From the IMG/VR virus record IMGVR_UViG_3300046171_000020, positions 1-35,103 of that record: a stretch of 35,103 bases of DNA; one strand, 5' to 3'. The translations under genes were made by a program, and so were the position numbers. The DNA comes from a virus. The notes under the pieces are model-generated. The model searched no databases and was not told the origin of the DNA. It was given only the letters and a program-made list of their open reading frames with translations. Below are positions 1 through 35,103 of the stretch, one piece after another. Position 1 is the first letter of the stretch. Every line of letters begins with the position of its first letter.

Positions 1-17
1 TGTTGTTGATGGTTCCC

Positions 18-45
18 ATTGTAGTCTTGTGGTAACTGCTGTCAA
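18..45 (-). promoter_or_regulatory. Leftward sigma70-type promoter
   Basis: On the minus strand a perfect -35 TTGACA (45-40) is followed by a 16-base spacer and TACAAT (23-18), five of six matches to the -10 consensus. Transcription would start near position 11 and run off the left edge. If the window ends are joined, the transcript enters the minus-strand operon whose first ORF starts at 35082, giving a leader of about 32 bases. The elements are seen; the circular link is inference. Confidence 0.6.
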
Positions 46-108
46 TCGTTTGTTACTATCGAATCTCAGGTCTTGATAGGCAGAATCAATTGTACTGGTG
101 TGACTGTT

Positions 109-301
109 GTGTGCTAGAGGCTACCACAACGGCCCACACTCTTGTACTTTTGTCAACTCTTTTTTTCTCTTGACATCTCGTGTCATCTGTGGTTGCGCCC
201 TCAGGTTCACTCAGGTTTTTCTCGTGTTGTCAAGTGTTGACACGAGCAGCGATGTGTGCTAGGGAAAATCTTTTGTTGACAAATGGGCTGGGGTGTGCTA
301 G
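109..301. repeat. Three copies of a GTGTGCTAG element
   Basis: The nine-base core GTGTGCTAG occurs at 109-117, 254-262 and 293-301, each followed by AGG or GG. The second and third copies lie downstream of a perfect TTGACA (237-242, 276-281), with exactly 17 bases between TTGACA and the TAG. They therefore sit where a -10 box would be, although TAGGGA and TAGAGG are poor -10 sequences. They may be activator-dependent promoters or protein-binding sites. Function unknown. Confidence 0.5.
177..246. repeat. Operator-like CTCGTGTCA repeats with inverted repeat
   Basis: CTCGTGTCA appears at 177-185. A near copy with a 3-base insertion, CTCGTGTTGTCAA, lies at 221-233, and the inverted copy TTGACACGAG at 237-246. 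The last two form a dyad whose centre, 228-242, is a perfect TGTCAA-GTG-TTGACA inverted repeat. Clustered dyads and direct repeats between divergent transcription units suggest binding sites for a regulator or replication initiator. No such protein is identified in the window. Confidence 0.45.
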
Positions 302-407
302 AGGGGACGGGGGAGGGCGTAGCGTCTCTAGTAAATCTATAGTAGGCACTCCCGTACATCAAAAGTAAAACTAGAAAAACCACAGTAAAGCTAGTGCTTA
401 CTAACAT
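207..407 (-). CDS. Possible small membrane protein in the control region
   Basis: This 66-residue minus-strand reading frame starts at an ATG preceded by AGAGG with six bases between. It opens with a strongly hydrophobic stretch (residues about 5-20), then a Pro/Ser/Thr-rich section and a Cys-containing tail, which would fit a small inner-membrane or secreted protein. Against it, the frame overlaps the repeat clusters, no convincing minus-strand promoter lies upstream, and no family is recognised. It may be chance. An overlapping plus-strand frame at 180-368 has less support. Confidence 0.25.
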   Translation of the reverse strand: MLVSTSFTVVFLVLLLMYGSAYYRFTRDATPSPVPSSTPQPICQQKIFPSTHRCSCQHLTTREKPE

Positions 408-466
408 ACCTAACCTCTTGATAACAAAAGAAAACTGCGGGACTATAAATTAACACATAAAAGGAC

Positions 467-495
467 TTGACAAACACAGAAAAATATGCTATAAT
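467..495 (+). promoter_or_regulatory. Perfect sigma70 promoter of the packaging operon
   Basis: TTGACA (467-472), a 17-base spacer and TATAAT (490-495), with TG one base before the -10 as in extended -10 promoters. All twelve consensus positions match. It lies 42 bases upstream of the first structural-arm gene. The same architecture recurs at 6405-6433, also with the sequence TATGCTATAATG around the -10. Confidence 0.9.
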
Positions 496-501
496 GATAG
501 A

Positions 502-533
502 GTATTCTTTAGAAAGACTAGAAGGTAAAATAC
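502..533 (+). promoter_or_regulatory. Leader hairpin with ribosome-binding site in the loop
   Basis: GTATTCTTTA (502-511) can pair with TAAAATAC (526-533), apart from a bulged C, enclosing a loop that carries GAAGG, the only ribosome-binding candidate before the ATG at 538. The same two half-sites occur in the leader at 6458-6482. The pairing is read directly from sequence; a regulatory role is inference. Confidence 0.45.
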
Positions 534-537
534 ACAC

Positions 538-954
538 ATGGATATTGATAATGAGCCATCTACAGAACCTAAAGCGCCACTAAAGCGCAAGAGAGGTAGA
601 CCTAGAAAAACAGATGTAGTCTCTAAATCTAAAGGATCTAGAGGTGCTGTAGGTAGACCTAAAGGTGATGCAGCGATTATCAATGAGTACAAAGCTCGTA
701 TGTTGGCTTCACCCAAGTCACGCAAAGTAATGGATGCTATCTTCGATGCAGCTTTAGACGATGAACACAAGAATCAAGCGGCAGCATGGAAACTAGTGAT
801 GGATCGCATGCTACCCTTGAGTTACTTTGAGAAAGATAGCGCCTCTGGTAGATCAGCGGTATCCATAACAATCTCAGGTATCGGTAGCGGAGCAGTAGAG
901 ACCGATGTGACACCTAATGATCCTATAGAAGGAGAGTATACACAGGATGTTTAA
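538..954 (+). CDS. Putative terminase small subunit
   Basis: A 138-residue protein at the head of the packaging arm. Its N-terminal third is very basic and holds two AT-hook-like motifs (KRKRGRPRK near residues 17-25, and GRPKG near 40-44), which bind the minor groove of AT-rich DNA. A helical region (about residues 48-95) follows, then an acidic tail. A small DNA-binding protein next to terL is typical of the terminase small subunit, which recognises the packaging site and loads the motor. The call rests on position and DNA-binding character; a transcriptional regulator is the alternative. The stop overlaps the next start by 8 bases. Confidence 0.5.
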   Translation: MDIDNEPSTEPKAPLKRKRGRPRKTDVVSKSKGSRGAVGRPKGDAAIINEYKARMLASPKSRKVMDAIFDAALDDEHKNQAAAWKLVMDRMLPLSYFEKDSASGRSAVSITISGIGSGAVETDVTPNDPIEGEYTQDV

Positions 955-1300
955 GTACTTTACCAAGGACGAATTTGTGTGTCAAGCCACAGGCGAGAAT
1001 GAGATTGAAGAAGAATTGATTTTTGCACTAGATGAGCTTAGAGAGCACTGTGGTTTTCCTTTTGTAATCACAAGTGGCTATAGATCACCTGACCACCCTA
1101 TTGAACTAGGGAAAAACACTCCCGGCACACATGCACAAGGTATCGCAGCGGACATAGCTGTGTCCTCTGGTTTACAACGGTACACTATAGTAAAGAATGC
1201 TATTAAGTTAGGCTTTACTGGGATTGGTGTAGCCGGAGGCTTTGTGCATGTAGACATTAGGGCTACTCCAGATGCACCTGTAATGTGGACATATAGTTAA
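947..1300 (+). CDS. M15-family peptidase, probable endolysin
   Basis: A 117-residue protein matching the compact peptidase M15_3 fold (D-Ala-D-Ala carboxypeptidase / L-Ala-D-Glu peptidase type) that cuts peptidoglycan cross-links. The SGYRSP motif is at residues 43-48, GTHAQGIAADI at 60-70 supplies zinc ligands H62 and D69, and GFVHVD at 98-103 supplies H101. The length is that of a minimal catalytic domain. No signal peptide is seen, so export would need a holin (candidate at 8836). Its place between the terminase subunits, far from that holin, is unusual. It may act in lysis or in cell-wall digestion during entry. Confidence 0.82.
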   Translation: MFKYFTKDEFVCQATGENEIEEELIFALDELREHCGFPFVITSGYRSPDHPIELGKNTPGTHAQGIAADIAVSSGLQRYTIVKNAIKLGFTGIGVAGGFVHVDIRATPDAPVMWTYS

Positions 1301-1443
1301 TGAACACTAACAGAGAATACAAGACAACCTTAGCACAACAAGAAGATCTAAATTGGGACGGTGATCCTGAGTTAGACGTAGAGTATGAGTGTGAGGAAGA
1401 AAAAGACCTAGATGAGTATGTAGTCAAGTATTTCTATGACTAG
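1300..1443 (+). CDS. Small acidic protein, unknown
   Basis: A 47-residue ORF starting with an ATG that overlaps the preceding TAA (TAATG) and ending 8 bases inside terL, so translational coupling is likely. It is strongly acidic, with many Glu and Asp and one Cys (residue 31). No family is recognised. The perfect fit into the only gap between two genes supports it being real. An acidic partner of the basic small-terminase candidate would be plausible but is speculation. Confidence 0.6.
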   Translation: MNTNREYKTTLAQQEDLNWDGDPELDVEYECEEEKDLDEYVVKYFYD

Positions 1444-2686
1444 CCTTAACATACAACTGCTTGACTGGCAAAAGCAAGTCTGGGCTGACGACACTAGGTT
1501 TAAGATTGTAGCTGCCGGTAGACGTACAGGTAAGTCCAGACTAGCAGCATGGATGTTGATTGTCAATGCTCTACAGGCAGACAAAGGCCACGTGTTCTAT
1601 GTAGCTCCAACACAGGGACAGGCCAGAGACATCATGTGGCAAACACTATTGGAGTTGGCGCACCCCATTGTATCCTCTAGTCACATAAACAACTTACAGA
1701 TTAAACTGGTCAACGGTGCAACCATTAGCCTCAAAGGTGCCGATAGACCTGAGACTATGCGTGGTGTGTCACTGAAGTTTCTAGTGATGGACGAGTACGC
1801 CGACATGAAGCCGGAGGTATTTGAGCAGATCCTTAGACCTGCCTTGGCTGACCAAAAGGGTGGTGCACTGTTCATCGGTACACCTATGGGCCGTAATCAC
1901 TTCTACGACCTGTACAAGTACGCAGAGCTAGAGGACGATGAGTCCTATCAGTCATGGCACTTCACAAGCTACGACAATGAGCTACTAGACCCAGATGAGA
2001 TTGACCTAGCTAAGAAGTCTATGTCCTCCTATGCCTTTAGACAAGAGTTTATGGCATCCTTTGAGGCCAGAGGCTCAGAGATGTTTAAGGAGGAGTGGGT
2101 CAAGTTCGGTGAGACACCGGAGATAGGTGACTACTACATTAGCATTGACTTAGCTGGCTTTGAGGACGTAAGTAAGAAAAGAACTAAAAACTCTCGACTA
2201 GACGAATCAGCAATTGCAGTAGTGAAAGTCAACGAAAACGGCTGGCACTTAGAGAACATCATATACGGTAGATGGGACTTAGCGGAGACAGCTAGAAAGA
2301 TCTTTGAGGCTGTGCGGGACTACAGGCCTATCAGTGTAGGCATAGAGCGTGGTATCGCTAAGCAGGCTGTGATGTCACCGTTGATGGACTTAATGAAGCA
2401 GCGTGGTAGATTCTTTGTTGTAGAGGAGCTAACCCACGGCAACAAAAAGAAGACAGACAGAATCATGTGGGCCTTGCAGGGTAGATTTGAAAACGGTCAG
2501 ATTACTCTAGGCAGGGGGGAGTGGAACAGTAAGTTCTTAGATCAACTGTTTCAGTTTCCTGACGTATTGACACATGATGACCTTGTGGATGCCTTTGCGT
2601 ACACAGATCAACTGGCTAAGGTAGCCTACAGTTATGACTTTGAGATAGACGATCTTGAGGTCTTGGACGTTGTAACAGGATATTAA
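1436..2686 (+). CDS. terL: Terminase large subunit (packaging ATPase-nuclease)
   Basis: A 416-residue DNA-packaging motor. The N-terminal ATPase has a Walker A AAGRRTGKS at residues 26-34, Walker B FLVMDE at 115-120 with catalytic E120, and a GTPMG coupling motif at 148-152. The C-terminal RNase H-like nuclease shows D238 (SIDLA), E304 (GIERG) and an acidic HDDLVDAF block at 380-387. The length is near the compact end of the family. It hydrolyses ATP to drive DNA through the portal and cuts concatemers. It overlaps the upstream acidic ORF by 8 bases and is followed after one base by a run of small basic genes. Confidence 0.95.
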   Translation: MTSLNIQLLDWQKQVWADDTRFKIVAAGRRTGKSRLAAWMLIVNALQADKGHVFYVAPTQGQARDIMWQTLLELAHPIVSSSHINNLQIKLVNGATISLKGADRPETMRGVSLKFLVMDEYADMKPEVFEQILRPALADQKGGALFIGTPMGRNHFYDLYKYAELEDDESYQSWHFTSYDNELLDPDEIDLAKKSMSSYAFRQEFMASFEARGSEMFKEEWVKFGETPEIGDYYISIDLAGFEDVSKKRTKNSRLDESAIAVVKVNENGWHLENIIYGRWDLAETARKIFEAVRDYRPISVGIERGIAKQAVMSPLMDLMKQRGRFFVVEELTHGNKKKTDRIMWALQGRFENGQITLGRGEWNSKFLDQLFQFPDVLTHDDLVDAFAYTDQLAKVAYSYDFEIDDLEVLDVVTGY

Positions 2687-2687
2687 C

Positions 2688-2909
2688 ATGGCAACAAGGG
2701 CAGGAACTAGAGCACGATCACAGGGTGCTAAACGTAAACCTAAGTCAAGAGTAAATGAAGCCGGTAACTACACCAAACCCACTATGCGTAAGAACCTATT
2801 TAATAAAATCAAAGCAGGTGGCAAAGGTGGCTCCCCCGGACAATGGTCAGGGAGAAAAGCCCAGATGCTGGCAAAGCAATACAAAGCCAAAGGAGGAGGC
2901 TACCGATGA
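2688..2909 (+). CDS. Small basic Gly/Lys-rich protein
   Basis: 73 residues, with 20 Lys/Arg against a single Glu and a GGGYR C-terminus. It starts right behind terL, and its TGA overlaps the next ATG (ATGA). I recognise the type, a small basic protein found between terminase and portal in marine podoviruses, but no biochemical function is known to me. The charge suggests nucleic-acid binding, perhaps packaged in the head. It is the first of six such proteins around the portal gene. Confidence 0.75.
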   Translation: MATRAGTRARSQGAKRKPKSRVNEAGNYTKPTMRKNLFNKIKAGGKGGSPGQWSGRKAQMLAKQYKAKGGGYR

Positions 2910-3070
2910 AAGGTGTACCTCACTATACCAGAGAAGGCAAGGAGTGGAAAGGAAACACTCACAAAATGCCAAACGGACACTTGCATACGCATAAGTCCCA
3001 CGGAAAAACAAGCCAGCGTTTGTTCCATTTCAAAGAACTGAGCAAGACTGCACAAAAGAGAGCTAAGTAA
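2906..3070 (+). CDS. Small His/Lys-rich protein
   Basis: A 54-residue ORF beginning at an ATG that overlaps the upstream stop and preceded by AGGAGG eight bases away. Its TAA shares a base with the next ATG. The central segment (residues 21-34) is rich in His and Lys around MPNG and HTHKSHG, followed by a Phe/Lys helix ending KKxxQKRAK-like. The MPNG..HTH..SKRLFHFK pattern recurs in marine phage genomes near portal genes. Function unknown; metal or nucleic-acid binding is possible. A longer same-frame start at 2843 would overlap the previous gene and lacks comparable support. Confidence 0.7.
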   Translation: MKGVPHYTREGKEWKGNTHKMPNGHLHTHKSHGKTSQRLFHFKELSKTAQKRAK

Positions 3071-3321
3071 TGGCTTTAGCTAAATCACAGAAGTCTCTAA
3101 AAAACTGGACTAAGCAAAAGTGGCGTACAAAGTCAGGTAAACCTAGCACTCAAGGCTCTAAAGCTACAGGTGAACGCTACTTGCCAGAAAAAGCAATCAA
3201 GTCTTTATCCGCTAAAGAGTACGCAGCCACCACTAGAAAGAAAAGAAAAGACACAAAGGCCGGTAAACAGTTCAGTAAGCAGCCCAAGCGCATTGCTTCT
3301 AAGACTAAACGCTCACGTTAA
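3070..3321 (+). CDS. DUF5872-like basic protein
   Basis: 83 residues, extremely Lys/Arg/Ser/Thr-rich. It resembles the DUF5872 family: LKNWTKQKWRTKSGKPS near residues 10-26, RYLPEKAIKSLS near 36-47, and a basic tail. The family's function is unknown; it occurs in phages, giant viruses and aquatic metagenomes. The start overlaps the previous stop (TAATG), placing it in the terL-portal transcript. Charge and position suggest a DNA-associated virion or early-infection protein. Confidence 0.75.
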   Translation: MALAKSQKSLKNWTKQKWRTKSGKPSTQGSKATGERYLPEKAIKSLSAKEYAATTRKKRKDTKAGKQFSKQPKRIASKTKRSR

Positions 3322-3332
3322 GGGTAAACAGT

Positions 3333-5354
3333 ATGGATTATGGCGACAACGACGTTCTGTCGAGTGACGAACACCTAGAAAACTGGGTAATGGCTAAGTG
3401 TGACTCATGGCGAGACCACTATGAGTCTAATTACGCAGAAAGATTTGAAGAATTCTACCGTTTATGGCGTGGAATCTGGGCAGCAGAGGACATGGAGCGC
3501 AAAAGTGAGCGTTCACGTATCATTTCCCCTGCATTACAGCAGGCTGTAGAGTCTAGTGTAGCTGAGATTGAGGAGGCCACCTTTGGTAGAGGCAAATATT
3601 TTGATATTACGGACGAACTTGGCGATGCTGAGTCGCAAGATGTCGTGTATTTACGGCAAAAACTGCACGAGGACTTTGAAAAGACACAAATTCGCAAGCA
3701 AGTAGGCGAATGTCTCATTAACAGTGCAGTATTTGGAATGGGTGTGGCTGAAGTAGTGCTGGAGGAAGTCAAAGAGATGGCTCCTGCTACACAACCCATC
3801 ATGGACGGTCAGCTACAGGCAGTAGGTGTGAACGTCACAGACCGCACAGTAGTCAAGCTGCGCCCTGTACTGCCTCAAAACTTCCTAATTGACCCTGTGG
3901 CTACCTCTATACAGGACGCCATAGGCGTTGCTGTGGACGAGTTTGTGCCTCGACATAAGGTACAACAGCTACAGGAAGAAGGTGTCTATAGGGACGTGTA
4001 CGTAGGTCAGGCGGCTAGTGATTATGACCTAGAGCCAGATCAAGACCTTACCAGCTACGACGAAGACAAAGTACGCCTAACTAAGTACTACGGTCTTGTA
4101 CCTCGCTATCTCTTGGAGATTGGTGAAAAGGAAGCAATGCTTGCCGATGATGAGGACATTGCTGATATTGAAGTAGAGGAACCGGAGAAAGACGAAGATG
4201 CAAGCTATTACGTCGAAGCTATTGTGGTTGTGGCTAATGGAGGCATCCTGCTAAAGGCAGAGGCAAATCCATACATGATGCAGGATCGTCCTGTAGTTGC
4301 CTTCCCTTGGGATGTGGTTCCCGGTAGGTTCTGGGGCCGTGGTGTGTGCGAGAAGGGCTACAACAGCCAGAAAGCACTTGATACAGAGCTTAGAGCACGT
4401 ATTGATGCCTTAGCCCTAACTGTCCATCCAATGATGGCTATGGACGCTACACGGCTTCCTAGAGGCTCTAGACCAGAGGTACGCCCCGGTAAGATCATCT
4501 TGACCAATGGTGATCCTAAGACTGTGCTCAATCCATTTAACTTTGGTCAAGTCAGTCAGATTACCTTTGCACAGGCAGCGGAACTACAAAAGATGGTTCA
4601 GATGTCTACAGGTGCTATTGACTCCGCTGGTATCCCCGGCAGTATAAATGGTGACGCTACGGCTGCTGGTATCAGTATGTCCCTTGGTGCAATCATCAAG
4701 CGCCACAAGCGTACTCTGATTAACTTCCAGCAGTCCTTCTTGATTCCTTTTGTTAAGATGGCTGCTTGTCGTTACATGCAGTTTGACCCAGAGAACTACC
4801 CTGTCAAAGACTACAAGTTTAACACTACGTCTACACTAGGCATCATTGCTCGTGAGTACGAAGTCACACAGCTTGTGCAACTACTGCAAACCATGCCAGC
4901 AGATTCTCCGCTGTACAACACGCTGATCCAGTCAATTATTGACAACATGAACCTGTCTAATCGTGAAGAACTAATGGCTAAGCTATCTCAGGCAGAGCAA
5001 GCGTCACAGCCTACGGAAGAACAGCAACAGATGCAACAACAGGTTGCACAGGCACAGATGGCCTTCCAGCAGTCACAGACAGCGGCACTCAACGGTCAAG
5101 CACAAGAGTCTTCCGCTAGAGCGCAAAAGATTGCCGTAGAGACACAGCTTGCACCACAGGAGCTACAGATTGACCAGATTAAGGCAGTCACAGCTAACCT
5201 GAAGGCAGGAGACCAAGACGACAAAGAGTTTGATCGTCGTATGAAGATTGCCCAGACATTCTTGAAAGAGAAAGAGATTGATCTAAAAAATCAACCTGTG
5301 CAACCCATGCAACCCATGCAACCCCAGCAACCCCTCCAACTGAGACAAGGATAG
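3333..5354 (+). CDS. Portal protein (head-tail connector)
   Basis: A 673-residue protein in the expected place after terL. Portal rings form the DNA gate at one capsid vertex and the docking site for terminase and tail. The N-terminus (about 1-90) carries aromatic/acidic helices and the motif SPALQQAVES. The middle has DPV/DEFVPRHKV and PWDVVPGRFWGRG blocks, and residues about 420-460 an IDSAGIPGSINGDAT-like segment typical of large podoviral portals. From about residue 555 it is a Gln/Ala-rich coiled coil ending in repeated PMQ triplets. A weak GGGTAAACAG lies before the ATG. Portal identity rests on size, order and these blocks. Confidence 0.85.
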   Translation: MDYGDNDVLSSDEHLENWVMAKCDSWRDHYESNYAERFEEFYRLWRGIWAAEDMERKSERSRIISPALQQAVESSVAEIEEATFGRGKYFDITDELGDAESQDVVYLRQKLHEDFEKTQIRKQVGECLINSAVFGMGVAEVVLEEVKEMAPATQPIMDGQLQAVGVNVTDRTVVKLRPVLPQNFLIDPVATSIQDAIGVAVDEFVPRHKVQQLQEEGVYRDVYVGQAASDYDLEPDQDLTSYDEDKVRLTKYYGLVPRYLLEIGEKEAMLADDEDIADIEVEEPEKDEDASYYVEAIVVVANGGILLKAEANPYMMQDRPVVAFPWDVVPGRFWGRGVCEKGYNSQKALDTELRARIDALALTVHPMMAMDATRLPRGSRPEVRPGKIILTNGDPKTVLNPFNFGQVSQITFAQAAELQKMVQMSTGAIDSAGIPGSINGDATAAGISMSLGAIIKRHKRTLINFQQSFLIPFVKMAACRYMQFDPENYPVKDYKFNTTSTLGIIAREYEVTQLVQLLQTMPADSPLYNTLIQSIIDNMNLSNREELMAKLSQAEQASQPTEEQQQMQQQVAQAQMAFQQSQTAALNGQAQESSARAQKIAVETQLAPQELQIDQIKAVTANLKAGDQDDKEFDRRMKIAQTFLKEKEIDLKNQPVQPMQPMQPQQPLQLRQG

Positions 5355-5358
5355 ACTG

Positions 5359-5505
5359 ATGGTAGTCACACGCACAGAGCTAATGGAAATTGTAGACCAA
5401 GTTAACAAGAAGTTTGAAGAACTAGAAAAAGTTATTAAAGAAGTAAAAGCATGTAACTGTGCTACAGACAAGAAAACTACAAAAACAGTTAAGAAGGCGT
5501 CGTAA
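5359..5505 (+). CDS. Small coiled-coil protein with Lys-rich tail
   Basis: 48 residues filling the gap after the portal gene. The first 32 residues form one amphipathic helix with heptad-like Leu/Ile/Val spacing. A Cys-Asn-Cys follows at 32-34, then a Lys/Thr-rich tail (TDKKTTKTVKKAS). No family is recognised. The exact fit between two genes (stop one base before the next ATG) supports it. It could oligomerise through the helix and bind DNA or the portal with its tail; both ideas are inference. Confidence 0.6.
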   Translation: MVVTRTELMEIVDQVNKKFEELEKVIKEVKACNCATDKKTTKTVKKAS

Positions 5506-5506
5506 C

Positions 5507-5803
5507 ATGGCAACACGACGGGCCAAGCCTATACGCAAGACTACAGGCAAAGGTGGAAACTATCGCTCTACTAAGTCTGGCGCAGGCATGACTGAGAAAG
5601 GCGTAAAAGCGTATAGGGCCGCTAATCCCGGTAGTAAGCTCAAAACTGCTGTTACAGGTAAAGTTAAAGCAGGGAGTAAAGCGGCTAAACGCCGTAAATC
5701 TTACTGTGCTAGGTCAGCAGGACAACTAAAAAGAAGTTCCGCTGAAACTAGGAACGACCCTAACTCTAGAATTAGGCAGGCTAGACGCAGGTGGAAATGT
5801 TAA
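5507..5803 (+). CDS. DUF6321-like basic protein
   Basis: 98 residues. It resembles the DUF6321 family: a GKGGNYRSTKSGAGMT stretch near residues 14-29, NPGSKLKTAVTGKVK near 40-54, and a C-terminal NSRIRQARRRWKC. The function is unknown. I chose the ATG at 5507, directly after the preceding stop; an in-frame upstream extension to 5459 would overlap the 48-residue ORF. Net charge is strongly positive, with two central Cys-containing turns. It belongs to the basic gene set flanking the portal and may coat or condense DNA. Confidence 0.75.
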   Translation: MATRRAKPIRKTTGKGGNYRSTKSGAGMTEKGVKAYRAANPGSKLKTAVTGKVKAGSKAAKRRKSYCARSAGQLKRSSAETRNDPNSRIRQARRRWKC

Positions 5804-5822
5804 TTGCCTCAAGGAGATAATT

Positions 5823-5933
5823 ATGCCCGGATACGGTATGGGATACGGTAAAAAAGCAATGAATGGCAAGAAGAAAAAGAAGCCAATGATGAATGGTACA
5901 AAGAAAAAGATGGGTACTCGTAGAGGCCGATAA
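5823..5933 (+). CDS. Protamine-like 36-residue peptide
   Basis: A tiny ORF preceded by AAGGAG with eight bases before the ATG, its TAA sharing a base with the next ATG. The product has ten Lys and three Arg, no acidic residue, and otherwise mostly Gly, Met, Asn and Tyr: a PGYGMGYG head, a run of five Lys, and a GTRRGR end. Composition resembles DNA-condensing protamines. The good ribosome-binding site and coupled junctions argue it is translated. Function unknown. Confidence 0.65.
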   Translation: MPGYGMGYGKKAMNGKKKKKPMMNGTKKKMGTRRGR

Positions 5934-6397
5934 TGCTAATTGAATCAGTTGCAGCTGCTTCTGCCATCTTGTCGAGTCTGAATGGTCTGATAAAGACAGC
6001 TAATGAGTCTGGGCAGGGTATCCAGCAACTTATGGGTACGATTAGCGACTTTGGAGAAGCCCTAACAGATTTTGAAGTAGAGCGTAAGTCTAGTACCTTC
6101 AAGCCCCTGAGTCAGAGCGAGATCTTAAAGCTCACTCAGATTAAGAAAAGCTATGAGAGATACTGGAAGGACGTACACGATATATTATTAGTGGCAGATC
6201 CAGAGACTTTGGAGGCGTTCAAAAAAGCTAAGGCAGAACAGGAGCATGCTCGACAGGAGCACCTGCGCCTTATAGCTCGTAAAAAGAAAGCAAGAGACAA
6301 GCTGATACAACAGGTGTCAGTGGGTGCTCTTGTGTTTGTTCTGGGCGCTGCAATTGCAATTGGTGCATTATCTATCGTTATAAAAACATTTAGTTAA
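5933..6397 (+). CDS. Tail-anchored membrane or virion protein, unknown
   Basis: 154 residues. Residues 1-50 are helical with hydrophobic faces, 95-124 form a long, very charged Lys/Glu/Arg helix, and 128-150 are one hydrophobic span followed by KTFS, so the C-terminus would lie in a membrane. No family is recognised. It is the last gene before the second promoter and closes the transcript that begins at 467. Candidates are a minor lysis component or an ejected membrane protein. Confidence 0.7.
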   Translation: MLIESVAAASAILSSLNGLIKTANESGQGIQQLMGTISDFGEALTDFEVERKSSTFKPLSQSEILKLTQIKKSYERYWKDVHDILLVADPETLEAFKKAKAEQEHARQEHLRLIARKKKARDKLIQQVSVGALVFVLGAAIAIGALSIVIKTFS

Positions 6398-6404
6398 ATA
6401 ACAC

Positions 6405-6433
6405 TTGACAAACAGTCAAAAGTATGCTATAAT
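6405..6433 (+). promoter_or_regulatory. Perfect sigma70 promoter of the capsid operon
   Basis: TTGACA (6405-6410), a 17-base spacer and TATAAT (6428-6433), with TG one base before the -10. It lies in the 86-base gap between 6397 and 6484 and repeats the architecture of the 467-495 promoter, including TATGCTATAATG. It should give the scaffold and major capsid genes extra transcription. Confidence 0.9.
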
Positions 6434-6457
6434 GTAAAGGTACATTAGTGTACACAA

Positions 6458-6482
6458 GTATTCTTTAACAAAGGTAAAATAC
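6458..6482 (+). promoter_or_regulatory. Leader hairpin, second copy
   Basis: GTATTCTTTA (6458-6467) can pair with TAAAATAC (6475-6482), leaving a seven-base loop ACAAAGG that contains the ribosome-binding site for the ATG at 6484. The half-sites are identical to those at 502-533 although the loops differ, so the stem rather than the loop looks conserved. Confidence 0.5.
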
Positions 6483-6483
6483 A

Positions 6484-6750
6484 ATGACTCAAGAGTTAGA
6501 AACTTATTTCAACAATTACTTTGCTATGTTTCGTTCAGAAGGCTGGAAGCAGCTAATCTCTGACTTAGGCAGTAATGTTGCACAGATCAACTCAGTAGAA
6601 CTGACTACGGATAACGATAACTTGAACTTTCGCAAAGGTCAGTTAGCTATCCTAGCAACCATATTGAATCTTGAAACACAGATTGACAACGCCCATGCTG
6701 AAGCAGAATCAGAAGAAGACACTGAGGAAGCTCTAGATGAGGCTGTTTGA
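6484..6750 (+). CDS. Conserved small acidic phage protein, unknown
   Basis: 88 residues. The N-terminal half has a YFNNYFAMFRSEGWKQLI-like aromatic helix (about 8-25). FRKGQLAIL with NLETQID follows (about 49-69), then a Glu/Asp-rich tail. The pattern is one I associate with head-gene clusters of marine podoviruses, with no known role. It is the first gene behind the 6405 promoter and hairpin leader, so it is probably made in quantity with scaffold and capsid. An assembly factor is plausible. Confidence 0.7.
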   Translation: MTQELETYFNNYFAMFRSEGWKQLISDLGSNVAQINSVELTTDNDNLNFRKGQLAILATILNLETQIDNAHAEAESEEDTEEALDEAV

Positions 6751-6961
6751 CTTTAGATGTTCTTGCGGACAATTGTTTGAAGATTTAGTTAAGTCTAATG
6801 TCACAACTTCTAGGTGCAGTTGTGGCTTAGACGCTAAACGTGTTATTTCTCCAGTACGCTCTAATCTGGAAGGTATCAGCGGAGACTTCCCTGATGCCGC
6901 AGATAGATGGGTCAAAAGACGAGAATCACACATGGCACACGAGAGAAGGCAATCCTCATAG
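6737..6961 (+). CDS. FmdB-like zinc-ribbon protein
   Basis: 74 residues; the start lies 14 bases inside the previous gene. The N-terminus resembles FmdB-type zinc ribbons (LFDFRCSCG with C8 and C10, then SRCSCG with C27 and C29, then an AKRVISP segment), with CxC pairs instead of the usual CxxC. A basic, His-containing tail follows. FmdB-like ribbons are often found just before phage scaffold or capsid genes and their role there is unknown. The fold would bind one zinc ion. A regulator or an assembly factor are both possible. Confidence 0.7.
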   Translation: MRLFDFRCSCGQLFEDLVKSNVTTSRCSCGLDAKRVISPVRSNLEGISGDFPDAADRWVKRRESHMAHERRQSS

Positions 6962-7010
6962 AGAACCTTCATAATAAAGCTCTCCACAATACTAAGGTAC
7001 GGAGTTAATA

Positions 7011-7790
7011 ATGGCTAAGATTATTGAACCTGAGCGTCAACAGGATAACCAAGACGATCAACAACTAGAAATGTTTGCAGAGGAACAGCAGGAAACCCCT
7101 GAAATACAGGAACCTGAGATACCTGATAAATACAGAGGTAAGTCCGCTGAAGAACTTGTACAGATGCACCAAGAAGCTGAGAAGCTATTGGGCCGACAGA
7201 GTTCTGAAGTAGGTGAGCTACGTAAGGTTGTTGATACGTATATCCAGACTCAACTCACTCAAGATCAACAAGAAGCACCCCAACAAGTCGAAGAAGTAGA
7301 TTGGTTTACAGACCCCGATAAGGCTGTAGACAGGGCAATTCAGAACCATCCTAAGATTAAGGAAGCTGAAGCACTCACTCAACAATATAAGCACAGTACT
7401 GCAATGTCAGAGCTACAACGTAAGCACCCTGACATGCAGCAGATACTACAAGACGCTAACTTTGCTGAGTGGATCAAAGCATCTAAAGTCAGGACTAGAC
7501 TGTTTGTATCGGCAGACCAGCAGTACGATCACGAAGCCGCTGATGAGTTATTTAACTTATGGAAAGAGCGACAGAATATTGTACAGCAGACTGCACAGGT
7601 TGAGCAACAGGCTCGAAGGCAGACAGCTAAAGCTGCTTCTACTGGTAACGCCAGTGGTAGCTCTGAATCAGCACCTAAGAAAATCTATAGACGCGCAGAC
7701 ATTATTAACCTTATGAAAACCGACCCTGATCGCTACGCTGCTCTACAACCAGAAATTATGAGAGCGTATGCGGAAAAACGGGTCAGATAG
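7011..7790 (+). CDS. Capsid scaffolding protein
   Basis: 259 residues directly upstream of the major capsid gene, the usual place for scaffold. Gln/Glu-rich and largely helical: an acidic, Pro-containing N-terminus (1-45), an IPDKYRGKSAEELV entry to a coiled coil (to about 85), a middle domain with DWFTDPDKAVDRAI, and a basic C-terminal segment (about 220-259) of the kind that contacts the inner capsid surface. Scaffolds direct procapsid assembly and then leave. Sequence identity among scaffolds is low, so the call is from composition and order. A GGAG site precedes the ATG. Confidence 0.8.
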   Translation: MAKIIEPERQQDNQDDQQLEMFAEEQQETPEIQEPEIPDKYRGKSAEELVQMHQEAEKLLGRQSSEVGELRKVVDTYIQTQLTQDQQEAPQQVEEVDWFTDPDKAVDRAIQNHPKIKEAEALTQQYKHSTAMSELQRKHPDMQQILQDANFAEWIKASKVRTRLFVSADQQYDHEAADELFNLWKERQNIVQQTAQVEQQARRQTAKAASTGNASGSSESAPKKIYRRADIINLMKTDPDRYAALQPEIMRAYAEKRVR

Positions 7791-7791
7791 T

Positions 7792-7807
7792 ATATCTTAG
7801 GAGATAT
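7792..7807 (+). promoter_or_regulatory. Hairpin over the capsid ribosome-binding site
   Basis: ATATCT (7792-7797), loop TAGG, AGATAT (7802-7807). The strong AGGAGA ribosome-binding site of the capsid gene is partly in the loop and partly in the right arm. The stem is short and AU-rich, so it would open easily. Confidence 0.35.
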
Positions 7808-7812
7808 TTATT

Positions 7813-8778
7813 ATGACTGATTCCACATATCCCGCAACTGGCGGGTTTGTTGACAACACTAGCGCAGCTACTTTCATTCCAGAAATCTGGAGTGACGAGA
7901 TTATTGCTGCGTATCAAAAGAACCTTGTCTTGGCAAACCTTGTCAAGAAGATGTCTATGGCTGGCAAGAAAGGCGACACGATCCATGTGCCTAAGCCTGT
8001 CCGTGGTGATGCACACGCTAAGGCAGAGAACACTGCTGTAACGGTACAGAACGCTACGGAAAGTGAAGTCCAAATTTCAATCAACAAGCACTTTGAGTAC
8101 TCTCGTCTGATTGAGGACATCACCGACGTACAAGCTCTGGCATCTCTGCGTCAGTTCTACACGGAAGACGCTGGTTACGCGCTGGCTAAGCAAGTTGATA
8201 CCGACCTGCACTCTTTGGCTACTGGCCTTGGTACTTCAGGCACATCTTCAACTACTTATGCAAATAACGACGGTACGTTCTTTGTAGACGCCTCTAATGG
8301 CTTGACTGCCTATGCTGTTGACACTGTTGTTCCTGCTGACGTATTTACTGATGCAGGCTTCCGTGGTATTATTCAGAAGCTGGACGATCAAGACGTGCCA
8401 ATGGAAGGACGTAACTTTGTTATTCCTCCTTCAGTCCGCAACACCATTATGGGTATTGATCGTTACGTAAGTTCAGACTTCGTAAACAACGGTCAAGTAA
8501 CCAATGGTCAGATTGGTCAACTATACGGCATTGACGTATTTGTTAGCACCAACTGCCCTGTTGTTGAGACTGCTAGTGCTAACTCTGCTTCTTCTGTAGA
8601 CTCTCTGGGCGCTCTGTTGTTCCAGCGAGATGCAGTTGTAATGGCTGAGCAACTGGGTGTTCGCTCTCAGACTCAGTACAAGCAAGAGTTTCTTGCTAAC
8701 CTGTTCACCTCAGATACTCTGTATGGCGTTGCTGTACTGCGTCCTGAGTCAGGTTTAACTTTGGTTGTTCCTAAGTAA
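7813..8778 (+). CDS. Major capsid protein (HK97-type fold expected)
   Basis: 321 residues, preceded by AGGAGA and followed by a strong terminator, as expected for the most abundant virion protein. The N-terminus (TFIPEIWSDEIIAAYQKNLV, about 20-39) and the following GDTIHVPKPV segment are typical of podoviral coat proteins. Further blocks are the long helix with LAKQVDTDLHSLA (about 124-136) and the C-terminal LYGVAVLRPESG. No protease or decoration gene is adjacent. Identity rests on these segments, size, and the scaffold just upstream. It assembles the icosahedral shell. Confidence 0.9.
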   Translation: MTDSTYPATGGFVDNTSAATFIPEIWSDEIIAAYQKNLVLANLVKKMSMAGKKGDTIHVPKPVRGDAHAKAENTAVTVQNATESEVQISINKHFEYSRLIEDITDVQALASLRQFYTEDAGYALAKQVDTDLHSLATGLGTSGTSSTTYANNDGTFFVDASNGLTAYAVDTVVPADVFTDAGFRGIIQKLDDQDVPMEGRNFVIPPSVRNTIMGIDRYVSSDFVNNGQVTNGQIGQLYGIDVFVSTNCPVVETASANSASSVDSLGALLFQRDAVVMAEQLGVRSQTQYKQEFLANLFTSDTLYGVAVLRPESGLTLVVPK

Positions 8779-8788
8779 TAACCATCTA

Positions 8789-8820
8789 ACTGGGGGCTGC
8801 TACGGTGGCCCCTAGTTTTA
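8789..8820 (+). terminator. Rho-independent terminator after the capsid gene
   Basis: ACTGGGGGC (8789-8797) pairs with GGCCCCTAGT (8807-8816 region) to give a GC-rich stem of about nine or ten pairs with one or two G-U pairs and a loop around GCTACGGT, followed by TTTTA. It would end most transcripts from the 6405 promoter and favour capsid over downstream tail genes, which would be read by read-through. Confidence 0.85.
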
Positions 8821-8835
8821 TTAAGGTATCTTAAT

Positions 8836-9225
8836 ATGAGTTTAGTAGGGCAGTTGATAGGGCCAGTCACAGGCTTGCTAGACAAATTTATCGAAGATAA
8901 AGACCAAAAGGCTATGCTTGCCCATAAGATCGCTACGATGTCGGAAGAACATCATCAGGATCTTATGAAGGCTCAGATAGAGGTCAATAAAGTAGAAGCA
9001 GCTAGTTCTAATTTGTTTGTTTCTGGCTGGAGACCCTTTATTGGCTGGACGTGTGGGCTGGGCATGTTCGGTAATTTCATCACAATTCCATTTGCTAACT
9101 TTGTGTTAGCTCTAGTATCTATAGATATAGTTATTCCTCTAGTGCCTCTAGAAACTATGATGCCTGTCCTCATGGGCATGTTAGGGCTAGGCGCTATGCG
9201 TTCATTCGAGAAAACACGGAAATAA
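8836..9225 (+). CDS. Holin, three-TM GTA-type
   Basis: 129 residues resembling the GTA_holin_3TM family. An amphipathic N-terminal helix region with LLDKFIEDKDQKAMLAHKI is followed by the signature SGWRPFIGWTCG (about 58-69), hydrophobic spans through the second half and a SFEKTRK end. Such proteins form inner-membrane lesions that release endolysin or trigger lysis. It is the first gene after the capsid terminator and is far from the M15 peptidase at 947. The start is preceded by a weak AAGG. Confidence 0.85.
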   Translation: MSLVGQLIGPVTGLLDKFIEDKDQKAMLAHKIATMSEEHHQDLMKAQIEVNKVEAASSNLFVSGWRPFIGWTCGLGMFGNFITIPFANFVLALVSIDIVIPLVPLETMMPVLMGMLGLGAMRSFEKTRK

Positions 9226-9228
9226 ACA

Positions 9229-11850
9229 GTGGCAGAGTCTTTTTTTGACATAGATTTTAGTCGAGTACCTGTTGGCATTGCGCCCCCACAGCGAACTACT
9301 AATAGCCAGCGAGTTACTAGAAGCTCGCCTACCACTACATTAAATGATGTTGTTAGTGATTTTAATAGCTATCAATATGAAAACTTAGGCAGCGCAATAG
9401 ACAGCTATAAAAATTCTTTAGTAGCTGGTGCAGATTACTTTGAAATTGATGATGTTGATAGAGTAGACAGCTATTACGACACTGGTTTAAGAGAAATCTT
9501 CCGAACCCAAACCGGACTTGTTTCTGCTTTTGATATTGTAGGGGGAGAAGCAACTATAGCTGGCGGCGAGATGCCTTCCGACAGGATATTTGTTGACCAG
9601 AACACATATTTTAACAGAGTAAATCCCCCTGCTTACCTAAGAAACTTTAGATCTCCAGCTACTACAGAAACTGCTGTAGCTGCTTATTCAAACATTGGTA
9701 ATCTACAAAATTCATCTGATATAGCTTCTGCCCTTAGCAATTATTATGGGTATGAAATAACGCCTACTGAACAGAACTTAGGGAGGTTCGGAGGTAATCG
9801 TGAGTCATACACAGGATCATCAGCAAGGCAATTATCAGAGTTTCATTCTCTAGTAGAGCCTATTTTATCTGAACAAATACCTTATCTACAGACAGTAGAG
9901 GGTTTAAGCTATCAAGATGCTTTACAAGAGGCTTATAAGCGTGACCCCATGTTGCAGGCGTTGTACTATAAGTACGACGTAACTCCTACTAGGTATGGCC
10001 CTAATGGGTCTGAGTATGTATACGATCCTTTTTCTTATGGTGAGATTAGGACGCTAAAAGTTGACAGACCTAACTTTATTGAGCGCCTCGTCAAAGCAGC
10101 GCCTACATTAGCTCTTTCTTTTGCGTTAGGCCCAATAGCCGGTAGTGCACTAGCATCAGCAGGTATTGCAGCAGCAGGAACAACGGCTAATGCTGTTCTA
10201 TCTAGTGCACTTTCCAGTGCTGTGACAGCAGGACTACAGGGGGCTGATCTTGAGGAAGCTCTGACAGCGGCTGCAATAAGTGGGGGGATGACTTATGGCG
10301 GTGAGTTTTTTTCAGGAGCAGCTGGTGCTGAAGCAGGTGCTATAGACCCTACTGCTCCAGAGTTAACTTTTGATCCTATAGATCCTACTGTTCCTAATAA
10401 TATTATAGACATAGCAGGAGATCCTTCTGCTTTTGCAGGGATTGACATTGGAGCCTTTACTCCTGAAGTTGCTCAAGAAGTTGCTCAAAATGTTTCTGAT
10501 ATACAGTATAGAGTTGTTGATTCTATAGGCGCAGACGCCTTTGAAAATATGGATTCTTCTGCTTTACGTAGAGAGTTAATCAGACGAGGAGATACAGAAG
10601 GTTTAGCTGCTTTTGGGCTTACGGAAAGAACTACAGGTTTCTTTCCTTCATTTACTGATTTACGAGAAGATGTATTACAAGAGTACATAACGTCCGCTGG
10701 CCCATCATTTGCACCTGATATTTTTGGAGGTACTGCAACTGAAACTTTGCCATTTGAGTATACCCCTAGTAGAATAGATTTTACTTTTCCCGATACTCCA
10801 ATTCCAGAGGTAAGGACAACACCAGTAAGACCACAGACTCCTACACAGACGCCCGGAGGTGGCGGTGGAGCATCAGGAGGAGCATCATCTGCACCAGCAA
10901 CATCGGTAGTCTCCCCGTCTGCTCCTAGTGCGTCTGTAACACCTGTTGTACCGCAGCCTACATTTGGTGCGCCGGGATCAATTACAGGCTCTTTGTTCTC
11001 TAGTGTTGTTCCTGCACTTGCAGCGGCGGCTGTCACATCACCGTCTACACAACCTACAGTAGCTCCTCCAGTTACACCTATAGCTACTACTGCTCCTACA
11101 ACAGAGCCTACGCCTACTACAACTACAGAGCCTACAGACATCTTAGAGGACACTACTGCTGAAGACACTACTGCACGGTTAGAAGCAGAAGCACAGGCAC
11201 AAGCACAAGCAGAAGCACAGGCACAAGCACAAGCAGAAGCACAAAGGCAAGCACAAGCAGAAGCACAAAGGCAAGCACAAGCAGAAGCACAAAGGCAAGC
11301 ACAAGCAGAAGCAGCACGTTTAGCAGAGGAAGCTAGGAAAGCAGCAGAGGCTAGGGCCGCAGCAGAAGCTAGAGAAGCAGCAGAACGAGAAGCTGTCGCA
11401 CAGGCAGAAGCTAGAGCAGAAGCAGCGGAAGCACGTTTAACGGAAGCACGTGCGCAAGCAGAAGCAGATGCAGCAGCCGCAGAAGCTGCTAGAGAAGCAG
11501 ATGCTTTAGCCCAAGCAGACGCCTTAGCAGAGGCTGTAGCTGCTGGGGAAGCTAGATACGGAGAGGCTGTGGCAGCAGGAGAAGCCTTAGGTGAAGAACG
11601 CTTTGGCGAAGGATTAGGCACAGGTAGAGGCCAAGGCGCTGGTGCAGGCATTGGTGCAGGACTAGGCTTAGGTCTTCTTGCCGGTATGGGCGGTGGAGCA
11701 GGAGGCATTGGAGGCTACACACCACCTGACTTTGAAGACTATGACTTTAGAAAAACATATCAAGCTCCTGAACTACTAGAGCTAGCACCACAGTACGCAG
11801 GGTATCAGGCTCCCACTACACTACAGGGACTATTTAGAGGATTCATATGA
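9229..11850 (+). CDS. Large Ala/Gln-rich virion protein
   Basis: 873 residues starting at a GTG, three bases after the holin stop, with GGA nine bases upstream. The first 270 residues are mixed and aromatic-rich, 285-350 are hydrophobic Ala/Gly-rich helices, about 535-640 a Pro/Thr/Ser linker, 645-790 a long Ala/Gln/Glu/Arg coiled coil with five 8-residue repeats (654-693), and 795-840 Gly-rich. The last 35 residues end LQGLFRGFI. No enzyme motif is seen. Its place before the tail-tube genes suggests a tail or ejection protein; the coiled coil could form a rod or DNA conduit. ATGA overlap with the next gene. Confidence 0.7.
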   Translation: MAESFFDIDFSRVPVGIAPPQRTTNSQRVTRSSPTTTLNDVVSDFNSYQYENLGSAIDSYKNSLVAGADYFEIDDVDRVDSYYDTGLREIFRTQTGLVSAFDIVGGEATIAGGEMPSDRIFVDQNTYFNRVNPPAYLRNFRSPATTETAVAAYSNIGNLQNSSDIASALSNYYGYEITPTEQNLGRFGGNRESYTGSSARQLSEFHSLVEPILSEQIPYLQTVEGLSYQDALQEAYKRDPMLQALYYKYDVTPTRYGPNGSEYVYDPFSYGEIRTLKVDRPNFIERLVKAAPTLALSFALGPIAGSALASAGIAAAGTTANAVLSSALSSAVTAGLQGADLEEALTAAAISGGMTYGGEFFSGAAGAEAGAIDPTAPELTFDPIDPTVPNNIIDIAGDPSAFAGIDIGAFTPEVAQEVAQNVSDIQYRVVDSIGADAFENMDSSALRRELIRRGDTEGLAAFGLTERTTGFFPSFTDLREDVLQEYITSAGPSFAPDIFGGTATETLPFEYTPSRIDFTFPDTPIPEVRTTPVRPQTPTQTPGGGGGASGGASSAPATSVVSPSAPSASVTPVVPQPTFGAPGSITGSLFSSVVPALAAAAVTSPSTQPTVAPPVTPIATTAPTTEPTPTTTTEPTDILEDTTAEDTTARLEAEAQAQAQAEAQAQAQAEAQRQAQAEAQRQAQAEAQRQAQAEAARLAEEARKAAEARAAAEAREAAEREAVAQAEARAEAAEARLTEARAQAEADAAAAEAAREADALAQADALAEAVAAGEARYGEAVAAGEALGEERFGEGLGTGRGQGAGAGIGAGLGLGLLAGMGGGAGGIGGYTPPDFEDYDFRKTYQAPELLELAPQYAGYQAPTTLQGLFRGFI
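11188..11307 (+). repeat. 24-base tandem repeats (five units)
   Basis: Five in-frame 24-base units encode EAQAQAQA twice and EAQRQAQA three times, residues 654-693 of the large virion protein. The last three units are nearly identical at the DNA level, so copy number could change by slippage or recombination. Confidence 0.85.
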
Positions 11851-12500
11851 GTACGCAATATCTAACAATAGTTAACGAGGTACTGCGTAGACTACGTGAA
11901 GACGAAGTATCTGCCGTGGCTAACACAGCTTACTCTAAGATGGTAGGCGACTTTGTAAACGATGCTAAACGTATTGTAGAAGATTCACATGACTGGTCTA
12001 CGTTACGAACAACTATTACTATCCCTACTGTAGCAGATACTACAGAATATAGCTTGACAAATGCCGGAGAACGTGTTAAAATATATAGTGTTATCAATGA
12101 CACATCAAACTTTTTTATGCGCTATGAGTCACCTAACTGGTTTAACAATGCATATTATATCTCTGGTGAAGTCACAGGTACTCCAGACTCCTATACGTTC
12201 AGTGGTATAGACAGTAATGAAGACACTAAGGTACAGGTGTATCCTAAGCCTGACGCAGTATACTCTATGCGCTTTGACTTAATTGCAAGAGAAGCTGAGC
12301 TATCTAGCGATACAGACACTACAGTTTTACCTAAGAACGCTATCATACACAACGCTGTAGCTTTGTTGGCTAGAGAGCGTGGTGAGACAGGCGGTACTAC
12401 TGCACAGGATTATTTCTTAATTGCAGACAAGCATTTATCCGATGCTGTTGCAATAGATGCCTATAAGAATCCTGAAGAATTTATTTACAGAGTACCCTAA
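11847..12500 (+). CDS. Tail tube / head-tail adaptor, T7 gp11-like
   Basis: 217 residues. The N-terminal helices (NEVLRRLREDEVSAV, about 10-24; FVNDAKRIVEDSHDWSTLR, about 37-55) match the adaptor fold of T7 gp11 and P22 gp4 relatives, followed by a beta-rich domain and a C-terminal helical part. It would bind the portal ring and start the short tail. It overlaps the previous gene by ATGA and the next by one base (TAATG). The assignment is from pattern and order, adaptor followed by nozzle. Confidence 0.75.
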   Translation: MSTQYLTIVNEVLRRLREDEVSAVANTAYSKMVGDFVNDAKRIVEDSHDWSTLRTTITIPTVADTTEYSLTNAGERVKIYSVINDTSNFFMRYESPNWFNNAYYISGEVTGTPDSYTFSGIDSNEDTKVQVYPKPDAVYSMRFDLIAREAELSSDTDTTVLPKNAIIHNAVALLARERGETGGTTAQDYFLIADKHLSDAVAIDAYKNPEEFIYRVP

Positions 12501-14005
12501 TGGCTCAAGAACGAAAAAGCATATATGTAGGTGCTCCGGGATTTCGTGGGTTAAACACTCAGGATTCTCCTGTAACTCAAGACTCCTCCTTTGCTTCTAT
12601 AGCAGAGAATGCTATTATTGACAAGTTCGGCAGGATAGGTGCTAGAGAGGGGCTAAACAAACTGACTAGCTCTACTACACCTCTTGGATCTAGTGCTGGA
12701 ATAGAGTCTGTCTTTGAGTTTACTAAGCGAGATGGGACTACTATTGTATTCTCTACGGGTAACAATAAGATATTTACAGGCACTACATCATTAACTGATG
12801 TTACTAACAGCATGACTATTAGTGCTAACAACTGGAAGATTATCTCCTTCAACGGAGATGCTTACTTTTTCCAGAGAGGCCATGACGCACTAGAGTACAC
12901 TACAAGCGCAGGGACTATAGGAGTTTTATCTTCTGATGCTCCAGACGCTAATGAGGCTTGTGCTGCTTTTGGTCGTATATGGGCAGGAGATGTAACAGGC
13001 AATAAATATACCTTGCACTTTTCGGACACTCTTGATGGCGATGATTGGACAGGAGGCACATCAGGTTCTTTAGACCTAACTACTGTGTGGCCTACAGGCT
13101 TTGATGAGATTGTAGCTATAAGAGAGTTTAACAACTTCTTAGTTATCTTCGGTAAGCAAAGTATTCTGCTGTATTCAGGTGCTTCGGCTCCTGCTAGCAT
13201 GGCTCTTTCTGATGTTATTACAGGTATTGGCTGCGTAGCTAGAGACAGTGTACAGGACACAGGTACAGATTTAATATTCTTATCTGACTCAGGTGTACGT
13301 AGCTTGGGCAGGACTATACAGGAAAAGTCAAACCCTATTGGTAACGTATCTAAAAATGTACGTGATGACATTATTTTTAATACAGGTGCAGAAACTGGAA
13401 ACATTAAATCAGCGTATAGCCCAGAGAATGCGTTTTATCTATTGTTCTTTCCTAGTAGTTCTCTTGTCTTTTGTTTTGACATGCGAGGCACATTAGAAGA
13501 CGGAAGTAACCGTGTTACTACATGGCCTGCTACTAAGATTCTTTGTGGTACTAGAGGATCTGATGGCACATTGTATTTAGGAACAGCTAAGGGCATTAAT
13601 GACTACAGTGGCTACCTAGACGATACTTCACCGTACACTATGAAGTACTATACTCAACCATTGTCCTTCGGTGATGCATCAAGGCTAAAGATACTTAAAG
13701 AATTAACATTTAAAGTTATCGGTGGACAAGGGTCTACTTTGGTCTTAAACTGGGGTTACGACTACACAGAAGCATACGCTAAACAATCAATAACTATTGT
13801 TAACTCTAGCATAGCGGAGTATGGAATAGCTGAGTATAATGTAGCTACCTCTGAATACAGCGCATCTATTATTGTAGATGACGCTAGGGTTAAATCAACA
13901 GGGTCAGGAACAGTAGCTACTATCGGAGTAGATGCAATAATTAACAATAGGTCTTTGTCAATACAAGAACTAAAGACTGAGGCACTTATAGGCAGATTAG
14001 TATGA
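12500..14005 (+). CDS. Tail tube nozzle, T7 gp12 / P22 gp10-like
   Basis: 501 residues, almost entirely beta strands with repeated Gly/Asp/Thr turns, as expected for the beta-propeller nozzle of podoviral tails. The N-terminal YVGAPGFRGLNTQDSPV-like segment and SIAENAIIDKFGRIGAREG (about 32-50) are characteristic of this class in marine podoviruses. It sits below the adaptor and carries fibres; the next gene is the fibre, overlapping by ATGA. Confidence 0.78.
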   Translation: MAQERKSIYVGAPGFRGLNTQDSPVTQDSSFASIAENAIIDKFGRIGAREGLNKLTSSTTPLGSSAGIESVFEFTKRDGTTIVFSTGNNKIFTGTTSLTDVTNSMTISANNWKIISFNGDAYFFQRGHDALEYTTSAGTIGVLSSDAPDANEACAAFGRIWAGDVTGNKYTLHFSDTLDGDDWTGGTSGSLDLTTVWPTGFDEIVAIREFNNFLVIFGKQSILLYSGASAPASMALSDVITGIGCVARDSVQDTGTDLIFLSDSGVRSLGRTIQEKSNPIGNVSKNVRDDIIFNTGAETGNIKSAYSPENAFYLLFFPSSSLVFCFDMRGTLEDGSNRVTTWPATKILCGTRGSDGTLYLGTAKGINDYSGYLDDTSPYTMKYYTQPLSFGDASRLKILKELTFKVIGGQGSTLVLNWGYDYTEAYAKQSITIVNSSIAEYGIAEYNVATSEYSASIIVDDARVKSTGSGTVATIGVDAIINNRSLSIQELKTEALIGRLV

Positions 14006-15261
14006 CAAATTACTCAAAGACAACTAACTTTACAGCTAAAGACTCTTTAGTATCTGGAGATGCTAATAAGATTGTCAAAGGCGCTGAGATAGATGCAGAG
14101 TTCGACAATATTGCAACAGCGTCAGCAACTAAAGCAAACATAGCTAATCCTACGTTTACAGGTGTTGTTTCTTTTCCTGATGGCTCTGCTGGTGCTCCTT
14201 CAATTACAAATACTGGAGACACTAATGCAGGCTTGTTCTTCAGTGCAGCAGATACTCTAGCTTTTGCTGCTGATGGCACCGCACAGTTTACATTTGCAAA
14301 TGGTGTGATCGCTCCTGTCACAGATAATGACATAGACCTTGGTACTAGTTCACTAGAATTCAAGGACGGTTATTTTGATGGTACAGTGCACACTGATGCT
14401 ATTAATTTAAATGGCACAGCTATCACAAGCACCGCAGCAGAACTTAATATTCTTGATGGCGTAACGTCTACTGCTGCTGAACTTAACATTCTTGATGGCG
14501 TAACGTCCACCGCAGCAGAACTTAACATTCTTGACGGTGTTACAGCTACCGCCGCTGAACTAAACTATAGTGACACCGGATCTTCCGTAGGCACAGTAGT
14601 AGCCAGTAAAGTAGTTACGGTAGATGCAAACAAAGACGTAGCCAGCTTTCGTAACATTACTTTAACCGGGGAGCTAGACGCAGGATCTCTTGACATTTCT
14701 GGTGATGCAGATATAGATGGCACACTTGAAACAGATGCACTGTCTATTAATGGCACTGCTGTTACATCTACTGCCGCAGAACTAAACATACTTGATGGTG
14801 TCACCAGTACAGCAGCAGAGCTAAACATTTTAGATGGTGTCACAAGCACTACGGCTGAACTTAATATACTTGATGGGGTTACTGCTACCACAGCAGAACT
14901 TAACTATGTAGACGGTGTAACATCTAATGTTCAAACGCAGCTTAATGCTAAAGCTCCTATAGATGGAGCTACGTTCACAGGCACTACTACTATACCTACT
15001 GCTGACATCAATGGTGGAGCTATAGATGGAACTACTGTAGGCTCTAGTTCTGCATCTACAGGAGCATTTACTACTATATCTGCGTCTGGAAATGTAGATT
15101 TTAATGGTGACCTAGATGTAGACGGTACTTCAAACTTAGATGCAATTGATGTAGACGGTGCAGCAAACTTTGCAGCAGACGTAACCTTTGCGGACGGTGC
15201 AGACATCATCACCGCATCCGCAGGCACATCCAACGTCCGTAGTGGGTGTCAACGCAGGTAA
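14002..15261 (+). CDS. Tail fibre, N-terminal part
   Basis: 419 residues in this frame. The N-terminus (about 1-115) looks like the virion-attachment part: FTAKDSLVSGDANKIVKGAEID and SAGAPSITNTGDTNAGLFF-like segments known from phage fibres. After it come two blocks of four 13-residue repeats of TSTAAELNILDGV type (residues 142-193 and 255-306), typical of trimeric fibre shafts. The frame closes at 15261 with a short unrelated tail after about residue 413. The natural continuation lies one base forward, in the frame of the next ORF, so this is probably the first part of a fibre of about 1012 residues. Confidence 0.82.
   Translation: MTNYSKTTNFTAKDSLVSGDANKIVKGAEIDAEFDNIATASATKANIANPTFTGVVSFPDGSAGAPSITNTGDTNAGLFFSAADTLAFAADGTAQFTFANGVIAPVTDNDIDLGTSSLEFKDGYFDGTVHTDAINLNGTAITSTAAELNILDGVTSTAAELNILDGVTSTAAELNILDGVTATAAELNYSDTGSSVGTVVASKVVTVDANKDVASFRNITLTGELDAGSLDISGDADIDGTLETDALSINGTAVTSTAAELNILDGVTSTAAELNILDGVTSTTAELNILDGVTATTAELNYVDGVTSNVQTQLNAKAPIDGATFTGTTTIPTADINGGAIDGTTVGSSSASTGAFTTISASGNVDFNGDLDVDGTSNLDAIDVDGAANFAADVTFADGADIITASAGTSNVRSGCQRR
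14425..14580 (+). repeat. Fibre shaft repeats, block 1 (4 x 39 bases)
   Basis: Four 39-base units encode TSTAAELNILDGV three times and then TATAAELNYSDTG. DNA copies differ mainly at third positions, so the protein repeat is maintained while the DNA has diverged. Confidence 0.85.
14764..14919 (+). repeat. Fibre shaft repeats, block 2 (4 x 39 bases)
   Basis: A second set of four 39-base units with the same 13-residue pattern, the last ending in NYVDGV. It is separated from block 1 by about 180 bases of non-repeat beta sequence. Confidence 0.85.
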
Positions 15262-17041
15262 CAGCATTACCTCTGGCGGCAACTATAACGTGGTTGTGGG
15301 CGATGAAGCTGGTACGGCTTTGACTACGGGTGATAAAAACGTAGCTATTGGATACCAAGCAGGTGACGCAATTACTACGGGAGAACGTAGTGTTTATCTT
15401 GGGCATACCACAGGAACATCCGCGACTGACGTAGATTTTAATACAGGCTTAGGTGCTGAATCTCTTTATACAAACGTCAACGGATCAAGAAACGTAGCGG
15501 TGGGCAACGGTGCTTTGTTTGCTATGAACCCCGCGACAAACACAGACACATACAACGTGGCAGTGGGTTATGACGCAGGTGTAGCAGTCACCACGGGAGT
15601 TAAAAATACATTTGTGGGCGCTCTTGCAGGTGATGCCTACAACACATCGAATAACAACGTCGCTGTTGGCTACGCTGCTTTAAGCTCTGATACCAAAGGC
15701 ACTAAGAACGTAGCAGTCGGTTTTGAAGCTCTACTGGATCAAAACTTAACGACAAACACAGATGCTTACAACGTAGCAGTCGGTTATCACGCAGGCACAA
15801 ATGTCACCGTAGGAACCATCAACACCCTCGTTGGCGGTGAAGCAGGCAAAGATCTAACAACAGGAGACTCGAATGCAGCGTTAGGATATCTCGCTCTCTC
15901 CTCAGATACCCAAGGTGACCAAAGTGTTGCCGTTGGCGCGGGAGCTTTAAAGACTCAAAACTTCACTACGTCAACGAGTAGTTTGAATACTGCTGTTGGG
16001 TATAACGCAGGTTCCGAAGTCACCACGGGAACCTTCAACAGCCTTGTCGGTGGGTTAGCTGGTGATGCTCTCACAGATGCTGATTACAACACTGCTTTAG
16101 GTTATCAGGCACTTACACAAGATACGCTTGGCAGTTTGTCGGTAGCAGTAGGTGCGTTTGCTCTTACTGCTCAAAATTTCACCACCGCAACTAATTCTTT
16201 TAATACTGCTGTTGGTTATACAGCGGGTGGAGCAGTCACCACGGGGACCAAAAACACATTTGTGGGTGGTTTGACGGGCGATGCAAACACAACGGGCTTT
16301 AATAATACGGCTATGGGTTATGACGCATTAGGGGCAAATACAGCATCTGGCGCTCATGTAGCTATTGGTTATGAAGCACTTGCAACTCTAAATAGCACTA
16401 CTAATTCAAGTCAATTCAATACCGCTGTTGGAGTCCAAGCTGGCAAGGCAATGACCACGGGAGTCAATAATACTCTTATAGGTGGTCTTGCAGGTAACGA
16501 TATAACCACAGGCTCCAGTAACGTGGTTATTGGCAAAGGAACGGACACCACAGGAGCTACTGTAAGTCAGGCGATTGTGATAGGAGAAAGCGTAACTGGG
16601 GCAGCTAACACTGTCACTTTTGGTAGTAGCTCAAATAAGATTACTAGTACCTTCGTAGGAACTCCTAATTGGGCGCATAGCTCTGACCAGAGATTAAAGA
16701 AAAACATTCAAAACCTTCCGCTGGGATTGTCTTTTATAAACGATTTGAGGCCGGTTATTTATAACTGGAAAGGTAATCACGAGCTTGATTCTTCTGATGC
16801 AGAGCTTGCACACCTCTATGAAGAAAATGCAGAAAATAATGTTTTTGACACAACAACTACCCAATGGGGTTTTGTAGCTCAAGAAATAAAAACTGCTTTG
16901 GACGCTGCCGGTGTGAGTGACTGGGATGGGTGGAGTAAAGATGAGCATGGTGTACAGAGATTGGCGCATACCGCATTAGTGGAGCCTTTAGTGAAAGCAA
17001 TCCAAGAACTAACAGCGCGTGTCGCCGCGCTAGAATCATAA
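15188..17041 (+). CDS. Tail fibre, C-terminal part with S74 chaperone domain
   Basis: The open frame is 617 residues, but its first usable start is a TTG without a ribosome-binding site, and only from about 15242 does it resemble fibre (VGVNAGNSITSGG). Residues about 19-480 hold many repeats of NVAVGY.AG..VTTG type, a beta-roll pattern like YadA heads. Residues about 497-617 are an intramolecular chaperone of peptidase family S74 (SSDQRLKKNI start, GFVAQEI, HTALVEPLVKAIQEL coiled coil), which folds the trimer and cuts itself off. Skipping one base at 15241 fuses it to the upstream ORF as NVR-VGVNAG. It carries the receptor-binding region. The stop is followed by AAGGAGG for the next gene. Confidence 0.85.
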   Translation: MRTVQTSSPHPQAHPTSVVGVNAGNSITSGGNYNVVVGDEAGTALTTGDKNVAIGYQAGDAITTGERSVYLGHTTGTSATDVDFNTGLGAESLYTNVNGSRNVAVGNGALFAMNPATNTDTYNVAVGYDAGVAVTTGVKNTFVGALAGDAYNTSNNNVAVGYAALSSDTKGTKNVAVGFEALLDQNLTTNTDAYNVAVGYHAGTNVTVGTINTLVGGEAGKDLTTGDSNAALGYLALSSDTQGDQSVAVGAGALKTQNFTTSTSSLNTAVGYNAGSEVTTGTFNSLVGGLAGDALTDADYNTALGYQALTQDTLGSLSVAVGAFALTAQNFTTATNSFNTAVGYTAGGAVTTGTKNTFVGGLTGDANTTGFNNTAMGYDALGANTASGAHVAIGYEALATLNSTTNSSQFNTAVGVQAGKAMTTGVNNTLIGGLAGNDITTGSSNVVIGKGTDTTGATVSQAIVIGESVTGAANTVTFGSSSNKITSTFVGTPNWAHSSDQRLKKNIQNLPLGLSFINDLRPVIYNWKGNHELDSSDAELAHLYEENAENNVFDTTTTQWGFVAQEIKTALDAAGVSDWDGWSKDEHGVQRLAHTALVEPLVKAIQELTARVAALES

Positions 17042-17051
17042 GGAGGACATC

Positions 17052-17312
17052 ATGTCTGAAGAAACAGTAGCCCGTACCGACGAAGAAAAAGCCAAGATGT
17101 ATGCAGCCATGCTAGATAGCGTAAATGTTATCGAAAGCGTTTTGGACAGCAGCAATGAGTATGGCAACGACCTGACCAATGTTGAGAAACAGGCAAAGAT
17201 TTTGCGTAGCTCTGGGTATCTTGAGTACGGCAAAGCTCTTGGCGATTGGGGGTCAGAAGACTTCTCTGCCATTGACTCTGCTGTAACAGCCGCAAAAGCA
17301 TATACACCATGA
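17052..17312 (+). CDS. Small protein after the tail fibre, unknown
   Basis: 86 residues behind a very strong AAGGAGG with six bases to the ATG. Helical and acidic, with an EEKAKMYAAMLDSVNVIESVLDS-type helix and no membrane segment. No family is recognised. Small soluble proteins after fibres are often fibre assembly chaperones or virion components; that is a positional guess. Its stop overlaps the next start (ATGA). Confidence 0.65.
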   Translation: MSEETVARTDEEKAKMYAAMLDSVNVIESVLDSSNEYGNDLTNVEKQAKILRSSGYLEYGKALGDWGSEDFSAIDSAVTAAKAYTP

Positions 17313-17536
17313 AACAAGAGCAGACGCAAACACTTGACATAGCTTTAGAGGCTCTAGAACGCATTGCTCAACACGAGAAAGAATGTGGTGAGCGTTGGGG
17401 TGAAGCTACGGCAGAGCTTAGGCAGCTTAAAGAGCTAGCATCTTCTCATGCTCGTAAGTGGGAGCGTCTTGCTTGGCTTGTTGTTACTGTTGTGGTAACA
17501 GGCGCAGCCTCTGTAGTAACAACAGTATTGACATAA
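17309..17536 (+). CDS. Coiled-coil plus C-terminal TM protein, XhlA-like
   Basis: 75 residues. A helix from about 8 to 50 with heptad spacing contains ERIAQHEKECGERW, then HARKWERL leads into a single hydrophobic span (about 54-74) at the C-terminus. This layout and the REHE.ECxxRW / KWERL pattern resemble XhlA-type hemolysin/holin-accessory proteins that work with phage lysis proteins at the membrane. A membrane-anchored tail component is the alternative. Translationally coupled to the previous gene. Confidence 0.65.
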   Translation: MKQEQTQTLDIALEALERIAQHEKECGERWGEATAELRQLKELASSHARKWERLAWLVVTVVVTGAASVVTTVLT

Positions 17537-17546
17537 GAGAATAGGT

Positions 17547-18605
17547 ATGAGTATACTAAATGAAGTAATGGGAGACTTAGATAACCTTGGTGGTGCTATA
17601 GGTGGCTTCCTAGGAGGCACAGGTGGTCAGTTGTTGGGTGCTGGGTTAAGCATAGATGCCCTGAATGAAGCTAGACAAATGGCCGCAGCAACACTGCCTC
17701 AGTTTGTAGACATAGCTAAAGAAGCACAGGAAGCTAGTGCCTTTAGACCCTTCACAGTGTCCACAGGCTTTGGTGGTGTACAGACAACACCTGAAGGTGG
17801 CTTTACTACATCATTGTCTCCTGCACAAGCTGCACAGCAACAGCAGCTACAAGCTCTCACAGGGGGCTTATTGGGCGATATGGGGGCAACAGCACCAGAT
17901 GTATCAGGTATCACTGGACAAGCCTTAGGAGGCGTTACAGGCGCTCTCACAGGGCTTATGACTCCTATGGCTACTAGAGAAGCTGATGTATACGAGCGTA
18001 TACGTGCTACACAGCGTCCTGAAGAACAACGTAGGCAGCTAGCGTTACAAGAGCAGTTACAGGCTCAGGGGCGCACAGGTTTACGTACAGCACAGTTCGG
18101 TGGATCTCCAGAGCAGTTTGCGTTAGCACAAGCACAAGAGGAAGCTAAGAACAGAGCAGCCTTATCTGCATTAGGGCAAGCACAGGCAGAACAACAGCAA
18201 CAGCTAGGGCTTGCACAAGGACTCTTTGGACTAGGCTCCGGTGCTGCTGCATTACCTGCTTCACTACAGGGCGCACAGTTAGGCAACATTGGTGCTGCTA
18301 TGGGCCTACAATACTCGCCAGAACAGCAGTTACTTGCTGCACTAAACCCTGCTGTTAACTTGGCTAATATTGCTGGTGTAGGACAACAGACAGGTGCAGG
18401 TCTCATGGCAGAAGCAAGAGCCTCTGGTTTAGAAAATATTTTACAAACAGAAGCTGCTAGAACAAATGCTTTGCAGAACATCTATGGCAGTATTTTAGCC
18501 GCCCAAGCAGCACAACAGCAAGCAGCAGGACAAGCAGAGACAAACACTGGGTTGTTTGGAAGTATAGGTAATATTGCTAATGCCATTGGTGGCTTTTTTA
18601 ACTAA
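17547..18605 (+). CDS. Internal virion-like protein A, Ala/Gln-rich
   Basis: 352 residues. The N-terminus (about 12-40) is a Gly-rich hydrophobic stretch (GGAIGGFLGGTGG type), the centre is Gln/Ala-rich helix (EQLQAQGRTGLR.. and ALAQAQEEAKNRAAL), and the C-terminus repeats the Gly-rich hydrophobic theme. It is the first of four consecutive proteins in the place of the T7 internal-core genes 14-16, whose products are ejected to form a channel for DNA. No enzymatic motif is seen. Assigned by composition and order. Confidence 0.65.
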   Translation: MSILNEVMGDLDNLGGAIGGFLGGTGGQLLGAGLSIDALNEARQMAAATLPQFVDIAKEAQEASAFRPFTVSTGFGGVQTTPEGGFTTSLSPAQAAQQQQLQALTGGLLGDMGATAPDVSGITGQALGGVTGALTGLMTPMATREADVYERIRATQRPEEQRRQLALQEQLQAQGRTGLRTAQFGGSPEQFALAQAQEEAKNRAALSALGQAQAEQQQQLGLAQGLFGLGSGAAALPASLQGAQLGNIGAAMGLQYSPEQQLLAALNPAVNLANIAGVGQQTGAGLMAEARASGLENILQTEAARTNALQNIYGSILAAQAAQQQAAGQAETNTGLFGSIGNIANAIGGFFN

Positions 18606-18614
18606 GGAATACAC

Positions 18615-19916
18615 ATGAGTATTTTTGACATGAGGGGTATAAACCCTTTAACAGTATCACCTACTCAGGGTGTTTCTGGGATGCTTACTTCTCAACAAGC
18701 AGGGGTTAATCCTGCTGTTCAATTAGCTACTCGAAGTATTGGTGGTTTGCTTGGGATGGACATGAGGACTCCTCAGGAAAAGTTAACTCAGGAGTTAGCT
18801 AAAGTAGATCCTAACGATCCACAGAAGATGGCTAAGATGTACGGTCTGATGGTGCAGTTCGGTACTCCAGAGCAAAAGATTGCTGCAACTCAAAAGCTAC
18901 AAGAGCTAGCACAGCAAAAAGCATCTGCCCAACAGCAAGAGAGATACAGACAATCTTTGATTAATACTGCTGAGAGTATTGGCATGGGTGATCTTACGGC
19001 TCAGATAACTAACGCTAGTCCTGACGAACTACGAGACCTTGGTAAAGAAATAGGTAAGCGTCAGATACAGCTAGCAGCTAGAGGAGATGACGATAAGGCA
19101 ACTGAAATTCTGGCTCAGAATGCAGGTATTACCCCTAAAGAACTTGAAGCTACTTATGGTGACGATCTTCCTCAGTTTGAGGAGATGGAAAAGATATTGA
19201 CTATAGGTGACAAAGGCTCTACTAAAGCATTTGTTGCTGATGACGGTAGAGTACGTATTTACTCTGTGCTTGGCAGCAAGGTTCTTAAAGACGGTAAGTG
19301 GCAACAAGCGTCTGAACTAGGGTTACGTCCGGCACCTCAACAAGTGCAAACACAAGAGCTAGACGGTATCTTCGGTAAAATGCCTGAGAGCATGAAAGAG
19401 CTTGTCAATGAGACAGTTAGCAATACAATTAAACAGGGGCAAGAAGCGTCGGATACACTGGCAGAGAACACTAGGGCACAACAGTTGGTGGCTGATGGTA
19501 TTTTCACAGGATTAGGCGCTGATGCTATTGTAGAAATAGCGCGAGTAGGTTCTTTCTTTGGTATTGATAGTCCTACACTTGACAACACACAGGCATTTGC
19601 TTTAGAACGCTTTGCTAAAGTTGCTGATATTATTCAGGCTTATGGCGCAGGCACAGGACTGTCTGATGCTGACCGTGAGTTTGCTTTGGCGCAAGCAGGT
19701 GTACCTACGTTTGAAAAATCTACTCTTGAGCGCATGCTGCGTATTGAACGTCAAGTTGCAGAGTTCCAGCTACAGAAATCAAGAGAAATGATTGATAAAT
19801 CCGTAGAGGAAGGACTATTGACTACAGGAGCCGCAGAGATACTACAGCTAGGCAGAGGGTCTGTTCCACAGCCTACCGTACAACTCAGTCCCAGCGCACA
19901 ACAGTACATAAAGTAG
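18615..19916 (+). CDS. Internal virion-like protein B
   Basis: 433 residues, preceded by AAGGAATACAC. Mostly soluble helices: Gln/Lys-rich repeats in 60-110, a compact region with ILTIGDKGSTKAFVADDGRVRIYSVLG (about 196-222) that looks like a small beta domain, then long helices with FALERFAKVADIIQAYGAGTGLSDADREFALAQAG (about 327-361). No catalytic signature such as lytic transglycosylase is visible. Probably an ejected core or tail-associated protein, by position between two similar genes. Confidence 0.62.
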   Translation: MSIFDMRGINPLTVSPTQGVSGMLTSQQAGVNPAVQLATRSIGGLLGMDMRTPQEKLTQELAKVDPNDPQKMAKMYGLMVQFGTPEQKIAATQKLQELAQQKASAQQQERYRQSLINTAESIGMGDLTAQITNASPDELRDLGKEIGKRQIQLAARGDDDKATEILAQNAGITPKELEATYGDDLPQFEEMEKILTIGDKGSTKAFVADDGRVRIYSVLGSKVLKDGKWQQASELGLRPAPQQVQTQELDGIFGKMPESMKELVNETVSNTIKQGQEASDTLAENTRAQQLVADGIFTGLGADAIVEIARVGSFFGIDSPTLDNTQAFALERFAKVADIIQAYGAGTGLSDADREFALAQAGVPTFEKSTLERMLRIERQVAEFQLQKSREMIDKSVEEGLLTTGAAEILQLGRGSVPQPTVQLSPSAQQYIK

Positions 19917-19923
19917 GTAGATC

Positions 19924-21582
19924 ATGGCTCAAGCTCAGTACACAAGAGAACAGCTAATAGAGGGACTCAACCGTGCATCGGCTGCGGGAGACAATGAGTC
20001 AGCTAATGAAATAGCGGTTATGCTGGACAAAATGACAAAGGCGCAGGAGTCTGCCTCAGATCCTATGTTCCCTAAGCTCACAGAAGCTATTACATCAGGA
20101 GGAGAGCGGCTATCGGGTCTTGCAGGCACTCCTGAAGAAAAAGCCTTGGGACTACAGCCCGGAATACCTACAGCAGTCTCAGAGCTTGCTATCAGTGCTG
20201 GCGACTTGATTATCGGTGGTGTTCAGGATGTGACACCGGATGTAGTAGAGGAGGCTGTAGCAAGTGGATTAGAGAGCCTAACTGATATAGCTAAAGTTCA
20301 ATTAGAGCCTGTGATACGCTTAGGTACACTTATGGGCGAGTCGGATATGGCTCAAGAAGTACTTAACACAATTCAGCAAAGCTTTTCAACACATCTAGCC
20401 CGTAAAGAAAGTGAGCCAGAGTACGCTGCGACATCCAGAGAACTAGAGGGTCTTGTAGACGTTGGTCTGCTAGTGACTCCTGCTGGTAAGCTAAAACCTG
20501 TTGTTGCTAGCTCAACTTCACTTCTAGACAGGGGAATGGATCTTAAAAGAGCAGGCAGGGGTCAGGGCATTGGAGACCGTAAGTCTTTAACACAAAATAT
20601 CTTGTCTCCTGTAGATGGATTTGGTGAGGGCAGAACGTCTACTCAGGGTTGGCTAAAGAAAAAGACCTATGAGCCAACTGCCGACGAACTAGAGATGGTT
20701 AATGTAATCTCTAGCATACCTGATTTTGACCCAAAAGGTACTTTTACTGATAATTTCAATGTGATTGAAGATTACATAGGCAGGCAGGCAAACCAGCTTA
20801 CCACAGGAATATCAAGAGCAGGTAATCCTAAGATAGATGTAGAGGCACTCATATCAGACATTCGCACTAGAGCACTCAACGGCCTCGCTGACGAAGTGTA
20901 CGATAGGAAAGGCAAAGCTAGAAGGATCGAACAGCAACTACAGTTATTCAAAGAAAAACTAGGCAGTGGTACTGCACTGGAAGCACTGGAGGCCCGTAAA
21001 GCCCTCGACAGGGCGCTAAGGAAGGACTCTAGAAGTGCAGAGGACTCTATAGCCACCCCTTCCAGAGCAGGCCGTAGATCCATTTCTGAGGCCACTCACG
21101 AGGCCATAGCTGCTGTTGTACCTGATGTGGCAGTTCAAGATCTCCTGCGCAAACAGGCGCTGTCCTACAGAGCACTTGACGTTGTAGACGAGAAGCGTAG
21201 GTTTGAAGCTAACACTGCGATAGGCAGACTTGGGCAGAACATAACTCGCACAGGTGTGAACCTTCCAAGAAACCCAGCTAGCCAGCTTGCAACAGGATAC
21301 GCTGCTGGTAACGTAGTGACATCTGGTGCTTTTCCTTTCCTTGCAGGTGTTGCAGGATCAGCAGCGGCTATCTACGGCTTAGGCAAGGCAGCTTTGTCAG
21401 CACAGACCAAGAAGTTTTTAGGAACAGTCTTAGTGGCTACAGATAAAGCCATCGTAGCAGCCAAAGGAAGCCCACAGATGATACAGCAGCTTAAAGCTGA
21501 CCGCGCTGTGCTCGTGGCTTTTATTGAAGATACTAGATTCACTGAGCCTGAAGACGAGCCAGAGGCAGAGGAGCAAGAGTAA
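19924..21582 (+). CDS. Internal virion-like protein C
   Basis: 552 residues starting eight bases after the previous stop. N-terminal helices (1-60), a hydrophobic Ala/Gly/Ser stretch about 75-110, a Lys/Arg/Asp-rich middle (215-400) and, near the C-terminus, a hydrophobic hairpin-like region about 455-495 followed by ATDKAIVAAKGSPQMIQQLKADRA and an acidic end. The hydrophobic segment could enter the host membrane. The family resembles large structural proteins of marine podoviruses with no assigned enzyme function. One-base overlap with the next gene (TAATG). Confidence 0.62.
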   Translation: MAQAQYTREQLIEGLNRASAAGDNESANEIAVMLDKMTKAQESASDPMFPKLTEAITSGGERLSGLAGTPEEKALGLQPGIPTAVSELAISAGDLIIGGVQDVTPDVVEEAVASGLESLTDIAKVQLEPVIRLGTLMGESDMAQEVLNTIQQSFSTHLARKESEPEYAATSRELEGLVDVGLLVTPAGKLKPVVASSTSLLDRGMDLKRAGRGQGIGDRKSLTQNILSPVDGFGEGRTSTQGWLKKKTYEPTADELEMVNVISSIPDFDPKGTFTDNFNVIEDYIGRQANQLTTGISRAGNPKIDVEALISDIRTRALNGLADEVYDRKGKARRIEQQLQLFKEKLGSGTALEALEARKALDRALRKDSRSAEDSIATPSRAGRRSISEATHEAIAAVVPDVAVQDLLRKQALSYRALDVVDEKRRFEANTAIGRLGQNITRTGVNLPRNPASQLATGYAAGNVVTSGAFPFLAGVAGSAAAIYGLGKAALSAQTKKFLGTVLVATDKAIVAAKGSPQMIQQLKADRAVLVAFIEDTRFTEPEDEPEAEEQE

Positions 21583-23204
21583 TGGCTGAGTTTGTTTCAG
21601 GTAGACAACTAAGAGCAAAACGTCAAGCAGCCCGTAGGCAGCAGCAGGACAACACCAGTTATATCTCTGGTAAAGTCAAGGCCGCACAGGCGCAGATGGA
21701 GAGGGATGCAGAACTTTTCCCTGTACAGACTGCCGGAGACATACGAACCAGAGGCTTGTTGACTGGCTCTACAGCACTGTCTACACTCACAAGTCCTATT
21801 GGAGATATAGTCAGTGGGGTGACGCCCGATGTTGTCAAAGAAAAACTGTCTCAAGGCATGGATTATCTTGCAGGCACCAATGTCGGTCAGGCTGTTACGC
21901 AAGCTATTGAGGAGAACCCAAGAGCCGCTAGATTAGCAGGAGCCGCCGCCGATGTAGCGGGAGTTATACCTGCTGCCCGAATAGGACAGACAGCAATCAA
22001 TGCTGGGGCAGCTAGAGTGCCAACTATGGTAGAGGGTTTTTATGGGGGTGCTGGTACTCCTCAGAAAGTAGCGGCAGCAGCGAGGGCTTCCACAAAAGCA
22101 CTCCCCGGTACAATCAGAGACACCTTCAGCCCTAGAGCCATAGCTTACGAGAGAGAAACTGGCGTACCTCTAGAGAAAGGTAAGGGTGAAATTGGCGCAG
22201 GGACTACCAAAGGCAATGAAAGCATGGCCTCTGCCATAACTACAGACTACATATCTAGACAGAGAGGACAGGGGCCAGCACGTTTTGTCGCTGAAGGGCC
22301 AATAGGTAAGGTAAACAACCTAGCAGAAGTCAAAGCAACCGACAGGACACAGGTAAGATCTCAGTTATTTGATAAAGGAGTCAACATTAACTTTGAAGTC
22401 CCTGAACAAGTGCAGAACAGGGCCATGAATCACCTGTATACAGTATGGGGCTTCAAGCCGGAGAATACTGATATTGTCGTGAAGAACCCTGAGGGTGTGC
22501 AGAGACTGTCTAACGAAGCTAGAGTCGGCACAAAGAAAGGCCCGAAAGCTCTCCGTCTATTGACACAAGAAAATATCATGGGAGAGAAAGGGCTAGCCAA
22601 CTTTATGAAGAAGAAAAAGAAAGGTGTAGAGGACGCCACTAAGTCAGACCTGTTAGCTTTCTATAAGCAGAGAGGCGTCGGCGCTACAGCAGGCGGCAAA
22701 GACGATCCTCATATTTACATAGGAACATCTCATGTATCTGAGGCAAAGGAGCTTGGTGGTGTTAATGACTTTATAGCTATAAATGCAGATACTGGCGATG
22801 TGTACTCAATAATCTCAGATCAGCACGATATGTTTGGTTTTGACCCAGTAGGCGGTAGCTCTCTTGTAACTATGACACCTGTACAACGGTCTAACTTTAA
22901 GGCACCAGCGACAGAACGCTACTCCATGGAAGACAATCTAAACTCCAGAATAACTAAAGGTGGAAAGAATAAGCCAGAGGGAGACCGTAGGGCCGAAGTA
23001 ATGCAGGCCGCTAGGAATCTTGAGAAGATGTCTGGCATACCTATGGAGAAGGGAGAAAACCCTGTGACATACAATCTAAGAGTTCTCAGGGAGTACGAGC
23101 CGAAGACACAGGCAAGAGATGTAGCTACTGTATCTAGAAGGGCGGGTATGCTAACTGCTGGCGCACAGCCATTCATAGGGGCACCAGCAGCAGCAGAGGA
23201 GTAA
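21582..23204 (+). CDS. Internal virion-like protein D with a distinct C-terminal domain
   Basis: 540 residues. The first 170 share the theme of the neighbours (basic helix RQLRAKRQAARRQQQ, then Ala/Gly-rich hydrophobic helices). From about 185 on the character changes to a compact alpha/beta region with IYIGTSHVSEAKELGG, FIAINADTGDVYSIISDQHDMFGFDP (about 380-423) and GGSSLVTMTP, then basic helices. This part looks like a globular, possibly enzymatic cargo domain attached to an ejection module, but I recognise no catalytic motif. Last gene of the rightward arm. Confidence 0.62.
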   Translation: MAEFVSGRQLRAKRQAARRQQQDNTSYISGKVKAAQAQMERDAELFPVQTAGDIRTRGLLTGSTALSTLTSPIGDIVSGVTPDVVKEKLSQGMDYLAGTNVGQAVTQAIEENPRAARLAGAAADVAGVIPAARIGQTAINAGAARVPTMVEGFYGGAGTPQKVAAAARASTKALPGTIRDTFSPRAIAYERETGVPLEKGKGEIGAGTTKGNESMASAITTDYISRQRGQGPARFVAEGPIGKVNNLAEVKATDRTQVRSQLFDKGVNINFEVPEQVQNRAMNHLYTVWGFKPENTDIVVKNPEGVQRLSNEARVGTKKGPKALRLLTQENIMGEKGLANFMKKKKKGVEDATKSDLLAFYKQRGVGATAGGKDDPHIYIGTSHVSEAKELGGVNDFIAINADTGDVYSIISDQHDMFGFDPVGGSSLVTMTPVQRSNFKAPATERYSMEDNLNSRITKGGKNKPEGDRRAEVMQAARNLEKMSGIPMEKGENPVTYNLRVLREYEPKTQARDVATVSRRAGMLTAGAQPFIGAPAAAEE

Positions 23205-23222
23205 CGCTAGGCTACACTAGCG
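23205..23222. terminator. Hairpin at the convergent junction
   Basis: CGCTAG (23205-23210), loop GCTACA, CTAGCG (23217-23222): a perfect six-pair stem between the rightward stop (23202-23204) and the nrdB stop (23207-23209, inside the hairpin). There is no T run on either side, so it is at best a weak bidirectional terminator or a roadblock. Confidence 0.4.
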
Positions 23223-24202
23223 AACCTTACCTTACCAACGTCACCACGTAGTCCAGCCTTCATGTAGGTAGTCGCACGGCCCTCAAAGAAGTTCTGGTGC
23301 TCTACACCTAGCACATCGTCAAGCCAGTTCAACGGGTTATCTTTGACCCCATAGTTAGGCTTGAGTCCTAGCTGTAGCAGCCTACGGTCAGCAATGTACC
23401 TGATGTACTGCTTCATCTCTTCTTTGGTTAGACCAGTGATGTCTCCCTGCTCAAACACAAGATCCAAGAACCTATCCTCTAGGTCAACCATTTGACGACA
23501 AGCCTTGTAGATCTCTTTCTTGAAGGGGTCTGTCCATATGTCAATGTTCTCCTGAATAAACTCCCTGAATAGCTTAGTCATTGCCTCTACGTGCAGAGAT
23601 TCGTCACGTATGCTGTAGGTAATGATCTGCCCCATGCCCTTCATCTTACCAAAGCGCGGGAAGTTCAGCAGGATGATGAAGCTAGAGAACAACTGTAGCC
23701 CCTCAGTAAAGCCTGAGTAGATCGCTAGAGCTTTAGCAATAGCTCTCCTATCGCCTACCTTAGAGCTTGTAGCAGCCTTCTCAGGTAGCTCTACGGCGTT
23801 TATGTACTCATGCTTGTCTGCCATAGCCTCGTACTCTGCAAACGCCTTATACTCCACCTCAGGCATTCCTACAGTGTCCAGCAGCAGGCTGTAGGCATGT
23901 TGGTGTATAGACTCCATATTGTTAAACGCACCCATCATCATACGTGCCTCAGGCTTCCTAAAGATACGCATGTACCTATCGACATAGCCGTTACTGACAT
24001 CCACATCTGACTGTGTAAACAAACGGAATATCTGAGTCAAGAGATTCTTCTCCTCACCAGTCATCGTCTGCCAGTCTTTCACATCATTGTGCAGAGGTAC
24101 ATCCTCTGGGAACCAGTGCATCTGATTCTGTTGTGAGTAGTAGTCGAACATCCAAGGATGGTCAAATGGTTTGTAGTATTCTCTAGTTGATCGTAAGCTC
24201 AT
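23207..24202 (-). CDS. nrdB: Ribonucleotide reductase, class I beta subunit
   Basis: 331 residues of the ferritin-like radical-generating subunit. Metal ligands are visible as D66, E97, H100 (MESIHQHAY), E167 (GFTEGLQLF), E201 and H204 (RDESLH); Y104 matches the radical tyrosine four residues after the first His, so it looks like an active Tyr-radical enzyme. The C-terminus, normally the tail that docks in NrdA, ends KVRFASVA. With NrdA (25011) it makes deoxynucleotides for phage DNA synthesis. Last gene of the replication arm; ATGA overlap with the upstream small gene. Confidence 0.96.
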   Translation of the reverse strand: MSLRSTREYYKPFDHPWMFDYYSQQNQMHWFPEDVPLHNDVKDWQTMTGEEKNLLTQIFRLFTQSDVDVSNGYVDRYMRIFRKPEARMMMGAFNNMESIHQHAYSLLLDTVGMPEVEYKAFAEYEAMADKHEYINAVELPEKAATSSKVGDRRAIAKALAIYSGFTEGLQLFSSFIILLNFPRFGKMKGMGQIITYSIRDESLHVEAMTKLFREFIQENIDIWTDPFKKEIYKACRQMVDLEDRFLDLVFEQGDITGLTKEEMKQYIRYIADRRLLQLGLKPNYGVKDNPLNWLDDVLGVEHQNFFEGRATTYMKAGLRGDVGKVRFASVA

Positions 24203-24414
24203 TCTACTTCATGTCCTGCCATAATAATTGCTTGTTTAAATACTTCTATGAGATAAATTATTTCCTTCATGTCCATAGACGTTGTAGACTTGGCTGTTAG
24301 CTGCTCCTGTGGAGTCCAGCCAATAACCAGCACATGCTCAAAGTCACCTTTGCATTCCTCTAGTACCTCGTTGGCGGTAGCTTCCGTAGGCATGAGGTTA
24401 ATTACATTACTCAC
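24199..24414 (-). CDS. Conserved small phage protein, unknown
   Basis: 71 residues if begun at the GTG at 24414, which has GGAG ten bases upstream and overlaps the previous stop. A TTG at 24435 is also open but lacks a good site. The layout SNVINLMPTEATANEVLEEC, then VLVIGWT, then EIIYLIEVFKQAI matches a short alpha/beta protein common in marine podoviruses (VLVLGW and EILWLLE-type motifs), function unknown to me. It sits just before nrdB, so a link to nucleotide metabolism is possible but unproven. Confidence 0.62.
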   Translation of the reverse strand: MSNVINLMPTEATANEVLEECKGDFEHVLVIGWTPQEQLTAKSTTSMDMKEIIYLIEVFKQAIIMAGHEVE

Positions 24415-24610
24415 TAAAATGTGTCTCCAGTACAATGAGCCTGTCCTCTGCTTCAGCTATCTTAGCAACAAGAGAGTCCATAGTCTCAAGTAAGTTACCG
24501 TGCTCTCCTACAGCCACAGGGTTGTCCAGATAGTTCTGCACCTCTGCTTTGTACCAGTCTATCTGAGCATTGTACATACGCTTCAGGGCGCTAATCTTCT
24601 GGTCTATCAT
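24407..24610 (-). CDS. Small coiled-coil protein, unknown
   Basis: 67 residues behind GGAGGG, five bases from the ATG. It is almost all helix: ISALKRMYNAQIDWYKAEVQNYL, a short turn with Pro and Gly near 32-37, then LLETMDSLVAKIAEAEDRLIVLETHF. This would fold as a helical hairpin or coiled coil. No family is recognised. It overlaps the genes on both sides, within the nrdA-nrdB interval. Confidence 0.6.
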   Translation of the reverse strand: MIDQKISALKRMYNAQIDWYKAEVQNYLDNPVAVGEHGNLLETMDSLVAKIAEAEDRLIVLETHFSE

Positions 24611-24848
24611 TGTAGCCCTCCTCCAATAAATCTTTGTACTTGTTTAGGTACTGCTTGTAACTAAGTGGTGCTTCTTTCTGCTTGATCTTGTCATTCATGT
24701 AGCTAGACCACATCTGCATACAGTAGTGGCTGAACTGCATTATCTTATCATCCTGCTCTCTATAGTATGCCAGATACTCAGGCCAAGTCGAGTACTTTTT
24801 TAGTTCCTGTATGTAAAACTGCGCTCTGTATACGGGGTGCTGCGTCAT
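24591..24848 (-). CDS. Small Tyr/Lys-rich protein, unknown
   Basis: 85 residues starting at an ATG that overlaps the lipoprotein stop (ATGA) and ending 20 bases inside the next gene. Rich in Tyr, Gln and Lys (YIQELKKYSTWPEYLAYYREQD; YKQYLNKYKDLLEEGY), predicted helical, no hydrophobic membrane span. No family is recognised. The tight coupling on both sides supports it as real. Confidence 0.62.
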   Translation of the reverse strand: MTQHPVYRAQFYIQELKKYSTWPEYLAYYREQDDKIMQFSHYCMQMWSSYMNDKIKQKEAPLSYKQYLNKYKDLLEEGYNDRPED

Positions 24849-25021
24849 GCCAACCTACAATCACAGATGTAAAGTGCGCCGTAGTAGCTACACATCTTAA
24901 ACTCATGCTTCTGGCACTTGACTTGATCCGGCCCCATGTTTCTCCACTTGCTACCGTCACCTGTCGTACTACAGGCAGACATGAGCAACAACGCAACTGC
25001 TAATATAATTTTAACCTTCAC
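24845..25021 (-). CDS. Small Cys-rich lipoprotein between nrdA and nrdB
   Basis: 58 residues from a GTG inside the end of nrdA, with GGAG ten bases upstream. Residues 1-17 form a signal peptide with lipobox, MKVKIILAVALLLMSAC, so Cys17 would be lipidated. The mature part is about 41 residues with four further Cys (36, 44, 53, 55), ending YYGALYICDCRLA, which could form disulphides in the periplasm. The stop overlaps the next ATG. A spanin-like, superinfection or envelope-modifying role is possible; no family is recognised with confidence. Confidence 0.68.
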   Translation of the reverse strand: MKVKIILAVALLLMSACSTTGDGSKWRNMGPDQVKCQKHEFKMCSYYGALYICDCRLA

Positions 25022-26891
25022 AACTTAGGCACTCCTGTTCTTCAAGGTTGATCCTTGGGATTTTAATGTTAACATTCTCTGTATTTCTAGCCGCTGTAGT
25101 TCGCAGGTAATACATAGATTTGAGTTTGTTAGCTCCTGTCCAATGTACATGATTAACATATTCCAAATACTCATCGTGTATCTCCTGTGGTGCAGTAGCC
25201 GGTGGTGGTTCAAAGAACAGGTTTACTGACTGCGCTTGACAGACATACTTTTGTCTTTGGTACGCATGTTCGATGACCCAACGCTGGTCAAGTTCAGGCG
25301 CAGTCTTAAATACCTCCTTCTCTGCTTCTGTGAGTTCCTCCAAGTCTTTAACAGAGCCTTCAGCAGCAGCAATATCTTTCCACGTTTGTTCTGTATTGAT
25401 TCCTTTGTCTTCAAGTAGTTCCTCCAGATACTTATTCTTTACTTTGTACGATCCGGTGAGAGTCTTGTGCGTAAATACGTTAGCCCTCGTTGGCTCAATT
25501 GAAGGAGACGTTCCACCACATATAATGCTACTAGAGGCATTAGGAGCAATAGCAAGAAGGTGAGAATTACGACAGTTACTACCAACCATATCAGGTGCTT
25601 CACCACGTTGGTCTGCAAGGTTGATAGTAGCGGCAGTAGCTCCTTCTTTGACATGCTTAAACGCTCTGTTATTGAACGAGGCGGCGAATACACCAGAGAA
25701 AGGTATTCCATTGCGTTGAAGGTAACTATGAAACCCCATCGCTCCAAGGCCAATTGCGCGTTCTCTATATGCTGAATAAGCGGCCTTTGCAAAGCCTGTT
25801 TTATCTTCTCTAACATAGTCCATAAACTCCATCATTTTCATGTCGGGAATTAAAGATAGGCCACCCGTAGCGTTGTCAATAAAGTGTTCTATCACATTGT
25901 CAAGCATTGTAATTAGATCACTGATGAACAACTCATCGTTCTTCCACTCATCGAAGTGTTCTAAGTTTACACTTGACAAGCAGCAGACTGCTGTTCGCTC
26001 CTCACTTGTCGGTAGAGTGATCTCAGAGCACAGGTTACTCTGGCGTACCTGTAGCCCTATGTCCTTCTGAGACTGCGGTAGAGCCTCGTTGCATCGGTCT
26101 AGATTGACAATGTAGGGTTCCCCTGTCTCTGCCCTAGTGTGTATTAGCTGCCACCACAAGTCCCTTGCTGGAACAGTCTTGATGGCCTGCTTTGACTTAG
26201 GGTCAATCAGCCGCCACTGGTCATCATTTTTAACGGCTGTGAGAAAGTCGTCATCAATAGTAATACCGTTGTGCAGATTAAGACACTTTCTATTAAGATC
26301 TCCTCCAGTAGTCTTTCGCATGGCAATAAATTCTTCAACCTCTGGGTGGCTGATGTCCATGTAAGCCGCATATGATCCTCGTCTTGTTACTCCTTGGTTG
26401 AACGCCAGCATCTGACTGTCAACTACGTGCATGAAAGGGATGCTACCAGTAGACTGACTACCGTTAGAAGTTGAAACACCATTACTTCTAACAGAACCCC
26501 AATATCCACCCAAGCCTCCACCGCCACTTGCCAACCATATGTTCTCATCGTAATGATCAGATAGCCCACGCCTTGAGTCAGGAACATAATTGAGAAAACA
26601 GCTAATAGGTAAACCACGCGTGGTTCCCCCGTTACTAAGTATAGGAGTGCTAAACCCGAACCAACTCTTGCTTGCGTAGTCGTAAAGTCGCTGTGCAAGA
26701 TTGTAGTCAGTATGCCCTTGATACGTTGCAGCAAAGACTGAAGCACGAGCAAAAGCCTCTTGTGCATGAGTTTCATCCTCCCAGAAGTATCTGTCTTTTA
26801 GTGTCTCCAGCGAGAACACACTAAGATCTTGCTCCCTGTCGTAGTCAATCTGGATACCTAAGTAGTCCTGTACACCTGCCTTACTTGTCAC
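25011..26891 (-). CDS. nrdA: Ribonucleotide reductase, class I alpha subunit
   Basis: 626 residues from a GTG with GGAG seven bases upstream. It reduces ribonucleotide diphosphates. Catalytic residues are visible: C98 (LPISCFLN), the triad N286-C288-E290 (NLCSEITLP), a partner Cys at 303-304, the radical-path pair Y594-Y595 (MYYLRT) and the C-terminal CLSC (621-624) that takes electrons from a thioredoxin or glutaredoxin. The length is far below the 761 residues of the E. coli enzyme and the N-terminal ATP-cone is absent, so dATP feedback control is probably lost, as in many phage enzymes. Four small genes separate it from nrdB. Confidence 0.96.
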   Translation of the reverse strand: MTSKAGVQDYLGIQIDYDREQDLSVFSLETLKDRYFWEDETHAQEAFARASVFAATYQGHTDYNLAQRLYDYASKSWFGFSTPILSNGGTTRGLPISCFLNYVPDSRRGLSDHYDENIWLASGGGGLGGYWGSVRSNGVSTSNGSQSTGSIPFMHVVDSQMLAFNQGVTRRGSYAAYMDISHPEVEEFIAMRKTTGGDLNRKCLNLHNGITIDDDFLTAVKNDDQWRLIDPKSKQAIKTVPARDLWWQLIHTRAETGEPYIVNLDRCNEALPQSQKDIGLQVRQSNLCSEITLPTSEERTAVCCLSSVNLEHFDEWKNDELFISDLITMLDNVIEHFIDNATGGLSLIPDMKMMEFMDYVREDKTGFAKAAYSAYRERAIGLGAMGFHSYLQRNGIPFSGVFAASFNNRAFKHVKEGATAATINLADQRGEAPDMVGSNCRNSHLLAIAPNASSSIICGGTSPSIEPTRANVFTHKTLTGSYKVKNKYLEELLEDKGINTEQTWKDIAAAEGSVKDLEELTEAEKEVFKTAPELDQRWVIEHAYQRQKYVCQAQSVNLFFEPPPATAPQEIHDEYLEYVNHVHWTGANKLKSMYYLRTTAARNTENVNIKIPRINLEEQECLSCEG

Positions 26892-27285
26892 TAGGGTACT
26901 CCAGCATGTAACTAATCAATCGTTCTTCGTACCAACGGGCTTTGCGTAGGTCTTCTATGGGCTTGTTCTTGTATCTGAAACGCCACAGGTACTTCAGTGA
27001 ATTACCACGCAGGTATCCAATGTACTCGTCGGGCGTAAGCATAGCCTCAATAGCTTCTATGCACTCTATATGTCCATTATTATAATGAGGTGGGTGATCT
27101 ACCATAGTGTTTATTAAATTAGAATATGATTTACCCAAACGATTATCAGGTATGTTTTCACCGTACACAGGGTGGTCATTAGCTGCGTCATCAGACTCAT
27201 CTAGCCAAGCCAAGTCTCTTTTCTTGCTCTTATTCAATCTGTTCCATTCTTCTGGTGTTGCGTCATCAATGCTCTTGTTCTTCAT
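26881..27285 (-). CDS. DUF3310 protein, T7 gp1.7-like
   Basis: 134 residues. The C-terminal half is a clear DUF3310 domain: VDHPPHYNNGHIECIEAIEA near 62-81, GYLRGNSLKYLWRF (about 89-102) and DLRKARWYEERLI. This family includes T7 gp1.7, reported as a nucleotide kinase. The N-terminal 50 residues are charged and probably loose. A dNMP-kinase or nucleotide-pool role beside nrdA makes sense. It overlaps nrdA by 11 bases and the upstream gene by 20. Confidence 0.85.
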   Translation of the reverse strand: MKNKSIDDATPEEWNRLNKSKKRDLAWLDESDDAANDHPVYGENIPDNRLGKSYSNLINTMVDHPPHYNNGHIECIEAIEAMLTPDEYIGYLRGNSLKYLWRFRYKNKPIEDLRKARWYEERLISYMLEYPSDK

Positions 27286-27454
27286 CTTTCGTATCGTCCT
27301 CTATGTCTTCTTCAAACCTGTGTAGCCTGTTGATAAATTTATCCTCAAACCTGTCCAACAGTTCTTCGGAGGATATGTCTAGAGCCTCCACAAGATCATC
27401 GGCGTCGTATCGCACTAGTATGCGTTCTTTGATCTCATCCATTGTTAGTGACAT
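27266..27454 (-). CDS. Small acidic protein, unknown
   Basis: 62 residues, very acidic, helical (TMDEIKERILVRYDADDLVEALDISSEELLDRFED). The pattern LVEALDISSEELLDRFEDKF is like small conserved proteins found upstream of DUF3310 genes in marine phages, without known function. It overlaps both neighbours by about 20 bases. The start could also be the ATG four codons in; neither has a strong ribosome-binding site, which fits translation coupled to the upstream resolvase gene. Confidence 0.62.
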   Translation of the reverse strand: MSLTMDEIKERILVRYDADDLVEALDISSEELLDRFEDKFINRLHRFEEDIEDDTKDEEQEH

Positions 27455-27824
27455 GATTCATGTACTCATCAACTGTGTAAAACTCAAAACCTTCCTTATC
27501 ACACCATTGTCCCATTGTTATCTTCGCTCCCTTGCGTACTTTCTTGTTAGGATCTGACAGTACAAATATCAGCTTGATAGGGTCTATACTGTCCCGTATC
27601 GAAGTGTACTTTTGTGTGTCTCCTGCCCTGAAAAAACCCTTGGTCTCTATGTAGTCACCTGTCTTCTTGTCTACAAAGTCAGGCTTGTATGTCCTGTGCA
27701 TCACGTATGGCACATCGTATGGCTCGTACAGATACCTGCGTCTAGGTGCTAGCTCTGCAAATTTCTTCTCTAGCCCAGACCTATAGATGCTCTGCTTACG
27801 TGATCTCTTGGACTTTAGGCTCAT
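27435..27824 (-). CDS. Holliday-junction resolvase, T7 endonuclease I-like
   Basis: 129 residues with the T7 gp3 fold. Active-site residues are E19 (YRSGLEKKF), D49 (TYKPDF), E60 and K62 (YIETKG), the expected E-D-ExK arrangement. The enzyme cuts branched DNA, resolves junctions during packaging and helps break down host DNA. The length is close to T7 gp3 (149). GGAGGT lies six bases before the ATG. It overlaps the exonuclease gene upstream by 29 bases, so nuclease genes are coupled. Confidence 0.88.
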   Translation of the reverse strand: MSLKSKRSRKQSIYRSGLEKKFAELAPRRRYLYEPYDVPYVMHRTYKPDFVDKKTGDYIETKGFFRAGDTQKYTSIRDSIDPIKLIFVLSDPNKKVRKGAKITMGQWCDKEGFEFYTVDEYMNHVTNNG

Positions 27825-28683
27825 TTACCACCTCCGTTAGAAACCTTGGCCCTGTCGAGTACAAAAAAGTACGCAGAGCGGGATAGCATGAGTGCTTGAA
27901 ATGACAGTAGGAACAGTTTACTGGTAATCGCATATTTCCACTTTTTCCGTCCGCTAGTGGCTCTGCGCATACTGGGGGTAGTTCCTCTGCCTCTACGAGC
28001 TTTTTTACATGGCGTATCCTTTCTGCTATGTCTCCCTTGATAGCCTTGTATACTGGTGCTCCTGTGTCCTCTAGATCGTACTGTAGGTACGCCAGATGAC
28101 CATTAGACTTGTCCATAGCCAACCAACCGAACTTGGTCTCGCCTTCTGAATGTGCGTATGCCTTGATCTGATCGACGTACCCAAACGGATCATCGTAGGC
28201 CAACGTAGCATTCTTGAACTTCTTGAAGCCGTAGGGACTTGCAGACTTAACGTCTGTCACTATGCCATCAATCTTGCAGTCCATGTGCCCAGTGATACCC
28301 TCTACCTTACAGACCTTCTGCTCATCGGTAATCGTGTGTCCTGCCATGCGGCACAGGAACAAGAGCATTTCCTCAATCAGGTGTCCGTACATGAACTTCA
28401 CATACGTGTGCCCTTGGATCTCCTCCCCAGCGCCTGTGTCGTTGTAGTGATGCCATAGGTATCTATCATCTCTACCTATGTTAGACAGACGTAGCTTACG
28501 CCCATCACGTGGTGTCTCAGGAGAAAACTCAGTACGCATGAGACTCTTGACTGCTTCTCCGAACTTATCAATCTCAGCCTCAATGTCTACTGACTCATCG
28601 GCGGCTTTGGTTGTCATAAGCTCGTAGATGTCGTCCACAACTGTAGAGACAGTCTTAGTGCGTTTCTGCCCAGCTTGTGCCAA
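27796..28683 (-). CDS. Cas4/RecB-like PD-(D/E)XK exonuclease
   Basis: 295 residues from a TTG at 28683, chosen because AGGGGAG lies seven bases upstream; a TTG at 28701 would add six residues. Nuclease motifs are GHMDCKIDG with D135, then TDVKSAS with D144 and K146, and a conserved DQIKAYAH. The C-terminus has four Cys (about 239, 257, 260, 266) in the pattern of the Cas4/AddB iron-sulphur clamp. It occupies the position of the T7 gp6 exonuclease, between polymerase and resolvase, and likely performs host DNA degradation and primer removal. It overlaps the polymerase gene by 29 bases. Confidence 0.82.
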   Translation of the reverse strand: MAQAGQKRTKTVSTVVDDIYELMTTKAADESVDIEAEIDKFGEAVKSLMRTEFSPETPRDGRKLRLSNIGRDDRYLWHHYNDTGAGEEIQGHTYVKFMYGHLIEEMLLFLCRMAGHTITDEQKVCKVEGITGHMDCKIDGIVTDVKSASPYGFKKFKNATLAYDDPFGYVDQIKAYAHSEGETKFGWLAMDKSNGHLAYLQYDLEDTGAPVYKAIKGDIAERIRHVKKLVEAEELPPVCAEPLADGKSGNMRLPVNCSYCHFKHSCYPALRTFLYSTGPRFLTEVVNEPKVQEIT

Positions 28684-30379
28684 TTTGATACTCCCCTGCA
28701 AGTTTGCAGTTCAAGTTAAAATGTATTCCCGCTGCTTCTAGACACGAGACTGCTAGCCTCCCGAACTTCTCAGCCTGAGATTCCTTAACCTCTGACTGTA
28801 CCTCGTCGTGAATGTTACCTACAATTTTGTAGTCCATCCCCCATAGTTTAGCATACTTATCCAAGATAATCAACCCCTGTTTCATCACCAGTGCTCCTGC
28901 GCTCTGCAACAGTGTGTTCAGTGCTGCGTGCTCTGATCGTATCCATAGTCTCCTACCGTCTAGTCCATTGATCCAACCCTGTGCTGCCTCTTGAGCAACT
29001 CTTGATTTAAGATCTGCATATGCTGGGAGATTACGCATAAATCGTTCTCTAAGCAGTCTACCAGCACCTGCGCCTCCTCCCGCCACCGTACCAAGTTTCG
29101 CATCTCCTGCTCCGTAGAGAAGGGCGTAGATGAAAGTTTTTGCTTGATCTCTTGATTCAAGCCCCGCAAGGTGCTGGTTAGCTGTGTGTATGTCACCTCC
29201 AATGACTTCATTTGTATAATCCTCGTCGTCCATGTAGTGGGCCAACATGCGTAGCTCTAATCCACTGGCGTCAAAACCCACGAGTTTATAACCGTCAGGC
29301 ACTGTCCAGCAGCGTCTACAGTCTTCACCGTAGGGCGCTCTGGATGCAGGAACCTGCGCTAGGTTAGGCTTAGCGTGTGTCATTCTGCCAGTCACTGCAC
29401 CATTGGTGTTGACCTTGCCATGCACACGGCCTGTATCGTCGTCCACTGCGTCTATCCAAGACTGCACCTGTGCTATGCGCTTCTGCACCATCAGGTACTC
29501 AGAGATGAGTGTAGCCTGTGGGATGTCTTTTATTCCCCCCAAGACCTTCTCATCAACCATCGCCTGTCCTGTCTCAGTGTACTTACAGGGCTTCCAACCA
29601 TAGTATTGTAAGTATCTGCCAATCTGCTGCCGTGACCCCAAGTTAAACTCAGGGTAGTCTACTCTAGAAAAAGGGCCACCCACGGTCTCCCAAGAGTCTC
29701 CCAAGAACTTCAAACCTACGACAGAGATGGCTCCATCCTTTTTTACTTTTGGCTGTATCTCCTTGACAAATGTCGGTAGTGGTCTGAAGGCCCGCTGTAC
29801 TGCATCCTCTAGATCGTTCAGTTTCTCACGTAGCGTGGCGACTAGTTCCGTAGCTCTCCTGTTGTCCAGTAGCCAGCCATTGCGCACTTGTTGTTGTGTA
29901 ATGTCCTGCACCTGATGCTCTAGATCCACAGACTGCTCACTGAAGTTACGTAGATCCCACTCCAGCTTCTTGTAGAGTGCTGCTGTAACCTCTACGTCAC
30001 GTCGGCAGTACTTCACCATCTCTGGCGATAGCTGCGACCAGTCACTGTGGTCACCCTTGGGAAACTGGAGTCTCTCACCCCATGCTCTCAGAGAGTGCCC
30101 TTTGTCTAGCTGTGGGTTCGCTAGGCGTGACATGACCAAGGTGTCCTTCACACGTTCTTTGTTGATGTCAATGTCCCACAGACGCTTCAGGACAGGAATG
30201 TCGTAGCCAAGTAGATTATGGCCTACCACGTCATCATGTCCTCTCAGAGCGTACTCTAGGGACTCTGCGTCATAGTGATCCTGTAGCTCTCCGTCCTGCA
30301 TGGTTACTACCACCCAGACCTTAGTAGGCTTCAGGCCATCGGTCTCCGCATCTAAAAAGATGGGACTGCTAGAGGGCAT
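28655..30379 (-). CDS. Family A DNA polymerase with 3'-5' exonuclease
   Basis: 574 residues, the replicative polymerase. The exonuclease domain keeps D10 and E12 (LDAETDG), D60 (GYDIPVL) and Y124/D128 (KYCRRDVEVT). The polymerase domain has motif A VGFDASGLELRM with D370, motif B RDQAKTFIYALLYGAG with K414 and Y418, and motif C IHDEVQ with D525. Y418 is the counterpart of T7 Tyr526 and E. coli Phe762, the residue used to class viral PolA proteins. It is about 130 residues shorter than T7 gp5 and may lack the thioredoxin-binding insertion. AGGAGGT precedes the ATG by five bases. Confidence 0.95.
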   Translation of the reverse strand: MPSSSPIFLDAETDGLKPTKVWVVVTMQDGELQDHYDAESLEYALRGHDDVVGHNLLGYDIPVLKRLWDIDINKERVKDTLVMSRLANPQLDKGHSLRAWGERLQFPKGDHSDWSQLSPEMVKYCRRDVEVTAALYKKLEWDLRNFSEQSVDLEHQVQDITQQQVRNGWLLDNRRATELVATLREKLNDLEDAVQRAFRPLPTFVKEIQPKVKKDGAISVVGLKFLGDSWETVGGPFSRVDYPEFNLGSRQQIGRYLQYYGWKPCKYTETGQAMVDEKVLGGIKDIPQATLISEYLMVQKRIAQVQSWIDAVDDDTGRVHGKVNTNGAVTGRMTHAKPNLAQVPASRAPYGEDCRRCWTVPDGYKLVGFDASGLELRMLAHYMDDEDYTNEVIGGDIHTANQHLAGLESRDQAKTFIYALLYGAGDAKLGTVAGGGAGAGRLLRERFMRNLPAYADLKSRVAQEAAQGWINGLDGRRLWIRSEHAALNTLLQSAGALVMKQGLIILDKYAKLWGMDYKIVGNIHDEVQSEVKESQAEKFGRLAVSCLEAAGIHFNLNCKLAGEYQIGTSWAETH

Positions 30380-30827
30380 TCGGCACCTCCTGTGGTTTTG
30401 CTGTTTCCGTCATCCTGCCTGTGACCTTATCGTACTTCAGCCAGCAGCAGGCTCCTGTGAGACCAGCGTAGCGATTCTTGAGCACACGCACTGTAGTCGT
30501 ATTGCGTACCTGCTCATTGTCGTTCTGCTGGTCTCTCTCAAGCCCTATCACCATGTCCGATAGCTGTGCGATGGACTGTGAACCTCGTAGCTCACTCAGG
30601 CTGATCTGCCCACCGTCCTCGTGTGCACGGCCCTGAGTGCGCCTCAAGTGTGACACGAGAAACAGTCCTACGCCTAGCTCCTGCACCAGTGACCGTAGCT
30701 TGGTCATAATGGCGTCGATGGCCTTGCGCTCATCTCCATTCTCCTGTGCTGACACCACGATGGACAGGTGGTCTAGAATGATCCACTTGCAGTCTAACGC
30801 TTTTGCCATGTAGCGCACGCGAGCCAA
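30369..30827 (-). CDS. Primase-helicase, C-terminal helicase fragment
   Basis: The last 152 residues of the T7 gp4-like helicase. Walker B-type WIILDHLSIV, the sensor segment GLFLVSHLRR, motif H4 SELRGSQSIAQLSDMVIG and the RVLKNRYAGLTG arginine-finger region are all present. The frame is open a little further upstream (to about 30848, reading STSEDNLLARV), where it joins the middle fragment if one G of the GGGGG run (minus strand, 30850-30854) is removed. It has no credible start of its own. The stop overlaps the polymerase gene by 11 bases. Confidence 0.85.
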   Translation of the reverse strand: MARVRYMAKALDCKWIILDHLSIVVSAQENGDERKAIDAIMTKLRSLVQELGVGLFLVSHLRRTQGRAHEDGGQISLSELRGSQSIAQLSDMVIGLERDQQNDNEQVRNTTTVRVLKNRYAGLTGACCWLKYDKVTGRMTETAKPQEVPNAL

Positions 30828-31203
30828 CAGATTGTCTTCGCTTGTGCTGCCCCCAGTGATCGAACAGGTAGTAGCGACCAGTTCCCATAGTCTCCTCCCA
30901 GAAAGGGAAGGCAGCCTCAGGGTCTAGGTCTTCCTCTAGGTGCAAGGGGCAGTCTGCCGCTATTGACATGATGCCAAGAGCAGTACGAGCAATGTCCTCC
31001 TCCAGCGCGAGGATGCCTATGTTGTCCTCCGTCGCGTTGAGCAGGTAGTACTCTAGCTCACGTATCATCTGACTCTTGCCCATACCGGAGCCACTAGTGA
31101 TGGTCACCAGTTCGTAGGGACGAAAGCCCTTGGTGTGGCTATTGAGTCCCTGCCACGGGTACGGATGCTCTGCACCTTGATCTTGCTGGTGAGTGCTTCC
31201 CAT
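30730..31203 (-). CDS. Primase-helicase, middle fragment (Walker A)
   Basis: 157 residues in this frame, of which about 14-108 belong to the helicase core: YPWQGLN, ELVTITSGSGMGKSQ (Walker A, about 32-46), LALEEDIARTALG with the catalytic Glu pair, and GRYYLFDHWG. Beyond residue about 108 the frame reads nonsense. The ATG at 31203 has AGGG four bases upstream, so a separate helicase start is conceivable, but the first 13 residues do not look like helicase. Adding one base to the CC at 31163-31164 joins it smoothly to the primase as SI-PYPWQGLN. Confidence 0.82.
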   Translation of the reverse strand: MGSTHQQDQGAEHPYPWQGLNSHTKGFRPYELVTITSGSGMGKSQMIRELEYYLLNATEDNIGILALEEDIARTALGIMSIAADCPLHLEEDLDPEAAFPFWEETMGTGRYYLFDHWGQHKRRQSVGSRALHGKSVRLQVDHSRPPVHRGVSTGEWR

Positions 31204-31982
31204 GTGTCCCTACCGCTGATGATGCCATCGGGCTGGTAGACTCTAGCGTCCCACCATGCGCTGGTGAAGTCTTTGATCTTGTTAGCCTGTAGCATGTCGC
31301 TAGCGTCCTTCATCGGCAGCTTAACGATTCTCAGCTTGTTAGGGCTAAATAGATCCTTGACTTCCTCAACGGCTTGCTGTCCGGCCTTGTCGTTGTCAAA
31401 GCACAACACAACATTATCATAGCCCTCCAGCCACTCTAGCTGCTCCTTGATCTCCTTAGCGGCTGCGGAGGCACCAGAGCGTAGGGACACTACGTCATAC
31501 TTGCCACCGACCATCTCAGAGACCGACAGGCAGTCTAGCTCACCCTCAGTGATCGTCAGGTACTTACCACGGCCCTTGCACACCTGCTGACCGAACAAGC
31601 CGACACCCTCGACGCTACCAGTGACAAAGAAATCTTTGCTTCTCACTAGGCGTACTTTGGTGCCCTTGATCTCATCGGCATCGCTGGCATGATAGGGATA
31701 GATGTGCTTCGATATTTTACCCTGCGAGTCGTACTCAACCGTTACACCGTACTTTTTGCACGTGTTCTGGCTAATACGTCTGTCAGGAATATCGGCAATG
31801 ACTCCGGTTATTTCCAATTTTCTCCTCAATGGCGTAGGTTCTGCCATAGGTTTGTCCGTGGGTCTGCCTACAGCGTAACAGGAGAAGCAATAGCTTCCCC
31901 CATCACTGTAGACTGCCTTAGCATCGGAGGAGCCACACTTGTCGCACGGCTCATGTCCGACGAATTTAGAGTGCTGAGTCAA
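31104..31982 (-). CDS. Primase-helicase, N-terminal primase part
   Basis: From a TTG at 31982 with GGGAG nine bases upstream. An N-terminal zinc-binding domain has C13, C16, C32 and C35 (PCDKCG, YCFSC), for primer-site recognition. It is followed by a TOPRIM domain with TITEGELDCLS and VVLCFDNDKAGQQA that synthesises RNA primers. The last 25 or so residues before the stop are out of frame relative to T7 gp4. With both frame breaks repaired the protein would be about 537 residues, close to T7 gp4A (566), with primase and DnaB-type helicase in one chain. Overlaps the SSB-like gene by 17 bases. Confidence 0.85.
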   Translation of the reverse strand: MTQHSKFVGHEPCDKCGSSDAKAVYSDGGSYCFSCYAVGRPTDKPMAEPTPLRRKLEITGVIADIPDRRISQNTCKKYGVTVEYDSQGKISKHIYPYHASDADEIKGTKVRLVRSKDFFVTGSVEGVGLFGQQVCKGRGKYLTITEGELDCLSVSEMVGGKYDVVSLRSGASAAAKEIKEQLEWLEGYDNVVLCFDNDKAGQQAVEEVKDLFSPNKLRIVKLPMKDASDMLQANKIKDFTSAWWDARVYQPDGIISGRDTWEALTSKIKVQSIRTRGRDSIATPRAFVPTNW

Positions 31983-32343
31983 CGCCTGCGGCTCCCATCT
32001 CCAACACGCGAATACCGTCCATGTACACAGGCACTCCGTACACTGGGTGTTCATTCCCGTACTTGTACGATATGCGCACTGTGGAGCCAGAAGGAACGTC
32101 ACCTGCGATAGGCTCACCCTCTGCGTCAATGACACGCACCGGATACTTGCTAGCGAACTTACGCTGCAAGATAGCATCGGCACCCTCGCCATATGACTTC
32201 AAGCGAACACCCTTGCTCGATAGTTCGTTGCTGGTCTCATCGTTGAGAGTCAGCGTCACAGTATACCGCCCAGTGTCCTTGCCTTCGTACACTTCGGTCT
32301 CTTTGATGTTAACGAACATCGCTTTGCCTTCAATTACCGCCAT
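31966..32343 (-). CDS. Single-stranded DNA-binding protein-like
   Basis: 125 residues, beta-rich, matching phage SSB-like proteins that sit before primase-helicase genes: AVIEGKAMFVNIKETEVYEGK at the N-terminus, RYTVTLTLND, GSTVRISYKYGNEHPVYGV and YMDGIRVLEM near the end, as expected for an OB fold like that of T7 gp2.5. Unlike gp2.5 it ends without a long acidic tail (AAGVDSAL), which would remove the usual partner-docking element. AGGAGA precedes the ATG by seven bases. It would coat the lagging strand for the neighbouring helicase and polymerase. Confidence 0.75.
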   Translation of the reverse strand: MAVIEGKAMFVNIKETEVYEGKDTGRYTVTLTLNDETSNELSSKGVRLKSYGEGADAILQRKFASKYPVRVIDAEGEPIAGDVPSGSTVRISYKYGNEHPVYGVPVYMDGIRVLEMGAAGVDSAL

Positions 32344-32603
32344 CTATAGTTCTCCTGTATGTAGCGATTGAACAATTGTGTATGGTTTTTTTGTCCATAC
32401 ACTAGTATTATACACCCTGCGCCTTCTATAACGCAAGCTCTCGTTTGCACATATGCCTTATATTCTGGCTCCTCCTGTTGAAAAATAGCCTCGTTAGACT
32501 CGTGTAGACACTCGTCGCACAAGTCAAGAAACTCATTGGACACTCTGTCCTTACGCTTTAACTCGTGATCCTCCAGTAGTGTGTTGCATGCTTTGCATCT
32601 CAT
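32334..32603 (-). CDS. Small zinc-finger protein, unknown
   Basis: 89 residues. The N-terminus is a four-Cys zinc-binding site: C3 and C6 (MRCKACN) with C29 and C32 (LCDEC), and the HELKRKDRVSNEFLDLCDECL segment is a recurrent phage zinc-finger type. The C-terminal half has a hydrophobic patch (ACVIEGAGCIILVYGQ) and then a basic, aromatic tail. AGGAGA precedes the ATG by six bases. Probably a nucleic-acid-binding or host-interaction protein. It overlaps the SSB-like gene by 10 bases. Confidence 0.68.
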   Translation of the reverse strand: MRCKACNTLLEDHELKRKDRVSNEFLDLCDECLHESNEAIFQQEEPEYKAYVQTRACVIEGAGCIILVYGQKNHTQLFNRYIQENYRWR

Positions 32604-32612
32604 GGTATTCTC

Positions 32613-32858
32613 CTAATCCTCGACTAACATTTCATTGGTTAACTGTTGTGATACGATGCCGTTTACTAGCCGTAGAGCCTCGTCATCAATCTCTATTTGT
32701 TTCTGCAAACGATTAATCTCTCTCTGCGCCTCCCGCACTCTATCACTTATCTGTAGTATGAGGTCAAAAGCTCCTCTACCCTGCTCTGTAAACTTCTCCA
32801 CACAGAAACTCTTGCCATCGTCGGCTATGTATGTCCACCCTGCCAACTCTGCGTCCAT
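32613..32858 (-). CDS. Small helical protein, unknown
   Basis: 81 residues from the ATG at 32858, which shares a base with the previous TGA and follows AGGAGA. A larger in-frame ORF extends to 32981 but overlaps the upstream gene without a ribosome-binding site. N-terminal beta-like AGWTYIADDGKSFCVEKF, then a long coiled-coil helix (DLILQISDRVREAQREINRLQKQIEID). No family is recognised. Confidence 0.62.
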   Translation of the reverse strand: MDAELAGWTYIADDGKSFCVEKFTEQGRGAFDLILQISDRVREAQREINRLQKQIEIDDEALRLVNGIVSQQLTNEMLVED

Positions 32859-33085
32859 CAGTGTATCTCCTGTGCTGCGAATAATCCATCGTGCAGTTGC
32901 TGCACTTCCGTTATTGTCCTGTTCTCTAGGTCTTGTGTCATCCATGACGCTGCCATAGCTAGCATCTCCTGTACGCTGCATGCGTTCAGTTTGTAGTCCA
33001 CCAGATCACGTATCATAAGATCAAATGGGTCTAGTGTGTCGTTAGGGTCTGTCATGTCCTCATCATAGCTGTATGAATCACTCAT
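32858..33085 (-). CDS. Small acidic protein, unknown
   Basis: 75 residues; the start overlaps the previous stop (ATGA). The first 20 residues are rich in Asp, Ser and Tyr, then LMIRDLVDYKLNACSVQEMLAMAASW, a hydrophobic helix pair, and TITEVQQLHDGLF. No motif is recognised. Part of the tiny-gene train that opens the leftward operon. Confidence 0.6.
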   Translation of the reverse strand: MSDSYSYDEDMTDPNDTLDPFDLMIRDLVDYKLNACSVQEMLAMAASWMTQDLENRTITEVQQLHDGLFAAQEIH

Positions 33086-33573
33086 GCTGCCTGCTCCTGT
33101 TGTATTGTGAAAAACTCTAGACTGGCGTTAGTCCAGCGCATGTCTATTGTATCTGCTTTGCTGATGTAATACAAGCGATAGGCTTCGATTGCGTCCTCTC
33201 TCTTGTATTCGTCAGGCATGCACTGTGGTGGTGGTGTGTGCCCTATATTCCATGGCATGCCCTCTGGTGGCTCTCTGAGCGCCTCTCTGCACTTTTCTAT
33301 GGACAAGTGTACCTTACCATATCGTTTGGTGTACTCGTCGCCTAGAGCTATCATATGCTCGTACAGCCAACGGTAGTTGCTGGTGCACTCTCTAGCCCAT
33401 ACAGTGCTGGGGTGGTTCTTGTGTGTGCTTTTGTACACTGCACGCTCACTATCAAACTCGTGGTGAGCCGTAGAGAGCATTTGTGCGCTCTCTAGGATCA
33501 TTTTAACCACGTGCTTGTCACACTGCTGCTGTGCTGCCCGTATTGGGCACGTGTCAAGGTAAAAGATGTTCAT
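33082..33573 (-). CDS. Pyrimidine-dimer DNA glycosylase-like protein
   Basis: 163 residues. The N-terminal MNIFYLDTCPIRAAQQQCDKHVVKMILESAQML (described in two parts: MNIFYLDTCPIRAAQ, then CDKHVVKMILESAQML), HKNHPSTVWARECTSNYRWLY and PPPQCMPDEYK blocks match a phage protein family annotated as pyrimidine-dimer glycosylase (Pyr_excise type). Members repair ultraviolet damage by excising dimers. For a virus in sunlit water this would be useful. The annotation is by remembered family pattern; activity is not established here. ATGA coupling on both sides. Confidence 0.7.
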   Translation of the reverse strand: MNIFYLDTCPIRAAQQQCDKHVVKMILESAQMLSTAHHEFDSERAVYKSTHKNHPSTVWARECTSNYRWLYEHMIALGDEYTKRYGKVHLSIEKCREALREPPEGMPWNIGHTPPPQCMPDEYKREDAIEAYRLYYISKADTIDMRWTNASLEFFTIQQEQAA

Positions 33574-33827
33574 GCGTCTATTGCTTCCAGTATGTCCGTG
33601 TCTAGCAATTCTGCATTATCCATCACTGCTACGTCAAGTATATCGTGCGCAATACTTTTTGCGTCATTCTCAGATACAGCAGAGACGATTAGCTCAACAG
33701 TGACCACATAGTTCTCTGGTTCGCTGTCGTCTGCCTCGTGCAGTCTGTCTATCTCTGCTGCATCCGCACGCTCTCGTGCTACGTCGATGTTACCCAGAGC
33801 ATGCCCTAGTGTGTTGAATAGATCCAT
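33570..33827 (-). CDS. Small acidic protein, unknown
   Basis: 85 residues from the ATG at 33827, which has AGGAG eight bases upstream. An in-frame GTG at 33896 lies inside the preceding gene and is less likely. Acidic, with an NYVVTVELIVSAVSENDAKSIAHDILD segment whose beta-alpha pattern resembles small ferredoxin-like phage proteins. No family is recognised. Stop overlaps the next start. Confidence 0.6.
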   Translation of the reverse strand: MDLFNTLGHALGNIDVARERADAAEIDRLHEADDSEPENYVVTVELIVSAVSENDAKSIAHDILDVAVMDNAELLDTDILEAIDA

Positions 33828-33841
33828 TGTGTACGCTCCTG

Positions 33842-34012
33842 TTATGCGTTGTTGATGTCTTCTATCAATTGTTCGACTTCTTCCATATGTCTCCACATGA
33901 TAGACCAGTCGGCAGCGGTGTCAACCACTTGCAAATCCATTTCGATACTCTTTTTGATCTTCTCTAGTGATCCTGTAATCTGGTGTAGGCATATGCCATC
34001 TACTGCGCTCAT
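33842..34012 (-). CDS. Small helical protein, unknown
   Basis: 56 residues. Starts at an ATG overlapping the upstream TGA, with AGGAG further up. Mostly one long amphipathic helix (QITGSLEKIKKSIEMDL, then WRHMEEVEQLIEDINNA). No family is recognised. Its fit between two coupled genes is the main support. Confidence 0.55.
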   Translation of the reverse strand: MSAVDGICLHQITGSLEKIKKSIEMDLQVVDTAADWSIMWRHMEEVEQLIEDINNA

Positions 34013-34176
34013 GTCTCGTCTCCTGTTGTCTCGAATGATTCTCCTGCACGTGCTCTGGCTAGCAAATCACGCAATGCCCTCTCAAACTGGTGCTTGTCTA
34101 CTGCTAGCAAATCTCTGCCTTCCCATTCACTCCACACAAATGCAGAGTCTATAAAAATATCTATCTCGTCTTTCAT
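34009..34176 (-). CDS. Small charged protein, unknown
   Basis: 55 residues; the ATG at 34176 has AGGAGCG about seven bases upstream. Sequence begins MKDEIDIFIDSAFVWSEWEG and continues with a basic helix (FERALRDLLARARAGESF). No known motif. Coupled by ATGA to the next gene. Confidence 0.55.
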   Translation of the reverse strand: MKDEIDIFIDSAFVWSEWEGRDLLAVDKHQFERALRDLLARARAGESFETTGDET

Positions 34177-34179
34177 ATC

Positions 34180-34290
34180 CTACGCTCCTATAAATGTTCC
34201 AACTATAAACCCACCGATGAACGCAAGTGCTGCCTTCCAGAAGGGTAGCTCCTCCAGTTCGTCGTTAGTGTGCTCCTGTTCGTCTGCCAT
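34180..34290 (-). CDS. Tiny single-TM membrane protein
   Basis: 36 residues from the ATG at 34290, with GGAGG ten bases upstream and overlapping the preceding TAA. An acidic head (ADEQEHTNDELEEL) is followed by one hydrophobic Gly-rich span (about 19-36: KAALAFIGGFIVGTFIGA). Such small inner-membrane peptides in early operons often act on host membrane enzymes or in superinfection exclusion. Function unknown. The GxxxG-like Gly spacing could support oligomers. Confidence 0.58.
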   Translation of the reverse strand: MADEQEHTNDELEELPFWKAALAFIGGFIVGTFIGA

Positions 34291-34457
34291 TATGCCATAA
34301 CCTCCAGTTGATGCTGTACCCGGTGCTCCTCGTATGCTCGCAATAGTGAGTTGATGCCTCTGCATATCTCATTGTAGCTGGAGTGCGTGAGTTTGATACG
34401 TCCATTTTCCTTTAGCGTCCAGATGCCATCGACTCGTGTTAGCTGTAACTTTCTCAT
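34290..34457 (-). CDS. Small basic protein, unknown
   Basis: 55 residues from the ATG at 34457. Begins RKLQLTRVDGIWTLKENGRIKLTH, a short beta-type stretch, then a helix (EICRGINSLLRAYEEHRVQHQLEVM). No family is recognised. The TAA shares a base with the next ATG. A weak GGAAA precedes the start. Confidence 0.55.
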   Translation of the reverse strand: MRKLQLTRVDGIWTLKENGRIKLTHSSYNEICRGINSLLRAYEEHRVQHQLEVMA

Positions 34458-34469
34458 GTTTCCTGTTTC

Positions 34470-34625
34470 CTATATGCCAGATTGAATCATAAACGCAAAC
34501 ACAATACCAAGCCAGAGAAATATTGCAGGCACTGCCATCGCTGAGCCTATCAGCATGTCGTCCAGTATCTGATTGCGTCGTCTGCGCTGTCGCCTTAGCT
34601 TTCGTTTTTCCTGTAATGTTCTCAT
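34470..34625 (-). CDS. Small basic single-TM membrane protein
   Basis: 51 residues from the ATG at 34625, two bases after the upstream stop, with AGAGG about ten bases before it. The N-terminus is very basic (TLQEKRKLRRQRRRRNQILDD). One hydrophobic span about 24-46 follows and the tail is short. By the positive-inside rule the N-terminus would be cytoplasmic, where the Arg cluster could bind nucleic acid or lipids. An in-frame ATG at 34682 is less likely because it lies inside the previous gene. Confidence 0.58.
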   Translation of the reverse strand: MRTLQEKRKLRRQRRRRNQILDDMLIGSAMAVPAIFLWLGIVFAFMIQSGI

Positions 34626-34627
34626 GT

Positions 34628-34870
34628 CTATATGTCCTCTGCGTGCTTTAGTATCTCGTCTACTCTGACACAATGAATCCACGATGTCACTATGTCACCC
34701 AACAGACTGGGGGGTATGTTGTCCAAAAGGCTCTCTAACTGTGCCGTGATAGCGTCCTCCGTTAGCATGTCGTCCTCCCTGAGCATGTCCAGAGTGCCAT
34801 CATTGTCTAACCATAGGTTAGCCTGCCATGTCTCAAAGTTACACCAGCCATTGTATGTTGTGTCGTTCAT
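34628..34870 (-). CDS. DUF7249-like small protein
   Basis: 80 residues from the ATG at 34870, with AGGAGA seven bases upstream; an in-frame extension to 34918 overlaps the previous gene. The opening YNGWCNFETWQANLWLDND resembles the phage NGWxNxETWxxALWIxND family (DUF7249-type), followed by acidic helices and an IHCVRVDEILKHAED end. Function unknown. Family recalled from pattern only. Confidence 0.62.
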   Translation of the reverse strand: MNDTTYNGWCNFETWQANLWLDNDGTLDMLREDDMLTEDAITAQLESLLDNIPPSLLGDIVTSWIHCVRVDEILKHAEDI

Positions 34871-34881
34871 CTTTTGTTCTC

Positions 34882-35082
34882 CTATGATGCGTAATCGTAT
34901 TCTGTGGCCTCTGACCACTTGGTGTCTGTAGCTTTTGCCATTGTGCTTATGATTTCTTCACGTGCCTCTAGCGTGTAGGTGTTGGGCAGAGTCACCTCTG
35001 CATATATGTCACCATTGTCATCCAGTAACACATAGTCGCTATTCTGCTCTCTCCACCACATCAGACTGCCGTATGCTGTCAT
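34882..35082 (-). CDS. First ORF of the leftward operon, unknown
   Basis: 66 residues. GGAGA lies nine bases before the ATG. Sequence: an aromatic N-terminus (SLMWWREQNSDYVLLDDNGD), a beta stretch (IYAEVTLPNTYTLE) and a helix. No family is recognised. Only 21 bases remain upstream; they contain no promoter, so it is probably transcribed from the promoter at 18-45 across the junction of the window ends. Confidence 0.6.
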   Translation of the reverse strand: MTAYGSLMWWREQNSDYVLLDDNGDIYAEVTLPNTYTLEAREEIISTMAKATDTKWSEATEYDYAS

Positions 35083-35103
35083 CTGTCATTCTCCGTCGTT
35101 GTT

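Follow-up and report, generated by a model that had tools for sequence, protein, structure and literature searches.

A conserved hairpin starting at the predicted +1 embeds the SD in two mRNA leaders of a phage without close cultured relatives

Two perfect promoters in a phage contig are each followed by the same pair of half-sites, and the locus raises the question of whether these half-sites form an RNA structure and what such a structure would do for the genes behind it. The stretch analysed, referred to throughout as the window, is the 35,103-nucleotide record IMGVR_UViG_3300046171_000020, a virus contig according to IMG/VR and one without a close cultured relative. The phage family is uncultured and apparently marine, and a prophage search for its host hit only contigs of phages that binning had placed in unrelated metagenome-assembled genomes. 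No Rfam family matched the window at gathering score, and no description of such a leader was found in the open-access papers searched.

Results

Two perfect promoters precede packaging and head genes

We identified two sigma70 promoters of the form TTGACA-17-TATAAT with a TG extension, P1 (467-495, + strand) and P2 (6405-6433, + strand), which match at 12 of 12 positions and have TATGCTATAATG in common. They are the sole 12/12 TTGACA-16/18-TATAAT sites in the window, where first-order Markov resamples give a chance expectation of about 0.03. A sequence-only reading had described two perfect sigma70 promoters as part of a duplicated promoter and leader module; its positions are exact, no further 12/12 match exists in the window, and the module is real, both copies being found as described. 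As no RNA polymerase match was found among the long ORFs scanned in the window, host-type sigma70 promoters make sense for this phage.

The same reading placed the modules ahead of packaging and capsid genes, and the gene content agrees. The gene behind leader 1 (538-954, + strand) encodes a 138-aa basic protein with a KRKRGRP motif, for which PHROG gave no match and Pfam only an AT-hook match below threshold, and which is a putative small terminase subunit on positional grounds alone; the gene precedes an endolysin-like gene (from 947) and the large terminase gene (from 1436). The gene behind leader 2 (6484-6750, + strand), aligned with its relatives, encodes a conserved 88-aa protein that has no PHROG or Pfam match and no relative in cultured phages. 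It opens the head operon, in which it is followed by a Zn-ribbon-like ORF, a putative scaffold gene (at 7011, named by position only) and the major capsid gene.

The SD lies within the inner stem

Each promoter is followed by GTATTCTTTA...AAGGTAAAATAC and then a start codon. Exact copies of GTATTCTTTA occur in the window only at 502-511 and 6458-6467, and exact copies of GGTAAAATAC only at 524-533 and 6473-6482. The arms are thus free of mismatches at just two places and the sequences between them differ, as had been claimed for identical half-sites with different loops.

The leader-1 hairpin (502-533, + strand) begins at the predicted +1 (502) and is supported by its sequence, by 36 of 38 homologous leaders and by pair counts. 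Its outer stem pairs GTAT (502-505) with ATAC (530-533), and its inner stem pairs CTTTAG (507-512) with CTA-G-AAG, the SD AAGG (522-525) lying inside. Leader 2 contains the corresponding SD hairpin, HP2 (6458-6482, + strand; sequence and relatives), with an outer stem GTAT(T)/(A)ATAC, an inner stem CTTT/AAGG or CTT(T)/(A)AAG, and the SD AAGG at 6471-6474. Upstream of HP2 it carries an additional hairpin that had escaped the earlier reading, HP1 (6440-6453, + strand; GTACATTAGTGTAC), which folds as GTACA-TTAG-TGTAC and is placed at the predicted +1 (6440) by its sequence and promoter register.

The SD had previously been drawn free in the loop above an inner stem UUUA/UAAA, and in this respect the model needed revision, the best-supported fold putting AAGG in the inner stem. 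The mean pairing probability of UUUA/UAAA was 0.06, compared with 0.32 for the SD stem in one register, and it was below that of the SD stem in 45 of the 52 leaders. This inner stem, of low probability and missing from the GTATCTTAA...TTAAGGGAATAC clade, was rejected. Relatives share three constant features: the outer GUAU/AUAC, an inner CUU.../...AAG that includes the SD, and a bulge located chiefly on the 3′ side.

The first paired base is the predicted first nucleotide

Counting the customary 7 nt downstream of the -10 hexamer gives a predicted +1 at 502 and 6440. In 36/36 gene-1 leaders exactly 6 nt separate the -10 hexamer from GTAT, with 20 different six-base discriminators among them, and the same spacing holds for HP1 in all 45 leaders carrying it, its fifth pair being A-U, U-A or unpaired in relatives. 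In nearly all leaders, then, the first paired base is the predicted +1 and the intervening six bases vary. Where HP1 is missing, the SD hairpin itself begins at the predicted +1 or one base later, mostly with an extra A-U pair; L057/L141, for example, have cleanly lost HP1 and have the SD hairpin exactly at the predicted +1. A few leaders without HP1 deviate, with an uncertain -10 assignment. Because the stem begins at the predicted +1, the expectation is that transcripts lack a single-stranded 5′ tail.

The hairpin is kept, altered or rebuilt in relatives

Scans of viral contigs covered at least several hundred loci, a part of all IMG/VR copies. Leaders were re-collected through the proteins encoded behind them, with no hairpin filter, and in this protein-anchored set the hairpin stands before gene 1 in 36 of 38 distinct leaders and before gene 2 in 86 of 99. 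Protein similarity had brought in many loci of this set, but some of those for gene 1 had entered through pattern scans. Within the window's own clade the leader-2 GTATTCTTTAACAAAGGTAAAATAC is almost invariant, as is the loop. Divergent clades carry GTATCTTAACTAATTAAGGGAATAC, GTATCTTAGACACTAAGGGAATAC, GTATTCTTAACAATAAGGTAAAATAC or ATATTCTTGACAACCAAGGTAAAATAT before the 88-aa gene and, among others, GTATTCTTAGGTACTAAGGTAAATAC and GTATCTTAAAGAATGTTAAGGTAAATAC before the 138-aa gene, and the loops of relatives' leaders vary in sequence and length.

Several divergent leaders place the SD in new, different stems: ACUUG-UCC...GGA-GAAA-CAAGU in L337/L338, GGA-GUUC-UCC in L290 and L285, CUUUAG-UGAA-UUAGAG in L339 and CCCU-AAGA-GGGG in L280. 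L281, among the most divergent leaders, also has a new SD-containing stem, L288 has just a small SD-first stem, and the short leaders of L286/L287 have no hairpin of this kind. In almost every relative a local helix takes in the SD, and compensatory changes accompany this pairing.

Compensatory changes support selection on the stem

The most conserved pairs are invariant and hence uninformative on covariation. The search descriptor placed no constraint on the fourth inner pair. Of 43 distinct hairpins, 42 have a standard pair there, with A-U, U-A, G-C and G-U all occurring (Fisher p = 2e-11, uncorrected for phylogeny). When the stems alone were aligned, as 13 distinct combinations, 92% of the cells were paired, with the window-type leader 1 aligned in a bulged register that biases its row towards pairing. 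The covariation score of this alignment was 0.184, compared with 0.066 when shuffled (0/500) and at most 0.070 in slid registers.

A double change from U-A to A-U occurred at least three times across both genes, on different branches. The fifth pair changed from A-U to G-C in the L131 clade, and L102 has double changes both in the outer stem (G-C to A-U) and in the inner stem (U-A to G-C). The trees show two independent fourth-pair changes for gene 1 and one for gene 2, numbers that do not allow a sign test. Other pairs have changed as well, and these changes, the outer change of L102 and the new SD stems point in the same direction as the fourth-pair covariation. Selection on the stem had been suspected from identical arms around differing loops; with the hairpin kept in both leaders, and with compensation in the inner stem and on one occasion also in the outer, sequence comparison supports selection on the stem in both.

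Folding is weak but the SD is paired

The SD hairpins are weak, at -1.5 to -5 kcal/mol at 37 C, and mostly no stabler than shuffled sequence. With z-scores near zero, thermodynamic z-scores of single leaders were set aside as uninformative, and competing folds appear once coding sequence is included. Across 76 leaders, SD pairing at 15 C was 0.74 compared with 0.55 when the upstream part was shuffled (Wilcoxon p = 2e-9, the sequences being related).

We also considered a contrast between a hidden SD in plus-strand (late) genes and an open SD in minus-strand (early) genes. Over all gene starts in the window SD pairing did not differ between the strands (p = 0.67), and this idea was dropped. Among relatives, leaders at several strong minus-strand promoters are unstructured. 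The SD of the capsid gene lies inside a conserved hairpin of its own, AUAUCU-UAGG-AGAUAU, swapped in one clade for AGUACUU-AGG-AGGUACU, and the phage family may use SD-containing hairpins more widely.

Discussion

A 5′-terminal hairpin that may cap the mRNA and gate initiation

What comparison of the leaders establishes is their conservation, their fixed register to the promoter and the compensatory changes that keep the SD paired; the start sites, the stabilisation of mRNA and the gating of translation we infer. The hairpin is a cis-acting 5′ leader rather than the small RNA that had been suggested, and the accompanying proposal that it stabilises mRNA or times translation is plausible. We see an even chance that it is a 5′-terminal, SD-embedding hairpin which both caps the mRNA end and gates initiation. 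The mRNA from each late promoter would then begin with a nucleotide that is paired from the outset. While ribosome-free, the hairpin would deny decay of the pyrophosphohydrolase/RNase E type a single-stranded 5′ tail and would also conceal the SD. Binding of the 30S subunit would melt the weak AU-rich stem, and the bound ribosome would itself shield the 5′ end, since in the single-hairpin form the SD lies about 20-30 nt from it. The late mRNAs would be kept stable, with first-cistron initiation damped and gated; in leader 2 the labour would be divided, HP1 acting as the 5′ cap and HP2 as the SD gate.

A stricter version, in which end protection and ribosome binding are mutually exclusive, the 5′ end is always blocked by either hairpin or ribosome, and the stem has been repeatedly re-invented in different sequence, is put forward tentatively and is considerably less likely to be right than wrong.

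Alternative readings of the leaders

The AU-rich stem that pairs the SD could instead be a switch of the RNA-thermometer type, hiding the SD in the cold and opening in the warm, with any effect on mRNA stability incidental. Predicted stability climbs strongly from 37 to 15 C, and a fourU thermometer exists in a prophage lysis gene, SPbeta blyA (PMC10586365). However, no run of four U stands opposite the SD, melting on heating is common to all weak hairpins and so is not diagnostic, and the exact start of the stem at the predicted +1, like HP1, is left unexplained; we consider a thermometer unlikely. The leaders might also have no functional RNA structure at all: a promoter would have been duplicated along with either a DNA operator or an initial transcribed sequence that is fixed, and the repeats kept by descent. 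This strikes us as similarly improbable. The weak folding and the few independent compensatory events would fit this, but the distance between the half-sites varies, unlike that in a DNA operator with fixed helical phase, the GTAT arm of leader 2 in the window's clade lies downstream of HP1 and not at the predicted +1, and the complementary changes would have no other explanation.

Two further readings invoke a protein. The leaders might be translational operators through which a single trans-acting protein, of the phage or its host, keeps the first late gene and the head operon in step: the same architecture stands before just two genes in the 277 loci scanned, and an asymmetric 3′ bulge (GUAA or GGA) is conserved. 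Yet the loop varies freely in length and sequence and divergent clades have entirely different stems in place of both, which is hard on a sequence-specific binder, and no candidate protein emerged; we hold this to be quite unlikely. The 5′ arm could also be a boxA antitermination signal, a NusB/S10 site with HP1 in the place of boxB. Its TATTCTTTAACA resembles E. coli rrn boxA, which is TGCTCTTTAACA, and TCTTTAACA is near-invariant in leader 2 of the window's own clade. Leader 1, though, carries TCTTTAGAAA, and other clades carry TCTTAGGTAC, TCTTAAAGAA, TCTTGACAAC, ATCTTAGACA or ACTTGTCCAT while pairing with the SD side persists. The resemblance was suggested by the window's clade alone and, once divergent clades were read, TCTTTAACA proved confined to one leader-2 clade; we judge boxA very improbable and have discarded it.

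If the cap-and-gate reading holds, the leaders would provide a compact rule for late mRNAs, a stem from the first transcribed base with the ribosome-binding site within it, by which a leader of about 35 nt could tie mRNA stability directly to ribosome occupancy in an abundant, uncultured and apparently marine phage family. The natural variants, with or without HP1, with swapped pairs or with replaced stems, are ready-made tests.

Comparison with known systems

We file the leaders with 5′-terminal and SD-sequestering leader hairpins and not with any named family. A 5′ hairpin impedes pyrophosphate removal by RppH and the entry of RNase E and so stabilises mRNA (PMC3997798). In E. coli stem-loops of the ompA/papA type, as is predicted here, a paired 5′ end is expected to hinder both enzymes (PMC3997798), but in those stems, unlike in the phage leaders, the SD is not known to take part.

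An SD within a helix lowers 30S binding in T4 mRNAs, and T4 gene e, soc, 49 and I-TevI resemble our leaders in having the SD in a hairpin beside a late promoter, kept across related phages (PMC3014915). Late transcripts of T4 gene e and I-TevI escape the hairpin, its 5′ arm containing the late promoter, whereas the predicted +1 is the first stem base here and transcripts from the promoter would retain it. The fourU element of SPbeta blyA is likewise a short hairpin in a phage 5′ UTR in which a U-rich arm pairs with the SD (PMC10586365); the leaders described here lack four consecutive U opposite the SD, their arms being CUUU, CUUA or CUUG.

T7 phi10 (gene 10) resembles these leaders as a late capsid-operon mRNA with a hairpin at +1, the predicted +1 in the present case, and an SD near the 5′ end. 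T7 transcribes it with a polymerase of its own, and its hairpin is strong, rich in GC and set apart from the SD, whereas the present leaders follow host-type sigma70 promoters and their weak hairpin takes in the SD. Leader 2, with HP1 followed by HP2, is the closer match to T7 phi10.

Leader hairpins of the head operon and holin gene

Within the head operon, the major capsid gene (7813) is preceded by an SD-containing hairpin, ATATCT-TAGG-AGATAT (7790-7807), which most relatives retain. The clade of related viral contigs represented by loci L297 and L303 carries it as AGTACTT-AGG-AGGTACT, with several compensatory changes relative to the window form, and it has been lost from the L005 and L080 groups. 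Ahead of the putative scaffold gene (7011) lies an SD-complementary CTCC...GGAG sequence (6980-7005) conserved in nearly all relatives, and the holin gene (8836) follows a TTAAG-GTAT-CTTAA hairpin (8818-8835) whose 5′ arm contains the SD and whose variants among relatives covary in part.

Promoters and leaders elsewhere in the family

Promoter-like repeats lie within positions 104-304, upstream of the sigma70 promoter P1 (467-495, plus strand). Two of them, TTGACA-17-TAGGGA (around 236) and TTGACA-17-TAGAGG (around 275), each have TGTGCTAG; a further copy of GTGTGCTAGAGG is located around 109. At the divergent relatives L286, L287 and L288, SD-like AAGG/AAGGAG bases fall within six bases 3′ of the -10 box, an arrangement that would leave the predicted transcript with a very short, SD-less leader.

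Certain phage contigs of the family (L277-L280) are found within metagenome-assembled genomes named Sphingobacteriales, Verrucomicrobiales and Flavobacteriales, a placement that probably reflects mis-binning.

Strong promoters on the strand opposite to the late genes were identified at L096, L132, L140, L156 and L158, several of them with CA-rich unstructured leaders. SD pairing in leaders at several of these promoters was 0.05-0.26, in contrast to the two late leaders preceding the 138-aa and 88-aa protein genes.
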